DNA of 64,000 bases. Origin: an uncultured Bacteroidota bacterium. GTDB taxonomy: Bacteria > Bacteroidota > Bacteroidia > Flavobacteriales > Flavobacteriaceae. This document shows, in pieces, positions 1 through 64,000 of the stretch. Location of the stretch: NCBI GenBank assembly GCA_902582405.1, contig CACHSA010000002.1, positions 1 to 64,000 on the forward strand, given 5' to 3'. The position numbers and the translations under genes were made by a program. Position 1 is the stretch's first letter; every line of letters begins with the position of its first letter. The notes under the pieces were generated by a model. That model made no database searches. It saw only the letters and a program-made list of their open reading frames with translations, and was not told the origin of the DNA.

Positions 1-361
1 GCACAAGGAGAATTTCATTTACCCCCTTTTTCGATAAAGAATCCAAACCATGCTTTATTGATGGATTACCGTAGCGCATTGCGAGTTCTACAGGTATATC
101 AACTTTTTTTTCCAGCTTTTCCTTCAATCTTTTTGAAAGAACTATTAAAGGAGATCCTTCTTTCCACCAAATTTTTTTATAGGCCTTTGCGGATTTTTTT
201 GGTCTTGTATTTAAAATAATTCCTTTTACCAATAAGCTTCGAACAAAATAGGGGAAATCAATGACTCTTTCATCCATTAAAAATTCTCTCAAATAATTTT
301 TAACATCAGCAGGTTCAGGTGTATCAGGGGATCCTAAATTTACTAATAAAACTCCTTTCAT
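1..361 (-). CDS. hemH: Ferrochelatase, N-terminal part (cut by window start)
   Basis: Ferrochelatase inserts ferrous iron into protoporphyrin IX, the last step of heme synthesis. The minus strand translates from an ATG at 361 into MKGVLLVNLGSPDTPEPADV, the typical opening of bacterial HemH, followed by a region containing YKKIWWKEGSPL, which matches the conserved segment that handles the porphyrin in this family. About 120 residues are visible; the catalytic His/Glu part lies outside the window. It sits 26 bases downstream of the AraC-type gene on the same strand, so the two are probably co-transcribed. The other hem genes run divergently from hemA. Confidence 0.9.
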   Translation of the reverse strand, partial: MKGVLLVNLGSPDTPEPADVKNYLREFLMDERVIDFPYFVRSLLVKGIILNTRPKKSAKAYKKIWWKEGSPLIVLSKRLKEKLEKKVDIPVELAMRYGNPSIKHGLDSLSKKGVNEILLV

Positions 362-387
362 ATATTTATTGATGTTTTAAAAAATTG

Positions 388-1317
388 TCACGAAGATAAT
401 GAGAGTAAATATTTTTTTGGTGTAATTCCAAATTTCTTTTTAAATGCTGCAATAAAGTGACTAGCTGTTGAATATCCAACTTTTAATCCTACCTCATTAA
501 CATTGTATTTGCCAGAATCTAACATTCTCCTAGCTTCTTCCATTTTGTGAGTTAATAAATATCCATAGACAGTGTCTCCATACAATTCTTTAAAACCTTC
601 TTTTAATTTATTTAACCCTATTTCAACCCTATTAGAAAGCTCGGTCAATGAAGGTGGTTCAGAGAAATTTTGAAGAATGATTTCCTTTGCATTTCTTATT
701 TTTCTTACGTTGTCTTCATCGGCTAAAAAGGGACAATTTTCCAAACTTGAATCTTCACTTTTACTAAAACAAAGACTCAATAATTCGTAAATTTTACCGG
801 TTAAATACAGAGATTTCATATTATTATTTACTTTAGATTTTGTTATTTGATTTATCACAAAATTCATACTTGGATTAATAATCATGGTCTCGTAATACTT
901 TTTAGCGGTGTTTTCATCACTTAGAAAAGGAATATTTTCAGCATCGGATGAAAATAAACTATGAAATTTTTTAATAGATATTATGATACTAAGAATTGAA
1001 GATTTTGGATTCAATTTTAAATTTATTGGTAAATCTTTTTCTGGATTAAATAGTAAAATCACCTTATTTTGATCAATTGGCAACAAATAATTTCCATTAT
1101 TGAAAATAAAATCAGCTGCTCCTTTAACGCAAAAATGAAATTGTATTAGACTTCTTTTTACATCTTTTGTATTTGTTTTTTGAAAATCTGATTCATTTAC
1201 AAAATGATACATGTAAAAACCATTGCTTAACTCAAATTTATTTGTTAAACTTTTATCGTTATTTTTGTCAGACATTTTAAACACATTATTTAGAATCAAT
1301 CTATATAAGGACGACAT
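388..1317 (-). CDS. AraC-family transcriptional regulator next to the heme genes
   Basis: A 309-residue protein with a C-terminal AraC/XylS double helix-turn-helix (about residues 210-305). Visible hallmarks are LTELSNRVEIGLNKLKEGF in the first helix-turn-helix and VGYSTASHFIAAFKKKFGITP in the second. The N-terminal ~200 residues are a poorly conserved effector or dimerisation region. Translation could also start at the internal ATG at 1275 (MSDKNN), which would remove 14 residues. It lies between hemH (same strand) and hemA (divergent), so control of heme synthesis is the natural guess, but that is inferred from position only and no binding site was identified. Confidence 0.85.
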   Translation of the reverse strand: MSSLYRLILNNVFKMSDKNNDKSLTNKFELSNGFYMYHFVNESDFQKTNTKDVKRSLIQFHFCVKGAADFIFNNGNYLLPIDQNKVILLFNPEKDLPINLKLNPKSSILSIIISIKKFHSLFSSDAENIPFLSDENTAKKYYETMIINPSMNFVINQITKSKVNNNMKSLYLTGKIYELLSLCFSKSEDSSLENCPFLADEDNVRKIRNAKEIILQNFSEPPSLTELSNRVEIGLNKLKEGFKELYGDTVYGYLLTHKMEEARRMLDSGKYNVNEVGLKVGYSTASHFIAAFKKKFGITPKKYLLSLSS

Positions 1318-1416
1318 TCAGTCTTTATATCCTCTGTTTACCTTACTAAGAGTAAAAGTATACTCTTTGCGTTAATTATTATACTTTTATCGTTATTTTT
1401 TTATTGTAAGTGATAT

Positions 1417-1424
1417 TATTTTTG
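1417..1424 (+). promoter_or_regulatory. Candidate -7 box for hemA
   Basis: TATTTTTG matches the Bacteroidota -7 consensus TAnnTTTG exactly and lies 19 bases ahead of the hemA start codon in the 126-base gap between divergent araC and hemA. No convincing -33 TTTG box at the usual distance was found, so this is a weak call. Confidence 0.35.
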
Positions 1425-1443
1425 TGTCGTATTAGAGTTTTGA

Positions 1444-2688
1444 ATGAATATTTTTAATGATTTAACTAATTTTTATGTAATAGGAATTAGTTATAGGAAT
1501 GCAGATTTACACACAAGGGGAAAATTCAATCTTTCAAAGTCCCAAAAAATTAAAATTTTAAGAAAAGCTAAAAGTTTTCATATAAACGAAATTTTAATTA
1601 ATAATACATGTAATAGAACAGAAATTTATTCTTTCGCTGAAAGTTCATCGGTGATTGTGAACCTACTATGTGAAAATTCTGATGGAGATTATGAAACTTT
1701 CAAACAACTGGGCTATGTTTTTGAAAATACGGAAGCTATAAATCACATTTTTAAAGTTGGTACCGGACTGGATTCTCAAATCTTAGGAGATTTTGAAATT
1801 ATTGGACAACTTAAAAACAGTTTTAATCTTTCCAAGGATAATCAACTAATTGGAAGCTTTATGGAAAGGCTCACAAATTCTGTTATACAAGCAAGTAAAA
1901 GAATAAAAACTGAAACAAAAATTTCTTCTGGTGCAACATCAGTTGCTTATGCAGCGGTTCAATTTATTATTAATGAAGTTGATAATGTCTCAAATAAGAA
2001 TGTTTTACTGATAGGAACGGGAAAAATTGGAAGAAATACATGTGAAAACCTAGTTAAACACACAGAAAATAAAAAAATAACTGTTATTAATCGATCCAAG
2101 GAAAAAGCAGAAATTCTTGGTCACAAATTTGACATATTGGTAAAAGACTTTTCTGAAATTCATGTTGAAATTGAAAAATCTGATATAATAGTATTAGCTA
2201 CAGGTGCTGACGAACCCCTAATCCACAATAATCTACTTCCAAAAAAACAAAAACTATTGATTATCGATTTAACTATTCCTTCAAATGTTGATATCGACAG
2301 AAGCACAAAAAATGTTAGGGTTGTTAATCTTGACGATCTGTCTAAAATAACTTACAAGACTCTTTCCGAAAGGAAAAGACATATACCAGAGGCAAAAAAA
2401 ATTATTGAGGAAATACAACAAGAATTTTTACAATGGATTCATGATCGAAGATATGCTCCAGCTTTGAAAGCTCTTAAAAATAAATTAATTGAACAGCAAA
2501 ATGCTGAAATTGGAGCTAGAAAAAGAAAAAATGGAGTTACAATTTATGATTCATCTTTGTCCTACGATATGATTCAAAAAATAACAGGTCAATTTGCATT
2601 TTATCTAAAAGAAAATCCAACTAAGGCCAACGATGCCATGAACATTTTTAACGAGGTATTCCAACTCGACCTTCAAAATCATGAATAA
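1444..2688 (+). CDS. hemA: Glutamyl-tRNA reductase
   Basis: Reduces glutamyl-tRNA(Glu) to glutamate-1-semialdehyde with NADPH, the first committed step of the C5 tetrapyrrole pathway. The catalytic cysteine is Cys56 in NNTCNRTEIY. The family motif GTGLDSQILGDFEIIGQ follows, and then a nucleotide-binding domain with VLLIGTGKIGRNTCENL. At 414 residues it has normal length. It is the first gene of a tightly packed plus-strand hem operon and overlaps hemC by 8 bases, suggesting translational coupling. Confidence 0.95.
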   Translation: MNIFNDLTNFYVIGISYRNADLHTRGKFNLSKSQKIKILRKAKSFHINEILINNTCNRTEIYSFAESSSVIVNLLCENSDGDYETFKQLGYVFENTEAINHIFKVGTGLDSQILGDFEIIGQLKNSFNLSKDNQLIGSFMERLTNSVIQASKRIKTETKISSGATSVAYAAVQFIINEVDNVSNKNVLLIGTGKIGRNTCENLVKHTENKKITVINRSKEKAEILGHKFDILVKDFSEIHVEIEKSDIIVLATGADEPLIHNNLLPKKQKLLIIDLTIPSNVDIDRSTKNVRVVNLDDLSKITYKTLSERKRHIPEAKKIIEEIQQEFLQWIHDRRYAPALKALKNKLIEQQNAEIGARKRKNGVTIYDSSLSYDMIQKITGQFAFYLKENPTKANDAMNIFNEVFQLDLQNHE

Positions 2689-3592
2689 ACCAATTATATT
2701 GGGATCAAGAGCTAGTAAGTTGGCATTATGGCAAACCAACTTAGTTAAAAAAAAACTCGAAGATTCAAGCATCAAATGTGAAATAAAAACTATTTCTAGC
2801 TCTGGAGATATTGACCTAAAAACTCCAATTTACTCAATGGGAATTACAGGGGTTTTTACAAAAGAATTGGACCAGGCTTTATTAAACAAAGAAATTGATG
2901 TCGCTGTTCACAGTTTAAAAGATGTTCCAACAAGACTAGCTGAAGAAATATGTATTGGAGCTGTGTTAAAAAGAGGTAAATGGGAGGATATTATTTTATG
3001 GAAAAATATGGAATGCAAATCAAAAAAAGTTAGATCAGTTGCAACTGGGAGCCTCAGGAGAAAATTTCAATGGAAACTAAAATATCCTAATGACAAAGTG
3101 ATTCCTATAAGAGGAAATATTAATTCAAGAGTTGAAAAGTTAAAAACTGATTCTAAAATTGATGGGGTCTTCTTTGCGAGTGCAGCTCTTTCTAGATTAA
3201 AAATTTGTCAAGAAAATGAGGAAACTTTAAACAATTTTCTTCCAGCTCCTTGTCAGGGATTTATTGTGGCAACGTGTTTAAAAGATAATAAGTTGGTAAT
3301 TGAAAATCTGAATAAAATAAATAATAAAAACTCTGGTATTTGTTCAGAAATAGAGAGAGATTTTTTGAGAACTCTTGAAGGCGGTTGTTCTGCTCCAATT
3401 GGCGCAATTGCACAAGTTAAAGGAAAAATTATTGATTTTAAGGGTGGGGTCTTCTCAATGAAAGGTGAACAACCTAAAATTATTGAAGCCATACTTAAAA
3501 TAGATGAAAGAAATGGTGTTGGGGAAAAGCTGGCAAACGAGGTCTTAAATAATGGAGGTAAATTGTACATAGAAGAGGCAAAAGTAAAATGA
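2681..3592 (+). CDS. hemC: Hydroxymethylbilane synthase (porphobilinogen deaminase)
   Basis: Joins four porphobilinogen molecules into the linear tetrapyrrole hydroxymethylbilane. The start reads IILGSRASKLALWQ, the family's signature N-terminus. VAVHSLKDVPT is the conserved substrate-binding segment, and GGCSAPIGA near residue 235 holds the cysteine that carries the dipyrromethane cofactor. At 303 residues it is of normal length. It overlaps hemA by 8 bases at its start and hemD by 4 at its end (ATGA). Confidence 0.95.
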   Translation: MNKPIILGSRASKLALWQTNLVKKKLEDSSIKCEIKTISSSGDIDLKTPIYSMGITGVFTKELDQALLNKEIDVAVHSLKDVPTRLAEEICIGAVLKRGKWEDIILWKNMECKSKKVRSVATGSLRRKFQWKLKYPNDKVIPIRGNINSRVEKLKTDSKIDGVFFASAALSRLKICQENEETLNNFLPAPCQGFIVATCLKDNKLVIENLNKINNKNSGICSEIERDFLRTLEGGCSAPIGAIAQVKGKIIDFKGGVFSMKGEQPKIIEAILKIDERNGVGEKLANEVLNNGGKLYIEEAKVK

Positions 3593-4239
3593 AAAATAAA
3601 AGAATCTTATCAACTAAAATTTTAAATGAAGATGAGTTAAATCAACTTGATTTACATGGGCATGTGGTTGAACAGTGGAACTTTATAAAAACTAAAGAAA
3701 AGAAATTTTCAATTAATTTAAATGAAGAGATACTTATTTTTTCATCCCAAAACGCAGTTAATTCATTTTTCTCACAGCATCAAAATGTAACGACCAGAAA
3801 TTGTATATGTGTAGGTGAAAAAACCAAAGAACTTTTGGAAAAGAAAAAACAAAATGTTATGAACTTTTTTATAAGTTCAAAAGATATGGTTGAATTTTTA
3901 GAAACAAACCTTTTGGGCAAAAAATTTATTTTTTTTACGGGTAATCAACGCATGAACAATATCGAAAACTTCTTCGATACTCAGGATGATAATTTCAGAG
4001 TTGTTGAGGTTTACAAATCGTATTGTGACTCAAAATGTTTTAAAGATTTTAATATTGCTTTATTTTTTAGCCCCTCCGGTGTAAGATGTTTCGCAAAATT
4101 AAATTCTTTTGAGAATATAGATTGTTTTGCAATTGGAGAGTCAACAGCTAATGAACTTAAAAATTATACTACAAACATCCACATTGCAAAAAAACCAACA
4201 ATAAGTAATTTGATTGAGAAAGTAAAAATCTTACACTAA
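3589..4239 (+). CDS. hemD: Uroporphyrinogen-III synthase
   Basis: Cyclises hydroxymethylbilane with inversion of ring D to give uroporphyrinogen III. HemD is one of the least conserved heme enzymes, so this call rests mainly on position between hemC and hemE and on fold-level features: 216 residues in two Rossmann-like halves, [14 protein letters not shown] in the first and [12 protein letters not shown] in the second. Both fit the family's 'F(T/S)S...V..F' pattern. Its ATG overlaps the hemC stop, and hemE follows after 5 bases. Confidence 0.85.
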
Positions 4240-4244
4240 ACTAT

Positions 4245-5267
4245 ATGAAAAACGATTTGCTTCTTAGAGCCTTGAAAGGTCTTCCTGTTGATAGACCTCC
4301 AGTATGGATAATGAGACAAGCTGGGCGATATTTACCAGATTATATTAAACTAAAAAATAAATATGATTTTTTTACTCGCTGCAAAACCCCAGAATTAGTC
4401 TCTGAGATAACACTTTTACCCATCGATCAAATAGGAACTGACGCTGCTATTATTTTTAGTGATATATTGGTTGTCCTTCAAGCAATGAATATCGAGGTTG
4501 AGATGAAGCCTAATTTCGGACCATTTATTCCTAATCCTATAGATTCAAAAGAAAAAGTGAAAAATTTAATTAGCCCTAATGTTATGGATAAACTTGGATA
4601 TGTGTTTGAGGCTATTAAAGTAACTAAAAGAGATCTAAATAATAGAGTCCCTTTAATTGGGTTTGCTGGCTCTCCATGGACACTTTTTTGTTATCTAGTT
4701 CAAGGCAGTGGCTCAAAAACTTTTGATAAACCTAAAGGATTTGCCTTTTCTAACCCAAAAGAAACTGAAATAATTCTTGAAAAGATAACCTTGACAACCA
4801 TAGAATATTTGAAGGGACAAATTAATGCAGGAGCTGATGTTGTTCAAATTTTCGATTCGTGGGGTGGACTTTTATCACCCTCTGATTACAGTCAATTTTC
4901 TCTTAAATATATAAATTTAATAGTGTCAGCTATTAAGAATTATGCCCCCGTTATTATTTTTGGAAAAGGATGTTGGTTTGCTTTAAACGAAATGGCAAAA
5001 AATGGAGCTTCTGGTCTAGGGATTGATTGGAGTTGCTCTGCAAGAAATGCAAGATATTTGTCTGGTGGGAATATAACTCTTCAGGGGAACTATGATCCAG
5101 CCAAATTACTTTCCCCAATTTCAAAAATCAAATCAGATGTACATCAAATGATTAATGACTTTGGAAAAGAAAAATATATTGTGAATCTCGGACATGGAAT
5201 TTTACCAAATATACCTGTATCTCATGCAAAAGCTTTTGTGGATGCTGTTAAGGAATATCAAATCTAA
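4245..5267 (+). CDS. hemE: Uroporphyrinogen decarboxylase
   Basis: Decarboxylates the four acetate side chains of uroporphyrinogen III to give coproporphyrinogen III. The N-terminal signature [17 protein letters not shown] and the central [16 protein letters not shown] are both intact. [14 protein letters not shown] and [11 protein letters not shown] complete the active-site barrel motifs. At 340 residues it has family length. It lies inside the hem operon, 5 bases after hemD and 4 before hemF. Confidence 0.96.
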
Positions 5268-5271
5268 AATA

Positions 5272-6171
5272 ATGAAGGAAGAATTTTACAATTTCATTCA
5301 AAATCTTCAACTGTCAATAACGAGAGAACTTGAAAAGATTGATGGTAAATCAAAGTTCAGCAATATAAAGTGGGAAAGAGAAGGTGGTGGTGGTGGTGTT
5401 ACTAAAATTATTGAAAACGGTGATGTTTTTGAAAAAGGAGGAGTAAACATATCTAACGTGTTTGGAGAATTACCAAAAACCATGAAAAATTACTTGAATA
5501 CTAAATATTCTCTTTTTAGTGCCTGTGGACTTAGCTTAGTGATTCACCCTAAAAGCCCACTAATTCCTACAGTTCACAGCAATCTTAGATATTTTGAACT
5601 TTACAACAAATCTAACATGATTGTAGACCAATGGTTCGGAGGTGGAATTGATCTAACACCATATTATATTGACAATTTTGATATTAATCATTTTCATAAG
5701 GTCTGTAAAATTTCATGTGATAAACATGACAAAAATTATTATGATGTTTTTAAGAAAAATTGTGATAATTATTTTTGGAATAAGCATAGAGAAGAAGCAA
5801 GAGGGGTCGGTGGAATTTTTTTTGATTATTTAAAACCAAATGGTAAATCAGTAGATGAACTATATAATTTTGTTACTACAGTTGGTAATAATTTTTTGAA
5901 TTCTTATTTACCAATTGTAAATAAAAACAAAAAACTCAACTACTCGGCTAAACAAAAAAAATGGCAAGAAGTTAGAAGAGGAAGATATGTTGAATTTAAT
6001 CTTCTTCATGATAAAGGAACTCAGTTTGGAATTAAAACCAATGGAAGGATTGAAAGTATTTTTATGAGTTTACCTCCAACTGTTAGGTGGGAGTATAATT
6101 TTAAACCTAAAGAAAACAGTTCAGAAAGTGAGCTTGTTGGTATTTTAAAAGAACCAAAAGAATGGATTTAA
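5272..6171 (+). CDS. hemF: Oxygen-dependent coproporphyrinogen III oxidase
   Basis: Oxidatively decarboxylates coproporphyrinogen III to protoporphyrinogen IX using O2. The glycine run in WEREGGGGGVTKIIENG, followed by VFEKGGVNIS, is the family hallmark. PTVHSNLRYFEL, WFGGGIDLTPYY and a C-terminal GRYVEFNLLHDKGT segment are also present. The ATG at 5272 (MKEEFYNF, 299 residues) is preferred over an upstream start at 5194, which would overlap hemE deeply in another frame and add a segment unlike HemF. Having HemF rather than HemN inside the operon suits an aerobic lifestyle. Confidence 0.95.
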   Translation: MKEEFYNFIQNLQLSITRELEKIDGKSKFSNIKWEREGGGGGVTKIIENGDVFEKGGVNISNVFGELPKTMKNYLNTKYSLFSACGLSLVIHPKSPLIPTVHSNLRYFELYNKSNMIVDQWFGGGIDLTPYYIDNFDINHFHKVCKISCDKHDKNYYDVFKKNCDNYFWNKHREEARGVGGIFFDYLKPNGKSVDELYNFVTTVGNNFLNSYLPIVNKNKKLNYSAKQKKWQEVRRGRYVEFNLLHDKGTQFGIKTNGRIESIFMSLPPTVRWEYNFKPKENSSESELVGILKEPKEWI

Positions 6172-6181
6172 ATTAAAATAA

Positions 6182-7168
6182 ATGTTCCCTAAACAAAGAA
6201 AAAGAAGACTCAGAAATTCTGATTCGATTAGAAAAATTGTAGGTGAAATTAATTTGACTGTTAATGATTTAATAACTCCTATTTTTTTGACAGAAGGTGA
6301 AAAAATAAAGGAGGAAATAGAATCTATGCCGGGTTACTTTCGGTTATCACTTGATCTTTTAGAAGAAGAAATAGATTCGTTATGGGGATTGGGCTTACAA
6401 GCTGTTTTACTTTTTGCAAAAATCCCAAATAAACTTAAAGATAATAAAGGAACTGAAGCTTTAAATGAAAACGGATTAATGCAAAAGGGAATTAAATTAA
6501 TTAAGTCCATTAACCCTGAAATTCTAGTCATTTCAGACGTTGCACTAGACCCATACTCATCATATGGTCACGATGGTATAGTTTTGGATAACAAAATTGT
6601 TAATGACGAGACCAATAAAGTTTTATCAAAAATGGCTCTTTCCCATGCCAAAGCTGGAGTTGATTTTGTCTCTCCAAGTGATATGATGGATGGGAGAATC
6701 GGTGAAATTAGAAGTGTTCTTGAAAAGAATGGATTTAAGAATACCGGGATTATGAGTTATAGTGTGAAGTATGCATCGAATCTTTATTCTCCCTTCAGGG
6801 ATGCATTATCATCCAGTCCAGGGTTTGGCGATAAAAAAACATACCAAATGGATTTTCACAATAGAAAAGAAGCAATTAGTGAAACTTTACTTGATATTGA
6901 CGAAGGGGCCGATATTGTAATAGTTAAGCCTGGAATATTTTATTTAGACATAATTTCTAATTTGAACACAAAAATTAATCAACCAATAGCCGCCTACCAA
7001 GTCAGTGGCGAATACGCTATGTTAAAAGCTGCTCAGTCAAAGGGTTGGATAAACTACGATTCTGTAATTTATGAAAATTTAATAGCATTCAAAAGAGCTG
7101 GTTGTTCAATGATAATTACCTACTGTGCGAAAGACATTGCAAGGATTCTAAATTCTAGGCAGAATTAA
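6182..7168 (+). CDS. hemB: Delta-aminolevulinic acid dehydratase (porphobilinogen synthase)
   Basis: Condenses two 5-aminolevulinate molecules to porphobilinogen. The two Schiff-base lysines are seen in MSYSVKYASNLYSPFRDA and IVIVKPGIFYLD. The metal-site segment reads DVALDPYSSYGHDGI, with aspartates in place of the zinc-binding cysteines, which by family knowledge suggests a Mg2+-type rather than Zn2+-type enzyme. At 328 residues it has normal length. It closes the hem operon, out of pathway order, and its 3' end overlaps the convergent DUF885 gene by 4 bases. Confidence 0.95.
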   Translation: MFPKQRKRRLRNSDSIRKIVGEINLTVNDLITPIFLTEGEKIKEEIESMPGYFRLSLDLLEEEIDSLWGLGLQAVLLFAKIPNKLKDNKGTEALNENGLMQKGIKLIKSINPEILVISDVALDPYSSYGHDGIVLDNKIVNDETNKVLSKMALSHAKAGVDFVSPSDMMDGRIGEIRSVLEKNGFKNTGIMSYSVKYASNLYSPFRDALSSSPGFGDKKTYQMDFHNRKEAISETLLDIDEGADIVIVKPGIFYLDIISNLNTKINQPIAAYQVSGEYAMLKAAQSKGWINYDSVIYENLIAFKRAGCSMIITYCAKDIARILNSRQN

Positions 7169-8886
7169 TTTTTTGACAAGCTTGAGGCTATATATTCTGA
7201 AATTTGATCTTGAAGTAAAGGAAGGGTAAGAGTTCCGTTTTTTAGTATCGATTCATGAAAATCTCTAATATTAAACTTGTCTTTTAATTTTTTTTCTGCC
7301 TCCTTTCTTAATTCAATGATTTTTAATTCTCCTATTTTATAAGACAAAGCCTGTCCTGGCCAAGATATATATCTGTCTACTTCCGTGTTAATTTCATGTT
7401 CAGACAAAGCAGTATTATCTAACATGTAGTTTATTGCTTGCTCTCTAGTCCAATTAAAAGAATGTATGCCCGTGTCAACTACCAACCGACATGCTCTCCA
7501 CATTGAGTAAGATAGTTGACCAAATTTTTCGTAAGGGTTGGTATAGATACCCATTTCCTCAGCCAAAAGTTCACTATATAATCCCCAACCCTCACCAAAT
7601 GCTGATAGATATAAATCTTTTCTAAAGTTAGGGATAGACTCTGGAAGTTCCTTGTTTAGTGCACCTTGCAGATGATGCCCTGGCACAGCTTCATGTGCTG
7701 TCAAAGCGGGGATGTTAAATAAAGGTCGACTTGGGAGATTATAAGTATTTACCCAGTAGAAACCAGGGCTGGTCCCATCTTTTGGAGCAGGAATATATCT
7801 TCCACCAGTATATTTTGGTGCTATTGATAAGGGTACGGGTGCAACACCATAGGGTTGTTTTGGTAAATGCTTAAAAAATCTGGGCAGCTGTTCATCTAAT
7901 CTTTTTGCTATGTCTCTTGCATGAATTAATAATTCATTTGGAGAAGAAGCATAGAATTTTTTATTCGTTCTAAGAAAATTTAAAAATTCTTTGAAATCAC
8001 CCTGAAATTTAACTTCTCTTATAACCTTAAACATTTGTTTTTTTATTTTTTCGACCTCTGCAATACCTATACTGTGAATTTCTTTTGGTTTGAGTTCAAG
8101 AGTGGTATAATACCTAATTCTACTTTCATAGTACTTTTCTCCATTTGGAGTTTGAGATACTCCAATTGCGCTTCTCGTCCTAGGTAGATACTCTTTCTCA
8201 AAAAAATATTTAATTTTTTTGAAAGAGGGAATAACGGAATCCATTATAATATTTGCTGCTAGGACCTGTAGACTATCTTTTATATAATTTGGAATTGAGG
8301 TAGGTAGTTTTAAAAAAGGGGAGTAATAAAAATTATTTTTGTATGACAGTGTAATATGTTTTTCATAAGTTGTATTATAACCCTCAAAAATTATTTTAGG
8401 TTGTGATATACCCATGTCAAGACCATTAGAAATCAGTTTAATATTTTGTCTCACGAAATTTGGAATCTCTGCCAAAGTTTTGATATAATCTTGAGCTTGG
8501 TCAATGTTTGAAATTTTTTTTACTTTGTAGACTAAATTGTTGTGAAAACCTGCATCCGATAAAATGGGATTATAATGGGTTTTAAAATCAAAATCGTCTA
8601 TTTTTTTCTTAATAACAAATGTTAACAGTTCATGAGAGATTTTGTCCTGTTCTGAAAGGAGATTTTTGTTTACTTTAAATAACCTTTTATATGTTTTTTT
8701 GTAAAATAGATTCTCCCTTTCAAACCTTTCTTCACTATAGTCACCGAGTAGAAATCTAGAATCATCAAATGGTTTAAAGTTTTCAAAATCTTGAATAATT
8801 TTCTTGATTATCTTATGGTCGTCCTGCCGCAAGCAGGATGAAAAAATCAGGAAAAACAACAATATTGATCTTATGTTTAAATTCAT
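7165..8886 (-). CDS. DUF885 family lipoprotein (putative metallopeptidase)
   Basis: A 573-residue protein of the DUF885 family, whose members are predicted metallopeptidase-like enzymes. The key motif is ALTAHEAVPGHHLQGAL, an HExxxGHH arrangement typical of the family. A further conserved block is LYLSAFGEGWGLYSELL, supplying the distal glutamate. The N-terminus has a hydrophobic signal and a lipobox ending at Cys18 (LIFSSC), so it is probably an outer-membrane or periplasm-facing lipoprotein. Its substrate is unknown. It runs convergently to hemB with a 4-base overlap and is unlikely to be part of the heme pathway. Confidence 0.85.
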   Translation of the reverse strand: MNLNIRSILLFFLIFSSCLRQDDHKIIKKIIQDFENFKPFDDSRFLLGDYSEERFERENLFYKKTYKRLFKVNKNLLSEQDKISHELLTFVIKKKIDDFDFKTHYNPILSDAGFHNNLVYKVKKISNIDQAQDYIKTLAEIPNFVRQNIKLISNGLDMGISQPKIIFEGYNTTYEKHITLSYKNNFYYSPFLKLPTSIPNYIKDSLQVLAANIIMDSVIPSFKKIKYFFEKEYLPRTRSAIGVSQTPNGEKYYESRIRYYTTLELKPKEIHSIGIAEVEKIKKQMFKVIREVKFQGDFKEFLNFLRTNKKFYASSPNELLIHARDIAKRLDEQLPRFFKHLPKQPYGVAPVPLSIAPKYTGGRYIPAPKDGTSPGFYWVNTYNLPSRPLFNIPALTAHEAVPGHHLQGALNKELPESIPNFRKDLYLSAFGEGWGLYSELLAEEMGIYTNPYEKFGQLSYSMWRACRLVVDTGIHSFNWTREQAINYMLDNTALSEHEINTEVDRYISWPGQALSYKIGELKIIELRKEAEKKLKDKFNIRDFHESILKNGTLTLPLLQDQISEYIASSLSKN

Positions 8887-8939
8887 AAAAGAAATTGTCT
8901 TTTAAAAAATATTAAATTATCTTATTTGAATACAAAATT

Positions 8940-10070
8940 ATGAAATCAGCACTAATTTCACTTTCAGTTCTAGTATCTATAATAATTTTACTGTATTTAA
9001 GTCCTATAGGATACGTAATACCGGGCGTTTTCAAAATTTATGGAACTGGTCACACCACAGCTTTCCTAGACGATTATAAAGTTTTTGATAATGTCGTAGT
9101 AAAAAATGGCTCGACCAAAAGTAAGTGGGACCATCACAAACTGTACAATCAAATCCCACTTTCAATAGAGTTTGATTCAATTATTAAGAATTATAAAACG
9201 GTAGCTTATCTTATTTTTTATAAAGATAGTTTACTGCATGAATCTTATTATTTGGGTCATAGTTCCAATTCTAAAAGTAATTCATTTTCTATGGCAAAAA
9301 GTATGGTCACAGCTATGCTTGGAAAAGCTATAGAGCAGGGTCACATATCCAGTCTTGATCAAAAAGTTGGCGATTTTTATGATGAATTTTCTCAAGGCCT
9401 TGCTTCAAAACTAACTGTTGGTGATTTAGCTTCAATGTCATCCGGGTTAGATTGGACAGAGAAATATTACTCACCTGTGAACATAACTACTGAATCTTAT
9501 TTTACCAAGGATTTAGAAAAATTATTATTATCCAGAAAAATCACAGGACAACCCGGTAAATCCTTCAAATATTTAAGTGGTAATACTCAACTCCTAGGAA
9601 TGGTTATTAGGAAAGCAACGGGTAAATCTTTATCAGATTATTTTTCCAAAAACTTTTGGATTCCAATTGAAGCTGAAGAAGAAGCACTCTGGCAAATTGA
9701 TGGTATAAAAAATAAGATGGAAAAAGCATTTTGCTGTTTTGCATCAAATGGAAAAGATTTTGCTCGATTTGCAAAGTTGTTTAAAAATAAAGGGAGGTGG
9801 AATGGGCAACAAATTATAGATTCAAATTTTGTGAATCTAAGTTTAAATCCGAGATTTGAAAATAGCGCTAATTACGGGTATGGTTGGTGGCTTACTAATA
9901 AAAATAATGAAAAAGGATTTTTAATGAGGGGTCATCTTGGTCAGTATGTTATTGTATTTCCAAAATCAGATTTAATAATCGTGAGATTGGGTCATAAAAA
10001 AGGTCCAAAAAATGAGAGTTATTATATTGATGAGGCATTCAAAATGATAAGTGATGTTAAACAACATTAA
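8940..10070 (+). CDS. Class C beta-lactamase-like serine hydrolase
   Basis: A 376-residue protein with an N-terminal membrane-spanning or signal segment (residues 5-25) and a beta-lactamase / penicillin-binding fold. The catalytic SxxK is Ser117-Met-Ala-Lys120, the second motif is Tyr211-Leu-Ser in FKYLSGNTQLLG, and HLGQ near residue 340 fits the third HxG motif. Family members include esterases and D-aminopeptidases as well as lactamases, so antibiotic resistance should not be assumed. The exonuclease gene downstream overlaps its 3' end. Confidence 0.85.
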   Translation: MKSALISLSVLVSIIILLYLSPIGYVIPGVFKIYGTGHTTAFLDDYKVFDNVVVKNGSTKSKWDHHKLYNQIPLSIEFDSIIKNYKTVAYLIFYKDSLLHESYYLGHSSNSKSNSFSMAKSMVTAMLGKAIEQGHISSLDQKVGDFYDEFSQGLASKLTVGDLASMSSGLDWTEKYYSPVNITTESYFTKDLEKLLLSRKITGQPGKSFKYLSGNTQLLGMVIRKATGKSLSDYFSKNFWIPIEAEEEALWQIDGIKNKMEKAFCCFASNGKDFARFAKLFKNKGRWNGQQIIDSNFVNLSLNPRFENSANYGYGWWLTNKNNEKGFLMRGHLGQYVIVFPKSDLIIVRLGHKKGPKNESYYIDEAFKMISDVKQH

Positions 10071-10752
10071 TTTATCTAGAGTTCTTTTTTTGGACATTGA
10101 GACAGTTCCTGAAAAATACAATTATAAGGAGCTAAACAGTAACAAGAAAAAAATATGGGAAGAAAAATTTGGAGGAGAGAAGGACTATCCAAAATCGAGT
10201 ATGCATGCAGAATTTGGAAAAATTATTTGTATATCTGTCGGCTTTTTTGATTTAAAAACTTCCAAAAAAAGGTCATTTAGAATTAAGAGTTTTATAGGGG
10301 AAGAAATAGAAGTACTCAGAAATTTCAAAACCCTCTGTGACTCACATTTTCATTTAAAAAGTAGTCTTTTGTGCGCTCACAACGGAAGAGAATTTGATTT
10401 CCCTTTTATAGCAAGAAGAATGATAATCAACAAAATTAAATTACCAAAAATTCTTGATATGCATCAAAAAAAACCTTGGGAAATCCCTCATTTAGATACT
10501 CTTCATCTTTGGAAATTTGGAGACTACAAAAGTTCAATATCACTTAGACTTCTTTCGGAGGTTTTGGGGTTGAGTTCAAAAAAAATTAAATTACATGGGA
10601 AAGAAATAGCTAACAAGTTTTACTTAGAAAAACAAATAGATAAAATTGTTGAATACTGTGAAAACGATGTTTTGGTTTTGTCTCAAGTGATATTGAGATT
10701 TAGGAACGATCGCTTACTGCAAGATGAAGAAGTTGTTTTCTTAAAAAATTAA
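10054..10752 (+). CDS. PolB-like 3'-5' exonuclease (DEDD family)
   Basis: A stand-alone DnaQ-like exonuclease of about 232 residues. Exo I is seen as VLFLDIETVPE (D and E metal ligands), Exo II as LCAHNGREFDFPFIARR, and the C-terminal YCENDVLVLSQV supplies the Exo III aspartate. This corresponds to the 'predicted 3'-5' exonuclease, PolB-like' family common in Bacteroidota. An upstream GTG at 10051 is in frame; the ATG at 10054 is preferred. It overlaps the beta-lactamase-like gene by 17 bases, which points to co-transcription. A role in DNA repair or replication is likely but not specified. Confidence 0.85.
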   Translation: MLNNINLSRVLFLDIETVPEKYNYKELNSNKKKIWEEKFGGEKDYPKSSMHAEFGKIICISVGFFDLKTSKKRSFRIKSFIGEEIEVLRNFKTLCDSHFHLKSSLLCAHNGREFDFPFIARRMIINKIKLPKILDMHQKKPWEIPHLDTLHLWKFGDYKSSISLRLLSEVLGLSSKKIKLHGKEIANKFYLEKQIDKIVEYCENDVLVLSQVILRFRNDRLLQDEEVVFLKN

Positions 10753-10760
10753 CATTAAGA

Positions 10761-11801
10761 CTATGGTGCTGGATCTGGATATTTGGAATGTATTTTCTCT
10801 ATTAGACTTAAAATTTCAGTCGACAGTGATTTGTTAATTGAATTAATATTTTCATCTAGCTGATTTAAATTTGTTGCTCCAATTATGTTGCTTGTTACAA
10901 ATTCTTTAGAATTAACAAAGCTAATAGCCATTTCGGTAAGAGTGAGATCAAAATTATTTGCTATTTCGTAATAATCATCTGTGGCGTTTATGGAATTTTC
11001 ACCACTAAATCTGGCTAAATTAGGAAAGAGTTTGAATCTTGACTTTTCAGGCATTTGTCCTTTTCTGTATTTGCCAGTTAAACGGCCAAACGCTAATGGG
11101 GAGTATGCTAATAAACCAACCCCTTCTCTCATACAAAGTTCTGCAGACCCAATCTCGAAAAGGCGATTTAGTAAATTATATGGATTTTGAACCGTAGTGA
11201 TTTTTGATAAACCCTTTTTTGCTAAATTTAAAAATCTCATTATACCCCAGGGATTTTCATTAGATAGACCAATAGACCTTATTTTACCCTCTTTAATTAA
11301 GTCATCCAGAGTCATTAAAATTTCTTCAAAGTTATCCGTCCATGAGTCTTCACTAGGTGAAAACTTATATCCTCTAATACCAAAATTGTTGGTCTGTCTT
11401 TCTGGCCAATGCAATTGATAAAGGTCAAGATAATCTGTCTTGAGTCTGTCGAGACTTTTTTCTAAAGCTCGTCGCAAATTATTTGGACTGAAATGGTTTT
11501 TTTTTCTAATATGTGCCGTATATGAACCAGGGCCAACAATTTTAGATGCTAGAACAATTTTTTCTCTTTTACCACTTTTTTTAATCCAGGAACCTATAAT
11601 TCTTTCTGTATCAGCATAAGTGGAATGATCAGCTGGTACAGGATATAATTCTGCTGTATCCAAAAAATTTACACCCTTCTCCAATGAAAAATCTATCTGG
11701 GAATGTGACTCAATCTCTGAATTCTGCTTACCAAATGTCATTGTCCCTAAACATATTTTGCTTACGCTTATATCAGTATTTGGCAGATTGGTATATATCA
11801 T
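10761..11801 (-). CDS. NADP(H)-dependent aldo/keto reductase, Tas-like
   Basis: A 346-residue (alpha/beta)8 oxidoreductase. The opening VSKICLGTMTFG and the catalytic segment NFLDTAELYPVP contain the conserved Asp and Tyr; KIVGPG supplies the Lys and LDLYQLHWPER the His of the AKR tetrad. IRSIGLSNE and SNIIGATNLNQLDENI form the cofactor-binding end. The extended loop after the first strands (HSTYADTERIIGSW) is typical of the Tas/YghZ type. The physiological substrate is unknown. It is followed after 9 bases by the xth gene's end on the same strand. Confidence 0.9.
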   Translation of the reverse strand: MIYTNLPNTDISVSKICLGTMTFGKQNSEIESHSQIDFSLEKGVNFLDTAELYPVPADHSTYADTERIIGSWIKKSGKREKIVLASKIVGPGSYTAHIRKKNHFSPNNLRRALEKSLDRLKTDYLDLYQLHWPERQTNNFGIRGYKFSPSEDSWTDNFEEILMTLDDLIKEGKIRSIGLSNENPWGIMRFLNLAKKGLSKITTVQNPYNLLNRLFEIGSAELCMREGVGLLAYSPLAFGRLTGKYRKGQMPEKSRFKLFPNLARFSGENSINATDDYYEIANNFDLTLTEMAISFVNSKEFVTSNIIGATNLNQLDENINSINKSLSTEILSLIEKIHSKYPDPAP

Positions 11802-11810
11802 AAATTTATT

Positions 11811-12584
11811 TTAACCCCAATTTAAGTTCAAATCAATACCTGTTGGGCAATGATCAGATTGATAAGTATCCGAAAATATATTTGCATTGATCAATTTATC
11901 ATCTAAACTATTTGAAACGAGTATGTAGTCAATTCTCCATCCTTTATTATTTGCTCTCGAGTTAGCACGATAACTCCACCAAGTGTATTTATCCCTTTCA
12001 TTACAAAACTTTCTAAATGAATCAATAAACCCATTATTTATAAAGTTATCTAACCATAGTCTTTCTTCTGGTAAGAATCCAGACACAGTTTTATTTCTAA
12101 TTGGATCATGAATATCTATGGGCTTATGACAAATATTATAATCTCCACAAATAATTATATTATTTAAGTTTTTTTTTAATTCAATTATATAGTTTTGGAA
12201 ATCGTCCATGAATTTGAATTTATGACTCAATCTTTGAATATTTGTACCAGAAGGTAGATAAAGGCTAATTACAGAAAACTTATTGTAGTCAGTACGAATT
12301 ACCCTTCCTTCCTCATCGATATGATTTATTCCTGTACCATATGTAATTTTTTTTGGTTTCCTTTTTGTCAAAATTGCTACTCCACTATATCCTTTTTTCT
12401 TTGCAGAATACCAGTAATGATTGTAACCTAATTTTTCAAATCCTTCGGTTGGTATTTGATCCTTCATAGCTTTAATTTCTTGAAAACATAAAATATCTGG
12501 ATTTACGTCTTCAACCCAATTAATTAGATTTTTTTTTAAAGCGGCTCTAATACCATTTAAGTTGTAAGAAATTATTTTTATCAT
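11811..12584 (-). CDS. xth: Exodeoxyribonuclease III / AP endonuclease
   Basis: Removes abasic sites and 3' blocking groups in base-excision repair. Hallmarks are ISYNLNGIRAALKKNL at the start, ILCFQEIKAMKDQIP with the metal-binding Glu, IIICGDYNICHKPIDIHDP in the middle, and WRIDYILVS plus YQSDHCPTGIDL at the C-terminus, where the catalytic Asp-His pair sits. At 257 residues it has full family length with no extension. It lies just upstream of the aldo/keto reductase gene on the same strand with 9 bases between. Confidence 0.95.
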   Translation of the reverse strand: MIKIISYNLNGIRAALKKNLINWVEDVNPDILCFQEIKAMKDQIPTEGFEKLGYNHYWYSAKKKGYSGVAILTKRKPKKITYGTGINHIDEEGRVIRTDYNKFSVISLYLPSGTNIQRLSHKFKFMDDFQNYIIELKKNLNNIIICGDYNICHKPIDIHDPIRNKTVSGFLPEERLWLDNFINNGFIDSFRKFCNERDKYTWWSYRANSRANNKGWRIDYILVSNSLDDKLINANIFSDTYQSDHCPTGIDLNLNWG

Positions 12585-12622
12585 TTTAAAGAAGATTTTT
12601 TATACCAAAATTCGATTACAAA

Positions 12623-14149
12623 TTAATTAGCACTTAGCCAATTTCTTACGTTAAGTTTTTCATTTAGAATATTCTCAAGAGAAGCCAAAGGAACCCTTTC
12701 TTGTTTCATATGATCTCTATCTCTTAAAGTTACTGTGTCATCATCAAGGGTCGTATAATCAATTGTTATGCAAAATGGAGTTCCAATTGCGTCTTGTCTT
12801 CTATACCGCCTACCGATGGCATCCTTTTCATCGTATTGTGTGGAATAACTTAATTTCAAATCATCAAAAATCTTTTTTGCATATTCTGGCAAACCATCTT
12901 TTTTAACTAAAGGAAGTACAGCTAACTTTATTGGAGCTAAGAAAATTGGAAATTTTAATACTTTCCTTGTGGTACCGTCATTTAATTTATCTTCTCTTAA
13001 AGACCAAGATAAAACTGCTAAAAACATTCTATCAAGCCCGATGGATGTTTCAACAACATACGGGATATAATTTTTTTCTAGTTTTGGATCAAAGTATTTA
13101 AGATTCTTCCCAGAAAACCTTTCATGATTACTTAAATCAAAATCGGTTCTTGAATGAATTCCTTCAAGTTCTCTAAATCCAAAAGGAAATTTAAATTCAA
13201 TGTCGCAAGCCGCATCAGCATAATGAGCAAGTTTTTCATGGTTTTTGAACCTATAGTTTTCAGACCCCATGCCAATTGAATTGTGCCATTCCATTCTTTT
13301 ATTCATCCACTTATTGTACCATTCTTTTTGGGTTCCAGGTGGAACAAAAAATTGCATTTCCATTTGTTCAAATTCTTTCATCCTAAATATGAATTGTCTG
13401 GCAATTATTTCGTTTCTGAACGCCTTCCCTACTTGAGCAATTCCAAATGGGACTCTTAATCTTGAAGTCTTTTGAACATTTAAAAAGTTTACAAATATCC
13501 CCTGCGCGGTCTCGGGTCTCAAGAAAATTTCAGTCATGGAACCGGATGTAGCTCCGAGCCTGGTTGAAAACATTAAATTGAATTGTTTGACATCAGACCA
13601 ATTTTTTGACCCTGATTTTTCACATGCTATTTCTAGTTCAATAATTAAATTTCTAACATCTTTTAAATCAGAATTTTCTAAAGAGGTATTGAGTCTTTTT
13701 AAAATTTTTTCAACCTTTTTTTTAAGCTCACTAACTTTTGGATTTGTTTCAATGAATTTTTTTTGATCAAAATCTTTTCCAAACCTTTTTTTGGCTTTTG
13801 AAATTTCCTTTAGGATTTTATTATCCAACTTTTCACAATATTCTTCAACTAACGAGTCAGCGCGGTACCTTAGTTTTGAATCCTTGTTGTCGATTAATGG
13901 ATCATTAAATGCATCAACGTGGCCAGAAGCTTTCCAGGTAGTCGGATGCATAAAGATTGCCGAATCAATGCCCACAATATTTGAATGGAGATCAACCATA
14001 GCTTTCCACCAGTAATTTTTAATATTATTTTTAAGTTCTACTCCGTTGTGAGCGTAATCATAAACTGCGCTTAACCCTTCGTAAATATCACTTGAAGGAA
14101 AAATAAAACCATACTCTTTGGCATGAGAAATTATTTTTTTTATTTCCAT
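12623..14149 (-). CDS. glyS: Glycine--tRNA ligase (dimeric class II type)
   Basis: Charges tRNA(Gly) with glycine. It is the single-chain, alpha2-type enzyme rather than the alpha/beta heterotetramer. Class II motif 2 is visible in RVPFGIAQVGKAFRNEI, preceded by EIFLRPETAQGIFVNFLN, and motif 3 in ETSIGLDRMFLAVLSW. The C-terminal anticodon-binding domain starts around residue 405 (LAPIKLAVLPLV). At 508 residues it has normal length. It is a single gene on the minus strand, with the divergent Ig-like lipoprotein gene 151 bases beyond its start. Confidence 0.96.
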   Translation of the reverse strand: MEIKKIISHAKEYGFIFPSSDIYEGLSAVYDYAHNGVELKNNIKNYWWKAMVDLHSNIVGIDSAIFMHPTTWKASGHVDAFNDPLIDNKDSKLRYRADSLVEEYCEKLDNKILKEISKAKKRFGKDFDQKKFIETNPKVSELKKKVEKILKRLNTSLENSDLKDVRNLIIELEIACEKSGSKNWSDVKQFNLMFSTRLGATSGSMTEIFLRPETAQGIFVNFLNVQKTSRLRVPFGIAQVGKAFRNEIIARQFIFRMKEFEQMEMQFFVPPGTQKEWYNKWMNKRMEWHNSIGMGSENYRFKNHEKLAHYADAACDIEFKFPFGFRELEGIHSRTDFDLSNHERFSGKNLKYFDPKLEKNYIPYVVETSIGLDRMFLAVLSWSLREDKLNDGTTRKVLKFPIFLAPIKLAVLPLVKKDGLPEYAKKIFDDLKLSYSTQYDEKDAIGRRYRRQDAIGTPFCITIDYTTLDDDTVTLRDRDHMKQERVPLASLENILNEKLNVRNWLSAN

Positions 14150-14300
14150 AATTCCCCAAAAATACTTCTTTTTATATAAATTAAGAATTAAGCAATATAA
14201 AAGAGAAGAGATTTTATACGCTATTAAATTGTAAATTAATTTTGAAATGTTTACAATTATAATTTACTTTTATTTATAAGTAACCTTTCAATTTTTCTTT

Positions 14301-15911
14301 GTGGTAAAGTGGCTCTTATTTTTTTTAGTTGTTTTTGAAAGTTTAACCTTTATTAACTGTGCAAAAAGAGGAACATTAACCGGCGGTTTAAAAGACACAA
14401 TCCCTCCAGTGTTAGTAAATGCTGATCCTCCTTTAAATAACTTAAATTTTAACTCCGAAAAAATCACACTTAATTTCAACGAATATATAGAACTGAAAGA
14501 AATAAATGAACAACTGATTATTTCACCTCCATTGGAAGTCAAAGATTATAAAATAATTCCAGAAAATACTGTAACAAAAAAAGTTGAAATTGAGATTAAA
14601 AATAAGCTTCGTGAAAATTCTACTTTCACATTTAACTTTGGTTCATCGATTGTTGATTACAACGAAGGTAACCCCTTACCGTTTTTTAATTATACCTTCT
14701 CAACAGGAGATTACATTGACTCATTAAAAATTTCTGGTTTCGTAAAAGATGCTTATGAAATTGATTCTTTAGATTTTGTCTCCATACATTTATATCCTGT
14801 AGATTCTGTTTTTAATGATTCAACGATTTATAATCAAAAACCTTTTTATGTTGGAAATACACTAGATAGTGTTTATTTTGAATTGAACAGTCTTGCTCCC
14901 GGCAAGTACGAATTTATTGCTATCAAGGATCAATCAAAAAATTATTACTTTGATCAAAGCTTTGATAAAATAGGATTTTTTGAAAAGCCAATAGAAATCC
15001 CAAAAGATACTTTTTTTCTACCTGTTTTGTTTAAAGAAATTACAAACTTCCGCTGGGGTAGAGCAAAAATAATAAACGACCACCACATTGAATTTCCTTA
15101 CTATGGAGAACTCGGTAAAAGGAAAGTGAAAATACTAAATAAATTTGATGAAGGAACAGTTAGTTTTTTTACTAAAGACAGGGAAAAAGACACACTTCAT
15201 TTTTGGTTTACTCCCCAGAAAAAACTTGATTCCGTTTTAACAAAAGTAGAGATTAAAGATAGTACTCAAGTAGTAACTTTAAAACCATTTAAACTTGAAA
15301 AAGATTCTTTGGTATTAAAAATTTCTCCCTCTAATGGTGGTAAGATTGATTTTCTTGACACATTAAAAATTAGTAGTAATTTACCTATAGCAGAGGTTAA
15401 TGATGACTTAATCCAAATCTTTGATATTGATACTTTAGAAATTCCATTTTCAACTGAAATTGACAATAATCTCGATTTAGTTTACTTAAATTTTGAAAAA
15501 GTTCCAAACGATCTTTACGAGATTCAACTACTCCCTAATGCGATAAAGGATTTCTTGGGGTCAACGAATGATACAATTTTTCATAAAAACAACACTACAA
15601 AAATTGAAGATTATGGTAAGCTTTTTTTAACTGTAAAGCGAAGAAATTATCAGAAAAACTACATACTTGAGCTACTCAACAATAAAAAAGAGCAAGTTAG
15701 AAGAATTAAAAATAATTCTGAAAACTTTTATACAATGGAATATTTACCACCTGGAGAATATCAAATTAGAATAATTAAAGATGCGAATGGTAACGGAAAA
15801 TGGGACACAGGTAATTATTTGAAAAAAATACAACCTGAGGAAGTTGAATATTTAAAAGAGTCAATAAATGTAAGAGCTAATTGGGAGTTTAATGAAACTA
15901 TTGAAATTTAA
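14301..15911 (+). CDS. Ig-like domain lipoprotein (SbsA-type Ig)
   Basis: A 536-residue predicted lipoprotein. The GTG at 14301 gives a hydrophobic signal ending in a lipobox at LTFINC, followed by GGLKDTIPPVLVNADPP, which is the characteristic opening of an SbsA-like Ig domain; KITLNFNEYIELKEI follows, typical of this family. Later parts are beta-rich with a C-terminal block (PPGEYQIRIIKDANGNGKWD) like a carboxypeptidase-regulatory or Ig-like strand set with a DxNxNGxWD calcium-like loop. Close relatives are common in Flavobacteriia and have no assigned function. Its end overlaps the convergent amidase gene by 14 bases. Confidence 0.8.
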   Translation: MVKWLLFFLVVFESLTFINCAKRGTLTGGLKDTIPPVLVNADPPLNNLNFNSEKITLNFNEYIELKEINEQLIISPPLEVKDYKIIPENTVTKKVEIEIKNKLRENSTFTFNFGSSIVDYNEGNPLPFFNYTFSTGDYIDSLKISGFVKDAYEIDSLDFVSIHLYPVDSVFNDSTIYNQKPFYVGNTLDSVYFELNSLAPGKYEFIAIKDQSKNYYFDQSFDKIGFFEKPIEIPKDTFFLPVLFKEITNFRWGRAKIINDHHIEFPYYGELGKRKVKILNKFDEGTVSFFTKDREKDTLHFWFTPQKKLDSVLTKVEIKDSTQVVTLKPFKLEKDSLVLKISPSNGGKIDFLDTLKISSNLPIAEVNDDLIQIFDIDTLEIPFSTEIDNNLDLVYLNFEKVPNDLYEIQLLPNAIKDFLGSTNDTIFHKNNTTKIEDYGKLFLTVKRRNYQKNYILELLNNKKEQVRRIKNNSENFYTMEYLPPGEYQIRIIKDANGNGKWDTGNYLKKIQPEEVEYLKESINVRANWEFNETIEI

Positions 15912-16674
15912 AATCGTCTATATCATCTAAAAATTTTAATTCTTTTCGAGTTGATATCATTTCGTCTTTTTTAAAATTAAAGCTGATGATATTATTTTTA
16001 TCTTCGATACTAGTTGCTAGCTTATCTCCTAGATAATTAAAAAAGGTTGTGTGTCCTGGATAGCTTTTTTTGTTTCCGTCATTTCCGACCCTATTTACAC
16101 CCAAACAATAACTCATATTTTCAATTGCTCTAGCCCTTAAAAGAGTATCCCAGGCTTTTATTCTTTTCTTAGGCCAGTTTGCAACATAAATTAAAAGATC
16201 ATAATTATATTTATTCCTAGACCAAACGGGGAATCTTAAATCATAACATATTCTTGAACAAATCTTCCATCCCTTATATTCAAAAATTCCCAAATTACTC
16301 CCTTTGGTATAATACATATTTTCATGAGCTAGAGTAAATGTATATCGTTTATCATAAAAGAATATTTCTTTTTCAGGTGTTACAAAAACGAAGCGATTGT
16401 AAATTTCAGAACCTTCCGATACAATTATGCTTCCACCTATAGCTGAACCTAACTTTTTGGACCATAATTCCATCCATTTGATTGTTTCACCTTCCATATT
16501 TTCAGAAAATTTTTGAGCTTGCATCGTAAAACCTGTTGTAAACATTTCAGGTAATAATACGATGTCTGTTTCGGATATTTTACTAAGATATTTTTCAATA
16601 ATCCTTAGATTTTCATGTTTTGATTCCCATTTAATATCAAATTGAATCGCGGCAATTTGAAGAGTATTTTTCAA
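15898..16674 (-). CDS. Nitrilase-superfamily amidohydrolase (omega-amidase / YafV-like)
   Basis: A 258-residue carbon-nitrogen hydrolase. The Glu-Lys-Cys catalytic triad is clear: Glu43 in LLPEMFTTGF, Lys109 in FFYDKRYTF and Cys143 in RICYDLRFP. The sequence around the triad and the short length match the YafV/Nit2 omega-amidase group, which hydrolyses alpha-ketoglutaramate and related amides. It follows sdhB by 18 bases on the same strand and may share its transcript. No signal peptide is visible, so it is cytoplasmic. Confidence 0.9.
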   Translation of the reverse strand: MKNTLQIAAIQFDIKWESKHENLRIIEKYLSKISETDIVLLPEMFTTGFTMQAQKFSENMEGETIKWMELWSKKLGSAIGGSIIVSEGSEIYNRFVFVTPEKEIFFYDKRYTFTLAHENMYYTKGSNLGIFEYKGWKICSRICYDLRFPVWSRNKYNYDLLIYVANWPKKRIKAWDTLLRARAIENMSYCLGVNRVGNDGNKKSYPGHTTFFNYLGDKLATSIEDKNNIISFNFKKDEMISTRKELKFLDDIDDFKFQ

Positions 16675-16692
16675 AACTTGAAAATTAAAGAA

Positions 16693-17442
16693 TTAGGATT
16701 TAAGTGTTGAAGCCATATATTCGCTATTCATTCTAGCTATATTTTTTAAAGAAATTCCCTTTGGACACTCAACTTCACATGCACCAGTGTTTGTACAATT
16801 TCCAAACCCCTCGTCATCCATTTGCTTAACCATGTTTAAAACTCTTTGTTTTGACTCTACCTTACCTTGCGGTAGTAGTGCATATTGAGAAACTTTAGCA
16901 GATACAAATAACATTGCGGAAGCGTTTTTACAACTAGCGACACAAGCACCACAGCCTATGCAGGTAGCGGCATCAAATGATTTGTCTGCATCATTTTTTT
17001 CGATAGGAATAGAATTTGCATCTTGGGTATTACCAGAAGTATTAACACTAACAAAGCCTCCTGCTTGTTGAATCCTATCAAATGCTGAACGGTCAACTAC
17101 CAGGTCTTTTATTACTGGAAAAGCATTAGCCCGAAATGGTTCAACAACAATGGTATCACCATCTTTGAACTTTCGCATATGCAACTGGCATGTTGTTACA
17201 AGTCGATCAGGCCCATGAGCCTGACCATTTATAAACATGGAACACATACCACATATACCTTCTCTACAGTCATGATCAAAGGCAACTGGATCTTCTTTGC
17301 CTTCGGATATAATTTTACTGTTTAGAACATCTATCATTTCTAGAAATGACATATCAGGAGAAACGTTTGACATCTTATATGTTTTCATTTCCCCCTTAGA
17401 GTTACTATTTCGTTGTCGCCAAATTTTTAATGTTAAATTCAT
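16693..17442 (-). CDS. sdhB: Succinate dehydrogenase / fumarate reductase iron-sulfur subunit
   Basis: Carries electrons from the SdhA flavin to the membrane quinone site. The [2Fe-2S] cluster cysteines are in CREGICGMC and the later VTTCQLH, and the [4Fe-4S] and [3Fe-4S] ligands in [14 protein letters not shown] and [15 protein letters not shown]. At 249 residues it has the length usual for the Bacteroidota-type (SdhCAB) enzyme. It starts 1 base after the sdhA stop and is followed at 18 bases by the amidase gene. Confidence 0.96.
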
Positions 17443-17443
17443 T

Positions 17444-19702
17444 TTATTTATATGATCTTGTTTTTACCTCAATTTCTTCGTATTCTAATTTTTCTTTGTG
17501 AAGAACAGATTTTCTGGGTTCCTTATTAAATTCCCATGCTGAAACATATTTATAATCTTTATCGTTTCGCAACGCCTCACCTTCTTTTGTTTGGTGTTCC
17601 TCCCTAAAATGACCTCCGCACGACTCTTCTCTTTCAAGTGCATCTTTGGCAAATAATTCACCAAGTTCAAGAAAGTCAGATACTCTAGTAGCTTTTGACA
17701 ATTCTTCATTGAATTCATTCAATTTCCCAGGTATTTTTACATTCTTGTGGAAATCTTCTCTAAGATTTTTTATTTCACTTATTGCTTCCTTAAGTTCATT
17801 TTTATTTCGAGACATCCCGCATTTATTCCACATGATTTTGCCAAGTTTTTTGTGATAAAAGTCGACCGGATTTTTGCCTTTTTTATTTATTAAATTTTCT
17901 AAAGATTCTCTAACGTATTTTTCCGCCTTCTCAAATTCAGGTCTATCAACAGAAATTGGACCAGTACGAATATCATCAGATAAATAATCTCCTATTGTAT
18001 AAGGTAGAACGAAATATCCATCTGCCAGTCCCTGCATTAATGCTGAAGCGCCAAGACGATTGGCTCCATGGTCAGAAAAATTGGCTTCACCTATTGCATA
18101 GCATCCAGGTATTGTTGTCATTAAATTATAATCAACCCAAACACCACCCATTGTATAATGTACTGCAGGATAAATCATCATTGGGGTTTCATATGGATTT
18201 TGGTCTACAATCTTTTCATACATCTGAAACAAATTCCCGTATTTTGCTTTAACAACCTGTTTTCCTAGATTCATCACTAATGAAGTATCGTTTTCATCAA
18301 GTCCCAAAACTAATGCTCTCTCTTTTCCATATCTTTCAATCGAAGAACTAAAATCTAAATAAACTGCTTCTCCTGTCTTGTTTACACCATATCCCGCGTC
18401 ACAACGTTCTTTAGCTGCTCTTGAAGCAACGTCTCTTGGGACTAGATTTCCAAATGCCGGATATCTTCTTTCTAGATAATAATCCCGGTCCTTTTCCGCG
18501 ATTTGAGTTGGACTTAATTTACCCTCTCTAATCATCTTAACATCATGTAACTTTTTTGGCACCCATATCCGTCCATCGTTTCTTAATGATTCGGACATCA
18601 GAGTTAATTTAGATTGGTGATCTCCAGAAACTGGAATACAGGTGGGATGAATTTGAGTAAAGCAAGGATTTGCAAAAAGAGCACCTCTTTTATGTATTTT
18701 CCATGATGCAGAAACATTACTACCCATCGCGTTAGTAGACAAGTAAAAAACATTTCCATAACCACCAGATGCTATTACAACAGCATGCGAAGAATGTCTG
18801 TTAATTTCGCCTGTTACCAAATTTCTTGTTATAATTCCTCTTGCTTTGCCATCAATTACAACGATATCCATCATTTCATGTCTATTGTACATTTTAATTT
18901 TACCTCTACCGATTTGTCTATTCATAGCCGAATAGGCACCTAATAAAAGTTGTTGACCGGTTTGACCTTTGGCATAAAACGTCCTAGATACAAGTACTCC
19001 TCCAAAAGATCTATTATCCAAAAGACCCCCATAATCCCTAGCAAATGGGACTCCTTGAGCAACACATTGGTCAATTATATTTCCCGAAACCTCTGCTAGT
19101 CTGTAAACATTAGCCTCCCTAGATCTATAGTCTCCTCCTTTGATAGTATCATAAAAAAGTCTATGAATTGAATCACCGTCTCCTTGATAATTTTTAGCTG
19201 CATTTATACCACCCTGAGCAGCTATAGAGTGTGCTCTTCTAGGGGAATCTTGAAAACAAAAAGTTTTGACATTGTACCCAAGTTCTGCTAAAGTAGCAGA
19301 AGCAGAAGCACCAGCTAAACCAGTGCCAACAACAATCACATCGATTTGACGTTTGTTCGCAGGACTTACCAAATTTATTTTACTTTTATGATTAATCCAC
19401 TTTTCAGAAAGATTTCCCTTTGGTATTTTTGGATCAATTATTAGACCATTATTATTAGTTTTTTTATAGAGATTTTTTTCCCACTCTTTAGCTAATAATT
19501 TTGCTTTTTTAATGTTTAATTCATTTTGATTTTTTTCATCTTTTGTCTTAGGGTCAGTAATTAAATGAAAAGGTAAAGTTTTAATGAGCCTTTTTGCTTT
19601 ACGTTTACCATTTGCGATTTCATAACCAGAAAAGAAATTTAATCTAATTGATGAGGTGCCATTTGAATTTGGTCTATATCTTATTTTAACTGTTTTTTTC
19701 AA
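17444..19702 (-). CDS. sdhA: Succinate dehydrogenase flavoprotein subunit with an extra N-terminal integrase arm-like domain
   Basis: Oxidises succinate to fumarate through covalently bound FAD. Residues about 88-752 are a standard Bacteroidota SdhA: dinucleotide fold [14 protein letters not shown] at 121-134, flavin-linking His158 in [15 protein letters not shown], and [15 protein letters not shown]. Residues 1-87 are extra. They read as a short beta-rich segment with [14 protein letters not shown], then [19 protein letters not shown] and a basic helix, a pattern resembling the arm-type DNA-binding domain of Bacteroidota tyrosine integrases. The only start available is TTG at 19702. Where SdhA normally begins there is no ATG; codon 88 is ATA. 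The extension is therefore apparently part of the protein. Paired repeats lie 14 bases upstream. Confidence 0.9.
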
Positions 19703-19716
19703 TTTTTATTTATATT

Positions 19717-19743
19717 AAGGTACACAAATTAATCAGGGTGCAC
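19717..19743 (-). repeat. Paired direct repeat upstream of sdhA, 18-bp period
   Basis: Read on the minus strand, GTGCACCCT (19735-19743) is followed 18 bp later by GTGTACCTT (19717-19725). Both are preceded by TTT. The pair ends 14 bases before the TTG start of sdhA. The same pair with the same spacing occurs upstream of sdhC at 20494-20520. A regulatory site is likely, but what binds it is unknown. Confidence 0.6.
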
Positions 19744-19801
19744 AAAAAAAGTGAACCGATGAAGTTTTTTATTTCTATATAAAATTTGTGGGTTAAATTA
19801 C

Positions 19802-20464
19802 TCATATTGAATTTGTAAAATGAAATAATGCTATAAAAACAAAACCTAACGGAACTCCAATTGCAAAAAGTTTTGTCAAACCTCTAATTGAAAGAATGTA
19901 TTTATTGTTTACTCCAACAGATTGAAATGAGGAATTAAAGCCATGTAAAAGGTGTAACCCAAGAAAAAGAAAAGAAAATGAATAAATACTAACCCTTATT
20001 GGATTTTCAAATTTGTGAGTCATTTCATGGTAATATCTATCTGGATCTAAGGGGTTGAACTGAACATATTTGTAATTCATTTCTGGTACCCAAAAATCAT
20101 AGAAGTGTAGAAACATAAAAAGCAAAACAACTATTCCCGACAAAATCATATTCCTAGACATCCAAGAAGAATTTGAACTACCTTTAACATAATAGTATTT
20201 AACGGAGCGTGATTTACGATTTTGGTAATCTAATACCATCCCCATTACAAAATGGAAAACTACACCAAAAATTAAGATAGGTTGTAAAATAAATTGTACT
20301 ATTGGATTATTCCCCATGAAATGGGAAATACTATTAAAAACTTTTTCGGAAAATACAGAGGTTAGATTAATAGTGAAATGCTGAAACAGAAAAAGTATCA
20401 AAAATAGACCAGATATAGCCATCGAATACTTTTTAACTAAAGAGGAATTAAATAGTTTAAACAT
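19802..20464 (-). CDS. sdhC: Succinate dehydrogenase cytochrome b subunit
   Basis: A 220-residue membrane anchor of the diheme, Bacteroidota/epsilon-type complex II. It shows five hydrophobic segments, with likely heme ligand histidines in LFQHFTINL, VVFHFVMGM, LFMFLHFYDFW and FLGLHLLHGF. The start MFKLFNSSLVKKYSMAISG is typical of the family. It is the first gene of sdhCAB; a 99-base gap containing one repeat pair separates it from sdhA. A second repeat pair lies 29 bases upstream of its start. Confidence 0.93.
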   Translation of the reverse strand: MFKLFNSSLVKKYSMAISGLFLILFLFQHFTINLTSVFSEKVFNSISHFMGNNPIVQFILQPILIFGVVFHFVMGMVLDYQNRKSRSVKYYYVKGSSNSSWMSRNMILSGIVVLLFMFLHFYDFWVPEMNYKYVQFNPLDPDRYYHEMTHKFENPIRVSIYSFSFLFLGLHLLHGFNSSFQSVGVNNKYILSIRGLTKLFAIGVPLGFVFIALFHFTNSI

Positions 20465-20493
20465 AATCTAAAAATAATTCTAAGTTTTTATCT

Positions 20494-20520
20494 AAGGTAC
20501 ACAATTTTTTTAAGGTACAC
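20494..20520 (-). repeat. Paired direct repeat upstream of sdhC, 18-bp period
   Basis: On the minus strand GTGTACCTT occurs twice, at 20512-20520 and 20494-20502, exactly 18 bp apart. Both copies are followed by A-rich sequence, giving a unit close to TTDGTGTACCTTAnATAA. The pair lies between the presumed sdhC promoter region and its ATG at 20464. It matches the pair ahead of sdhA in sequence and period. Confidence 0.6.
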
Positions 20521-20650
20521 TAATTATTAGACGTCAAGAAAACTTACAATCACTTTTGTTCAGGTTTTATTTAAAAATAAAAGCTAAATAATAAACAAAA
20601 AGATATTTAATTAAATTTATAATTTAAAAGAAAATATTTAACCCTATCAT

Positions 20651-21943
20651 ATGAGATATAAATCAATAAGCAGTCATATTTATAAAAAAAACAGAGGTAA
20701 ATTCATGAGTAGGATGAAAAAGAACAGTTTTGCTGTTTTTAATTCAAATGATATTTATCCAATTGGTGCAGATTCAACTTTCCCATTTGAACAGCACAGA
20801 GATATTTTTTATTTGACTGGAATTGATCAAGAAGAAACCATTCTATTACTTTCACATCAAAATAAAGAAATAAAAAACCGTGAAATCTTATTTATTAAAG
20901 AAACAGACAAAAATATTCAAATTTGGGAAGGGCCAAAACTATCAAAAGAAGACGCAAGATCGATAAGTGGCATTGAAAATATTTTATGGTTAAATGAATT
21001 TGAACCCACTCTCAAGCAAATTACTTCTCAAAACAATGGTATCTATCTTAACAAAAATGAACATTACAGAAATAATTCCGAGACACAAACTAGAGAGGAT
21101 AGGTTCATTTCAAAGTTTAAAAAAGAATACCCAACTCATTCTGTATACAGAAGTAATCCGATTTTGCAGCACATTAGGTCAATTAAAGACCCATTAGAAA
21201 TAAATCAGATTAAAAAAGCTTGCGATATTACTGAGATGGGATTTAGAAGGATTTTAAAATTTATAAAACCAGGAATTTGGGAATATGAAATTGAAGCAGA
21301 GCTACTCCATGAATTTATTTCAAACCGTTCTAAAGGATTCGCTTATTCACCTATCATAGCAAGTGGAAAAAATGCCAATATTTTGCATTACATAAAAAAT
21401 AATTCACAGTGTAAGTCTGGAGAACTTATTTTAATTGATTCTGCTGCTGAGTATGGTAATTATTGTAGTGATCTCACTCGCACAATACCTGTTTCTGGAA
21501 AGTATAGTGTTCGTCAAAAGGCTATTTACAATGCAGTCCTAAATGTAAAAAGGGAAGCTACAACTCTTTTAACAGCAGGTAATTTGTGGAAAGAATATCA
21601 TGAAGAAGTTGGGAAAATTATGACCGCAGAGCTTCTAAAGTTGGGATTACTTGACAAAAATGATGTTAGAAAGCAAGATCCTAAAAACCCTGCATACAAA
21701 AAATATTTCATGCACGGAACCTCACATCATATTGGATTAGATACTCATGATTATGGACTTTTAAATGAACCTTTTGAACCTAATATGGTTTTCACTGTTG
21801 AACCAGGAATCTACTTGCCTGATGAAGGGTTTGGAATACGTATTGAAGATGTAGTGGTGGTTCAAGAAAATGGTGACCCTAGAAACCTGATGAAAAACAT
21901 ACCGATTGAAATCGATGAAATTGAAAGTATTATGAACAGTTAA
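20651..21943 (+). CDS. pepP: Aminopeptidase P family Xaa-Pro dipeptidase/aminopeptidase
   Basis: Cleaves the N-terminal residue before a proline. The protein has the N-terminal AMP_N domain (residues ~5-130, including PIGADSTFPFEQHRDIFYLTG) and a C-terminal M24 pita-bread domain. The dinuclear metal ligands are visible in LIDSAAEYGNYCSDLTRTIP (two Asp), MHGTSHHIGLDTHD (His), FTVEPGIYL (Glu) and GIRIEDVVVV (Glu). At 430 residues it is normal length. It is divergent from sdhC and its stop overlaps that of the FeoB-associated gene by 4 bases. Confidence 0.93.
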   Translation: MRYKSISSHIYKKNRGKFMSRMKKNSFAVFNSNDIYPIGADSTFPFEQHRDIFYLTGIDQEETILLLSHQNKEIKNREILFIKETDKNIQIWEGPKLSKEDARSISGIENILWLNEFEPTLKQITSQNNGIYLNKNEHYRNNSETQTREDRFISKFKKEYPTHSVYRSNPILQHIRSIKDPLEINQIKKACDITEMGFRRILKFIKPGIWEYEIEAELLHEFISNRSKGFAYSPIIASGKNANILHYIKNNSQCKSGELILIDSAAEYGNYCSDLTRTIPVSGKYSVRQKAIYNAVLNVKREATTLLTAGNLWKEYHEEVGKIMTAELLKLGLLDKNDVRKQDPKNPAYKKYFMHGTSHHIGLDTHDYGLLNEPFEPNMVFTVEPGIYLPDEGFGIRIEDVVVVQENGDPRNLMKNIPIEIDEIESIMNS

Positions 21944-22062
21944 TGACAGTCACAGTCGGAATCACAAGATTTATCATTTGCTTTTAAAAATTTATAGTAT
22001 AAAAACCTAAATGATAAAAAAATACAAGCTATAACCAAAAAATATTGGATAAAAGAATTCAT
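21940..22062 (-). CDS. FeoB-associated Cys-rich membrane mini-protein
   Basis: A 40-residue protein starting at the ATG at 22062 (MNSFIQYFLVIACIFLSFRF), with one transmembrane helix and a cysteine-rich tail KSCDSDCDCH. This matches the small FeoB-associated family found next to feoB in Bacteroidota and Firmicutes, thought to assist ferrous iron uptake. Its start overlaps the feoB stop by 4 bases (ATGA), so translation is probably coupled. A longer in-frame reading to 22143 would overlap feoB deeply and is not favoured. Confidence 0.8.
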   Translation of the reverse strand: MNSFIQYFLVIACIFLSFRFLYYKFLKANDKSCDSDCDCH

Positions 22063-24095
22063 GATAATGTCTGATATACAATTAGTGCTGAAATATAAGC
22101 AATAATTGTCATAAATGTAAATTGTATTACCGGCCACTTCCAAGAATTAGTTTCTTTTTTAACTATAGCAATTGTGCTTATACATTGAAGTGCAAATGCG
22201 TAAAAAACCATCAGAGAAACTCCAGTTGGTAAATTAAACAATAGTTCACCATTTGATTTTCTTTGATATGACATTTTATCTTTTATTGTGTCCATCTTTT
22301 CACTGCCAACGCTAAAAATAGTTGCTAAGGTCCCGACAAATACTTCCCTTGCTGCAAATGAGGTTATGATTGCAATCCCTATTTTCCAATCATATCCCAA
22401 GGGATTTAATATAGGTTCTAGTATTTTCCCTACACTACCGATATACGAGTTTTCTAATCTATAAGATTGAATCTCATAATCCAATTCATTAATATTTTTT
22501 TTGTTATCATATCTCTCCATTATAATTTCCTCTGCATTTTTGAAATTGTCTCCAGGTCCATTTGAAGCTAAAATCCATAAAAAAATCGATATCGATAATA
22601 TTATCTTACCCGCTTCAAAAACGAATGATTTTGTTTTTGAATAAATAGTAAATAAAACGTTTTTTAAAACAGGAATTTTGTAGTTTGGCATTTCAATTAT
22701 AACGTGATTCTCAAAATTAGACTTAATTACTTTACTAAACAAAAAGGCCGAAATTAGAGCCATTAAAACACCAAGCAGATATAATCCTAAAAGGGTTAGC
22801 CCTTGATAATTGAATATGAAAAAATATTTATCTGGAATTACAACAGAGATAAGTATTAGATAAACAGGTAGCCTTGCAGAACACGTCATAAAAGGAGTTA
22901 CCAATATAGTTATTAGCCTTTGTTTCCAATCATCAATATTCCTTGTTGACATAACAGCTGGAATAGCACAAGCTACTCCTGAAATTAGTGGTATCATACT
23001 TTTACCACTTAAACCATATTTTTTTAGTCTTTTATCAAACAAAAAAACAACTCGATTCATATATCCTGTCTCTTCAAGAACAGAAATGAACATGAAAAGA
23101 AGGGCTATTTGCGGTATAAAAATTACTACACCACCTATTCCAGTAATAATTCCCTCTGCTAAAAGACTAGTAAATACTCCTTCAGGCAAAACTGTTTTTG
23201 TGTAATTCGATAAGTGCGAAAACATTTCATCAATAAAATCCATTGGATAAGTACTCCAACTAAAAATTGTTTGGAATATTAAAGCTAGAATTGATATAAA
23301 AATAATTGTACCCAAAAAAGGATGTAAAAATATATTGTCAAGTTTAGACCTTAAATCATAAGCTTTTTTTCTATCAATATTTAAGGTTTTATTTAACTGT
23401 TTGTTTATGAATCTATATCTATGAACCGCTTCTTTATGTTGAATTTTTTTTATGTCATTTTGATTAGAAATATTATTTACTTCGTGAAGCCACATCCTAT
23501 AAAGTAAATTAGAATATTTTTTTTTATTGCCCTTTTGTAGAGTTTTGAGATTCATGTAACTATTATCTAAGAGCGTTGATGTATCTGTGTCTAGTATCTT
23601 AGGAATTTCACTTAATAAACCTTCAATCCCAGTAGAATTTCTTGTGCTAATTAAAAAAATTTTGGTTTTTAATTTTTTTTCTAAACTAATTATATCTAAG
23701 GTTATGCCTCTTTTATCCATAACATCACACATGTTAATAACTAGATATAATGGAATGCATAAATCTTTTGCTTGGGTAAACAAAAGAAGATTATGTTTTA
23801 GGTTTTCAATATCTGAAACAACAAGGGCAGCATCAGGTGAAATTTCATTTTTTTTAAGTAGAATGTCCGATACAATCTGTTCCTCCAGCGAAAATGAGTT
23901 TATACTATAAGCGCCTGGTAAATCAATTACATTTACAAAACAATTGTTTTTAATATTTATAATCCCCTCTTTTTTTTCAACTGTAACTCCTGGAAAATTC
24001 CCTACTTTTTGGTTTAAACCTGTCAATTTATTAAACAATGAAGATTTACCAGTATTGGGGTTACCCAAAAGCAAAAGGTTGAATTTTTTTTTCAT
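22059..24095 (-). CDS. feoB: Ferrous iron transport protein B
   Basis: Inner-membrane Fe2+ transporter with a cytosolic G domain. The N-terminal GTPase shows G1 GNPNTGKSSLFNKLTG, G3 DLPGAY and G4 NMCD. The membrane part contains the gate motifs, for example SGVACAIPAVMSTR and SFAAREVFVGTLATIF, with eight or more helices from about residue 270. At 678 residues it is slightly short for the family but complete at both ends. feoA precedes it with a 1-base overlap and the Cys-rich mini-protein follows. Confidence 0.96.
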   Translation of the reverse strand: MKKKFNLLLLGNPNTGKSSLFNKLTGLNQKVGNFPGVTVEKKEGIINIKNNCFVNVIDLPGAYSINSFSLEEQIVSDILLKKNEISPDAALVVSDIENLKHNLLLFTQAKDLCIPLYLVINMCDVMDKRGITLDIISLEKKLKTKIFLISTRNSTGIEGLLSEIPKILDTDTSTLLDNSYMNLKTLQKGNKKKYSNLLYRMWLHEVNNISNQNDIKKIQHKEAVHRYRFINKQLNKTLNIDRKKAYDLRSKLDNIFLHPFLGTIIFISILALIFQTIFSWSTYPMDFIDEMFSHLSNYTKTVLPEGVFTSLLAEGIITGIGGVVIFIPQIALLFMFISVLEETGYMNRVVFLFDKRLKKYGLSGKSMIPLISGVACAIPAVMSTRNIDDWKQRLITILVTPFMTCSARLPVYLILISVVIPDKYFFIFNYQGLTLLGLYLLGVLMALISAFLFSKVIKSNFENHVIIEMPNYKIPVLKNVLFTIYSKTKSFVFEAGKIILSISIFLWILASNGPGDNFKNAEEIIMERYDNKKNINELDYEIQSYRLENSYIGSVGKILEPILNPLGYDWKIGIAIITSFAAREVFVGTLATIFSVGSEKMDTIKDKMSYQRKSNGELLFNLPTGVSLMVFYAFALQCISTIAIVKKETNSWKWPVIQFTFMTIIAYISALIVYQTLS

Positions 24096-24319
24096 TAATT
24101 TATTTTTTCAACCTCAATTTTTTTTGCAATTTCTTCTGTTATTGCTAAATAAAAACCATCCAAAACTATATATAGCAAACCATTTTTTGAAGGAAGTCTT
24201 TCTAATTCTATTTCAGCACCAGGAATGAAACCTAATTGAACGATTTTTGTTGGAACGAAGTCTGTGCATACTTTACAAACTTTAACGGGCTGATTTAATT
24301 TAATTTTATCTAAAGTCAT
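24095..24319 (-). CDS. feoA: Ferrous iron transport protein A
   Basis: A 74-residue SH3-like cytosolic protein that supports FeoB. The pattern IVQLGFIPGAEIELERLPS followed by LDGFYLAITEEIAKKI is typical of FeoA (the 'G..PG..v.....p' core). The start at 24319 opens the feoA-feoB-mini-protein operon. Because iron feeds the ferrochelatase step, its presence a few genes from the hem cluster is metabolically sensible, but the two operons are separate units. Confidence 0.92.
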   Translation of the reverse strand: MTLDKIKLNQPVKVCKVCTDFVPTKIVQLGFIPGAEIELERLPSKNGLLYIVLDGFYLAITEEIAKKIEVEKIN

Positions 24320-24386
24320 TAAATTTAGGATGGATAATTAAACAAAATTAACCTAAAATGATTGGTTTGCAAAAATGATTTTAGAG

Positions 24387-25058
24387 CTAGTTGTATTCTT
24401 CAATTAAAATATCAATATCTTTTTTAAGTACTTGTATATCTTTGTCATCAGTACCATCGTAAAAACCTCTAATTCTTTTTTCTTTATCCACCAGAACAAA
24501 ATTTTCTGTATGAATCATATCATGAGTATTACTATCTGCGTTTTCTTTTACAACTAAAAACGATTTTCTAGCAAGGGAATAAATTTTTGACTTTTCTCCA
24601 GTTAAAAGGTTCCAATACTTATCATCTACCCCTTTTTTAACTGAGTATTCTTTAAGTACTGGTACTGAATCTATTTCTGGAGTGACTGAAAATGATAATA
24701 ATTTTACTTTCTTCTTGTCTTTTATATAGTTTTGAATCTTTAACATGTTATTTGTCATAATAGGACAAATTGATGGACAAGTTGTGAAGAAAAAATCAGC
24801 AACATATATGAATCCGTTATAATCCTTTTCTGATACTATTTCTCCATTTTGATTTAAAAATTCGAAACTTTTAATTTTGTGAAATCTCTTCACATGTTGA
24901 ATGCTACTATCTACTAATTCATAATTCACATCATTTGGCTGAAAAATTGGTAAAGTTTTTTTTGGGGTTAGAGCATTATAAAAAAGTAACAGAATAACGA
25001 AAGCAATTGAAATAAATATGGCTAAAAATAATCTATACTTATACGTAGCTTTATACAT
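24387..25058 (-). CDS. SCO1/SenC-family copper chaperone-like protein
   Basis: A 223-residue protein with one N-terminal membrane anchor (residues 9-28) and a periplasmic thioredoxin-like domain. The copper/redox motif is Cys94-x3-Cys98 in FTTCPSICPIM, with a downstream His-rich segment (THDMIHTENFVLVD) that supplies the third copper ligand in the family. Such proteins deliver copper to the CuA site of cytochrome oxidase. No oxidase gene is visible here, so its partner lies elsewhere. The start is divergent from rseP. Confidence 0.92.
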   Translation of the reverse strand: MYKATYKYRLFLAIFISIAFVILLLFYNALTPKKTLPIFQPNDVNYELVDSSIQHVKRFHKIKSFEFLNQNGEIVSEKDYNGFIYVADFFFTTCPSICPIMTNNMLKIQNYIKDKKKVKLLSFSVTPEIDSVPVLKEYSVKKGVDDKYWNLLTGEKSKIYSLARKSFLVVKENADSNTHDMIHTENFVLVDKEKRIRGFYDGTDDKDIQVLKKDIDILIEEYN

Positions 25059-25138
25059 TAATCATTTTTTATCAAGCATATTAAATGTTAAATCAAATAT
25101 AAATTGAAATATAAACAATACTAAAACTTTGAAATGTT

Positions 25139-25146
25139 TATTTTTG
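25139..25146 (+). promoter_or_regulatory. Candidate -7 box for rseP
   Basis: TATTTTTG fits TAnnTTTG and lies 20 bases ahead of the rseP ATG in the 108-base gap after the divergent SCO1-like gene. A TTTG occurs 7 bases upstream, too close to act as the -33 element, so only the -7 box is claimed. Confidence 0.35.
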
Positions 25147-25166
25147 TCCCTCAATAAGAAAAATTT

Positions 25167-26480
25167 ATGGAAATTTTTTTAATTAAAGCTTTTCAATTTT
25201 TACTGAGCTTGTCATTGATTGTTATATTACATGAGCTCGGTCATTTTATCCCTGCTAAAATTTTCAAAACAAAGGTTGAAAAGTTTTATCTTTTTTTTGA
25301 TGTTAAATTCTCTATATTCAAAAAGAAAATAGGCGATACAATATACGGGATTGGATGGTTGCCGTTGGGAGGTTATGTGAAAATAGCTGGTATGATTGAC
25401 GAGAGCATGGATTTAGATCAAATGAAAAAAGACCCTCAACCCTGGGAATTTAGATCAAAACCAGCATGGCAGAGATTAATTATAATGCTAGGAGGAGTCA
25501 CTGTAAACATTATTTTGGGTTTTCTTATATACATGATGATATTATTCATTTGGGGAAAAGACGTTATTCCATATACTGACATGCCTGACGGATTTAATGC
25601 TTCGCCCATTGCAAAATCTATCGGTTTTAGAGATGGAGACCTCATACTTGAGGTTGACAATAAAGAGTTAGAATCGGTCGTTGATATCAATCGTTATCTT
25701 TTTTTAAGAAACTCTAAGAGAGTTAAAGTTAAACATACTAACGGGAAAATTGAAATGATTAATATTCCTGAAAATTTCGGCTCCATGCTTTTTGAAGCTG
25801 GTGAAATCATACCTTTATCTCCAAGAATCAGTAATACTGTTGACAGTATTGTTAAAGGTGGACCAGCTGATCTTGCAGGAATTAAATCAGGTGATAAAAT
25901 TATTGCTCTTTTTGAAGATGAAATTTTATCTAGGAACGATATTACGATTGACAAGTATTCTAAAAAAGATTCGCTTAAGTTTACAATCCAAAGAAATGGA
26001 AACTCAATTGTCAAATATGTCTATCCCAGGGAAGATTCATTTTTTGGAGGATATTTCAAGCAAAATTTTAAATTAACCCATATTGGTCTAACATTCTCTG
26101 AAAGTATTGTTGAGGGCTTCAGCTATGGGTATTGGACTCTTTATGAATATATAGCACAATTCAAATATATTTTTACAAAAAAGGGAGCTTCACAACTAGG
26201 GGGTTTTGGTGCAATCGGCAGCTTATTCCCCTCGAAATGGGATTGGAAAGGGTTTTGGTCAAGCACCGCCTTAATCTCAATTATTCTTGCATTTATGAAT
26301 ATCTTACCCATACCAGCCCTGGATGGAGGACATGCAATGTTTTTGATGTATGAAATTATAACTGGAAGAAAAGCAAATGATAAAGTTCTTGAGTATGCAC
26401 AAGTAATTGGATTCATTTTTCTAATTACATTAGTTATTTACGCAAACGGGAATGATCTTTACAGATGGCTTTACACATAA
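25167..26480 (+). CDS. rseP: RIP metalloprotease RseP (site-2 protease)
   Basis: An intramembrane zinc metalloprotease that cleaves anti-sigma factors and signal-peptide remnants. HELGH at residues 22-26 lies in the first transmembrane helix, and the second metal motif NILPIPALDGGH is near the C-terminus. Between them are PDZ domains, seen as KSIGFRDGDLILEVDN and GGPADLAGIKSGDKIIAL. At 437 residues it is standard length. It is transcribed alone or with the small secreted protein that follows at 75 bases. Confidence 0.95.
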   Translation: MEIFLIKAFQFLLSLSLIVILHELGHFIPAKIFKTKVEKFYLFFDVKFSIFKKKIGDTIYGIGWLPLGGYVKIAGMIDESMDLDQMKKDPQPWEFRSKPAWQRLIIMLGGVTVNIILGFLIYMMILFIWGKDVIPYTDMPDGFNASPIAKSIGFRDGDLILEVDNKELESVVDINRYLFLRNSKRVKVKHTNGKIEMINIPENFGSMLFEAGEIIPLSPRISNTVDSIVKGGPADLAGIKSGDKIIALFEDEILSRNDITIDKYSKKDSLKFTIQRNGNSIVKYVYPREDSFFGGYFKQNFKLTHIGLTFSESIVEGFSYGYWTLYEYIAQFKYIFTKKGASQLGGFGAIGSLFPSKWDWKGFWSSTALISIILAFMNILPIPALDGGHAMFLMYEIITGRKANDKVLEYAQVIGFIFLITLVIYANGNDLYRWLYT

Positions 26481-26523
26481 AATATTTTTGTTGTTTTTTT
26501 TTTCGACTAATAATTGTCTTTTC

Positions 26524-26531
26524 TATATTTG
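26524..26531 (+). promoter_or_regulatory. Candidate -7 box for the 26556 gene
   Basis: TATATTTG is an exact match to the Bacteroidota -7 consensus, 24 bases before the ATG at 26556 and after the rseP stop. It suggests the small secreted gene has its own promoter. No -33 element at normal spacing was recognised. Confidence 0.4.
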
Positions 26532-26555
26532 AGTTACAATGATTAAAAAATCTAT

Positions 26556-26993
26556 ATGAAATATTTAATTTTTTTATGCTTTCTTATACTATCTGTTAAT
26601 ATTTATTCTCAGGAAGAGAAAGCTAGTATTGAAGATTTTGTTAGCGAGCATCAAGGTCTTGAAGAAAACGAAAGTGGTGAGATAACTCCAATAAACGATA
26701 GAGAAATCAACAAAAAAATCCGTTTCTTTATTGAAGAGAGATTTGTTAATGTTGAGTTTACTAGAAATATCATTTGGGACAACTATCAAACATTTATAAG
26801 TCCTTATGATAGATATCACTACCATACTTTTATAGTCCAAGTTAAGGTTCAAGGGCACGATCGATTAAAATATCTAGAGGTAACATATTACCCAAGAACA
26901 GAAAAAGTCGAGAGTGGGTTTGAATGGGACGACGAAACAATGGAATTTGAAGACAGAACAAAAGTAAAAGAGGTTGAAGCTATTAATTCTTAA
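26556..26993 (+). CDS. Hypothetical secreted protein, 145 residues
   Basis: Not recognised. The N-terminus (MKYLIFLCFLILSVNIYSQ) is a clear signal peptide with cleavage before or after the Gln. The mature protein is acidic and has one compact predicted alpha/beta core: ERFVNVEFTRNIIWD, then a Tyr/His-rich stretch SPYDRYHYHTFIVQVKV and LKYLEVTYYPRTEKV. An intact reading frame, signal peptide and plausible promoter support it as a real gene. It ends 22 bases from the convergent pdeM gene. Confidence 0.65.
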   Translation: MKYLIFLCFLILSVNIYSQEEKASIEDFVSEHQGLEENESGEITPINDREINKKIRFFIEERFVNVEFTRNIIWDNYQTFISPYDRYHYHTFIVQVKVQGHDRLKYLEVTYYPRTEKVESGFEWDDETMEFEDRTKVKEVEAINS

Positions 26994-27014
26994 GGATTAT
27001 TTTCCACGCTTTCA

Positions 27015-27659
27015 TCAATTTGTTTTCTCTTTTACTTCGATAACTTCCTTATTTGTTATTACAAATACTTGATCTTCATTTTTAATTTTTGGTAGGTGCA
27101 TTCCTGTAAAACCGCCAAAGGAAGGTAATATTATCTGATTTTTATTATAGATGAAGCAAGGGAATTTCATTGTTTGTTTTCCTTTTCCGGTTAATCTTAC
27201 CCCGGGGTGAATATGTCCAGAAAACACAAAATAATCATTTATTTTTTTTGGATGATGTGTGAAAAGAAACTTTTCAATTTTTAAATCATTATAAGTTTTT
27301 ATTCCTACTTGTTGAAATTTTAATTTTGGAATGATATCGTGGTTACCCTTTATTAAGATGATTTTTAATACACTTTTTTTTACCCAATTCTCAAATAAAA
27401 ACCATTCGTTATTAAGGGAGCTATGAAATAAATCTCCCAAAAAAATTATTTGAGAAAAATTAAGTGAATTTTTAAGCTTGGAAATCTTGTCATAAAATAC
27501 GCCTTGAACTTTTCTAGGTACTGGTATACCGCTCTTTCTAAAGTGACCTACTTTTCCCAAATGTAAATCTGCAAGTAAAAGAGTATTTTTTTCTTTCCAA
27601 TATATAGCTCCTGTTTTATGTAAGTAAAAATGATTATTAAATATTACTATCTCTTTCAT
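27015..27659 (-). CDS. pdeM: Ligase-associated DNA damage response endonuclease PdeM
   Basis: A 214-residue metallophosphoesterase. The dimetal site is complete: LLADLHLGK (DxH), FLGDLFHS (GDxxH-like), LIKGNHD (GNHD) and FVFSGHIHPG (GHxH). The gene is the last of four tightly overlapping minus-strand genes (exonuclease, ligase, helicase, PdeM), an arrangement known in many bacteria as the Lhr/LigB repair cassette. Its start overlaps the helicase stop by 4 bases. A role in DNA end processing is established for the family only in outline. Confidence 0.9.
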   Translation of the reverse strand: MKEIVIFNNHFYLHKTGAIYWKEKNTLLLADLHLGKVGHFRKSGIPVPRKVQGVFYDKISKLKNSLNFSQIIFLGDLFHSSLNNEWFLFENWVKKSVLKIILIKGNHDIIPKLKFQQVGIKTYNDLKIEKFLFTHHPKKINDYFVFSGHIHPGVRLTGKGKQTMKFPCFIYNKNQIILPSFGGFTGMHLPKIKNEDQVFVITNKEVIEVKEKTN

Positions 27660-30073
27660 TTAACAGACTTTTCAAGTTGTAAATACATTTTTCTAATTCG
27701 ATCCTCAACACTTTCGGATGACATTTTACTTCTAATTCTATCGGTAATTAGTGGAAATGAAAATGGTGTCGGATATTTGCAGTCTTTCCAAACCACTTTT
27801 AGATTTTCAATTTTTTCAAAAGTCCTCTGTATTCTTGAACTTTCTATTCCATGATCAAAGGTTTCATTTATAGCTTGTTGGTAAAGTAAGTTGTCAGGTT
27901 CGTATTCTTTGAATACATCATAAAATAATTGAGACCCTGACTGGAGCTGCTTTGTTTTAACTGGCTTTGTAGGGTACCCTTGAAAAACCAATCCTGAAAT
28001 TACTGCAATTTCTCTAAACTTTCTCCTACTCATTTCAGAAATATTTACACTTTTTGATAGGTCGTCTAATAAATAATCTTTTGTTAGTAAATTATTTTCT
28101 ATAAAAATATTTCTATCAAACTCTTGATCTGATAGAAGCTCAAATCCATAATCATTGACGGATATCGTAAAAGTTATTGGATAAAGTAAACTTATTCTAT
28201 ATGCCAGTAGGCTTGAAACTGCTTCATTGACTGCATATCCTTCAAAAAGGTAAAATAAAGTATGAAAACCCTCTTTAGTTTTAAAGCGCTCAATAAGCAG
28301 TTCGTCACTCTTGGGTATTTTTGATTCTCGGTTCTGTTGATTAAACATACTATCTAGGGCTTTGAACTCTTTTGTTGAATAACTTTTTTTGTTGTGAAAA
28401 GTGTTTTTTAATAGATCACTTAAATTAGAACTAAAGCTAAATCTTCCTCCAATCCAAGCTGGAATTTTAGCTTTATTTAATTTCGATTTTCTAACTATTA
28501 CCTCCATGCCTTTAAGAGTTAAAAGTTCTAAGTTTTTCCCTGCAAATGCAAAGACCTCTCCTTTAGATAATTTTGACACAAACCATTCTTCAATTGTCCC
28601 TAGTTGTTTACCAGTTTGATATTTAACTTTTAATACCGAATCACTTACAATTGTACCCATTGAAAGCCTGTGTCTCAATGCAATCCCTTTATCTTGAACC
28701 ACCATAAGTCCGTCCTCTAAAATTTGTACTTTTTTGAATTCATCATAATATTCTAAAGATTGGCTACCCTTAGTTAAAAAGTTTAGAATCCATTTCCATT
28801 TACTAGAATTAATCGTTTGAAAACTAAATGTTTTTTTTATCAATGAAAAAATTTCGTCAGGAAAAAAACCTTCTCCAATTGCAAGAGTAGTTAGAAATTG
28901 AATCAACACGTCATAGGAATTAATATGTGGTAGTCGGTCTTCAATCATTTGTTTTTTAATTCCCTCTTGTAAAGCTACAGATTCAATTAATTCAATTGCG
29001 TGGGTAGGAAGAAAATATATTGTACTGGGATTATTAGGTTGGTGTCCACTCCTACCAGCCCTTTGAATAAACCTTCCAACACCTTTCGGGCTTCCAACTT
29101 GGATACACACTTCAACTGGACTAAAGTCAACTCCTAAGTCAAGACTAGAAGTACATACGACAACCTTTAATTTATTTTCTCTAAGTCTATTTTCTACCCA
29201 TAGTCTTATTTTTTTATCAATACTCCCGTGATGCATTGCAATTTCTCCGGCTAATTCTGGGTAAGAATGTATGATTGTGTGATACCAAATTTCACACTGT
29301 GAACGTGTATTGGTAAAAATTAAAGTTGTTTTACCTTTTCTAATAATTTTTATTACCTCACCTATCAAATGAGTACCTAAATGACCTCTCCATGGAAATC
29401 TCTCCATACTTTTTGGGATGATGGATTTTACATTTATCTTTTTATTTATTTTAGATGTAATGGTTTTGAAGGTGTTTCCTATTCCCATTAATATCTCACC
29501 AGCTAGTTTTTTGTTCCCAAGTGTTGCAGATATACCAATAATTTTGATTTTAGGTATTAAAAATTTAAGATATGAGATTGCTAGTTCTACCTGAACACCC
29601 CTTTTTGTTCCTAAAAGTTCGTGCCACTCATCAACTACTATGGATCTCAAATTTTTAAAAACATCTTTGTGCTTTTTTGAACTTAAAAGGATATGTAAAG
29701 TTTCTGGCGTAGTTATTAATCCAAAAGGAAAGTTTTTGTTTTGTTTTGTCCTCCTGCTCTGTGGAGTATCTCCTGTTCTTAAATCAACATTTATGTCAGT
29801 TTTTAAATCTGTACATAACTGTTGTGTAGATTTCTGGATTTCAACGGCCAAAGCTCTAAGTGGGGTAATCCATATAACATTTATTCCTTCTTCAATTTTT
29901 TTTAGTTCAAAAGATTCATTTAATATACCTCCCCAAACAGCATACGTCTTTCCTGTTCCCGTCGGAGCATGAAGCATTATATTTTTCCCTTTCGCGTAGT
30001 GTTCCCAACAATCAACTTGAAAGTCCTGGGGTTTCCAGCCCTTTGCTTTAAACAATTTTTCCACTGGCCTCAT
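27656..30073 (-). CDS. Ligase-associated DEXH-box helicase (Lhr-like)
   Basis: An 805-residue superfamily 2 helicase. Walker A is HAPTGTGKTYAV (residues 35-46), motif II is VVDEWHELLG, motif III ISATLGN, and motif VI VGRFIQRAGRSGHQP. The C-terminal half is the long Lhr-type region with a winged helix. Its relatives are encoded together with an ATP-dependent ligase, a metallo-beta-lactamase exonuclease and PdeM, exactly as here. It overlaps both neighbours by 4 bases (ATGA). It probably unwinds damaged DNA ahead of end processing; the substrate in this organism is inferred. Confidence 0.92.
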   Translation of the reverse strand: MRPVEKLFKAKGWKPQDFQVDCWEHYAKGKNIMLHAPTGTGKTYAVWGGILNESFELKKIEEGINVIWITPLRALAVEIQKSTQQLCTDLKTDINVDLRTGDTPQSRRTKQNKNFPFGLITTPETLHILLSSKKHKDVFKNLRSIVVDEWHELLGTKRGVQVELAISYLKFLIPKIKIIGISATLGNKKLAGEILMGIGNTFKTITSKINKKINVKSIIPKSMERFPWRGHLGTHLIGEVIKIIRKGKTTLIFTNTRSQCEIWYHTIIHSYPELAGEIAMHHGSIDKKIRLWVENRLRENKLKVVVCTSSLDLGVDFSPVEVCIQVGSPKGVGRFIQRAGRSGHQPNNPSTIYFLPTHAIELIESVALQEGIKKQMIEDRLPHINSYDVLIQFLTTLAIGEGFFPDEIFSLIKKTFSFQTINSSKWKWILNFLTKGSQSLEYYDEFKKVQILEDGLMVVQDKGIALRHRLSMGTIVSDSVLKVKYQTGKQLGTIEEWFVSKLSKGEVFAFAGKNLELLTLKGMEVIVRKSKLNKAKIPAWIGGRFSFSSNLSDLLKNTFHNKKSYSTKEFKALDSMFNQQNRESKIPKSDELLIERFKTKEGFHTLFYLFEGYAVNEAVSSLLAYRISLLYPITFTISVNDYGFELLSDQEFDRNIFIENNLLTKDYLLDDLSKSVNISEMSRRKFREIAVISGLVFQGYPTKPVKTKQLQSGSQLFYDVFKEYEPDNLLYQQAINETFDHGIESSRIQRTFEKIENLKVVWKDCKYPTPFSFPLITDRIRSKMSSESVEDRIRKMYLQLEKSVK

Positions 30074-31656
30074 ACTAACAACTTTTTTAAGTCTTCAACT
30101 GAATTAGCCTCGGAAATTTTTTTGTCATGTCTTTGTCTTAAAATCCTGGGGAAACGTACTGAAACTCCACTTTTGTGTCTAGACGACACCGAGACTCCCT
30201 CAAACGCTATTTCAAAAACAAGTAGAGGTTTTACTTGTCTTACTGGACCAAATCTATTTAATGTGTTTTGTTTTACAAATCTGTCAACCTCTTTTATTTC
30301 TTTGTCATTAAGCCCTGAATATGCTTTAGCAAAAGTTACCAATTCTCCGTTATTCCATAATGCAAATGTGTAATCTGTATATAAATTTGTTCTTCTACCG
30401 TGACCTCTCATTGCATAAGTCAAAACTGCATCAATAGTCTTTGGATCAGATTTCCATTTCCACCAATTCCCCTTTATTCTTCCAACTTCATATTTTGAGT
30501 TTTTTCTTTTAATCATCAATCCTTCACTCTTTTTTTTACCAGCATTCTCCCTTTCTTTTTCGACTTCTTCCCAACTTTTAAATTTCATGTAATTGGATAA
30601 TCTAATCGGTGATGAGAGGTTTGAATTATTTTTTAAAATGACCTCTAATTTTTTTTGTCTCTCAAATAAAGGTAAGGCCCTTATATCCTTACCTCCAATT
30701 TCTAGAAGATCATAAGCCATTATTATAATAGGGTTTTCATGCAAATCCTTTTTGGAAATATTTTTTTTCCCAATCCTTTTTTGCAAGGTGTTAAAATCTC
30801 CAATTACTCCATTTTTAAAAGGTAATAATTCACCATCTATAACCGTTCCGTTTGGAAGTTGTTGTGATAAAATTTTTAGTTCAGGGAAATTTTTTGTGAT
30901 CAGATCTTCACCTCTACTCCATAAGTAAAAATTATCATCTCTAACAATTAATTGTGCTCTCATACCGTCCCACTTATGTTCTATATGCCATTCGCTTACA
31001 TCCGATTTTGAAAATAAATCCAAATCTATAGGGTAAGCTAGATAAAACGGGTATGGTTTTGATAGTTGATCTTTTGGGTTAGGATTGATTATTAATTTTT
31101 CAAGAGTGGTTGTCTGTGGATCCCATTCTCCCATTAAGCGATGAGAAATAATATGTTCTTCAATATTTACTGCTTTGGACAAAGCTCTAGTCATTAATTT
31201 TTGGCTAATACCAATTCTAAATCCACCGGTTAAAATTTTATTAAATACAAATCTTTCATAGTTGTTAAACCCCTTCCATCTTTTCAAGATATATTTTTTT
31301 TTCTCTTCATCTGTTTTATCTTTTAATGATATTATTTCTTTAATGCAGTCAGTTAAAGATATTTTGAATGAAAAATTATCTTGAATGATTAATAAAGATA
31401 TTGTCTCAGCAAGGTCCCCAACTATATGATATGATTCTTCAAAAAGCCATTGAGGCAAATCGCTCTCCTCTGAGGCCCACTGTCTAAGAAGAGTTGTTGT
31501 CATTGGCCTTTTAGGTCTTCTATGGGACATTAGTGCAATAGCCCACAACATATCTTCATTTGAAGATTTTAAAAAATAATTTGATAACGATTCAACTTTA
31601 AGGTTAGTCTTATTAGTGCTGTCAAGAGTTTTAATTAAGCGTGCAAACTTTCTCAC
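30070..31656 (-). CDS. ATP-dependent DNA ligase (LigB/LigD-like, repair cassette)
   Basis: A 528-residue ATP-dependent DNA ligase, distinct from the NAD-dependent replicative LigA. The adenylated lysine is Lys228 in EHKWDGMRAQL. The other nucleotidyl-transferase motifs are IDGELLPF, IIIMAYDLLEIGG, SEGLMIKRKNSKYE and WWKWK. An N-terminal helical DNA-binding domain (residues 1-200) and a C-terminal OB domain complete the usual architecture. It overlaps the exonuclease gene upstream and helicase downstream by 4 bases each. Confidence 0.93.
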   Translation of the reverse strand: MRKFARLIKTLDSTNKTNLKVESLSNYFLKSSNEDMLWAIALMSHRRPKRPMTTTLLRQWASEESDLPQWLFEESYHIVGDLAETISLLIIQDNFSFKISLTDCIKEIISLKDKTDEEKKKYILKRWKGFNNYERFVFNKILTGGFRIGISQKLMTRALSKAVNIEEHIISHRLMGEWDPQTTTLEKLIINPNPKDQLSKPYPFYLAYPIDLDLFSKSDVSEWHIEHKWDGMRAQLIVRDDNFYLWSRGEDLITKNFPELKILSQQLPNGTVIDGELLPFKNGVIGDFNTLQKRIGKKNISKKDLHENPIIIMAYDLLEIGGKDIRALPLFERQKKLEVILKNNSNLSSPIRLSNYMKFKSWEEVEKERENAGKKKSEGLMIKRKNSKYEVGRIKGNWWKWKSDPKTIDAVLTYAMRGHGRRTNLYTDYTFALWNNGELVTFAKAYSGLNDKEIKEVDRFVKQNTLNRFGPVRQVKPLLVFEIAFEGVSVSSRHKSGVSVRFPRILRQRHDKKISEANSVEDLKKLLV

Positions 31657-32654
31657 TGTTGATTTTCTATTTCTGGTGTTTCTTGTTCGTATTCTGTTTT
31701 TTCTGGCAGCGCATTTAGTCCTTGTTCATATAAATACTTTGCAAAAATATCAGTATAACCATGAGTAGTAATTACATTCTCACATTCAGTTGAATTAACT
31801 GCAGACAACAATCCATCCCAGTCTGCGTGATCAGATAATACAAATGATCTGTCCACTGCCCTTCTTCTTCTTGCACCTCTTATAGCCATCCATCCTGACG
31901 CATATCCAGTGGATGTAATTCCTAATTTTTTACTCCATGCGCTTCCCAAAACAGCGGGTGGTGCAAGTACCAGATTACCCTCAATTTCCTTTTTTGAAGT
32001 ATCTCTTGTTATGAGAGTAGTTTTTGGAAAATCTATTTTAGATCTTAAAACTTCTGTCATTTTTTCAGTGGCTCCATGTGTGAAAATTTTTCCAATTTCA
32101 GGATCTAAATTTTTTAGAAGTCTTTGAATTTTTCCAAGGGAATAACCCATTAATAAACTAGTTATACCATTTGACTTATTTTTAGTCCACCAATTATTTA
32201 TTTGCTCGTGGATAATCATTGGTTCTTCCCACTTGTAAACAGGTAAGCCAAAGGTACATTCAGTTATAAATGTATTGCATTTGATTGGTTCATAAGGAGT
32301 AGAAATTTTGTCATCCTGGGTTTTAAAATCACCAGTAAAAACCCAAACTTCACCTTTATATTCAACTCTTATTTGCGAGGAGCCAGGAACATGTCCAGCA
32401 GGATGGAATGAAAAAATAACTCCGTTAATATGGAATTTTTCTCCATATTTTTTACCCGTAACACTTATATCTCCTAATCTATGTTTTAAAATAGGGACAT
32501 TATCATTTTGTGTTATATAGCTTTTACTACCCCATCTTGCATGATCAGAATGTCCATGGGTAATTAATGCCTTTTTTACTCCTCTCCATGGGTCTAAATA
32601 AACATCAGCCTGTGAACAATAAATACCGTTAGATGTAAACTCGAGTAATTTCAT
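31653..32654 (-). CDS. Ligase-associated DNA damage response exonuclease (metallo-beta-lactamase fold)
   Basis: A 333-residue metallo-beta-lactamase / beta-CASP type nuclease related to SNM1 and CPSF73. Metal motifs are ALITHGHSDHARWG (HxHxDH), a later HPAGHVPGSSQI with its His, VWVFTGDFK with its Asp, and FVLSDHADWDG. It is the first of the four ATGA-overlapping repair genes; a 55-residue Cys-rich gene lies 34 bases upstream on the same strand. The family is predicted to trim DNA ends before ligation. Confidence 0.9.
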   Translation of the reverse strand: MKLLEFTSNGIYCSQADVYLDPWRGVKKALITHGHSDHARWGSKSYITQNDNVPILKHRLGDISVTGKKYGEKFHINGVIFSFHPAGHVPGSSQIRVEYKGEVWVFTGDFKTQDDKISTPYEPIKCNTFITECTFGLPVYKWEEPMIIHEQINNWWTKNKSNGITSLLMGYSLGKIQRLLKNLDPEIGKIFTHGATEKMTEVLRSKIDFPKTTLITRDTSKKEIEGNLVLAPPAVLGSAWSKKLGITSTGYASGWMAIRGARRRRAVDRSFVLSDHADWDGLLSAVNSTECENVITTHGYTDIFAKYLYEQGLNALPEKTEYEQETPEIENQQ

Positions 32655-32688
32655 TTAATAAAAATTTGTTTCTGAAAGTTCATCCAAT

Positions 32689-32856
32689 TTAACCTTTCCA
32701 TGTTCCCCCGTAAGTATAATTATCATTTCTGGGTTTAACAATCAATAAACAAACTTTACAAATAAAAACCCAATCCTTATTAGAATAATGTTTTGATAGA
32801 TATTTTACTCTATAAAGGCTATTAAATTCATTTTTACATTTCTCGCATTTCTTCAT
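32689..32856 (-). CDS. Small CxxC/CxxC protein, 55 residues
   Basis: Translating the minus strand from the ATG at 32856 gives 55 residues with two zinc-knuckle-like pairs, C4EKC7 and C33KVC36, in MKKCEKCKNEFNSLYRVKY and WVFICKVCLLIV, and an end reading YTYGGTWKG. The two CxxC pairs and the YGGTWK ending fit a conserved family of tiny putative metal-binding proteins of unknown function, as far as I recognise it. It precedes the exonuclease gene by 34 bases on the same strand, so it may be the first gene of the repair operon. Its short length is why automated callers could miss it. Confidence 0.7.
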   Translation of the reverse strand: MKKCEKCKNEFNSLYRVKYLSKHYSNKDWVFICKVCLLIVKPRNDNYTYGGTWKG

Positions 32857-32888
32857 TTATTTCAATATCCTATTTTTGTAACTTATAA

Positions 32889-33104
32889 ATGAGAGCTATA
32901 ATCCTTGCAGTTGCCATATTTTATCATTGTGCTAAAGATAATGATTCAAAAGACTGTATCGATGAATTAAAAATTTCTAATACTGTTTGCATAGAAATAT
33001 ACGACCCAGTCTGTGGATGTAATAATAAAACATATTCAAATAATTGTTATGCAAATGCTAATGGAATTACTTATTATACTAAAGGAGAATGTAAGATAAA
33101 TTGA
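32889..33104 (+). CDS. Kazal-type protease inhibitor domain protein, 71 residues
   Basis: A short secreted protein or lipoprotein. After a hydrophobic start (RAIILAVAIFYHC, possible lipobox with Cys14) it has a Kazal-like domain: EIYDPVCGCNNKTYSNNCYA followed by GITYYTKGEC matches the family's 'PVCG.dg.tY.N.C....' core with paired cysteines. Kazal domains inhibit serine proteases. Its stop codon overlaps the ATG of the DUF4832 gene (ATGA), so the two are translationally coupled. The lipobox is not ideal, so anchoring is uncertain. Confidence 0.75.
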   Translation: MRAIILAVAIFYHCAKDNDSKDCIDELKISNTVCIEIYDPVCGCNNKTYSNNCYANANGITYYTKGECKIN

Positions 33105-34513
33105 TGATGAGAATTTTAATCTTTTTAAATTTTCTTGGATTTCTCATTACATTAAATGCTTGTAAAAAAACTGATAATCCTTTTTCAGAAGAAACCACAT
33201 CAAAAATTGTGGAATACACGTATCCAAAAAATGACGGCCCTTATAAAAATCCATTGAAAGGGTGGAATACGGGTTGGTGGAAAGATTACGATTATGCATC
33301 AGTTGGTTTTCAGTACGTCAAATGGAAAGATTTTGAGCCAACAAATGGTAATTTTAACTATGATTATATAGAGGAAGTCATTAATAGGCCTGGGAGTGCC
33401 GGTAGGCACGTAATTTTAAGGCTTTATGTTGATTGGTACGGGGAAGATGAAGTTTCAGATGGCGGTCCAAGCTGGCTTTACAATGAAATTGGTGTTGAAA
33501 GATTGAAAGATGAAAATGGGAAATACATAACTAATTTTAATAATGAAAAATTTATTTCTGAAGCTGAAGAGGCAATTATAGCTCTTTCTATCATGTACGA
33601 CTCTGATCCTAGAATTTATGCCTTTCAACTTGGTGTAATCGGATATTGGGGCGAATGGCATAGCTATGGGTATTCTCAAGAATTTTATCTAACCAAAGAA
33701 ACCAAAGATAAAATACTTGGCATTTATAAAGATAATTTTAATAACAAAAAACTAATGGGCCGTTACCCATGGATAGAGCCCCTAAAGTCAACAGGAAATA
33801 TTGGTTTCCACAACGATTATTTTGGACCAGTTCCTCATAGCGATGAATTTGACAAATCTATTTTTGAGAGTAACAAATGGATTGAAGGACCAATCGGAGG
33901 AGAATATCCACCACAGATATCTGAAAATGAATTTAATCAGATTTATCTAAATGGTTTAGGTGAGGCAATGATTAAAAGAGGACATTATTCAACTATGAAA
34001 GTAATTAATGCTTGTGAAAATGAAAGTGACGAATTATGCAACGTTTTTATGAAACTACATAAATTAATGGGATACAACTACCAGATAGAAAAATGTAGAT
34101 TTCAAGAAAGAATTTTAACTGATGAATTACTATCAATTGAACTTGAAATAATTAACATTGGTGTTGCTCCAATGTATTATGATTGGGACATTGAATTTGG
34201 TATTTTAAGTAATGAAAAAAAACTGTTAAAAATATTCGAGACCGATTATAAAACATCTGGAATTTTACCTGGTGACAAAAATATTTTTAGAGTTGATGAG
34301 TCCTTGCCAAACTTATCAAAAGGAAAGTACAACTTAGGCGTTAGGATAGTTCAGCCCAATTCTCAAAATGAAAAATCAGATATTTGGAAATTGGATTCTA
34401 GAAACACATATATTCTGTTTTCTAACGAAATTGAGGTGATTAATGGATATTGGAATTCACAAAATGCCTTAGAGGGCGGATGGTCAATTCTAGGTGATTT
34501 TAAAATTGAATAA
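33104..34513 (+). CDS. DUF4832 domain lipoprotein (glycoside-hydrolase-like barrel)
   Basis: A 469-residue predicted lipoprotein (lipobox at NACKKTDN). The N-terminal two-thirds form a TIM-barrel-like region with NPLKGWNTGWW, GRHVILRLYVDWYGED and FQLGVIGYWGEWHSYG, where Glu residues in 'YWGEW' resemble a glycoside hydrolase acid/base. The C-terminal third is the DUF4832 beta domain (LSIELEIINIGVAPMYYDW). The family is associated with polysaccharide degradation but activity is unproven. A TTG at 33101 is in frame; the ATG at 33104 is preferred. It is coupled to the Kazal gene. Confidence 0.8.
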   Translation: MMRILIFLNFLGFLITLNACKKTDNPFSEETTSKIVEYTYPKNDGPYKNPLKGWNTGWWKDYDYASVGFQYVKWKDFEPTNGNFNYDYIEEVINRPGSAGRHVILRLYVDWYGEDEVSDGGPSWLYNEIGVERLKDENGKYITNFNNEKFISEAEEAIIALSIMYDSDPRIYAFQLGVIGYWGEWHSYGYSQEFYLTKETKDKILGIYKDNFNNKKLMGRYPWIEPLKSTGNIGFHNDYFGPVPHSDEFDKSIFESNKWIEGPIGGEYPPQISENEFNQIYLNGLGEAMIKRGHYSTMKVINACENESDELCNVFMKLHKLMGYNYQIEKCRFQERILTDELLSIELEIINIGVAPMYYDWDIEFGILSNEKKLLKIFETDYKTSGILPGDKNIFRVDESLPNLSKGKYNLGVRIVQPNSQNEKSDIWKLDSRNTYILFSNEIEVINGYWNSQNALEGGWSILGDFKIE

Positions 34514-34604
34514 TTAACTATTAATAGTTAATATCTTATCTATCTTATGGATTTTTTAACATAAAATTTTTTTCAAAATTATGTAACTTTAAATAAAGCC
34601 ACAT

Positions 34605-34760
34605 ATGAAAAAAATCGATGCTTCCTATCTCAAGAAAAAAATAAATCAACTTAACAAGAAAATACATAGAGCTGAAAGACAAGGCAATGAAAATAAAATT
34701 TGGTGGAGAAAAATGAAATTGGAGAAATTAAAGGAAAAGCTCGTTAAAATTTCTGCATAA
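34605..34760 (+). CDS. Small basic helical protein, 51 residues (tentative)
   Basis: In the 366-base gap between the DUF4832 gene and the LVIVD gene an ATG at 34605 opens 51 codons: MKKIDASYLKKKINQLNKKI at the start and a Trp-Trp-Arg in the middle, ending KLVKISA. It is strongly basic, has a heptad-like Leu/Ile/Lys pattern, and no cysteine or signal peptide. Its regular codon use and clean start and stop suggest a real gene, but no family is recognised. Nothing else is seen in the gap apart from AT-rich sequence. Confidence 0.4.
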   Translation: MKKIDASYLKKKINQLNKKIHRAERQGNENKIWWRKMKLEKLKEKLVKISA

Positions 34761-34879
34761 AATCTTACTTTTCTTGTCTATACAATATTTTAACAAGAAC
34801 TAATTTGTTGAAATTTAAACATAGATTTGATATTTCACCTAATCTCTATATATTGTTGTTTAATACTAAGTAAATTTCA

Positions 34880-36910
34880 ATGAATAAGAAAATATTCATC
34901 TTTCTTTTATATATAAATTTTTGTTTCTCCCAAGATAAATCTATTATTTCTAATCTTGAGAATCTAACACTAAACATAGGAGAGGTGTTCAAACCAGAAT
35001 CACAAGTAATTAACTATGACGGTAGTACCGTAGAATGTGTAAAAGTTATTTATTTTAACAAAAAAGGAGTATTTAGCACAGCTAAATCAATAATTTTTGA
35101 CAGAGAAAAAGGAACGCTTAAAGCTAATGACCCAGGAACACATGAAGTTGTTGCAGTATGTATTGACAACAATGGAAATCGTTTAACAAAAACCTTCAAT
35201 ATTAATGTTAATTATCCAAAAATCAAAAATGTAAAACTTCTAATAGACCAAAAAAGTGTTATTGTGGGAGATTATGTGAGATTAACTTTTGAAGTTACAG
35301 ATGAATTTGATACTAAAAGAATAATTGATTATTGGAACTATGACAGGGCACAAAGATATTTTGCAAATGTTGGAGTTAATTTAACATCAAGTAACAATAA
35401 AGTTGAGATTGATTCGTCAAACAATATTCTGGCAATTGAAGAGGGTAATACGATTATAACAGCTAATTTGGACGGAGTTGCTGATAACATTGATATATAT
35501 GTTCAAAAAAATCCAATTTCAGAATTAAATTTAATATCTAACAATTCTAATGTAAAAACAGGGGAAGTAGTAAATTTTGATATAATAGCTTTAGACAAGA
35601 AAGGAAATAAACTTAATGATTTGCCTGTTGAATATTCATTTACAGGTAGATCCTTTGATAAAAGTAATTTGGCTTCTGGTTTAATCCTTGAAGATGGAAG
35701 ATTTGTTGGAGATATCCCAGGAAAATATATTATATCGGCGAAGGTTGGAAACATCACTTCGTCAAAAATTATAAATGTTTTTCCGAGAAACGTCAAACGG
35801 GAAGTTATAGGTATTGGGAAAGGTCTTGTCAGCGACAAACACACCTCTGACTTTTGGGTTTTTGAAGGAGTTGATGGAGGGGATTATGCTGTTACAGGAA
35901 CATGGGGTGCTGATGGGAAAGCATACTTTTGGGATGTGAGTAATCCATCAAACTTAAAAAAGATTGATAGTGTTCAGGTTGACGCAAGAACAGTGAATGA
36001 TGTAAAAGTTTCCCAGGATGGTAAAATTTGTGTTATTAGTCGGGAAGGAGCCTCTAACAGAAAAAATGGTATTATCCTGATAGATGTAACTAACCCTAAG
36101 GACGTAAAAATTATTTCTGAATACACCAAAAATTTGACTGGTGGTGTTCACAATGTGTTTATCGATAATAACCATATATATGCATTAAGTAACGGTGAAA
36201 GATATTATATATTAAACATAGACAATCCTCTCCAGCCCAAAGAAGTTGGTATGTTTGAAGTCGGTAAGGAAGGTCAAGCTATTCATGACGTTTGGATTGA
36301 AAACGGAATAGCCTATTCATCGAATTGGAGGGACGGTGTTTATCTTGTAGATGTTGGCAATGGGATTGCGGGAGGGTCTCCTTCAAATCCAGTTTCATTT
36401 GGTAATTATTCATATGACAGTGGAGCCCATCATGCTACCTTTCCATATAAAAGCAAATCAACTGGGAAATTTTATACTGTATTAGGAGACGAGATTTTTC
36501 CAAAGGGTGTAAATCCAAATGGAACCAACGAAACAGCTGGATTTCTTCACTTTGTAGATTTTACAGACACAAAAAACCCAAAAGAAGTTGCTAAGTACGA
36601 GCTTCCTACACACGGGTCACACAATTTTTGGATTCAGGACGATATATTATACGTTGCCATGTACACAGGGGGATTGAGAATAGTTGATCTAAGTGGAGAC
36701 TTGCTTGGTGACTTGTATAAACAAGGTAGAGAAATTGGTTATTTATTAACAGGTAATCCAAAAGGGTATATCCCCAACGATACAATGGTATGGGGGGCGC
36801 AACTCCATAAAGGACACGTATTTTATTCAGATTTTAATTCTGGTTTGGGAGCAGCTAAAGTATTAGACGATAAACCAGACAACAGCAAAACAAATCAATA
36901 CGTTGAATGA
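34880..36910 (+). CDS. Secreted Ig-like plus LVIVD-repeat protein
   Basis: A 676-residue protein with a signal peptide (MNKKIFIFLLYINFCFSQ). Residues about 25-305 hold three bacterial Ig-like (BIG2-type) domains, each with patterns like 'vkLl.d..sV.vGdyv.L' and 'a..eGntiItA'. From about residue 320 it contains LVIVD beta-propeller repeats: YFWDVSNPSNLKKID, IILIDVTNPKDVKIIS, YYILNIDNPLQPKEVG and FLHFVDFTDTKNPKEVA. LVIVD proteins are presumed surface or periplasmic with binding roles; no catalytic motif is seen. The next gene also encodes a propeller and follows at 62 bases. Confidence 0.82.
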   Translation: MNKKIFIFLLYINFCFSQDKSIISNLENLTLNIGEVFKPESQVINYDGSTVECVKVIYFNKKGVFSTAKSIIFDREKGTLKANDPGTHEVVAVCIDNNGNRLTKTFNINVNYPKIKNVKLLIDQKSVIVGDYVRLTFEVTDEFDTKRIIDYWNYDRAQRYFANVGVNLTSSNNKVEIDSSNNILAIEEGNTIITANLDGVADNIDIYVQKNPISELNLISNNSNVKTGEVVNFDIIALDKKGNKLNDLPVEYSFTGRSFDKSNLASGLILEDGRFVGDIPGKYIISAKVGNITSSKIINVFPRNVKREVIGIGKGLVSDKHTSDFWVFEGVDGGDYAVTGTWGADGKAYFWDVSNPSNLKKIDSVQVDARTVNDVKVSQDGKICVISREGASNRKNGIILIDVTNPKDVKIISEYTKNLTGGVHNVFIDNNHIYALSNGERYYILNIDNPLQPKEVGMFEVGKEGQAIHDVWIENGIAYSSNWRDGVYLVDVGNGIAGGSPSNPVSFGNYSYDSGAHHATFPYKSKSTGKFYTVLGDEIFPKGVNPNGTNETAGFLHFVDFTDTKNPKEVAKYELPTHGSHNFWIQDDILYVAMYTGGLRIVDLSGDLLGDLYKQGREIGYLLTGNPKGYIPNDTMVWGAQLHKGHVFYSDFNSGLGAAKVLDDKPDNSKTNQYVE

Positions 36911-36972
36911 TAAATTCTAGAGCATGAATATTAGAGAATTAGTGAAAAATAATTGAAATATCTAAGTAGAGT

Positions 36973-38049
36973 ATGAAATCCTTATATTTTTTTTTCTCTT
37001 TTTTAACCATTAATGTTCTAAGCGCTCAAAACTATTACCTGTATGTAGCCTCTGAATCTGATGATACCGTTTCACTGCTTAAGTTTGATGGTAATTCGAT
37101 AAAAGAGATAAAAAGAATAAATGTTGGTTTCTATCCAACTGAGGTTGAAGGGCCACACGGAATTACCGTTGACCCAAGTGGTGATTTTTGGTATGTGACT
37201 CTGGCACACGGTAATCCTTTTGGAAAGTTAATTAAGTACTCAACAAAAGATAATACCATAATTGATGAAACTACTCTTGGCCTTTTCCCAGCCTCAATGG
37301 AAGTTTCCAAGGTTACAGGGTTCATTTATTGCGTTAATTTTAATCTACATGGGAACATGAAGCCTTCTTCTGTTTCAGTCATAGATGCTGAAACCATGAC
37401 TGAAATCACCAAAATTAAGACAGGTAGTATGCCTCATGGTTCAAGAATGTCTAAGGATGGTCTAAAACAATATTCTGTTGCAATGATGTCTGGAGAATTA
37501 TTTGAGATAGATGCTTTGTCTCTTAAGGTTAGTAGAATCTTGAACTTAGAAAAAAACTCTGAAAAAAAACATACCAAAATGAAAATGAGTGAAAAGCAAA
37601 TGAATCATTCGGTAGTAAAACCCACTTGGGTGATTCCTCATCCAACAAAAGGTTTAGTTTATGTTGCTGGGAACGGATCTAATGAAATAATTGAAGTAAA
37701 TCTTGATAAATGGATGATATCAAAGAGAATAAAAGTAGAAAAGGGACCCTATAACGTAGAAATTTCACCAAATGGAAGATATATGATCGCAACTTTAAAG
37801 GGAAGTGGTGAGACTGCAATTTGGCAACTTGAAGATGGCTTTTTAATTAAAACAATAAAAAATTCAACGTCGGTCCCGCACGGTGTGGCAATTTCAAGTG
37901 ATAGTAGATATGCTTTTATTTCCGTGGAGGGCAAAGGAGGTGAGCCTGGAATTGTTGATGTTATTGATCTTAAAAGCTTAAAACTAGTTGATAAAGTTGA
38001 GGTTGGAAAGCAAGCAGGGGGAATCGCGTTTTGGAAAAAAGAAATTTGA
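36973..38049 (+). CDS. Secreted YncE-like beta-propeller protein
   Basis: A 358-residue protein with a signal peptide (FFFSFLTINVLSAQ). Repeats typical of YncE/YVTN propellers recur: YYLYVASESDDTVSLLKFD, GPHGITVDPSGDFWYVTL, VSVIDAETMTEITKI, GPYNVEISPNGRYMIATL and VPHGVAISSDSRYAFISV. Each blade has the 'xxxVaisPDGrxxyvt' pattern. Such propellers bind ligands or other proteins in the periplasm. It lies 62 bases after the LVIVD-repeat gene and 32 before an acetyltransferase gene, so a three-gene unit is likely. Confidence 0.82.
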   Translation: MKSLYFFFSFLTINVLSAQNYYLYVASESDDTVSLLKFDGNSIKEIKRINVGFYPTEVEGPHGITVDPSGDFWYVTLAHGNPFGKLIKYSTKDNTIIDETTLGLFPASMEVSKVTGFIYCVNFNLHGNMKPSSVSVIDAETMTEITKIKTGSMPHGSRMSKDGLKQYSVAMMSGELFEIDALSLKVSRILNLEKNSEKKHTKMKMSEKQMNHSVVKPTWVIPHPTKGLVYVAGNGSNEIIEVNLDKWMISKRIKVEKGPYNVEISPNGRYMIATLKGSGETAIWQLEDGFLIKTIKNSTSVPHGVAISSDSRYAFISVEGKGGEPGIVDVIDLKSLKLVDKVEVGKQAGGIAFWKKEI

Positions 38050-38081
38050 AAAATGGAAAATTATAAATTTTACAATTTGCA

Positions 38082-38660
38082 ATGGGGTCCGTAAAAATAA
38101 GTTTAGCATCTACAGACTTTGACCTGGTTGGTATAAAAAATTTACAAACAAAAAATTTAAAAACTAATCTTTCTTCCGAGGAAAAAAAAGCTGAGGGATT
38201 CCTTACCGCAGAATACACTATGTCTTACTTAAAAAAAATAAATCAAAAGTCCCCTGCAGTAATTTTGAAAAAGGAAAAGGTAGTAGGTTATGCATTGGCG
38301 GTTACCAAAGAGTTATCGAAGGAACATGAAGTGCTAAATCAACTGGTTGTAAAATTTGAAAAACAAAAATACAAAGATACTCTTCTAGCCTCTGAAAATT
38401 ATATCGTGGTTGCACAACTTTGTGTAGATAAAAATTTTCGTGGTATGGGGTTTGTTGAAAAAATGTATTCTTTTTTTAAAAATAAATATTTTGATTATAA
38501 GTATTGTGTTACAGCTGTGGACAACAAAAACCTAAGATCTAGAAAAATTCACAAAAAATGTGGTTTTATAAAAATTGGAGAAGTGTTGATTGGCAACAGT
38601 CCTGGAGAAATAATACTTTGGGACTGGAACAATAAGAAATTGTTTAGGGCAAATTATTAA
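38082..38660 (+). CDS. GNAT-family N-acetyltransferase
   Basis: A 192-residue protein. The acetyl-CoA binding motif appears as VAQLCVDKNFRGMGFVEKMY (Q/RxxGxG/A pattern, 'RGMG') followed by TAVDNKNLRSRKIHKKCGFI, which is the conserved end of the fold. The N-terminal 80 residues would bind the substrate. No substrate can be assigned. It follows the propeller gene by 32 bases and its 3' end overlaps the convergent peptidase-like gene by 17 bases. Confidence 0.85.
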   Translation: MGSVKISLASTDFDLVGIKNLQTKNLKTNLSSEEKKAEGFLTAEYTMSYLKKINQKSPAVILKKEKVVGYALAVTKELSKEHEVLNQLVVKFEKQKYKDTLLASENYIVVAQLCVDKNFRGMGFVEKMYSFFKNKYFDYKYCVTAVDNKNLRSRKIHKKCGFIKIGEVLIGNSPGEIILWDWNNKKLFRANY

Positions 38661-39651
38661 TAAAATTCACAACGCCGTTAAAGTAAGTTTCTTGGTCATC
38701 ATACATGCTCCAATGGCTTCCTTCAGGACAGTACAAGTAAGTCCCGTTTTGAACTTCTTTACTCATCCATTCCATTTGTTTTGGATCCATTGTATCATAC
38801 CTTCCTCCAATTGTAAGTACGGGTATTTCTAATTTTTTAAGGTCATTTTTTCTATCCCAATCCTTTAATAAGGCATCACCAACTACTCCAAACTCACTTG
38901 GTCCTTGCATCTTTAAATAAATGTCATAGTTCATATTACTAGCACTTCTTAAGACAGGACTCGGCCATTTTTCAAGAGGCATCCTGAGAACATGTTTTGG
39001 ATAATAGTTATTTTGAACTAATTCAAGATATCGAGGATTGGTATAATCTCCTGATTTTTCAAAACCTCTTATTTTCTCTAAAACATCTGGTTCTAGTTGG
39101 GGAGCTAACACATTGTTTGCGTAATCAATATAGTCAGGAATAGAAGGAACCATATTGGAAATTATAAGAGCTTTTAGGTTTTTTTGGTATTTTAATGCAT
39201 ACTCAATTCCTAAAATTCCACCCCAGGAATGTCCAAGTATAATAAAATTGTTTTCATTCAAACCCAAAGAACTTCTAACTTGCTCAACTTCGTCTACAAA
39301 TCTTTCTGTGGTCCATAGTGAGTCATCTTTTGGCTTATCACTAAATTCTGATCCCAACTGATCATAATAATAAAATTCAATTGATTCTTTTGGAAAAAAA
39401 GACTCAACGGCTTGGAAATATTCGTGATTCATCCCTGGACCACCGTGTAATAAAAGAACTTTTTTAGTTGGATTATTCCCAATTCTTTTGGTCCAAACAT
39501 TAAACTTTCCAGAGGGAGTTTCAATTTGAATTGTTTTGACACCCCCAGATAACTTATCATCCTTATTAGAATAATCAAAATAAGTATTTTGACTTTTAGG
39601 TCCTTGACAACCAACAAGTAATATAGAGACTAAAAAAAATAGTTTTTTCAT
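38644..39651 (-). CDS. Proline iminopeptidase-like alpha/beta hydrolase, lipoprotein
   Basis: A 335-residue alpha/beta hydrolase starting at the ATG at 39651 (MKKLFFLVSILLVGC), where the lipobox LLVGC points to a lipid-anchored form; an earlier in-frame start adds 7 residues but weakens the signal. HGGPGMNHEYF is the oxyanion hole motif of prolyl iminopeptidases, GHSWGGILG holds the nucleophile Ser, and GGRYDTMDPKQM and EGSHWSMYDD fit the Asp/His. A peptidase acting on imported peptides would fit the susCD genes next to it, but that link is positional. Confidence 0.85.
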   Translation of the reverse strand: MKKLFFLVSILLVGCQGPKSQNTYFDYSNKDDKLSGGVKTIQIETPSGKFNVWTKRIGNNPTKKVLLLHGGPGMNHEYFQAVESFFPKESIEFYYYDQLGSEFSDKPKDDSLWTTERFVDEVEQVRSSLGLNENNFIILGHSWGGILGIEYALKYQKNLKALIISNMVPSIPDYIDYANNVLAPQLEPDVLEKIRGFEKSGDYTNPRYLELVQNNYYPKHVLRMPLEKWPSPVLRSASNMNYDIYLKMQGPSEFGVVGDALLKDWDRKNDLKKLEIPVLTIGGRYDTMDPKQMEWMSKEVQNGTYLYCPEGSHWSMYDDQETYFNGVVNFINNLP

Positions 39652-39708
39652 ATAAATTAATTTATAAAACAAAAGCCAAGATATTAAACTTGGCTTTTAT
39701 TGTAAAAT

Positions 39709-41025
39709 TTATTCATTCTCAGTTAAAGGAATTGGAATAATATTAAATACTTGGTCTCCCGGGCGGTCAATTGGTAGGGAAGCAGATTTTCCATATCTCC
39801 TTAAATCATACATTCTGTGATTTTCACACCAGAACGAATATCTCCTCTGATTAAGTAGCTCGTCAACAAGAGCCGATTCATTACTTGCACCACTATAATC
39901 TGAAAGTCCAGCAGATGATCTAATAACATTCAAAGCTTTTATAGCTTCAGTAGGATTAGAAGGAATATTAGCTTCTGCGTACAACAGGACCAACTCTTCA
40001 TTTCTAATAATATCAATCGATGATATGTTAGTAGCATATAATTTAGTTTGGTGTGTCCCATTTAAACCGTCCTGGGTTGTAGGGTCTGATCTGACGATAG
40101 TCTTATCAGTAACTCGTTTATCACCCACTTCAGCATCAGTTATAAAACTGTTGTGTACTATTATTTGATCACCATTATTATCAATAATTTTATACAATCC
40201 GTTTGTTATGTCTCCAGCTGATAAACTAAATACATGTTTGGGGCCAGTCGTTAAATCTCCATTTAAGTTAAAAAACGAAGAATTTAAGGCAGTTAATGCG
40301 GAACTTTTATTTCCAGCGTATACAAGTGCAACAGCTTTTACAGCTCTATTAAACTGAGAAAAAGTAGATGGTGTGTCAAACCCATCAAATCCAGCAAGCG
40401 GAAACGAAAAACTTGAGCCCGCAGCACTTAGATCAGATAAAGCATCGTCTAGCATTGATACAACTTGAGACAAAACTTCACTTTCACTTAAAATCGGACC
40501 TGGAGTAGTAGGATCACTTACATCAACCCTAGCTGAGCCGTACGATTTAACTAACATTATTAATTGATGAGCTATAACAGTTTTGGCAAATCCTCTGTAC
40601 CCTGACGATTCCTGCGAACTCACAGAAGATGTGTTATCCAAAGCCTCTAACAAAATATTTGCATTTTTAATAGTTCTATATTTGGCTGCCCAAACACTAG
40701 TTGAATAAAAAGAGTTGTTGTCTAAAGTAGCACCATTAGCACCCAGAAGGTCACCCGTATTTCGAGGATCTGCATCAAATTTGTAAAGCTCGCGAGCCAT
40801 AGTTCCGGTATGCACTGTTTGACCAGCAACTCCACCTCTCATGCCCGACTCAATACCAACTATAAGGTTGTTTAATTGATTAGTAGATGCATCAGTTAGC
40901 ACTCCCTCTAAACTAGGTCTATTGGGATCGAACTCTTCATCAAATGTGCATGATGTTGTAAAGGTTAGTATTGTCATCAAAACAACTACTATCCTACTTA
41001 TGTTTGTGATTTTAAAATTTTTCAT
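39709..41025 (-). CDS. RagB/SusD-family outer-membrane nutrient-binding lipoprotein
   Basis: A 438-residue surface lipoprotein (lipobox TFTTSC) that binds a substrate for import through its SusC partner. Typical SusD features are helical repeats, GGVAGQTVHTGTMARELYKF, a run of Ala/Leu-rich helices (FNRAVKAVALVYAGNKSSAL) and the C-terminal LVDELLNQRRYSFWCENHRM, followed by DLRRYG. The SusC partner's coding end lies 9 bases upstream on the same strand. The ligand is not predictable from the sequence; the adjacent peptidase suggests peptides. Confidence 0.9.
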   Translation of the reverse strand: MKNFKITNISRIVVVLMTILTFTTSCTFDEEFDPNRPSLEGVLTDASTNQLNNLIVGIESGMRGGVAGQTVHTGTMARELYKFDADPRNTGDLLGANGATLDNNSFYSTSVWAAKYRTIKNANILLEALDNTSSVSSQESSGYRGFAKTVIAHQLIMLVKSYGSARVDVSDPTTPGPILSESEVLSQVVSMLDDALSDLSAAGSSFSFPLAGFDGFDTPSTFSQFNRAVKAVALVYAGNKSSALTALNSSFFNLNGDLTTGPKHVFSLSAGDITNGLYKIIDNNGDQIIVHNSFITDAEVGDKRVTDKTIVRSDPTTQDGLNGTHQTKLYATNISSIDIIRNEELVLLYAEANIPSNPTEAIKALNVIRSSAGLSDYSGASNESALVDELLNQRRYSFWCENHRMYDLRRYGKSASLPIDRPGDQVFNIIPIPLTENE

Positions 41026-41034
41026 GTTTAAATA

Positions 41035-43953
41035 TTAAAAGTTTACGTTTAAGCTAAATAAGTACTGCCTTGAATTTGGATAAGGGGTAACTTCTATACC
41101 ACTTGATAAGCCTGAACCACCATTAACAGATGTTTCAGGATCGTAACTCGAATAATCAGTTATTGTCAACAGATTTCTCCCCGTTAGTCCTAATTTAACG
41201 TTAGTTATATCTTCTGACAACCAAGAGAATGTGTCTTTTGGAAGATTATAATATATACCAGCCTCTCTTAATCTCATATATGCAGCTGGCTCGATAAACC
41301 GCTGTGGAACAAAACCTAGAGATGCTCTGGCTTGTCCTTCAGCTGTATCTAAATCAGCCGTTACTCCACCTAAGTCAGTAAGAAGCTTTGATAAGTTGAT
41401 ATTTTCACCACCTTCTTTCCAGTGAATTAAAAATCCAATTTCTAAATTTTTAGAGATTGTAAAGTTATTATTGAAAGAGACTTGAAAGTCAGGCTCTACG
41501 TCACCAATTTGTGTTGGAACTCCACCAATATTACCAGCAAGTTGGGTGACAGGTTGGCCCTCTTGAATGTAGAATGTTCCAAGACCTAAACCAAAACCAG
41601 CACCTGGCTGGGGAAAAGCTGGAACGTCTAACCTTGTTATTTCTGATCTATTTAACCAAAATTGGATTCCACTATTCCAACTAAATCTGTCAGTGTTATA
41701 AGCATCTATGTTAATACCAACTTCTAATCCTCTATTAGCAAGATCCGCCAGGTTGGTTGTTTCTCTAGAAAAACCACTTGACGTAGGTAAAGATCTACTT
41801 AGAATTAAATCCTTAACGTTTCTATTATAGTAGGTCAATTCTAGACCTATCTTCCCCAAAAATCTTAGATCAACTCCAACTTCTAATTCCTGGGAAGTTT
41901 CAGGCTCTATATTTGCATCACCTCTTAAAGAAGCAATTGCAGAACCGCCAACTCCACCAATAGCGACAGAGTTTAAACTTGTAAAAATAGAACCGAATGA
42001 TGCTGAAGAACCAGTCTCACCATACGCAGCTCTTAATTTCAACTGATCGATAGTACTACTATTCCAGTCTCCGAAATTTTGTAGATTAACGGCTAAAGAA
42101 GCCTTTGGAAAACCGTAAAATTTATTGGGATCTCCATTTAAAGATGATTTGTCCGCTCTGTATCCAAAAGTAGCAATGATTTGGTCTTTATAGTTACCTT
42201 CAATCTGACCAAAATATCCAAATTCTTCTATTTCAGATTGAGTTTGACTTATTGCTTGAGCAGAACCTTGCCCTAAGGTAGTTTGTCCTGGAATCAGCTG
42301 TGTTGCCTGATTAAACACCACATCTGCATCTCTTTTTAGATATGAAACACCAGCTTGGGTAGTCAACGCCAGATCTCCATCTAATGCATCTCTGTTCCAA
42401 ACACCCAAACCTAACAAATTATAATTTTTAAAATTGTTTTTTCCAACTCCAATAAATCCATTGTCCCCACCATTTTGAGCCTGATGAATTTCAGGAACAT
42501 AAACATAGGTTTCATTAGCCAAGAAATCTAGTCCTCCACTCCAAACCATTCTGACTCTGTCTTTATCACTATCGATAATTTTTGTTGTAAGTTTTAAACT
42601 TTGAATGAACCTGTTATTATCGTCATCGTTTCTGGCCCTATCTCTAACAAATAGTGGGTTACCTGCATAATTAGGATTGTTAGGATAATTACCAGAAGCG
42701 TCCGGATAAAGATTTATCCAAGGTCTAGTAAATGCTAATGTGTATCCGTAGCTTAAACCACCTTCATTTTCATTTCCTGTGAAACTTCTTCTAGATTGAC
42801 CTTGTATAAAGTTTGAGGAAGAAGAAATTTCAAATGTGTTAGATATTTTGTGGTCGATATTTGCTCTTAACGAAAATCTATCAAATCCAGTGAGTTTAAT
42901 GATACCCTCTTCGTCTCTGTAAGATGTTCCTACATAAAATTGGGTTTTCTCATTACCACCAGAAACGCTTAGTTTAGTATCTGAAATAATACCTTTGTTT
43001 CCATAAATTTCATCTTCATAATCTATTAAGCCAAAAGAACCTACTGCAGCATTATATTTTGCAACTTCTCCAGCTCCAAAGGCAGCTTCTACACTCGCTG
43101 CTGTCCAATCTCTCATGCCAAGTCTATTTGATATTTCTGAATAACCTAAATTTTGAGTCAAATTAATTTTAGTTTTGCCAGCTTTACCTTTTTTTGTAGT
43201 GATGATGATTACACCGGCATTCGCTCTAGTTCCGTATATAGCAGCAGCCGAAGCACCTTTTAAAACCTCAATGTTTTCTATATCATTAGGATCCAAATCA
43301 GCAATTCTATTTGGCGCATTTTCTTCACTCCCTCTGTTCGCGCCAGATGCAAATCTGAGTCCTGAAGGGATCTCATTATTATTTAAATAAACACCATCTA
43401 GAATAAAAAGAGGTTGGTTATTACCGTTAATTGAAGATATACCCCTTAGTCTTAAGGCAAACCCACCGCCTGGAGCACCCGAAGAAGAAGTAATATTTAC
43501 TCCTGGAATTTTTCCGTAAAGAGCTCCATCTACAGTACCCTGATTAGTTTTTCCAACAAGTTCTTCACTTGATACAGTACCAACAGCATTAGCTAGATTT
43601 CTCCTTTTAACACTTGTACCTAAGCCTGTAATTATAATTTCATCTAACCTTGTGTCCTCAGAACTCATAACAATCGTCATGAAGTCTTGGCTTGCAGGGA
43701 CCGTTTGTGTTTGAAATCCTATAAATGAAAAAGTTAAGTTGTCACCATCAGAAGCATCGATAGAGAAATTTCCATCAAAGTCTGAAGTAGTACCAACATC
43801 TGTACCATCAATGATAATCGTAACGCCTGGGATAGGGTTCGATTCTTCATCTTGTACGTTTCCAGTTATTTGCTGAGAATAAGAATAACTACTAGTAGCT
43901 AGTAAAGCTATAATTAAAGCATAACCAAATTTTTGAATTAATCTACTCATCAT
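41035..43953 (-). CDS. SusC/RagA-family TonB-linked outer-membrane transporter
   Basis: A TonB-dependent receptor of 972 residues from the ATG at 43953 (an in-frame TTG at 43974 would add 7). After the signal peptide comes the carboxypeptidase-like domain (QITGNVQDEESNPIPGVTI), then the plug with the SusC signature (LRGISSINGNNQPLFILDGV and NIEVLKGASAAAIYGTRA). The rest is a 22-strand barrel ending in a terminal aromatic (YLFSLNVNF). It forms a pedal-bin complex with the downstream SusD-like lipoprotein. No sigma/anti-sigma pair is visible in the window. Confidence 0.93.
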   Translation of the reverse strand: MMSRLIQKFGYALIIALLATSSYSYSQQITGNVQDEESNPIPGVTIIIDGTDVGTTSDFDGNFSIDASDGDNLTFSFIGFQTQTVPASQDFMTIVMSSEDTRLDEIIITGLGTSVKRRNLANAVGTVSSEELVGKTNQGTVDGALYGKIPGVNITSSSGAPGGGFALRLRGISSINGNNQPLFILDGVYLNNNEIPSGLRFASGANRGSEENAPNRIADLDPNDIENIEVLKGASAAAIYGTRANAGVIIITTKKGKAGKTKINLTQNLGYSEISNRLGMRDWTAASVEAAFGAGEVAKYNAAVGSFGLIDYEDEIYGNKGIISDTKLSVSGGNEKTQFYVGTSYRDEEGIIKLTGFDRFSLRANIDHKISNTFEISSSSNFIQGQSRRSFTGNENEGGLSYGYTLAFTRPWINLYPDASGNYPNNPNYAGNPLFVRDRARNDDDNNRFIQSLKLTTKIIDSDKDRVRMVWSGGLDFLANETYVYVPEIHQAQNGGDNGFIGVGKNNFKNYNLLGLGVWNRDALDGDLALTTQAGVSYLKRDADVVFNQATQLIPGQTTLGQGSAQAISQTQSEIEEFGYFGQIEGNYKDQIIATFGYRADKSSLNGDPNKFYGFPKASLAVNLQNFGDWNSSTIDQLKLRAAYGETGSSASFGSIFTSLNSVAIGGVGGSAIASLRGDANIEPETSQELEVGVDLRFLGKIGLELTYYNRNVKDLILSRSLPTSSGFSRETTNLADLANRGLEVGINIDAYNTDRFSWNSGIQFWLNRSEITRLDVPAFPQPGAGFGLGLGTFYIQEGQPVTQLAGNIGGVPTQIGDVEPDFQVSFNNNFTISKNLEIGFLIHWKEGGENINLSKLLTDLGGVTADLDTAEGQARASLGFVPQRFIEPAAYMRLREAGIYYNLPKDTFSWLSEDITNVKLGLTGRNLLTITDYSSYDPETSVNGGSGLSSGIEVTPYPNSRQYLFSLNVNF

Positions 43954-44230
43954 ATTTTTTTTTAGAACGCGCAAGATAAAAAGAATTTTTCAACAATACC
44001 TAGGGAGATTTAAATAAATTTCGTTTTGCAACTCTTTTTTTGGAAGAATTTAAATGTTGAAATCCGCTCTTTTGTATTTTTAAAATCCCAAAAAAAGAAT
44101 GAATCGTAATTTTTAAACTCTTGTCAGTTTAATATAATTTATTTGCGGTATATCTAAATTTGATATTATATTTGCTTTCCAATTTAGTCTAATTAGAATT
44201 AAATTTTAATTACTTTAAGTTTATATTTAT

Positions 44231-44304
44231 TCCTCCTTAGCTCAGTTGGTTAGAGCATCTGACTGTTAATCAGAGGGTCCTTGGTTCGAGCCCAAGAGGA
44301 GGAG
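44231..44304 (+). tRNA. tRNA-Asn (GTT anticodon)
   Basis: A 74-base cloverleaf: acceptor stem TCCTCCT pairing with AGGAGGA plus discriminator G, D-arm GCTC...GAGC, anticodon arm TCTGA-CTGTTAA-TCAGA with anticodon GTT, variable GGGTC, and T-arm CTTGG-TTCGAGC-CCAAG. CCA is not encoded. It is followed by a rho-independent terminator, and a patch of accessory DNA starts just downstream, as is common beside tRNA genes. Confidence 0.95.
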
Positions 44305-44349
44305 CAAGCGTAGCCGCTATGCTACACTTATGAAGACAACCATTTAAAG

Positions 44350-44374
44350 CCCTTCATTTAATGAGGGGTTTTTT
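44350..44374 (+). terminator. Terminator after tRNA-Asn
   Basis: CCCTTCAT-TTA-ATGAGGGG forms a near-perfect 8-bp hairpin followed by six T. It ends tRNA-Asn transcription. The bases after it (44366-44392) recur almost identically after the terminator at 49618-49646. Confidence 0.75.
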
Positions 44375-44392
44375 CTTACAATTAAGTTTAAT
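44366..44392 (+). repeat. 27-bp repeat copy 1 (pair with 49637-49663)
   Basis: The sequence from GGG through TTTTTT to AAGTTTAAT matches 49637-49663 at 26 of 27 positions. It spans the terminator tail and 17 bases beyond. Copies bracket the region that contains the gene fragments, so it may mark an insertion boundary or simply be a dispersed terminator element. Confidence 0.5.
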
Positions 44393-44457
44393 TATAAAGT
44401 TAGTTAAATTCTTGGGCACTTATTTGGCACTAATTAAAAGTGGGTGTAAAATTTATT
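44393..44457 (+). repeat. Direct repeat B, copy 1 (pair with 44782-44845)
   Basis: A 65-base stretch starting TATAAAGTTAGTTAAATTC and including GGCACTTATTTGGCACTAAT recurs at 44782-44845 with one single-base indel and one substitution. Each copy ends just inside the 3' end of a minus-strand gene (44453 and 44841). The period is about 389 bp. Confidence 0.7.
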
Positions 44458-44620
44458 TCTTCTGTTTTGAGTGTAAGTACATCAAATAGAATGAAAATAT
44501 CATTAGTGAAAATCCTATGATTTTAAATATCAGTTCATAATCCCCAAAAATAGAATCCCCTAATGCAATGAATAAACCAATAAAAAAAACACCATAATTG
44601 TTTTTAATTAGATATTTCAT
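44453..44620 (-). CDS. Small membrane protein, 55 residues
   Basis: From the ATG at 44620 the minus strand encodes 55 residues with two hydrophobic helices: YGVFFIGLFIALGD (about 9-22) and IFKIIGFSLMIFSFYLMYLH (31-50), and a basic end SKQKK. The stop lies inside direct repeat B, as does that of the gene at 44841. No family is recognised. It is probably a real but minor gene of the accessory patch. Confidence 0.5.
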   Translation of the reverse strand: MKYLIKNNYGVFFIGLFIALGDSIFGDYELIFKIIGFSLMIFSFYLMYLHSKQKK

Positions 44621-44680
44621 ACTGCTAAAATAATAAAATAGAGGAAGGGGTAGTTACCAGAAGTATTGTCTAATTAATTT

Positions 44681-44788
44681 CTATAAAAAATTTAGGTATG
44701 CATTTGACCAATCAGGATGATATGTTGGTGGATTTTTAGACCATACTTCCCACCAAATTTCTTTATCAAGGTTAGTTTCAGTATAAAG
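44681..44788 (-). pseudogene. Gene fragment, 35 codons
   Basis: The minus strand between repeat B copy 2 and the small membrane gene has an open stretch with no start codon, translating to text such as KEIWWEVWSKNPPTYHPDW and ending at TAG (44681). Its Trp/Pro-rich content looks like the end of a real protein rather than random AT-rich DNA. The upstream part has been replaced by the repeat, so it is taken as a remnant. The parent family is not recognised. Confidence 0.4.
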
Positions 44789-44845
44789 TTAGTTAAATTC
44801 TTGGCACTTATTTGGCACTAATTAAAAGTGGGTATAAAATTTATT
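44782..44845 (+). repeat. Direct repeat B, copy 2
   Basis: Same unit as 44393-44457 (one base shorter; GG instead of GGG, and A instead of G near the end). It sits at the 3' end of the SHOCT-domain gene. With copy 1 it brackets the small membrane gene and the 35-codon fragment. Confidence 0.7.
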
Positions 44846-45479
44846 GGTCTAAAATAATTTTCTTTAATTTTTTTGATTTTAGATCAAATTCATCTTGAGT
44901 TATTAATTCTAAATCCAGAAGTTCTTTTAACTTTTTTAATTCCTCTATAGCTATGTTTTTAGAAGATTCTGATGTTTTATTTTTGGTATTATTACTTTCA
45001 AATGAACTTTTTTCGTCTCCTATATTTTGTTTTACTATATACTTAAAGAACTCTCCAATTTCATCAGGTTTTAATATAATTCCACCAGCTTTTCTTTCGA
45101 ATTGCCATGACAAAACAGTGTTTCCATTGCTGTCGTTCATAGAAAGCCATAAACCTAAAATTTGTTTTTTTGCAATCGCATCAGTTACATAGTTCGCCTC
45201 AACTACATAATCAGCATTTTCAATATTTGTAGTTGGAATAAAATTAATATCGATTAAATTTTTCTTAATATGTGAACTAATATTAGATTTATCAAAAGGT
45301 CTATTTTTTGTTCTAAATTCTCCAATGAAAACTGAACTTTTATCTACTATTTTTTTAGATGAATAAGTAGTTTTTGATTTTACTTTTTCAAACTTTTTTT
45401 TGCTAAGTCCACTCGAATCAAAGGGCTGTCCCAAAGAAAGAACTGGAACTAACAATAATATTAAAATGATTTGTTTCAT
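44841..45479 (-). CDS. Secreted protein with C-terminal SHOCT-like domain
   Basis: A 212-residue protein with a signal peptide (IILILLLVPVLSLGQ). The middle (about residues 40-140) is an alpha/beta domain with ADYVVEANYVTDAI and LGLWLSMNDSNGNTVLSW, like proteins that assemble around lipoproteins or the curli CsgG fold. The C-terminal 35 residues (AIEELKKLKELLDLELITQ) match the SHOCT helical hairpin. Its upstream 35 bases are identical to those of the next gene (repeat A). Function unknown. Confidence 0.6.
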   Translation of the reverse strand: MKQIILILLLVPVLSLGQPFDSSGLSKKKFEKVKSKTTYSSKKIVDKSSVFIGEFRTKNRPFDKSNISSHIKKNLIDINFIPTTNIENADYVVEANYVTDAIAKKQILGLWLSMNDSNGNTVLSWQFERKAGGIILKPDEIGEFFKYIVKQNIGDEKSSFESNNTKNKTSESSKNIAIEELKKLKELLDLELITQDEFDLKSKKLKKIILDQ

Positions 45480-45511
45480 ACTTAAATATACTAATCTTCT
45501 AAAAATAGTGG
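45477..45511 (-). repeat. Direct repeat A, copy 1 (pair with 45891-45925)
   Basis: A perfect 35-bp repeat covering the ATG and the 32 bases upstream of two consecutive minus-strand genes, starting on the minus strand with CCACTATTTTTAGAAGATT. The period is 414 bp. It includes the last codons and stop of the fragment at 45905-46030, so copy 1 carries a duplicated tail of that gene. Confidence 0.7.
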
Positions 45512-45539
45512 CTGGAACCTTTAGGCAACTTTAAGCTTG

Positions 45540-45893
45540 TCAACACCCTGAAAGAATGCCAGTTGAAATTGTCCAACTATAACCATTTTGATCAATTCCT
45601 GTCTCATCCCAAAGAGGCAAACAACTTTGAGTGAATGTAGAACCACAAACAATTCCACCAACCTCCATTATAGTAGCTTTATCGTTACCCCAAAAAACAA
45701 CTGCATAATTTGAAATAATATCATAATCAAAACTACTTGTTGCATCATTTAATTCATCTCCAGTATACCAATTAATTGTCACTGAATAGCATCTCCCTGT
45801 GTTTTGGTAAGTAATGCTCCCTTTAACACTAACTTTTCCATAAACGTTTATGCTTAAGGGCAATATTAAAAGTAGTAGTAAAATTCTTTTCAT
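45540..45893 (-). CDS. Hypothetical secreted protein, 117 residues
   Basis: Not recognised. A signal peptide (ILLLLLILPLSINVYG) is followed by about 98 residues rich in Thr, Tyr and Gly with four cysteines after the signal (GRCYSV, GIVCGS, QSCLPL, LSGC at the end), suggesting two disulfides. The upstream 32 bases are shared exactly with the neighbouring SHOCT gene. The clean reading frame and signal peptide support a real, recently acquired gene. Confidence 0.5.
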   Translation of the reverse strand: MKRILLLLLILPLSINVYGKVSVKGSITYQNTGRCYSVTINWYTGDELNDATSSFDYDIISNYAVVFWGNDKATIMEVGGIVCGSTFTQSCLPLWDETGIDQNGYSWTISTGILSGC

Positions 45894-45925
45894 ACTTAAA
45901 TATACTAATCTTCTAAAAATAGTGG
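45891..45925 (-). repeat. Direct repeat A, copy 2
   Basis: Identical over 35 bases to 45477-45511. On the minus strand it reads from the tail of the 45905-46030 fragment into the start codon of the secreted-protein gene. Confidence 0.7.
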
Positions 45926-46030
45926 TAGATCTGGTTGTTCTTCAATGCCATGTTTTTCTTGTCTTGTAAGTTTTGGGGTTGCATAGGGTAGAAGTTTAAG
46001 TATTACTTCTATTCTTTCTTTGTTGTTTAG
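45905..46030 (-). pseudogene. Truncated gene tail (possibly phage/mobile DNA-binding protein)
   Basis: The minus strand has an open stretch without a start codon, 41 codons long, containing KERIEVILKLLPYATPKLTR and ending LPLFLED-stop. The charged, helical 'erievilkLLPyatPKL' text resembles the C-terminal tail of small phage-type or element-encoded DNA-binding proteins in Flavobacteriia, but I cannot name the family. It abuts head-to-head the truncated nuclease at 46031, and the join looks like a deletion or rearrangement point. Confidence 0.4.
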
Positions 46031-46405
46031 GTGGTTTCAGTAGACAAAGTTGAGGAACTTACAGGGATTGACTTTTATTCCGAATTAGATGACGTGTTGG
46101 AGGAGAAATTAGAGGCTGAAATAAATCCTGGTAAATGGAATTTTAATTTGACATTTCAATCCAAAACATACAGCTCTTCGGTTTCTTCTCAATGTAAAGG
46201 AATGACCAAATCAACTGGGAATAGATGTAGAAATAATACCACAAACTCAAATGGATATTGCTATCTACATAAAGACCAATCTCCAGATTACAAGAAACCA
46301 CAAAGCTCAAACTATGTTGGAAGATGCAATGCAACAACTAAAAAAGGAACTAGATGTAAAAGAAATGCTTCTGCAGGTTTAAAATTTTGTTGGCAACACA
46401 AATAA
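46031..46405 (+). pseudogene. 5'-truncated DNA/RNA non-specific endonuclease with two C/H-rich tail motifs
   Basis: The reading frame starts after an in-frame TAG (46028) and corresponds to the C-terminal end of a NucA/NUC1-type endonuclease (VEELTGIDFYSELDDVLEEK). Then follow two similar zinc-knuckle-like units: QCKGMTKSTGNRCRN with GYCYLHK, and RCNATTKKGTRCKR with FCWQHK, as in DUF5763-like tails. The catalytic region with its DRGH motif is absent, so the nuclease is inactive as seen. GTG at 46031 could start a 124-residue protein carrying just the Cys/His units, if it is expressed. Confidence 0.6.
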
Positions 46406-46440
46406 TAAGATTAATTATTCCTAAAACAGAAAGACTTTTA

Positions 46441-46812
46441 TTATTTCATTAAATATGAAAACAATTCCCTATCATTCATCCACGTATTGTTTATTGCAAA
46501 TTCAAAAACACCATTACGAAATCTAACCACTGTATATGAGGAAAGTTTTGACAAATCTGAATTAACTGAATTAATTTTGTATAGTCTTCGCTTAGTTAAA
46601 TCAGCTTGCAGTTTCAATTCATCAAATCTAGCATAATAATCCCTTTCTCTTATTTTACGAGCTTTTAAGTTATTTAAAAGTAGCTTTTGCTCACTCAATG
46701 CTACGTCAATGAAATTCATTCGCAGCAATTCAAGTTTGTTGTTCCCACTTTGCCCAAAAGAATTGTTAATTATAAAAAACAAAAAAAAGATTAAAGTTAT
46801 TTTTTTCATCAT
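46441..46812 (-). CDS. Hypothetical secreted protein, about 123 residues
   Basis: Not recognised. A signal peptide (MKKITLIFFLFFIINNSFGQ) is followed by a largely helical, charged region (LRMNFIDVALSEQKLLLNNL, DYYARFDELKLQADLTKRRL) and a short beta end. Two adjacent ATG codons, 46812 and 46809, could start it; an upstream in-frame TTG at 46818 is less likely. It follows the 46844 gene on the same strand by 31 bases and may share its transcript. Confidence 0.5.
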   Translation of the reverse strand: MMKKITLIFFLFFIINNSFGQSGNNKLELLRMNFIDVALSEQKLLLNNLKARKIRERDYYARFDELKLQADLTKRRLYKINSVNSDLSKLSSYTVVRFRNGVFEFAINNTWMNDRELFSYLMK

Positions 46813-46843
46813 ATACAATTTATTTGTTTACAAGTTAAATATT

Positions 46844-47662
46844 TTATTTACCATCCCAATTGCTTTTTAAGTATAGGAGATTTATATGCTGTTTTTTATT
46901 CATAATTAGAAGTAATTCTGCATTATCAAATTTCCATTGAAAAGAGGCACCCCATTCTTTTTTCATTGTAGAGTCTGGTGCACCAAATTGATTCATAGCT
47001 AAATAGGCAACTCTATTGAAGTCCCCTCTGGCATTTTCCGCATATTTGGTGTCCGAAGTATATTTAATGTTAGCAGAAAACATGACTGGACTCATTCCTT
47101 TTGCGATTTCTGCTCCTACTTTTTCCAATTTTGGAAACGTTATCACAATATCTTTAAACCCAATATTTAAAAATTCTTCGGTTGCATTTCGATTTAGATA
47201 TGTGTCGTCTAATCTAACAGATACACCAGGTATTTTTTGTTTATCACTTTCAATTTTGCCCAACTGGTAAGACAAAACACTTAGTTCAGTCAAAGTGTAC
47301 CAATCAAGATTTAAGTCAATTCCAAATATTTTATGCGATGACTGTAATTTTTTTTTAATTGTTAAAAGAGTTGGGTAGTTCGAGGATGATACTGAATTTC
47401 TTTGCGAATATTTATTTATTTTATTTGGTTTTCTGTCCGGCTCTATATAACCTTTTTCTCCTGTGTAAGGGTTTACATTCCCTTTTGTAGAAAAATTATC
47501 CCTATTGGTTCCATTTGGAGCAGAACGATAATGTGGTTTTACGTATGTACCATCACTTCTATAATATCCTTCGACATAAACATCGTTTGCAGACTTTGAT
47601 TGAGAGAACGATGATATCCCAATTAGAAAAGTAATTAATATTAAAAATATTTTCTTAAACAT
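46844..47662 (-). CDS. Secreted protein with YxxGY/NPYTG motif, 272 residues
   Basis: A signal peptide (IFLILITFLIGISSFSQ) is followed by VEGYYRSDGTYVKPHYRSAP and the segment KGNVNPYTGEKGY, a tail motif seen in many Bacteroidota secreted proteins of unknown role. The rest (about residues 95-272) has no known domain; it contains ITFPKLEKVGAEIAKGMSPV and WGASFQWKFDNAELLLIMNK. The start at 47662 and the clean frame support a real gene in the accessory patch. Confidence 0.6.
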   Translation of the reverse strand: MFKKIFLILITFLIGISSFSQSKSANDVYVEGYYRSDGTYVKPHYRSAPNGTNRDNFSTKGNVNPYTGEKGYIEPDRKPNKINKYSQRNSVSSSNYPTLLTIKKKLQSSHKIFGIDLNLDWYTLTELSVLSYQLGKIESDKQKIPGVSVRLDDTYLNRNATEEFLNIGFKDIVITFPKLEKVGAEIAKGMSPVMFSANIKYTSDTKYAENARGDFNRVAYLAMNQFGAPDSTMKKEWGASFQWKFDNAELLLIMNKKQHINLLYLKSNWDGK

Positions 47663-47699
47663 TGATTTTGATTATTTTGTTAAGGTAATAATTATTTAA

Positions 47700-48089
47700 A
47701 TGAAACTTAAAGTAATTAAACATTACAATTATGGTAAGGCAATGGAAGCAATGCTAGATGACAATAATATTGTAAGTGATTTATTTTACTTCTGTTTATT
47801 TGAACTAAATAACAGCAGAAAGCTATCCATACACACATATAAATCATATAATGATAAAAATGGAAGTTATCTGTGGAATACTTTTGTTACTACAAATGAA
47901 AAAGGTGAAAGTATTAATTTAGGTGAGTATTCAATTTCATATGCCGATGATTACAAATTTGGAGAGGACTTTTTTGATTGGTTTAAAAGACTTCCTCCTG
48001 CAGCAGATGTTACTGAATACCCAAGCGATGAAGAAAATGATTTGATTGTGGATTATTACGTAAAGAATATAAAGCCATCTAATATTTAG
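47700..48089 (+). CDS. Hypothetical protein, 129 residues
   Basis: Not recognised. A cytoplasmic-looking protein with no signal peptide. It has a beta/alpha pattern with LFYFCLFELNNSRKLSIH, a Tyr/Asp-rich C-terminal part (DYKFGEDFFDWFKRLPPAADV), and a short acidic tail. The start at 47700 is divergent from the gene at 47662. Its 3' end lies beside the integrase remnant on the other strand, consistent with a mobile-element cargo gene. Confidence 0.5.
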   Translation: MKLKVIKHYNYGKAMEAMLDDNNIVSDLFYFCLFELNNSRKLSIHTYKSYNDKNGSYLWNTFVTTNEKGESINLGEYSISYADDYKFGEDFFDWFKRLPPAADVTEYPSDEENDLIVDYYVKNIKPSNI

Positions 48090-48094
48090 AAACT

Positions 48095-48185
48095 TTTCTA
48101 ATATTGGCGTATCCTGTTCATGAAATTCAGGTACTTCTAATCCTCTTAGATAAGTCAAACTAACATTTATTGATGAATGCCCCTT
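48095..48185 (-). pseudogene. C-terminal remnant of a tyrosine integrase
   Basis: The minus strand translates to KGHSSINVSLTYLRGLE followed by VPEFHEQDTPIL. This matches the end of the catalytic domain of Xer-type phage/ICE integrases, where 'GHSsi..T..YL..' holds the last His and the nucleophilic Tyr. An in-frame TAA at 48186-48188 cuts the frame just upstream, so only this tail survives. It indicates that an integrative element once occupied this site beside tRNA-Asn. Confidence 0.65.
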
Positions 48186-48229
48186 TTAAAAAAAAAAGGC
48201 AGAGCGTTCACCCTATATGTAATCTATAT

Positions 48230-48727
48230 TTAATTAAAAATTACTTTGAATGACCTGCCATCATTGGTTTTTGCATCACCATATCCACTTCCATCTAAAA
48301 CATTATATATTGCTATAATCTCGAGTGTGAGAGTTGAATTGGGTAAGGTACTTGATAATATGGCATATGCTTTTCCTTGACCACCAACAGTTCGTGCAGC
48401 CCCTGTAGCCGAATAATTAGACGCAGATGATGCATCCAAAATATTTTGCCCTGCAGAACTGTAATTTGTTTTGGAATTTATTTTTCCTGTCGCTGAACCA
48501 TAAGTTAAAACATCAGTTCCTCTAACCCCAACGTAAGTTCCTACTAACTTTTCTCCGTCCGGCATTATTGCTTCACAATATCCCGAAGTTCCTGAATTAT
48601 CTTTAAAAACAGCCATAACCTTTTCACCGCTTTTAAGATTTATTAGAGTGGCTTTTCTTGTTATACTGCAACTCATCGTTGAACTTATAATTAAGACTGT
48701 GGTAAATAGAAATAAGAATTTTTCCAT
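48230..48727 (-). CDS. Hypothetical lipoprotein, 165 residues
   Basis: A lipoprotein by its signal and lipobox (ISSTMSC, Cys20). The sequence after it is a set of short beta strands rich in Gly, Ser and Thr (GEKVMAVFKDNSGTSGYCEA, TVGGQGKAYAILSSTL) with a C-terminal TNDGRSFKVIFN. No domain is recognised. It is transcribed toward the integrase remnant and the patch, with its ATG at 48727 about 110 bases from the divergent paralogue gene at 48840. Confidence 0.55.
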   Translation of the reverse strand: MEKFLFLFTTVLIISSTMSCSITRKATLINLKSGEKVMAVFKDNSGTSGYCEAIMPDGEKLVGTYVGVRGTDVLTYGSATGKINSKTNYSSAGQNILDASSASNYSATGAARTVGGQGKAYAILSSTLPNSTLTLEIIAIYNVLDGSGYGDAKTNDGRSFKVIFN

Positions 48728-48804
48728 CGTATTGTTTTTAGTGGTGCTAATTTAATAAATTAACACATAGGCATATCCTCCTTTTAAGTATAAGGACAAC
48801 TTTG

Positions 48805-48833
48805 TATATTTAGGTTTATTAACCATAAATTAA
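48805..48833 (+). promoter_or_regulatory. -7 box plus ATTAACCATAAA element for gene at 48840
   Basis: TATATTTA (48805-48812) resembles the Bacteroidota -7 box. ATTAACCATAAATTAA follows from 48818 and ends 6 bases before the ATG. The same combination, with the box starting 13 bases before the element, precedes the genes at 54269 (minus) and 54412 (plus), and a near-copy precedes 56000 (minus). The element would sit at or just after the transcription start. Confidence 0.55.
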
Positions 48834-48839
48834 ATAAAA

Positions 48840-49580
48840 ATGAAAAAATTATTTTTTACTGTAATGTTTGCTATCACTATATCTATGCAAGCACAGATTC
48901 ACCATTACTTCTATGTTGATGTTGAAGATGAACAAAAATTTGAAGAGGTTTTCGAAGATTATTGGCTTAAAGTTGCCCAAAAAGCAGTTGATGACGGTGG
49001 AATTCAAGGATGGAGTGTTTGGAAAAAACAGAGAAAAACTAATAATTATAAATATATCGTTCTTTTCAATTTTAAAGATATGGAACAGTATACAAATGAC
49101 TGGGGATTTGATGCGCTGAAAGCAACAGGAGTTCCTTATAAACATATTGACTTTGAATGGAATGTTTTTAGAGAAGATACATATAGAGTTGTCACATCTG
49201 TTCCTGGGACTTATAATTATGTTGTTGTTAATTATGGTAAACCAGATGATATGAATAAACAATTAAAATTTGAAGTAGAATTTATAGCACCAGTTATGAA
49301 AAAAATGGTAGCAAATAAATTTAGAGGACAAACTGGATGGAATGTCCAACAAAAAATTTATCCTTCGGGGAGTGAAGAAAAATTCACAATGTTTGTGGTT
49401 GATGGATATGCAACCATGGCAGATGCTATGAAATCTTTTGACACTGAATATGGTAAAGATTATTATGCTGGGTGGTATCCATATTTAAAAAAAGTACATG
49501 GAGAAAAGACAATGGAAAATTCACTTCCAAATGGGTTTGGTTATAGACCAATTTATAAAAGAATTCTAAAGACGAATTGA
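48840..49580 (+). CDS. Secreted tandem ABM-like protein, paralogue 1 (246 residues)
   Basis: A secreted protein with a signal peptide (LFFTVMFAITISMQAQ). The mature part looks like two related alpha+beta halves: HHYFYVDVEDEQKFEEVFED with GWSVWKKQRKTNNYKYIVLF, and then YNYVVVNYGKPDDMNKQLKF with GWNVQQKIYPSG. That pattern suggests dimeric alpha/beta-barrel (ABM-like) units. It has three divergent relatives in the next 7 kb sharing a leader element. No enzyme family is recognised and no catalytic residues stand out. Confidence 0.65.
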   Translation: MKKLFFTVMFAITISMQAQIHHYFYVDVEDEQKFEEVFEDYWLKVAQKAVDDGGIQGWSVWKKQRKTNNYKYIVLFNFKDMEQYTNDWGFDALKATGVPYKHIDFEWNVFREDTYRVVTSVPGTYNYVVVNYGKPDDMNKQLKFEVEFIAPVMKKMVANKFRGQTGWNVQQKIYPSGSEEKFTMFVVDGYATMADAMKSFDTEYGKDYYAGWYPYLKKVHGEKTMENSLPNGFGYRPIYKRILKTN

Positions 49581-49617
49581 TATTTATAAACTCTTTAAAT
49601 AAAAATTTTGAATATTA

Positions 49618-49646
49618 CCCCCTGGTTAATTCCTGGGGGTTTTTTC
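49618..49646 (+). terminator. Terminator after the 48840 gene
   Basis: CCCCCTGG and CCTGGGGG around TTAATT form a stem, followed by a run of six T. On the other strand there is no T-run, so it serves the plus-strand gene. Its tail is part of the 27-bp repeat shared with 44366-44392. Confidence 0.75.
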
Positions 49647-49663
49647 TCACAATTAAGTTTAAT
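49637..49663 (+). repeat. 27-bp repeat copy 2
   Basis: Matches 44366-44392 at 26 of 27 bases. It lies at the downstream end of the accessory patch and the first paralogue gene, covering the terminator tail and the bases after it. Confidence 0.5.
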
Positions 49664-49666
49664 ATT

Positions 49667-51739
49667 TTACTCCATCCTAGTCATCTTTTGGGCCAGTTCT
49701 GCAATTGCTTTAGCATATCTATTGTCCCATTCTTTGAGTTTTTTAATCCTTTTTATAGCAAGTTCATACTCGATTCCAGGCAAGATCCACGAAGTGTATC
49801 CCGAGAATGGATCTGATGAAGCATAAATTGATTTAAACCAGTCCCCATAATACATGCCTTTTTGGTCAATGAAACTTTTTTCTAATGCTATCAATTGTCG
49901 ATTTAAAAATTTAATTCCGGATGAGGTGAGATTTGTATCATTCAACCTATATGATAAATTTTTTGTAGCAGCAGCAGCAGCATTACTTAAATCATCAATA
50001 GCTTGTCGTGCTTTTTTAAATCCTTTAAAATCTGGTTTTAGTTTTCGTACCTTTTCTTCAGCGCTATCGAAATGTAATTTTAAGTCATTGGGGTATCTGT
50101 TAAGGTCGTAAGGAACTAGGGTTGCATTTGCCAATCTCAAACTCATAATCCCAGCAAATTTTTCAATCGTTGCACCCATTTGAAATTCAGGATCAACAAA
50201 TCGCTCATAATAACGAAATGAATCATAATTTGAGTGGTATACAGTAGTACCTCCCGCCCCACCGCTCATAGAAGGGATTCCAATATGCATATAAAAACCA
50301 ATATGGTCAGAACCTCCTCCTAAGTTTCCAATTAAAGGCATTTCATTGTTACCCTTCCAGTTGTCATATAGAGACATTTCTGAATAAGGATAATCGACTT
50401 CCTTGGCAGCATCGAGTACCAACTCCTTTAAACTTGGAGAAGAAGATGCTCCAAACCGTTTTCCAGAAACAGCTCCATCAAAATTCATATAGGCAACCGC
50501 CTTTGCCTTGAGCTCCTCTCGCATCTGTTCGACCCATTCGGTAGAACCTATAACTCCGTGCTCTTCAGCATCCCAGTGTCCAATTAAAATTGATCTTTTT
50601 GGTCCCTTCCCTTCGGTAACTAATTTGCCTAATGTTTCACTTAAACTCAAAAGCATAGCTGTTCCGCTACTTGGGTCTGTAGCTCCAAAACCCCAAGCGT
50701 CTAGGTGACAACCTAGTATAACCCATTCGTCTGGATACAAGCTGCCTTTTACAGTCCCTATGACGTTTTGAACGCGAACAAATTCTCTTGGCTGATTTAC
50801 TTCGAGAAATACTTTCAAATCAGACCCACCCTGCAATCTATATGTGAACGGAAGGCCTCCCTGCCAACCATTTGGAACTACATCTCCGTTCATCTGCCCT
50901 AAAATTTCTTTTGCTGCGCCATAACCAATCGGTGTCACTGGAATACTATGCAATTGTGCATCCTCAGGTTTTTTGCGTTTTATTTTAATCAAACCATCCA
51001 AAGGTAAAGCTGGTTCATAAGGAGTAAGAGGGTCACCAGTAAAATCCTCAGTCAATAAAGATCCTCTCTGTATAGTACTTTCGGAATAATAGGGTCCTTC
51101 AGGATATGTCAATCCTTTAAAGTAACCGCCGTCTATGGGGTCTGTATATATGATAAGACCAGCTGCTCCAGCAGCCTCAGCAAACTTAGCCTTGTATCCT
51201 CTAAAATTTCCTCCATATCGAGCAATAACAATTTTACCTCTAATATCAATTCCCATATCCTGAAGCTTTTCAAAGTCTTCTTTTCTGCCGTAATTGGCAT
51301 AAACAACCTCTGCAGTCACTTCACCAGAACCCGAATAGGCATTCCATCCTTTCCACAGATCTTTATCTGAAGAATAAGGGTCCTCGTCAAGGACATCTTC
51401 CATCATCGATAAAGGCTTTCTTTTTGGCTCCACAATTTCCAAGTAAGATTCTCCAGGTGCTTTAGACATAAAAATGTCATATGGATATTTCTTAACCACT
51501 AGACCAGCATTTTTCATGGTTTTTTCGATATAATCAATAACGTCATCGTTGGAGTTACTTCCAGCAACATGGGGCTTTTTAGTCAATTCTTTAAGATGTA
51601 TTTTAAATTTTGTGTCATCAATAAGATTGGTAAATAGCTTTTCAGTCGCGAGCTGATTTTTCCAATCTGATTTTGTAAATCCTGTTTGTGCGGTTGCGCT
51701 AAAACAAACAAAGCTCAGAAGAAAAAGGCATTTTTTCAT
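49667..51739 (-). CDS. M28-family peptidase, glutamate carboxypeptidase II-like
   Basis: A 690-residue secreted zinc peptidase (signal peptide LFLLSFVCFSATAQ). The order is an M28 N-terminal part, a protease-associated insert (KIVIARYGGNFRGYKAKF), the catalytic M28 core, and a transferrin-receptor-like dimerisation domain at the C-terminus (DLNRYPNDLKLHFDSAEEKV). Metal ligands appear in LGCHLDAWGFGATDPSSG (His, Asp), HWDAEEHG (two Glu), and TVYHSNYDSF (His). The architecture matches NAALADase-type exopeptidases. It probably digests peptides outside the cytoplasm. Confidence 0.9.
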   Translation of the reverse strand: MKKCLFLLSFVCFSATAQTGFTKSDWKNQLATEKLFTNLIDDTKFKIHLKELTKKPHVAGSNSNDDVIDYIEKTMKNAGLVVKKYPYDIFMSKAPGESYLEIVEPKRKPLSMMEDVLDEDPYSSDKDLWKGWNAYSGSGEVTAEVVYANYGRKEDFEKLQDMGIDIRGKIVIARYGGNFRGYKAKFAEAAGAAGLIIYTDPIDGGYFKGLTYPEGPYYSESTIQRGSLLTEDFTGDPLTPYEPALPLDGLIKIKRKKPEDAQLHSIPVTPIGYGAAKEILGQMNGDVVPNGWQGGLPFTYRLQGGSDLKVFLEVNQPREFVRVQNVIGTVKGSLYPDEWVILGCHLDAWGFGATDPSSGTAMLLSLSETLGKLVTEGKGPKRSILIGHWDAEEHGVIGSTEWVEQMREELKAKAVAYMNFDGAVSGKRFGASSSPSLKELVLDAAKEVDYPYSEMSLYDNWKGNNEMPLIGNLGGGSDHIGFYMHIGIPSMSGGAGGTTVYHSNYDSFRYYERFVDPEFQMGATIEKFAGIMSLRLANATLVPYDLNRYPNDLKLHFDSAEEKVRKLKPDFKGFKKARQAIDDLSNAAAAATKNLSYRLNDTNLTSSGIKFLNRQLIALEKSFIDQKGMYYGDWFKSIYASSDPFSGYTSWILPGIEYELAIKRIKKLKEWDNRYAKAIAELAQKMTRME

Positions 51740-51899
51740 AGTTCAGAAATTTAAAATTCTCAATAACCTAAATGTAAGTATTTTTAAACACCTTCAACCA
51801 GTCTTTAAACTGAAATGTTCGTTTTATAAATTAAATTTAATCCTACAAGTTCTCTAAATAAATTGTAAATTAGAATCAATAACTATTAAATCAATTTAA

Positions 51900-52181
51900 A
51901 TGAAAAATATACTTGTTGTTGCAAAGCTAAAAGAAGGTAAGTTTGAGAAGTTTATGGGCTTTATGCAATCTGAAGAGGGTATGAGTGAAAGAAGAAAAAT
52001 TGCAGATTTAACTAAAACTTTAGGTACAGCATCACCAGATAAGAGTGCAGTAATGTTCAAGATTGCTGTACACAACGAAGAGGCTTTGAATTCCTTTTTA
52101 GATGGCTCAAATCCTGTATCAAAACAGATTTTTGATGAGGTTATGGTTAGCTATGAGATTTTTGAATTAAACAAAGTTTAG
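51900..52181 (+). CDS. Small ABM-like protein, 93 residues
   Basis: Not firmly recognised. It has no signal peptide. The pattern KNILVVAKLKEGKFEKFMGF, then KSAVMFKIAVHNEEALNSFL and VMVSYEIFELNK fits a single alpha+beta ferredoxin-like unit, the same type proposed for the larger secreted paralogues nearby. A role in dimer formation or small-molecule handling is possible. The 160-base upstream gap holds only AT-rich sequence. Confidence 0.6.
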   Translation: MKNILVVAKLKEGKFEKFMGFMQSEEGMSERRKIADLTKTLGTASPDKSAVMFKIAVHNEEALNSFLDGSNPVSKQIFDEVMVSYEIFELNKV

Positions 52182-52263
52182 CCTTACTTCAAATAACTTG
52201 AGGAAAATAAAAAAATTACAAAAATATTCTTAGAGTTCTATGATTATGTAATGGACCTATAGT

Positions 52264-52791
52264 ATGCTCAAAAGTATTGGAATTATATTATTTTATTTAC
52301 TAATCCCTAAAGGACAAAGTGCACACAAGATAACTGCGTTAAAAGTTCACAATGATGCTAGAAAAGAAGTAGGTGTAAAACCAATATTATGGTCTGATAA
52401 TCTTGAAATAGATGCAAAAAAATATGCTGACTATTTGGCTTCTAAAGATATTTTTGAACATAGTGAGAATCTGAATAATTTAGGCCAAGGAGAAAATTTA
52501 TACTCTACTGCTTACTTTGTTCTTCAAGAAAAGGGAGAAAAGTATTTTTTTGACATTACAAATTATCTCGAAGATGCATCAATTTCTTGGTTAAACGAAA
52601 AAAAAGATTTTGAGTATGCAAAAATTGGAGATAGAAAAAACAACTTTAGTAAAATAGGACATTACACTCAAATGATATGGAATGAAACTACCCAAGTTGG
52701 TATTGCCTATTCAAGGTCAAAATCCGGAAAGGTCTATGTTGTAGCAAGATATTATCCAGCTGGAAATATAACTGGACAATTCCCTTACTAA
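52264..52791 (+). CDS. CAP-domain (SCP/PR1-like) secreted protein
   Basis: A 175-residue protein of the CAP superfamily. After a short signal (LKSIGIILFYLLIPKGQSAH) the domain shows VHNDARKEVGVKPILWSDNL, then YADYLASKDIFEHSENLNNL with GQGENLY, and HYTQMIWNETTQVGIAYSRS near the end, which are CAP1-CAP4-like motifs with the active-site His and Glu residues. CAP proteins are extracellular; bacterial roles are mostly unknown. It ends in a Pro/Tyr tail (NITGQFPY). The gene stands alone. Confidence 0.85.
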   Translation: MLKSIGIILFYLLIPKGQSAHKITALKVHNDARKEVGVKPILWSDNLEIDAKKYADYLASKDIFEHSENLNNLGQGENLYSTAYFVLQEKGEKYFFDITNYLEDASISWLNEKKDFEYAKIGDRKNNFSKIGHYTQMIWNETTQVGIAYSRSKSGKVYVVARYYPAGNITGQFPY

Positions 52792-52864
52792 ATAAGCATC
52801 ATTTTCATTCACAGAGTAAGTATACTTATTTGTATATTGTTCTCCTTAAATTAAATTTATTTAA

Positions 52865-53335
52865 ATGAAAAAAACTCTATTCATATTATCGTTCGTCATT
52901 TCAGTCAGTTTAAACGCTCAATGGAAAGGCAAAACTAGCAATGACGACCAGAAAACAATGATGATACAACGTCATATGGATTTGTATCCAAAAAATGACC
53001 AATCTCAGTTAAAAAATATTTTTGAAAAAACAGCAAAAATTAATGTTAACGGTACAAATGTTTCATCAGAAGAACTTGCTGATTTTGAGAGAATGCATCA
53101 TAAAATTTTCGAAGGCATACAATTTCAAGTAGGTGCAAACATTACTTCCAAGTATGAAAATGGACAAATTTGGACCCACGTTTGGGCTTGGTGGTCTGGT
53201 GAAGGGAAAAAATCTAAAAAGACTGCAACAATACCGGTTCATTTGGCTTTTAAATGGAGTGGGATGAAATCTAATGAAGCATATTTTTTCTTCGACCCCA
53301 CATTTATAAATAATGAAATTGCATTAAATAATTAA
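52865..53335 (+). CDS. Secreted NTF2/SnoaL-like protein, 156 residues
   Basis: A signal peptide (TLFILSFVISVSLNAQ) precedes a compact protein with a cone-shaped alpha+beta pattern: SQLKNIFEKTAKINVNG, FERMHHKIFEGIQFQVG, and the terminal strands WTHVWAWWSGEGKK with TIPVHLAFKWSG. This order fits the NTF2/SnoaL-like fold, as does its length. The Trp-rich WAWW region would line the cavity. The specific ligand is unknown. It sits between the CAP gene and the second paralogue. Confidence 0.6.
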   Translation: MKKTLFILSFVISVSLNAQWKGKTSNDDQKTMMIQRHMDLYPKNDQSQLKNIFEKTAKINVNGTNVSSEELADFERMHHKIFEGIQFQVGANITSKYENGQIWTHVWAWWSGEGKKSKKTATIPVHLAFKWSGMKSNEAYFFFDPTFINNEIALNN

Positions 53336-53411
53336 ATCTCAAGCCCATCCAACTGCTTGAAAGACTTTGTTTTTTTCAAACAAAATATTTTGCAGTTTTA
53401 TTCTAAAAGAA

Positions 53412-53441
53412 ATATATATAAAACCCCACTTAAAATGTGGG
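53412..53441 (-). terminator. Terminator for the minus-strand 53484 gene
   Basis: On the minus strand CCCAC-ATTTTAA-GTGGGG forms a hairpin followed by TTTTATATATATTTC. It lies 43 bases beyond the stop of the gene ending at 53484. The T-run is interrupted, so strength is uncertain. The same hairpin has no T-run on the plus strand. Confidence 0.5.
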
Positions 53442-53483
53442 CTTCAAAATGTAGTTATTTATGAAGGTGTCAACAACGAATTC

Positions 53484-54269
53484 TTAATACATTTTTAAAT
53501 TTCCATTTTCATCTAGCCACATAAGACGTTCCCAAAGAACCTGTTTGTACCACCCATTAGGCATAGTTTTTTGAATTGCATCAAAATCAACACTGCTATA
53601 ATCTGGATACTTTTGCCCTCCATTGTTGAAAACAGCATCTAAGGAATTATAACCGTCAACACTAAGTACATTCCATTTGTAACCATTACCAAGTGGATTT
53701 AGTCTGGTTGCTGGAGCCCAGATTTCTTGTTTTATTTTACCATTATTCATGTTCTTTTTTATAAACGGTCCGTACTGTTCAATTTGAGTGCTTAACCAAG
53801 TATTTCTATCTGGAACAAGAGCATAGTTATGCATAAAATACTTAAATCCATTCGAATTCTTATTAGTGATTACCTCTGGACGATAATATGATGCAACAAA
53901 TCGAGTGTAAGAGTTATGATTCTTGAGAGCTCTGTTTATGAGAGAAGGAACACCAGATTTTTTTTTAACGTCATTTATCACTTTCCCAAAATCTCTTCCA
54001 ATATTTTCCAGCTTTTTTAAATCGTCTGCACCCACATACCAATAAAAGTTGGGTTCGGATTTAGCCCCATTGACTCTACGCATGATAGCCCACCCATTAA
54101 TTATTCCTTCTTTAAATGCCTTGGTAGCTGCTTTGCTAAAGAATTCAGATTCATTTTGTATGTAATGTTCAACTTCGTCTTCCGGGACAATATTAAACCC
54201 ATATACAAAATACTGGGCATTACTTACGAAGCTATATAAAAATGCTCCGAGTACTAAAATTTTTTTCAT
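53484..54269 (-). CDS. Secreted tandem ABM-like protein, paralogue 2 (261 residues)
   Basis: A secreted protein starting at the ATG at 54269 (MKKILVLGAFLYSFVSNAQ); a longer frame to 54335 adds a non-signal N-terminus and is rejected. The first half has FVYGFNIVPEDEVEHYIQNE with GWAIMRRVNGAKSEPNFYWY, the second FKYFMHNYALVPDRNTWLST and a WNVLSVDGYNSLDAVF segment. The two-unit layout and position of the Gly-Trp segments parallel paralogues 1 and 3. Function unknown. Confidence 0.65.
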   Translation of the reverse strand: MKKILVLGAFLYSFVSNAQYFVYGFNIVPEDEVEHYIQNESEFFSKAATKAFKEGIINGWAIMRRVNGAKSEPNFYWYVGADDLKKLENIGRDFGKVINDVKKKSGVPSLINRALKNHNSYTRFVASYYRPEVITNKNSNGFKYFMHNYALVPDRNTWLSTQIEQYGPFIKKNMNNGKIKQEIWAPATRLNPLGNGYKWNVLSVDGYNSLDAVFNNGGQKYPDYSSVDFDAIQKTMPNGWYKQVLWERLMWLDENGNLKMY

Positions 54270-54275
54270 TCTAAT

Positions 54276-54304
54276 ATAATTTATGGTTAATAATTTTAAA
54301 TATA
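54276..54304 (-). promoter_or_regulatory. -7 box plus ATTAACCATAAA element for gene at 54269
   Basis: Read on the minus strand, TATATTTA starts at 54304 and ATTAACCATAAATTAT at 54291, so the box begins 13 bases before the element, as for the gene at 48840. The element ends 6 bases before the ATG at 54269. Confidence 0.55.
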
Positions 54305-54376
54305 CGAATACTCGAAATTCTTTCAAATCAAACATTACGATTATAAAGAATCAACTATCATTCTAGGATTAATTCT

Positions 54377-54405
54377 TATATTGTAAACTATTAACCATAA
54401 ACTAA
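54377..54405 (+). promoter_or_regulatory. -7 box plus ATTAACCATAAA element for gene at 54412
   Basis: TATATTG starts at 54377 and ATTAACCATAAACTAA at 54390: 13 bases apart, the same as for the genes at 48840 and 54269. The element ends 6 bases before the ATG at 54412. Confidence 0.55.
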
Positions 54406-54411
54406 TAAACT

Positions 54412-55182
54412 ATGAAAAAACTATTTTTTTTATTTCTTTTAGCACCTGCCGTTACATTAGCACAATATGTCACGGCTGAGTTTGTAGTTCTAAATGATGG
54501 AACTGATGCTGATTACAATCAACTTGAAAAAGTATGGAAAGTATACCATCAAAAATCCGTTGACTCTGGAGAAAAGTTAGGATGGTCTGTATGGAAAAGA
54601 ACAGCAAAAGAAAACGATGGCGAAGGAGCTGCACATTATGTAATTTTTAACCAATTTACTTCTAAAGCTCAAAGAGACAAAATGATGAAAAGTTGGAGCA
54701 TGAGCAAAGCTACCTCTATCATGAAAGCTGGTTTAAAAGGAAAGATGTCTTCAAGGACAATTGACAATGTTGTGAAAAAAGGCAATCAAATTAAAAAACA
54801 GGTAAGGCAATATGAACTTCAAGTCGTAGACGCAACACCATTTGTGGGAGGAGATCTTAAAAAAGGTGATAAAATGTCCTATGCTGCCATGACTCAAAAA
54901 CTTGACGATTATGAGCAGTATGAGTCTGAAGTCTGGAAGCCTATGTTTGAAAGAGAAATTCTTAGAAATAACTTTAGATGGTGGGGATTAACAAAAATTG
55001 TAAATAGGAACGATTCTGCTTATAAAAAACCCACTCATTTGGTTTGGAATATTCCAGTTGAAAATGCAAAGCCTTTTATGGAAGACGAAAATTATATGTC
55101 TAGAAAAATGAGAAGTATGATGGATGATTACAGAGAAATGTCACCCGGAAACGAGCTAACTCTTGTATACTCCACAAATTAA
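54412..55182 (+). CDS. Secreted tandem ABM-like protein, paralogue 3 (256 residues)
   Basis: Signal peptide MKKLFFLFLLAPAVTLAQ, then TAEFVVLNDGTDADYNQLEK and GWSVWKRTAKENDGEGAAHY in the first unit. The second half has YELQVVDATPFVGG and FRWWGLTKIVNRNDSAY. The GWSVWKR segment closely parallels GWSVWKK of paralogue 1. It is divergent from paralogue 2 with 142 bases between start codons, each gene carrying its own copy of the leader element. It ends at a strong terminator. Function unknown. Confidence 0.65.
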   Translation: MKKLFFLFLLAPAVTLAQYVTAEFVVLNDGTDADYNQLEKVWKVYHQKSVDSGEKLGWSVWKRTAKENDGEGAAHYVIFNQFTSKAQRDKMMKSWSMSKATSIMKAGLKGKMSSRTIDNVVKKGNQIKKQVRQYELQVVDATPFVGGDLKKGDKMSYAAMTQKLDDYEQYESEVWKPMFEREILRNNFRWWGLTKIVNRNDSAYKKPTHLVWNIPVENAKPFMEDENYMSRKMRSMMDDYREMSPGNELTLVYSTN

Positions 55183-55203
55183 AATTTATTTTAAATCAAA
55201 AAT

Positions 55204-55228
55204 CCCTCCTAAACGGAGGGTTTTTTTT
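55204..55228 (+). terminator. Terminator after the 54412 gene
   Basis: CCCTCC-TAAAC-GGAGGG is a perfect 6-bp stem followed by eight T. It lies 21 bases after the stop of paralogue 3. Confidence 0.8.
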
Positions 55229-55253
55229 AGAATAGACTTAAAAGATTGAATGT

Positions 55254-56000
55254 TTAAAATGGACTACTTAATTTGTTTCTTCTCATTTCATGCCAAACTC
55301 GTTTGCTTTCAAGAGAATTCCACATTCTTTGAATATCAATTTTATATGAGTCTTCCCCAAATATTTCATTATAGGTCTCAACCAATTTTGATAAATTCTT
55401 CCCCAGGAAATCCTCATCGTCTTTTGTGTCGTTAAAATGATATCTCACCATAACTTTATTACCAGCACATCCAGATAAACAAGTTAGTACTCCCATTCTT
55501 TTTCCTCCCATTTTTTCGAGTGCTTTTTTGTATCTAATTCTAAATCTCCAAAAATCCTCTCTGTGAGAATCTTTGTAATCATACAAATATACTCTCCTGA
55601 AATTTACATCTTTTTGAAATTCGTCATTGTTGGGAGTATAGGATGCGGCTTTATTTAATTTCATGAAATATGATCCTAAATTTTCCGCATAAGGACCAAC
55701 ATTTTTCCTGAAATATTTTACACCCTCGGATGTGTTTCTCTGATTGTTACCAAAATCGCCAAAGGATTCATTAACAACCACCCTTACATATTTATAAATG
55801 TCTTTACCGCTAGTGATTGAAAAAGTATAAACTTCCTGTTGCCCTTTCTTGCTATTGTAAATTTTTGTTTTGTTAGCTAAAGCAGTTTCAAATTTTTCTC
55901 TGTCTTTTGAATCAACATCCATTAATGTGTAGCGAATTACCTGAGAATTCGCAGATGTTATAAATACAAATGATAGAATAAATAAATATATATTTTTCAT
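55254..56000 (-). CDS. Secreted tandem ABM-like protein, paralogue 4 (248 residues, most divergent)
   Basis: Signal peptide IYLFILSFVFITSANSQ, followed by RYTLMDVDSKDREKFETALA and YKYVRVVVNESFGDFGN in the first unit and a Tyr/Arg/Asp-rich second unit (FRRVYLYDYKDSHREDFWRF). It lacks the GWSVWK signature, so membership is based on length, signal, two-unit strand/helix order and the shared leader element. It has two cysteines (TCLSGC) not seen in the others. It faces paralogue 3 tail to tail across the terminator. Confidence 0.55.
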   Translation of the reverse strand: MKNIYLFILSFVFITSANSQVIRYTLMDVDSKDREKFETALANKTKIYNSKKGQQEVYTFSITSGKDIYKYVRVVVNESFGDFGNNQRNTSEGVKYFRKNVGPYAENLGSYFMKLNKAASYTPNNDEFQKDVNFRRVYLYDYKDSHREDFWRFRIRYKKALEKMGGKRMGVLTCLSGCAGNKVMVRYHFNDTKDDEDFLGKNLSKLVETYNEIFGEDSYKIDIQRMWNSLESKRVWHEMRRNKLSSPF

Positions 56001-56006
56001 TATGAA

Positions 56007-56033
56007 TTAGTTTATGGTTAATATCTAAATTTA
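56007..56033 (-). promoter_or_regulatory. -7-like box plus ATTAACCATAAA element for gene at 56000
   Basis: On the minus strand TAAATTTA starts at 56033 and ATTAACCATAAACTAA at 56022. The element ends 6 bases before the ATG at 56000, as in the other three genes. The box spacing is 11 rather than 13 bases, a two-base shortening. Confidence 0.5.
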
Positions 56034-56044
56034 ATAAACAATTT

Positions 56045-56389
56045 TTAATTGTTTATTGAAAAATAAAAAATTAGTGCGTTAACAATTACATAAAAGATAG
56101 CAGGCAAAGTCCTAAATAGACCATCTTTAATTTTTAATCTAACCCCAACACCCATAAGCATTAAAATTGTCAATCCAAGAGAAGAAATTATTTCAAGTTC
56201 ATATATGAATATCCCTAAAATAAGAGAGATACCTCCTAAAATTTGAAAAAAGCCAGTAGTTCTTCTATATTTTGCTAAACCATATCGGATAAATTCACTC
56301 CTAAAGTAATTTGAATAAAAACACATAAATCCATAGAACAAAAATGATAACCCTGAGAATATTACAAGAATTAGTTTAAAACTTGGCAT
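56045..56389 (-). CDS. DoxX-like small membrane protein
   Basis: A 114-residue protein with four hydrophobic helices: LILVIFSGLSFLFYGFMCFY, FFQILGGISLILGIF, ISSLGLTILMLMGVGVRL and IFYVIVNALIFYFSI. The short four-helix layout with the charged loop FRSEFIRYGLAKYRRTTG between helices 1 and 2 matches DoxX-like family members (DoxX_2/SURF4-like). These are often in stress or respiratory contexts but have no general function. It lies 25 bases downstream of mscL on the same strand. Confidence 0.7.
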   Translation of the reverse strand: MPSFKLILVIFSGLSFLFYGFMCFYSNYFRSEFIRYGLAKYRRTTGFFQILGGISLILGIFIYELEIISSLGLTILMLMGVGVRLKIKDGLFRTLPAIFYVIVNALIFYFSINN

Positions 56390-56414
56390 TTAAATTATTT
56401 TTGACATTACTTCA

Positions 56415-56825
56415 TTATTTTTTGAAATGAGTTTTCAAAATATCTTTTATTTCTCCGAGCAACTTTAAATCTGCAGGGGTCTTTATTTCATCGTTCTTTA
56501 AATCGTTGGCTTTATTTTTTAAATTATTGACAAACTTAACGACTAAGAAAATGGTAATCCCTATTGCTAGAAAATCTATTAGTGTTTCCAAAAAAAGTCC
56601 ATATTCAATAGCAACCTCTGGCGAGTTAACTTTTTGAGATCTTATAATTATTTTCTTTTTATCTAAAGTTATCCCATCCGATAAAAGTGATAGTGGTGGT
56701 AGAAAAATATTTTTAACAAGAACATTTATAACATTATTAAATGAGGCTCCAATTATAATCCCAATGGCCATTTCAATCATATTACCTTTAACTGCAAACT
56801 CTTTAAATTCTTTTATTAGTTTCAT
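56415..56825 (-). CDS. mscL: Large-conductance mechanosensitive channel MscL
   Basis: A 136-residue channel that opens under membrane tension to release solutes on osmotic downshock. FKEFAVKGNMIEMAIGIIIG and ASFNNVINVLVKNIFLPPL form TM1 and its periplasmic end, with the conserved small-residue pattern. TM2 is LIDFLAIGITIFLVVKFVN, and the cytoplasmic helix bundle ends KDILKTHFKK. The periplasmic loop (residues ~46-75) is of normal size. It is followed by the DoxX-like gene. Confidence 0.95.
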   Translation of the reverse strand: MKLIKEFKEFAVKGNMIEMAIGIIIGASFNNVINVLVKNIFLPPLSLLSDGITLDKKKIIIRSQKVNSPEVAIEYGLFLETLIDFLAIGITIFLVVKFVNNLKNKANDLKNDEIKTPADLKLLGEIKDILKTHFKK

Positions 56826-56940
56826 TTTAAGATTTTTATAATTATTAATTATTTAGATTAACATAATCCATGTTAATCTTTTCCATTTTTAATTTAAAAA
56901 AAACAATATCTATATTTATAATTAAATCATTTTGAATTTG

Positions 56941-57474
56941 ATGAAAAATTTTCTTCTTATTACAATAGTAATTACACTTTTAAATTCTTGTAATTATGTA
57001 TCAAGTGAAAAATATAATAAAAGAGATTTAATTGAGGGGGTTACTTCGGAGGTTTTAATATTTATAAATGATCAATACGAATTTTTGAGTATTGGAAGTA
57101 TTGACATTGCAGAAAAAATATTTTCAAAAGATGCAATAATAATTGGAACAGACCAGGAAGAATATCTCATTGGATGGGAGGAAATTAAACCCGCTATCCT
57201 AGGGCAAATTCAAGCTATTGAGAATCCTAAATTTGTAACACGAGATTTAAAAGTTGTAATTGGAGATAACGGGAAAATGGCATCATATTCTCAATTTCTT
57301 GATTTTAGTTACAGGACAACTGCCACTGAGTCAAGTTCAGGAGTTAAATACGAAATAAAAAATATAAGAAATAGCGGAGTTTTAAAAAAAATAGATGAAG
57401 AATGGAAAATAATTCAACTTCATTGGTCAAACGGAAAAAAGGGACAAGTGGTTAAATACAAATTTACAAAGTGA
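56941..57474 (+). CDS. NTF2/SnoaL-like lipoprotein, 177 residues
   Basis: A lipoprotein (TLLNSCNYVS lipobox) starting at the ATG at 56941; an in-frame TTG at 56932 adds three residues. The mature part has SIDIAEKIFSKDAIIIGTDQ with LIGWEEIKPAIL and the final strands SGVLKKIDEEWKIIQLHWS, a standard SnoaL/DUF4440-like NTF2 fold in which the binding cavity is between helix and sheet. Substrate unknown. It abuts the convergent DUF1569 gene with one base between. Confidence 0.8.
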   Translation: MKNFLLITIVITLLNSCNYVSSEKYNKRDLIEGVTSEVLIFINDQYEFLSIGSIDIAEKIFSKDAIIIGTDQEEYLIGWEEIKPAILGQIQAIENPKFVTRDLKVVIGDNGKMASYSQFLDFSYRTTATESSSGVKYEIKNIRNSGVLKKIDEEWKIIQLHWSNGKKGQVVKYKFTK

Positions 57475-57475
57475 T

Positions 57476-57919
57476 TTAAAGTACTCCAAACTGCTTCAAA
57501 TGAAATGAAGTATGCCCCCTTACAACTTCTCTAAAAGTGTCTCTTGTAACTTTTCCGTGCATAGGGTTTATGATAAATTTTTGACTGTATTTATTTACCA
57601 TTTTTAATCTTTCAATAAGCTCTTTTTTTTCATTTTCAAAGTCTATATCTTCTGCCCTTGTCGGATCAAAAAATTTTAGTGTTGGGGTATTTTTAGGGTA
57701 CTTATCGTAATCCCATTTTATAATATGTTTTAAAAAAAACATATGCATATAGCCCAGTGTTTTGGTCATCAAATTAGGAGAATAATTTTTTTCATTTTGA
57801 TAGAAAATAATAAATTTTTTACAGTGCCAAATCATTTGAGTTGCATTCATTTTACCCCATTTAGGTTTTGCATCGGGAGTAACCCTATTGATTGCATTTA
57901 TTAACTTATTAAGTTCCAT
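57476..57919 (-). CDS. DUF1569 (DinB-like) protein
   Basis: A 147-residue protein of the DinB-like four-helix-bundle superfamily, DUF1569 group. The key block PKWGKMNATQMIWHCKKF holds the first His, and VRGHTSFHLKQFGVL supplies two later His residues of the three-His metal site in this superfamily. The middle KYPKNTPTLKFFDP is the family loop. Role unknown; many DinB-like proteins are thiol-dependent metalloenzymes. It is convergent with the NTF2-like gene and 95 bases from the divergent DUF2147 gene. Confidence 0.8.
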   Translation of the reverse strand: MELNKLINAINRVTPDAKPKWGKMNATQMIWHCKKFIIFYQNEKNYSPNLMTKTLGYMHMFFLKHIIKWDYDKYPKNTPTLKFFDPTRAEDIDFENEKKELIERLKMVNKYSQKFIINPMHGKVTRDTFREVVRGHTSFHLKQFGVL

Positions 57920-58014
57920 TTTTTTTAAAATCTAATAAAAATTATTTCTTGAAAAATTTTAATTATTATGAAGTTAATATTCCATAAATTTAAAAATATT
58001 AGAAACTTTAATTT

Positions 58015-58437
58015 ATGATTTTTAAAATAATTCTTTTTGCATATATATTAGTTAATTCATACCAAACCAATCAAATTGAAGGGGTCTGGATAACCCAAGA
58101 TGATGAAACCGGTAAAAAAAAATCAGAAGTTCTTCTTTATAAAAATGAGGGAAAATTATATGGCAAAATTCTTAATTTGCTTCTCGAAGAAGATAAGGGT
58201 AAACTATGCGTTAATTGCAAAGGAGAAAATAAAAACCTTGCAATAGAAGGAATGGTCATAGTAGAAGGTTTAGAACTTAATGGCAAAACATGGGAAGAGG
58301 GAACCATTCTTGACCCAAAATCTGGAAAAACCTATAGCTGTTATATTACATTTGAAAATGACAACACACTGAAAGTCAGAGGCTACATTGGGTTTTCTCT
58401 TCTTGGAAGAACCCAGAAATGGATACGAAAAAATTAG
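58015..58437 (+). CDS. DUF2147 domain secreted protein
   Basis: A 140-residue protein with a signal peptide (ILFAYILVNSYQT). The domain shows EGVWITQDDETGKKKSEVLL near the start, LYGKILNLL, and the ending GKTYSCYITFENDNTLKVRG with GYIGFSLLGRTQKWIR, all DUF2147 hallmarks ('GyiG.sllGrtq.W.R'). It contains a CVNC pair in the middle. The family is a beta-rich periplasmic protein of unknown role. It stops 3 bases before the convergent esterase gene. Confidence 0.88.
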   Translation: MIFKIILFAYILVNSYQTNQIEGVWITQDDETGKKKSEVLLYKNEGKLYGKILNLLLEEDKGKLCVNCKGENKNLAIEGMVIVEGLELNGKTWEEGTILDPKSGKTYSCYITFENDNTLKVRGYIGFSLLGRTQKWIRKN

Positions 58438-58440
58438 TAT

Positions 58441-59373
58441 TTAATTAATTAGTTTCCTTTGAATCATCCAATTTTGACAAATACTAGGCCAGTCTTTTAC
58501 AGAACCTTGACCTTTAGCTAGCCCATATCCGTGACCTCCATCTTCCCATACATGAAGTGCTGCTGGAATTTTGTGTTTTCTAAGTGCTAAATAATAGTTT
58601 ACGCTATTCTCAACTAAGACCCCTAAATCATTATCTGAGTGTATCAAAATGGCAGGAGGTGTGTCAGCTTTAACTTGCATTTCATTTGAAAAATATTCGA
58701 CTATTTCGTTGGATGGAACTTTACCTATCAAACTCTTTCTAGATCCCATGTGAACATAAGGTTGCTTCATTGTTACGACTGGATATATCAAAATCGAAAA
58801 GTCTGGTCTAGAAGCAAATTTTTCTATTTCTAAATTAGATCTTCTGATCCCTTGGTCATGATGTGTAGAAAGGGTAGAAGCTAGATGTCCCCCAGCGGAA
58901 AATCCTAAAACCCCAATTTTTTTTGGATTGACTTCCCATTTTTTTGAGTTTTTTCGAATAATCCGCATCGCTCGTTGAGCATCGGCAAGAGCGACGTCAC
59001 TTCTACATTCCTTTCCTTCCCAATAGGGAATTCTATGTTTTAAAACAAAAGCGGAGATTCCTAATCCATTTAACCATTTTGCAACATCTACTCCTTCTTT
59101 GTCGATCCAAAGTGCTTCATATCCTCCACCTGGAATTATTAAAACAGCCGCTTTGTCCTTGCTAGTTTTTAATTTTTGAGAGGGATAATACCAAATTTGT
59201 GGATTTGCTACTTTTCTGTAGATTCTGCCTGATTCATCAAAATCAATTTTTTGCTTTACAACATTTAAACATTGTATCCCCTCAGGATATAAGTCAATTT
59301 TTGCTAATTGCCCGTTGGAATTTATTGATAGGGATAAAAAAATAATGATAAAGGTGTTTTTAATTTTTTTCAT
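58441..59373 (-). CDS. Secreted alpha/beta hydrolase (acetyl-esterase-like)
   Basis: A 310-residue alpha/beta hydrolase with a signal peptide (TFIIIFLSLSINSNGQ). VLIIPGGGYEALWIDKEG has the HGG-like oxyanion motif (here PGGGY), GFSAGGHLASTLS contains the nucleophile Ser, and HSDNDLGVLVE and WEDGGHGYGL hold the Asp and His. It resembles esterases next to carbohydrate gene clusters (BD-FAE-like). Divergent from the DUF1080 gene at 59507, it could de-acetylate a sugar substrate, but the link is positional. Confidence 0.85.
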   Translation of the reverse strand: MKKIKNTFIIIFLSLSINSNGQLAKIDLYPEGIQCLNVVKQKIDFDESGRIYRKVANPQIWYYPSQKLKTSKDKAAVLIIPGGGYEALWIDKEGVDVAKWLNGLGISAFVLKHRIPYWEGKECRSDVALADAQRAMRIIRKNSKKWEVNPKKIGVLGFSAGGHLASTLSTHHDQGIRRSNLEIEKFASRPDFSILIYPVVTMKQPYVHMGSRKSLIGKVPSNEIVEYFSNEMQVKADTPPAILIHSDNDLGVLVENSVNYYLALRKHKIPAALHVWEDGGHGYGLAKGQGSVKDWPSICQNWMIQRKLIN

Positions 59374-59506
59374 TGGTTTAATTTTGATTTAAATTAATAA
59401 TTAATAGTCTAAAGAATTCCAAATAATTAATTTTTAAATACGATTATTTAATTTACTTTTTTTGTTTTTCATCAAATCCTCTACATTTACAAATCACACA
59501 AGACAT

Positions 59507-60400
59507 ATGTTAAAACAAATTAAATCCTGTTTTATTCTAATGATATTTTACGGCTGTAACAATATTAGTGATTCGAACGTCGAGAATTGGGAAATAATTT
59601 TTAATGGAAAAGATTTAAAAGATTGGAAAATTAAATTTGCAAACCAAAATTTAAATGTAAACTATAAAAACACTTTTCAGATTAAAGATAGTATCTTGAA
59701 AGTAGTTTATGACAACTACGATAGTTTTGATAATAATTATGGTCAGATATATTATAAAAAACCTTACTCATATTATAAATTAAAGTTCGAGTATAGATTC
59801 ACCGGGAATCAAACGAAAGGAGGCGCCGGGTGGGCAAAAAGAAATAGCGGAATCATGATTCATTCTCAATCTCCAGAAAGCAACGATTTTAGTCAGTCTT
59901 TCCCTGTATCAATAGAAGTACAGTTATTAGGAGGGCTTTCAAAAGGTAAAAGACCTACCGGGAATTTGTGCACCCCAGGAACTGCCGTTATTATGAACGA
60001 GAAAATAAATTATAATCATTGTATACTTTCAAATTCTAAAACATACGATGGGGAACAATGGGTCAGAGGTGAGATAATTGTTCATGGTGGTGAAAAGATA
60101 ACCCATATAATTGAAAATGATACCGTTTTGTCATATAACACGCCACAAATTGGAGGAGGCTTCGTTGATAGCAAATTGGGAGATATAGATTGGACATCAA
60201 ACGGAGTAGAAAATAAAGAATACTGGTTGTCTAAAGAAGGTGAGATTTTAAAGTCTGGTTACATTGCTTTACAATCAGAAAGTCATCCTATTGATTTTAG
60301 AAACATTCACCTTCTTGACCTATGCGGATGTATGGATAGTAATGCAAAAAACTATAAAAGCTATTTTATAAAAGAAAATAATTCCGAATGCATTTATTAA
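59507..60400 (+). CDS. DUF1080 lipoprotein (3-keto-disaccharide hydrolase family)
   Basis: A 297-residue predicted lipoprotein from the ATG at 59507 (lipobox IFYGC); a TTG at 59462 would extend it by 15 residues. The lamin-G-like beta-sandwich has WEIIFNGKDLKDWKIKFA, YKLKFEYRFTGNQTKGGAGW and SGYIALQSESHPIDFRNIHL, the DUF1080 hallmarks. Members of this family hydrolyse 3-keto-glucosides. It has a short extra C-terminal tail (CGCMDSNAKNYKSYF) with calcium-loop-like features. The next gene encodes a GMC oxidoreductase, so oxidation and hydrolysis are paired. Confidence 0.88.
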   Translation: MLKQIKSCFILMIFYGCNNISDSNVENWEIIFNGKDLKDWKIKFANQNLNVNYKNTFQIKDSILKVVYDNYDSFDNNYGQIYYKKPYSYYKLKFEYRFTGNQTKGGAGWAKRNSGIMIHSQSPESNDFSQSFPVSIEVQLLGGLSKGKRPTGNLCTPGTAVIMNEKINYNHCILSNSKTYDGEQWVRGEIIVHGGEKITHIIENDTVLSYNTPQIGGGFVDSKLGDIDWTSNGVENKEYWLSKEGEILKSGYIALQSESHPIDFRNIHLLDLCGCMDSNAKNYKSYFIKENNSECIY

Positions 60401-60439
60401 AATTAAACCTGTTATATTTTAAAAATTTAAGTTTAACTC

Positions 60440-62128
60440 ATGAATAGCTATGATGCCATTGTTGTTGGGACTGGAATCAGTGGTGGTTGGGCCGCAAAAG
60501 AATTGTGCGAAAATGGGCTCAAGACACTAGTCTTAGAAAGGGGGCCAATGCTGGTGCACCCAACTGATTATAAAAATGTTGATAAGGACCCTTGGGACTT
60601 TGAGGGAGGAAACACCATAACAGAAGAAATAAGACAAAGACAACCAAAACAAAGTAGAAGTGGATATATAAATACCGAAGCAACAACTCATCTTTTAGTT
60701 GATGATTTTGAGCACCCTTATAATGAGGATAAAAGATTCGACTGGATCAGAGGGTATCATGTTGGGGGTAGATCTCTATTATGGGGAAGATTGAGTTGGA
60801 GGTTAAGTGATATAGATTTCAACGCTAATGCAAAAGAGGGTATTGGGGTCGACTGGCCCATAAGATACAAAGACTTGGCTCCATGGTATAGTCATGTGGA
60901 AAAATATATCGGGGTAAGCGGGGAAAAACTTGGTTTGCCTCAACTCCCTGACGGCGAATTTCTTAAACCAATGGATATGAACTGTCTTGAGAAAGAGTTC
61001 AAAAAATCAGTTAAAAAAAATTATAAGGACCGTTTAGTAACAGTTGGTAGAATTGCTATCATCACGGAAGGTACTAAACCAGGTTTAAATAGAGTCCAAT
61101 GTCAATACAGAAATCGATGTAGAAGAGGCTGTCCATATGGAGCACCATTTAGCAGTAACTCCTCTACCCTTCCTGCAGCTGAAAAGACCGGTAATATGAC
61201 ACTTAGGCCCAATTCGATTGTCTATGAAGTAATGTTTGACGAAAAAAAAAATAAAGCTACTGGGGTTAGAATTATTGATTCAGAGACTAAAGACGTAATA
61301 GAATATAAATCAAAAGTTATTTTTTTGTGTGCTTCTACAGCACCTACTACTTCCATTTTGATGCAATCCAAATCAAAAAGATTCCCAAACGGATTAGGAA
61401 ATGATTCTGGAGAACTAGGGCACAATTTGATGGACCATCATTTTCTACTAGGTGCTGATGGAGTTTACGATGGCTTTGAAGATAAATATTATAAGGGTCG
61501 TCATGCTAATTGTATTTACATCCCTAGATTCAGAAATTTGGGTGGTTCTACAGACCAAAAAAACTTTTTAAGAGGTTATGGTTTCCAAGGAGGGGCTTGG
61601 AGAGGAGACCACAGAGAATTAATCAAAAAAACTGGTTATGGAAAAGATTTAAAAGATGCCATTATGAGCCCTGGAAATTGGGCTATGGGGCTTGGGGGAT
61701 TTGGTGAAGTACTTCCGTATCACGAAAATAAAATATACTTAGATTACAATAAAAAAGATAAATGGGGGCTGCCTACAATAACCTTTGATGCTGAAATTAA
61801 AGAGAATGAAAAAGCAATGAGAAAGGATATTAAACAACAAGCAGCTGAAATGCTTGAATTAGCAGGTTTTCGAAATGTTCGAGAATATGACAATGTGTAT
61901 GCCATGGGTCTAGCAATTCACGAAATGGGTACTGCAAGAATGGGTCGTGATCCAAAAACTTCTTTGCTAAACAAGCATAATCAATTACATGCGGTTCCTA
62001 ACGTTTATGTAACAGATGGTTCAGCAATGACATCCTCCGGTAGCCAGAATCCTTCCCTTACATACATGGCTTTAACTGCCAGAGCAGCAAATCATGCTGT
62101 TAAAGAATTAAAAAAAATGAATCTTTAG
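60440..62128 (+). CDS. GMC-family FAD-dependent oxidoreductase (glycoside 3-dehydrogenase-like)
   Basis: A 562-residue GMC oxidoreductase. YDAIVVGTGISGGWAAKEL is the FAD dinucleotide fold at the very N-terminus. WGRLSWRLSDIDF and CRYNRCRRGCPYG-like text (QYRNRCRRGCPYG) are in the middle. The C-terminal catalytic part is LAIHEMGTARMG and VTDGSAMTSSGSQNPSLTYM. It resembles the large subunit of periplasmic sugar or gluconate dehydrogenases that work with a subunit-3 partner, here the next gene. It probably oxidises C3 of a glycoside for DUF1080 hydrolysis. Confidence 0.9.
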   Translation: MNSYDAIVVGTGISGGWAAKELCENGLKTLVLERGPMLVHPTDYKNVDKDPWDFEGGNTITEEIRQRQPKQSRSGYINTEATTHLLVDDFEHPYNEDKRFDWIRGYHVGGRSLLWGRLSWRLSDIDFNANAKEGIGVDWPIRYKDLAPWYSHVEKYIGVSGEKLGLPQLPDGEFLKPMDMNCLEKEFKKSVKKNYKDRLVTVGRIAIITEGTKPGLNRVQCQYRNRCRRGCPYGAPFSSNSSTLPAAEKTGNMTLRPNSIVYEVMFDEKKNKATGVRIIDSETKDVIEYKSKVIFLCASTAPTTSILMQSKSKRFPNGLGNDSGELGHNLMDHHFLLGADGVYDGFEDKYYKGRHANCIYIPRFRNLGGSTDQKNFLRGYGFQGGAWRGDHRELIKKTGYGKDLKDAIMSPGNWAMGLGGFGEVLPYHENKIYLDYNKKDKWGLPTITFDAEIKENEKAMRKDIKQQAAEMLELAGFRNVREYDNVYAMGLAIHEMGTARMGRDPKTSLLNKHNQLHAVPNVYVTDGSAMTSSGSQNPSLTYMALTARAANHAVKELKKMNL

Positions 62129-62137
62129 TTGATAAGA

Positions 62138-62740
62138 ATGGATAGAAGAAAAATCTTGAAGAAAATTGGATATGGAAGTGCTGCGATATTTGTTAGTCCA
62201 CAAATTATAAACATGCTCCATAGTTGTAAATCAAGTGTGAATAAATATTCACCCGTATTTTTTACAAGCAATCAATTTCAATTTGTTTCAAAAATAATGG
62301 AAGTAATCATACCTAAAACCGACATCCCTGGTGCTATTGAATTAAAACTACCAGAATTTTTAGATAACTATATTGTCGTTGTGATGAATCAAAGTGAAAG
62401 AGAAACTCTTTTAAGAGGAACAGAGCATTTTATTAAAGTAATTATAAACGAAACTAAAAAAATCAACTCTAAAGAAATAAATTCAAATGATATAAATACC
62501 CAACTAAAAAAATATCTTCTAGCAAGTGATAAACAAACAGATAGGTGGGAAAAAGATGCGAAAAGTCACGAATCACAAGTATATCGTTACTTAATTCATA
62601 TCAGATCTTTAACCTTAAATGCATTTAGGTTAAATGAATATATAGGAGAAAAAGCATTGCCATACGACCCAATACCTGGTGATAGAAAGGTTTGCCTTGA
62701 CCTAAAAAAGACTACAGGTGGTAAAAGATGGTCACTTTGA
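62138..62740 (+). CDS. Gluconate 2-dehydrogenase subunit 3 family protein
   Basis: A 200-residue partner of the GMC subunit. It starts at the ATG at 62138 (MDRRKILKKIGYGSAAIFVS), whose twin-arginine-like RRKILK and hydrophobic stretch suggest Tat export of the folded complex. FTSNQFQFVSKIMEVIIPKT and GAIELKLPEFLDNYI match the family core. An in-frame TTG at 62129 is possible but adds no signal. It starts 9 bases after the GMC gene and is thus in the same operon. Confidence 0.88.
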   Translation: MDRRKILKKIGYGSAAIFVSPQIINMLHSCKSSVNKYSPVFFTSNQFQFVSKIMEVIIPKTDIPGAIELKLPEFLDNYIVVVMNQSERETLLRGTEHFIKVIINETKKINSKEINSNDINTQLKKYLLASDKQTDRWEKDAKSHESQVYRYLIHIRSLTLNAFRLNEYIGEKALPYDPIPGDRKVCLDLKKTTGGKRWSL

Positions 62741-62835
62741 AATTAATTATATTTTTTCTAATAGAACATTGAATAGAAATTATTTATCCAGCAAACTTAA
62801 TTTTGTAGTTTTAAAAGGTTAATAAGAATTTTCAT

Positions 62836-64000
62836 TTGAGAAGTAAGTTTTTAGTTGGTATTATATTATTTGTATTTTTTGTTATTTCGTTTTTAACAAA
62901 TATCATTGGCCCGCTCGTGCCTGACATAATTAAGGCATTTAATTTGAGTTTGTCCATGGCTGCCTTTCTACCCTTTTCATTTTTTTTAGCATACGGGGTT
63001 ATGTCTATACCTTCTGGATTTTTAGTTGAATACATAGGTGAAAAAAAGGTGATGGTCTTGGCTTTTTTTATTTCATTTTGTGGGGCCCTTATTTTTTCGA
63101 TTAATCCTAATTATTTGTTTTATATTCTATCGCTGTTTCTTATTGGAACAGGGATGGCTATGCTCCAGGTGTCAATAAATCCTTTATTAAGGAATATTGG
63201 AGGAGAAAAAGAATTTGCATTCAACTCGGTTTTGGGTCAATTTTTTTTTGGGCTCGCATCTTTTATTAGTCCACTTATTTACTCTTATTTAATAACTAGA
63301 TTATCGGTTGATAGCGGGTATTCAAACTACATTATTTTATTTTTTAAAAAAATCACATTCCCAAACCTACGATGGGTATCTCTTTATTGGATTTTTGCTT
63401 CAATATCTTTTTTGATTTGCATAGTATTAATGTTTACAAATTTCCCAGATAAAGAAAATCCTGAACAAGAAAATAAAGAAAAACTAAATAATTACATCGT
63501 GCTAATTAAAAATCCTACTGTGATACTTTATTTTTTTGGTATTTTCTCCTACGTAGGATTGGAGCAGGGTGTTGCAAATTGGATTTCAAAGTTTCTTGAA
63601 ATTTATCATTCAATAGATCCTCAAATTTTGGGCGCTAAAATTATTTCCTACTTCTGGGGCTTGATGACACTTGGGACTATTTCTGGACTTTTCCTATTAA
63701 AAATAATAGATAGTAGAAAAATATTAATTTTTTTTACATCAGCTTCGATCATTTCCTTTTTAATGGCCGTCTTTGGCCCATTAGAAATTTCTTTAATTTC
63801 ATTTCCTTTGATTGGTTTTTTTATATCCACAATGTGGTCAATCATAATTTCCCTTGCTCTAAATTCTACTTCAAAAAACCATGGGGCTTTTTCTGGAATA
63901 TTAGTCTCTGGTATTATTGGAGGAGCATTTTTCCCACTAATTATTGGAATAATTGCTGATTTTACAGGTTTAAAAATTGGCATAACTTTACTTTTAATTC
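62836..64000 (+). CDS. Sugar MFS transporter, FucP/GlcP-like (cut by window end)
   Basis: A membrane transporter of the FucP-like sugar:H+ symporter group of the major facilitator superfamily. The window has no ATG at the start; TTG at 62836 (LRSKFLVGIILFVFFVISFL) opens it after a TAA at 62812. Visible features are NIIGPLVPDIIKAFNLSLS, AYGVMSIPSGFLVEYIGEKK (family A-like loop 2-3), GTGMAMLQVSINPLLRNIGG and GLEQGVANWISKFLE. About 388 residues are present and the last helices are missing. It probably imports the sugar handled by the upstream GMC and DUF1080 enzymes. Confidence 0.88.
   Translation, partial: MRSKFLVGIILFVFFVISFLTNIIGPLVPDIIKAFNLSLSMAAFLPFSFFLAYGVMSIPSGFLVEYIGEKKVMVLAFFISFCGALIFSINPNYLFYILSLFLIGTGMAMLQVSINPLLRNIGGEKEFAFNSVLGQFFFGLASFISPLIYSYLITRLSVDSGYSNYIILFFKKITFPNLRWVSLYWIFASISFLICIVLMFTNFPDKENPEQENKEKLNNYIVLIKNPTVILYFFGIFSYVGLEQGVANWISKFLEIYHSIDPQILGAKIISYFWGLMTLGTISGLFLLKIIDSRKILIFFTSASIISFLMAVFGPLEISLISFPLIGFFISTMWSIIISLALNSTSKNHGAFSGILVSGIIGGAFFPLIIGIIADFTGLKIGITLLLI

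Follow-up and report, generated by a model that had tools for sequence, protein, structure and literature searches.

Few respiratory enzymes are as conserved as succinate dehydrogenase, and we know of no flavoprotein subunit (SdhA) with a DNA-binding domain of its own; nor was an earlier report of such a case found in searches of an open-access library. The sdhA gene in the 64,000-nucleotide stretch of marine bacterial DNA analysed here (the window) is longer than the SdhA sequence accounts for, which raises the question of whether its N-terminal part is such a domain and, if so, which sequences it might recognise.

The N-terminal extension of SdhA

The gene is located at 17444..19702 on the minus strand, between sdhC for the cytochrome b subunit (19802..20464, minus strand), which is the first gene of the operon, and sdhB for the iron-sulfur subunit (16693..17442, minus strand; named from its translation). 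It starts with TTG and encodes a protein of 752 aa in which a putative arm-type DNA-binding domain is fused to the SdhA flavoprotein. The FAD_binding_2 and Succ_DH_flav_C domains and the sdhCAB operon identify the protein as SdhA; both domains are contained in its body, residues 94-752, which together with the stop codon covers 17444..19423 (minus strand). Ahead of the body are a domain of b-b-b-a order, comprising residues 1-79 (19466..19702, minus strand; pLDDT mostly >85), and a variable, flexible linker of residues 80-93 (19424..19465, minus strand; pLDDT <50).

An earlier note, made from the sequence alone, had placed residues 1-87 of the 752-codon gene outside SdhA, and matches to relatives outside the genus indeed start at residues 74-92 of the window protein. 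The span given there for the extension, 19440-19702, is corrected to 19442-19702, of which only residues 1-79 form the structured part. As the note had observed, the extension is basic, with 22 K/R against 7 D/E. Its claim that the native start is lost, with the TTG at 19702 as the sole start, also holds: no in-frame ATG, GTG or TTG is found between the TTG at codon 1 and a TTG at codon 111, and since the latter is already within conserved SdhA sequence, there is no ordinary alternative start near codon 88.

With TTG as a rarer start codon and a fragmentary MAG (1.36 Mb, about 70% complete) as the source of the window, it could be suspected that translation begins near codon 88 or that the fusion is chimeric. 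We find this hardly credible. Besides the missing starts near codon 88, the extension is present in all six same-genus genomes with sdhA (G000, G001, G002, G004, G005 and G006), which settles the conservation check that had been proposed; one further genome of the genus had no sdhA match. The genus fusions are 94-98% identical across residues 1-752, the TTG start is kept in every copy, and versions that start with ATG occur in other genera. The genomes compared were mostly MAGs or single-cell genomes, and a GTDB-wide scan recovered fusion records from several independent projects, including isolates with AG- names, which we take to be single-cell genomes. As the extension is common to the genomes of the genus, the AG- records included, assembly and binning can both be ruled out as its source, and a sequencing error as the cause of the missing ATG is excluded by the genus-wide conservation. 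The N-terminal extension on SdhA is confirmed as real.

The dN/dS values of the extension within the genus were 0.05-0.17 versus 0.025-0.05 for the SdhA body, and comparisons across genera yielded values of 0.11-0.35 where dS could be computed, the synonymous sites being saturated or nearly so. In an alignment of the extensions, the residues of the sheet were nearly invariant and the linker was variable. Purifying selection on residues 1-79 is strong. The low dN/dS values argue against an artefactual reading frame and, together with the invariant sheet, indicate that the extension is not a decaying leftover.

Relationship to recombinase arm domains

The resemblance of the extension to the arm-type DNA-binding domain of tyrosine integrases, as proposed in the earlier note, was supported by sequence comparisons. 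Searching relatives with the whole fusion yielded weak matches of residues 5-68 to the N-termini of ORFs of 380-391 aa (in G032 and G027), which encode tyrosine recombinases matching PF17293, PF13102 and PF00589. An hhalign profile-profile comparison of 12 extensions of the window's type (type A, see below) with the arm domains of two of these recombinases gave a probability of 96.8 and an E-value of 2.9e-10. The AlphaFold (AF2) model of the extension had a pLDDT of 82.7, with strands at residues 5-11, 16-30 and 33-48 and a helix at 54-79; residues 5-79 were modelled confidently, and the beta part followed by a helix that had been read from the letters was recovered as three strands and one helix. 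A full-length model had a mean pLDDT of 46 with a poor core, owing to a shallow alignment, and was left unused.

No PF17293 match was obtained in the Pfam search for the window's extension or other type A sequences. Searches of Pfam and PHROGs with the type A extension gave no useful match, and a PDB sequence search with it yielded hits at chance level only. Structural likeness to arm domains, another of the proposed checks, was found in the order of strands and helix and did not extend to Foldseek, which returned nothing significant for the model against PDB and BFVD. With neither a Pfam nor a significant Foldseek match, the arm link rests on sequence, which supports the type A extension as a divergent arm-type domain that is a relative, not a member, of the Pfam family.

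The likeness to the arm of Bacteroidota tyrosine recombinases (PF17293, Arm-DNA-bind_5) comprises sequence homology, the order of strands and helix, and paired short repeats as presumed targets. Unlike these enzymes, the fusion has no core-binding (SAM-like) or catalytic domain, and SdhA makes up all that follows the extension. It does not count as a recombinase, and recombination is not expected. No second protein with the domain was found in the window genome, although one could be missing at about 70% completeness.

Recurrent fusions and their upstream repeats

We surveyed 400 genomes of the family and 398 of the order, first for the length of the ORF and then for its sequence. At least four of the families in the order had SdhA fused to a DNA-binding domain, and four types were distinguished: the arm types A, B and C, separated by visual comparison of their sequences and by their differing repeats, and an HTH_17 type, which is of a fold unrelated to the arm types. 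Type A comprises 13 genomes (the window's genus and L060-L066), type B was found in G010, G420, G085, G096, G179, G361, G468, G612, G622 and G584, type C in G217, and the HTH_17 type in G054, G493, G458, G479 (two copies), G450, G472, G433 and G441. The PF17293 test that had been suggested for the window's extension, negative for type A, was positive for types B and C, which exceeded the cut-off in L044, L046 and L112, with L045 just below it; the match was weak in L152 and in a free-standing type B domain of G165, and there was none in L153. Among the members tested, HTH_17 was matched at E-values of 5e-15 to 2e-12. The two copies in G479 are different HTH_17::SdhA genes (L146, L150) in one bin with 5% contamination, and may represent two organisms.

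Scanning some 85,000 genomes with type A recovered 12 loci, all of them SdhA fusions and none an integrase. The relatives of type B outside SdhA were full-length recombinases of 520-567 aa (or fragments thereof) and one free-standing gene. Viral contigs scanned with types A and B yielded no relatives, so no donor element was identified. In an SdhA tree inferred from 330 columns, fused and unfused proteins were well-supported sisters in four places (G319/G110, AG-325-E04/G279, G217/G387 and G054/G041).

The type A genomes contain direct repeats of the 10-bp sequence TGTGTACCTT, usually paired 17-19 bp apart. In the window, one pair of putative operator sites precedes sdhA, with TGTGTACCTT at 19717..19726 (minus strand), 14 bases ahead of the TTG start, and TGTGCACCCT at 19735..19744 (minus strand), 18 bp from its partner. 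The other precedes sdhC, with TGTGTACCTT at 20494..20503 and AGTGTACCTT at 20512..20521 (both minus strand), again 18 bp from each other. Under a Markov null of the two gaps, four or more sites were obtained in 0 of 20000 runs. The motif TTGTGYACCYT occurs four times in the 1.36 Mb of the window genome, three times at sdh; the fourth occurrence is within a coding ORF and was discarded as a site. All 13 type A loci contain three to four sites: the window's genus and G385 have a pair in front of sdhC and a second one, whole or partial, in front of sdhA, and in the other type A genomes all three or four sites are located before sdhA and none before sdhC. Among 23 genomes searched, zero-mismatch type A pairs were found only at the sdh operons of type A genomes.

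The gap between sdhC and sdhA is mostly about 3 bp, or an overlap, in unfused loci and usually 39-146 bp in fused ones, and each fusion type has its own short repeat before sdhA and in some genomes also before sdhC. In the type B genomes the sites resemble TGTGTTACAA and are often spaced 11-12 bp; they precede sdhA and, in some of these genomes, sdhC too. The type C pair, GGGGCACAAAATGGGGTACAA, is the only perfect match in its genome (G217); the only other match there is a second pair with two mismatches about 340 bp before the sdhC ORF (G217:C17:2421-2441). The HTH_17 genomes have RGACAAA repeats about 10 bp apart, some of which cross the start codon. The type A and B motifs were absent from each other's sdh regions in the loci compared and from the loci of 18 unfused relatives. 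In the f11 fusions L154 and L155 there is no intergenic room, and no clear putative operator was resolved in the gap.

Since the domain is strongly basic and SdhA acts within a large membrane complex, the extension might instead serve, for example, to tether the enzyme to the nucleoid or the membrane, or to assemble or stabilise the complex, with a different regulator binding the repeats. That repeat type tracks domain type over all four types makes this quite unlikely, as a separate regulator would not explain such a correspondence. The search of the window genome for a second carrier of the domain also speaks against it, although a protein of another fold could bind.

Two type B genomes contain sites away from a fusion gene. 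In G085, the only other pair lettered like the sdhA pair lies before a second Sdh-type flavoprotein gene, which is divergent from a flavodoxin-like gene; this gene and the perfect type B pair upstream of it make up locus L123 (G085:C25, 1172-2971 and 1176-1193). One further, different pair in that genome fits the type B pattern and precedes a thrS-like gene. In G165, the type B arm domain is free-standing (L114; G165:C13, 3-1791): the gene is intact, encodes 131 aa with an SdhA-like C-terminus (NPLEKKW) and has four sites upstream. After it come a remnant of sdhC, an unrelated membrane protein with no Pfam match and an unrelated FAD_binding_2 flavoprotein. The native SdhA is gone from this one MAG, and the congener G353 gave no match. 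The native Sdh operon has apparently been displaced by a foreign, Sdh-like one with the DNA-binding part kept, so that in this MAG the arm domain has outlived its enzyme.

These loci bear on an account in which mobile elements attach at the sdhC-sdhA junction and, after decay, the 5' part of an int or xis gene remains ahead of sdhA with its arm or Xis sites, the extension now providing a start codon and promoter with no DNA-binding role. It would fit that every domain type is of a mobile-element kind (integrase arm or excisionase-like HTH), that fused and unfused sister lineages alternate, and that the gap of unfused relatives is so short. The repeats are also like those of related recombinases, several of which, with type B-like arms, have upstream pairs spaced 12 bp, such as TGTGTTCCAAATTGTGTTCTAA (L115) and GGGGTACTATATGGGGTACTAA (L116), while the type A-like recombinase L034 has TTTACACCTTATTTACACCTC upstream. 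As a full account it is nevertheless unlikely: selection is purifying at the amino-acid level across large divergence, the sites before sdhC lie outside any scar, none of the fused loci read showed an element or an integrase remnant in the sdhC-sdhA gap, the arm gene of G165 was retained after SdhA was lost, and a site precedes an unrelated flavoprotein gene. Integration is still a plausible source of the parts. An intN::sdhA gene left by an attachment site inside int, which is possible as the origin of the fusion, was dropped as a full explanation on the strength of the sdhC-front sites and the free-standing arm gene.

The full-length recombinases with type B-like arms adjoin tRNA genes. In four genomes such a recombinase (L118, L119, L121 and L122) lies between tRNA-Phe and a coaX-like (type III pantothenate kinase) gene, a position that points either to a hot spot of integration common to these genomes or to inheritance of the recombinase.

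Candidate autoregulation of sdhCAB

We estimate at roughly 70% the probability that the SdhA of the window is a bifunctional enzyme and regulator, whose arm domain acts on the paired TGTGTACCTT repeats and feeds back on sdhCAB. This reading draws on the fusion itself, the homology, the purifying selection, the near-unique sites and the match of site to domain type across lineages, as well as on the paired sites before sdhC, away from the fusion point. It is further favoured by the G085 pair before the second Sdh-type gene, the survival of the G165 arm domain alone with four sites, the similar paired repeats upstream of full-length recombinases with related arms, the lack of another carrier of the domain in the incomplete window genome and the precedent described below.

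That precedent is trifunctional proline utilization A (PutA), a flavoenzyme with an N-terminal DNA-binding domain that is an autogenous repressor (PMC5293562). Here too, on computational grounds, an enzyme tied to the membrane respiratory chain has its own N-terminal DNA-binding domain and predicted sites before its own operon, and PutA acts on its own and a partner gene (PMC5293562). In contrast, PutA has a ribbon-helix-helix domain and oxidises proline, whereas the fusion is the SdhA of complex II with a recombinase arm or HTH_17, and repression is suggested by analogy. Neither PRODH/P5CDH nor RHH domains are present in the fusion protein; the fused SdhA at most works like PutA, and is not a PutA.

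SdhA probably controls its own production. The recombinase-derived arm domain would bind the paired 10-bp direct repeats before sdhC and sdhA, and the amount or state of SdhA would set the transcription of the sdhCAB operon. If the analogy to PutA extends this far, binding would repress the operon and the signal would be free, unassembled SdhA: molecules assembled with SdhB and SdhC at the membrane would be kept off the DNA, and an excess of SdhA would shut the operon. A redox-dependent (flavin) switch, as in PutA, may be the signal instead.

With somewhat less assurance, we favour the broader view that the flavoprotein subunit of complex II repeatedly became a transcription factor of its own operon in genome-reduced marine Flavobacteriales, by capturing domains from mobile elements, namely three kinds of integrase arm and one HTH like that of excisionases, along with the repeats they target. 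It is probable that proteins of mobile elements supplied these domains, and that they did so more than once. As proposed here, the fused SdhA would resemble trigger enzymes, which are metabolic enzymes that also control gene expression, with the difference from trigger enzymes in general that the same subunit repeatedly acquired dedicated DNA-binding domains of different types. If true, such repeated gains, each with its own operator, would amount to a series of natural experiments in the conversion of an enzyme to a regulator. They would also demonstrate feedback through a single gene in organisms whose genomes are small, and show that parts of mobile-element proteins can be put to a new use.

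For the HTH_17 (MerR-like, excisionase-like) fusions, the closest parallel is the HTH_17-like BldC, which binds direct repeats head to tail (PMC5859096), and this mode of binding fits the tandem arrays spaced about 10 bp that adjoin these fusions. BldC differs in being a free protein of 68 residues (PMC5859096), and here HTH_17 is fused to SdhA. In one HTH_17 locus, L148 (G472:C3), the site-bearing stretch of the sdhC-sdhA gap is present twice in tandem, as near-identical units of about 125 bp. In another, L144, the repeats (GACAAAGATG) continue through the start codon, so that the first residues of the protein, MDKDGQ, are encoded by putative operator sequence.
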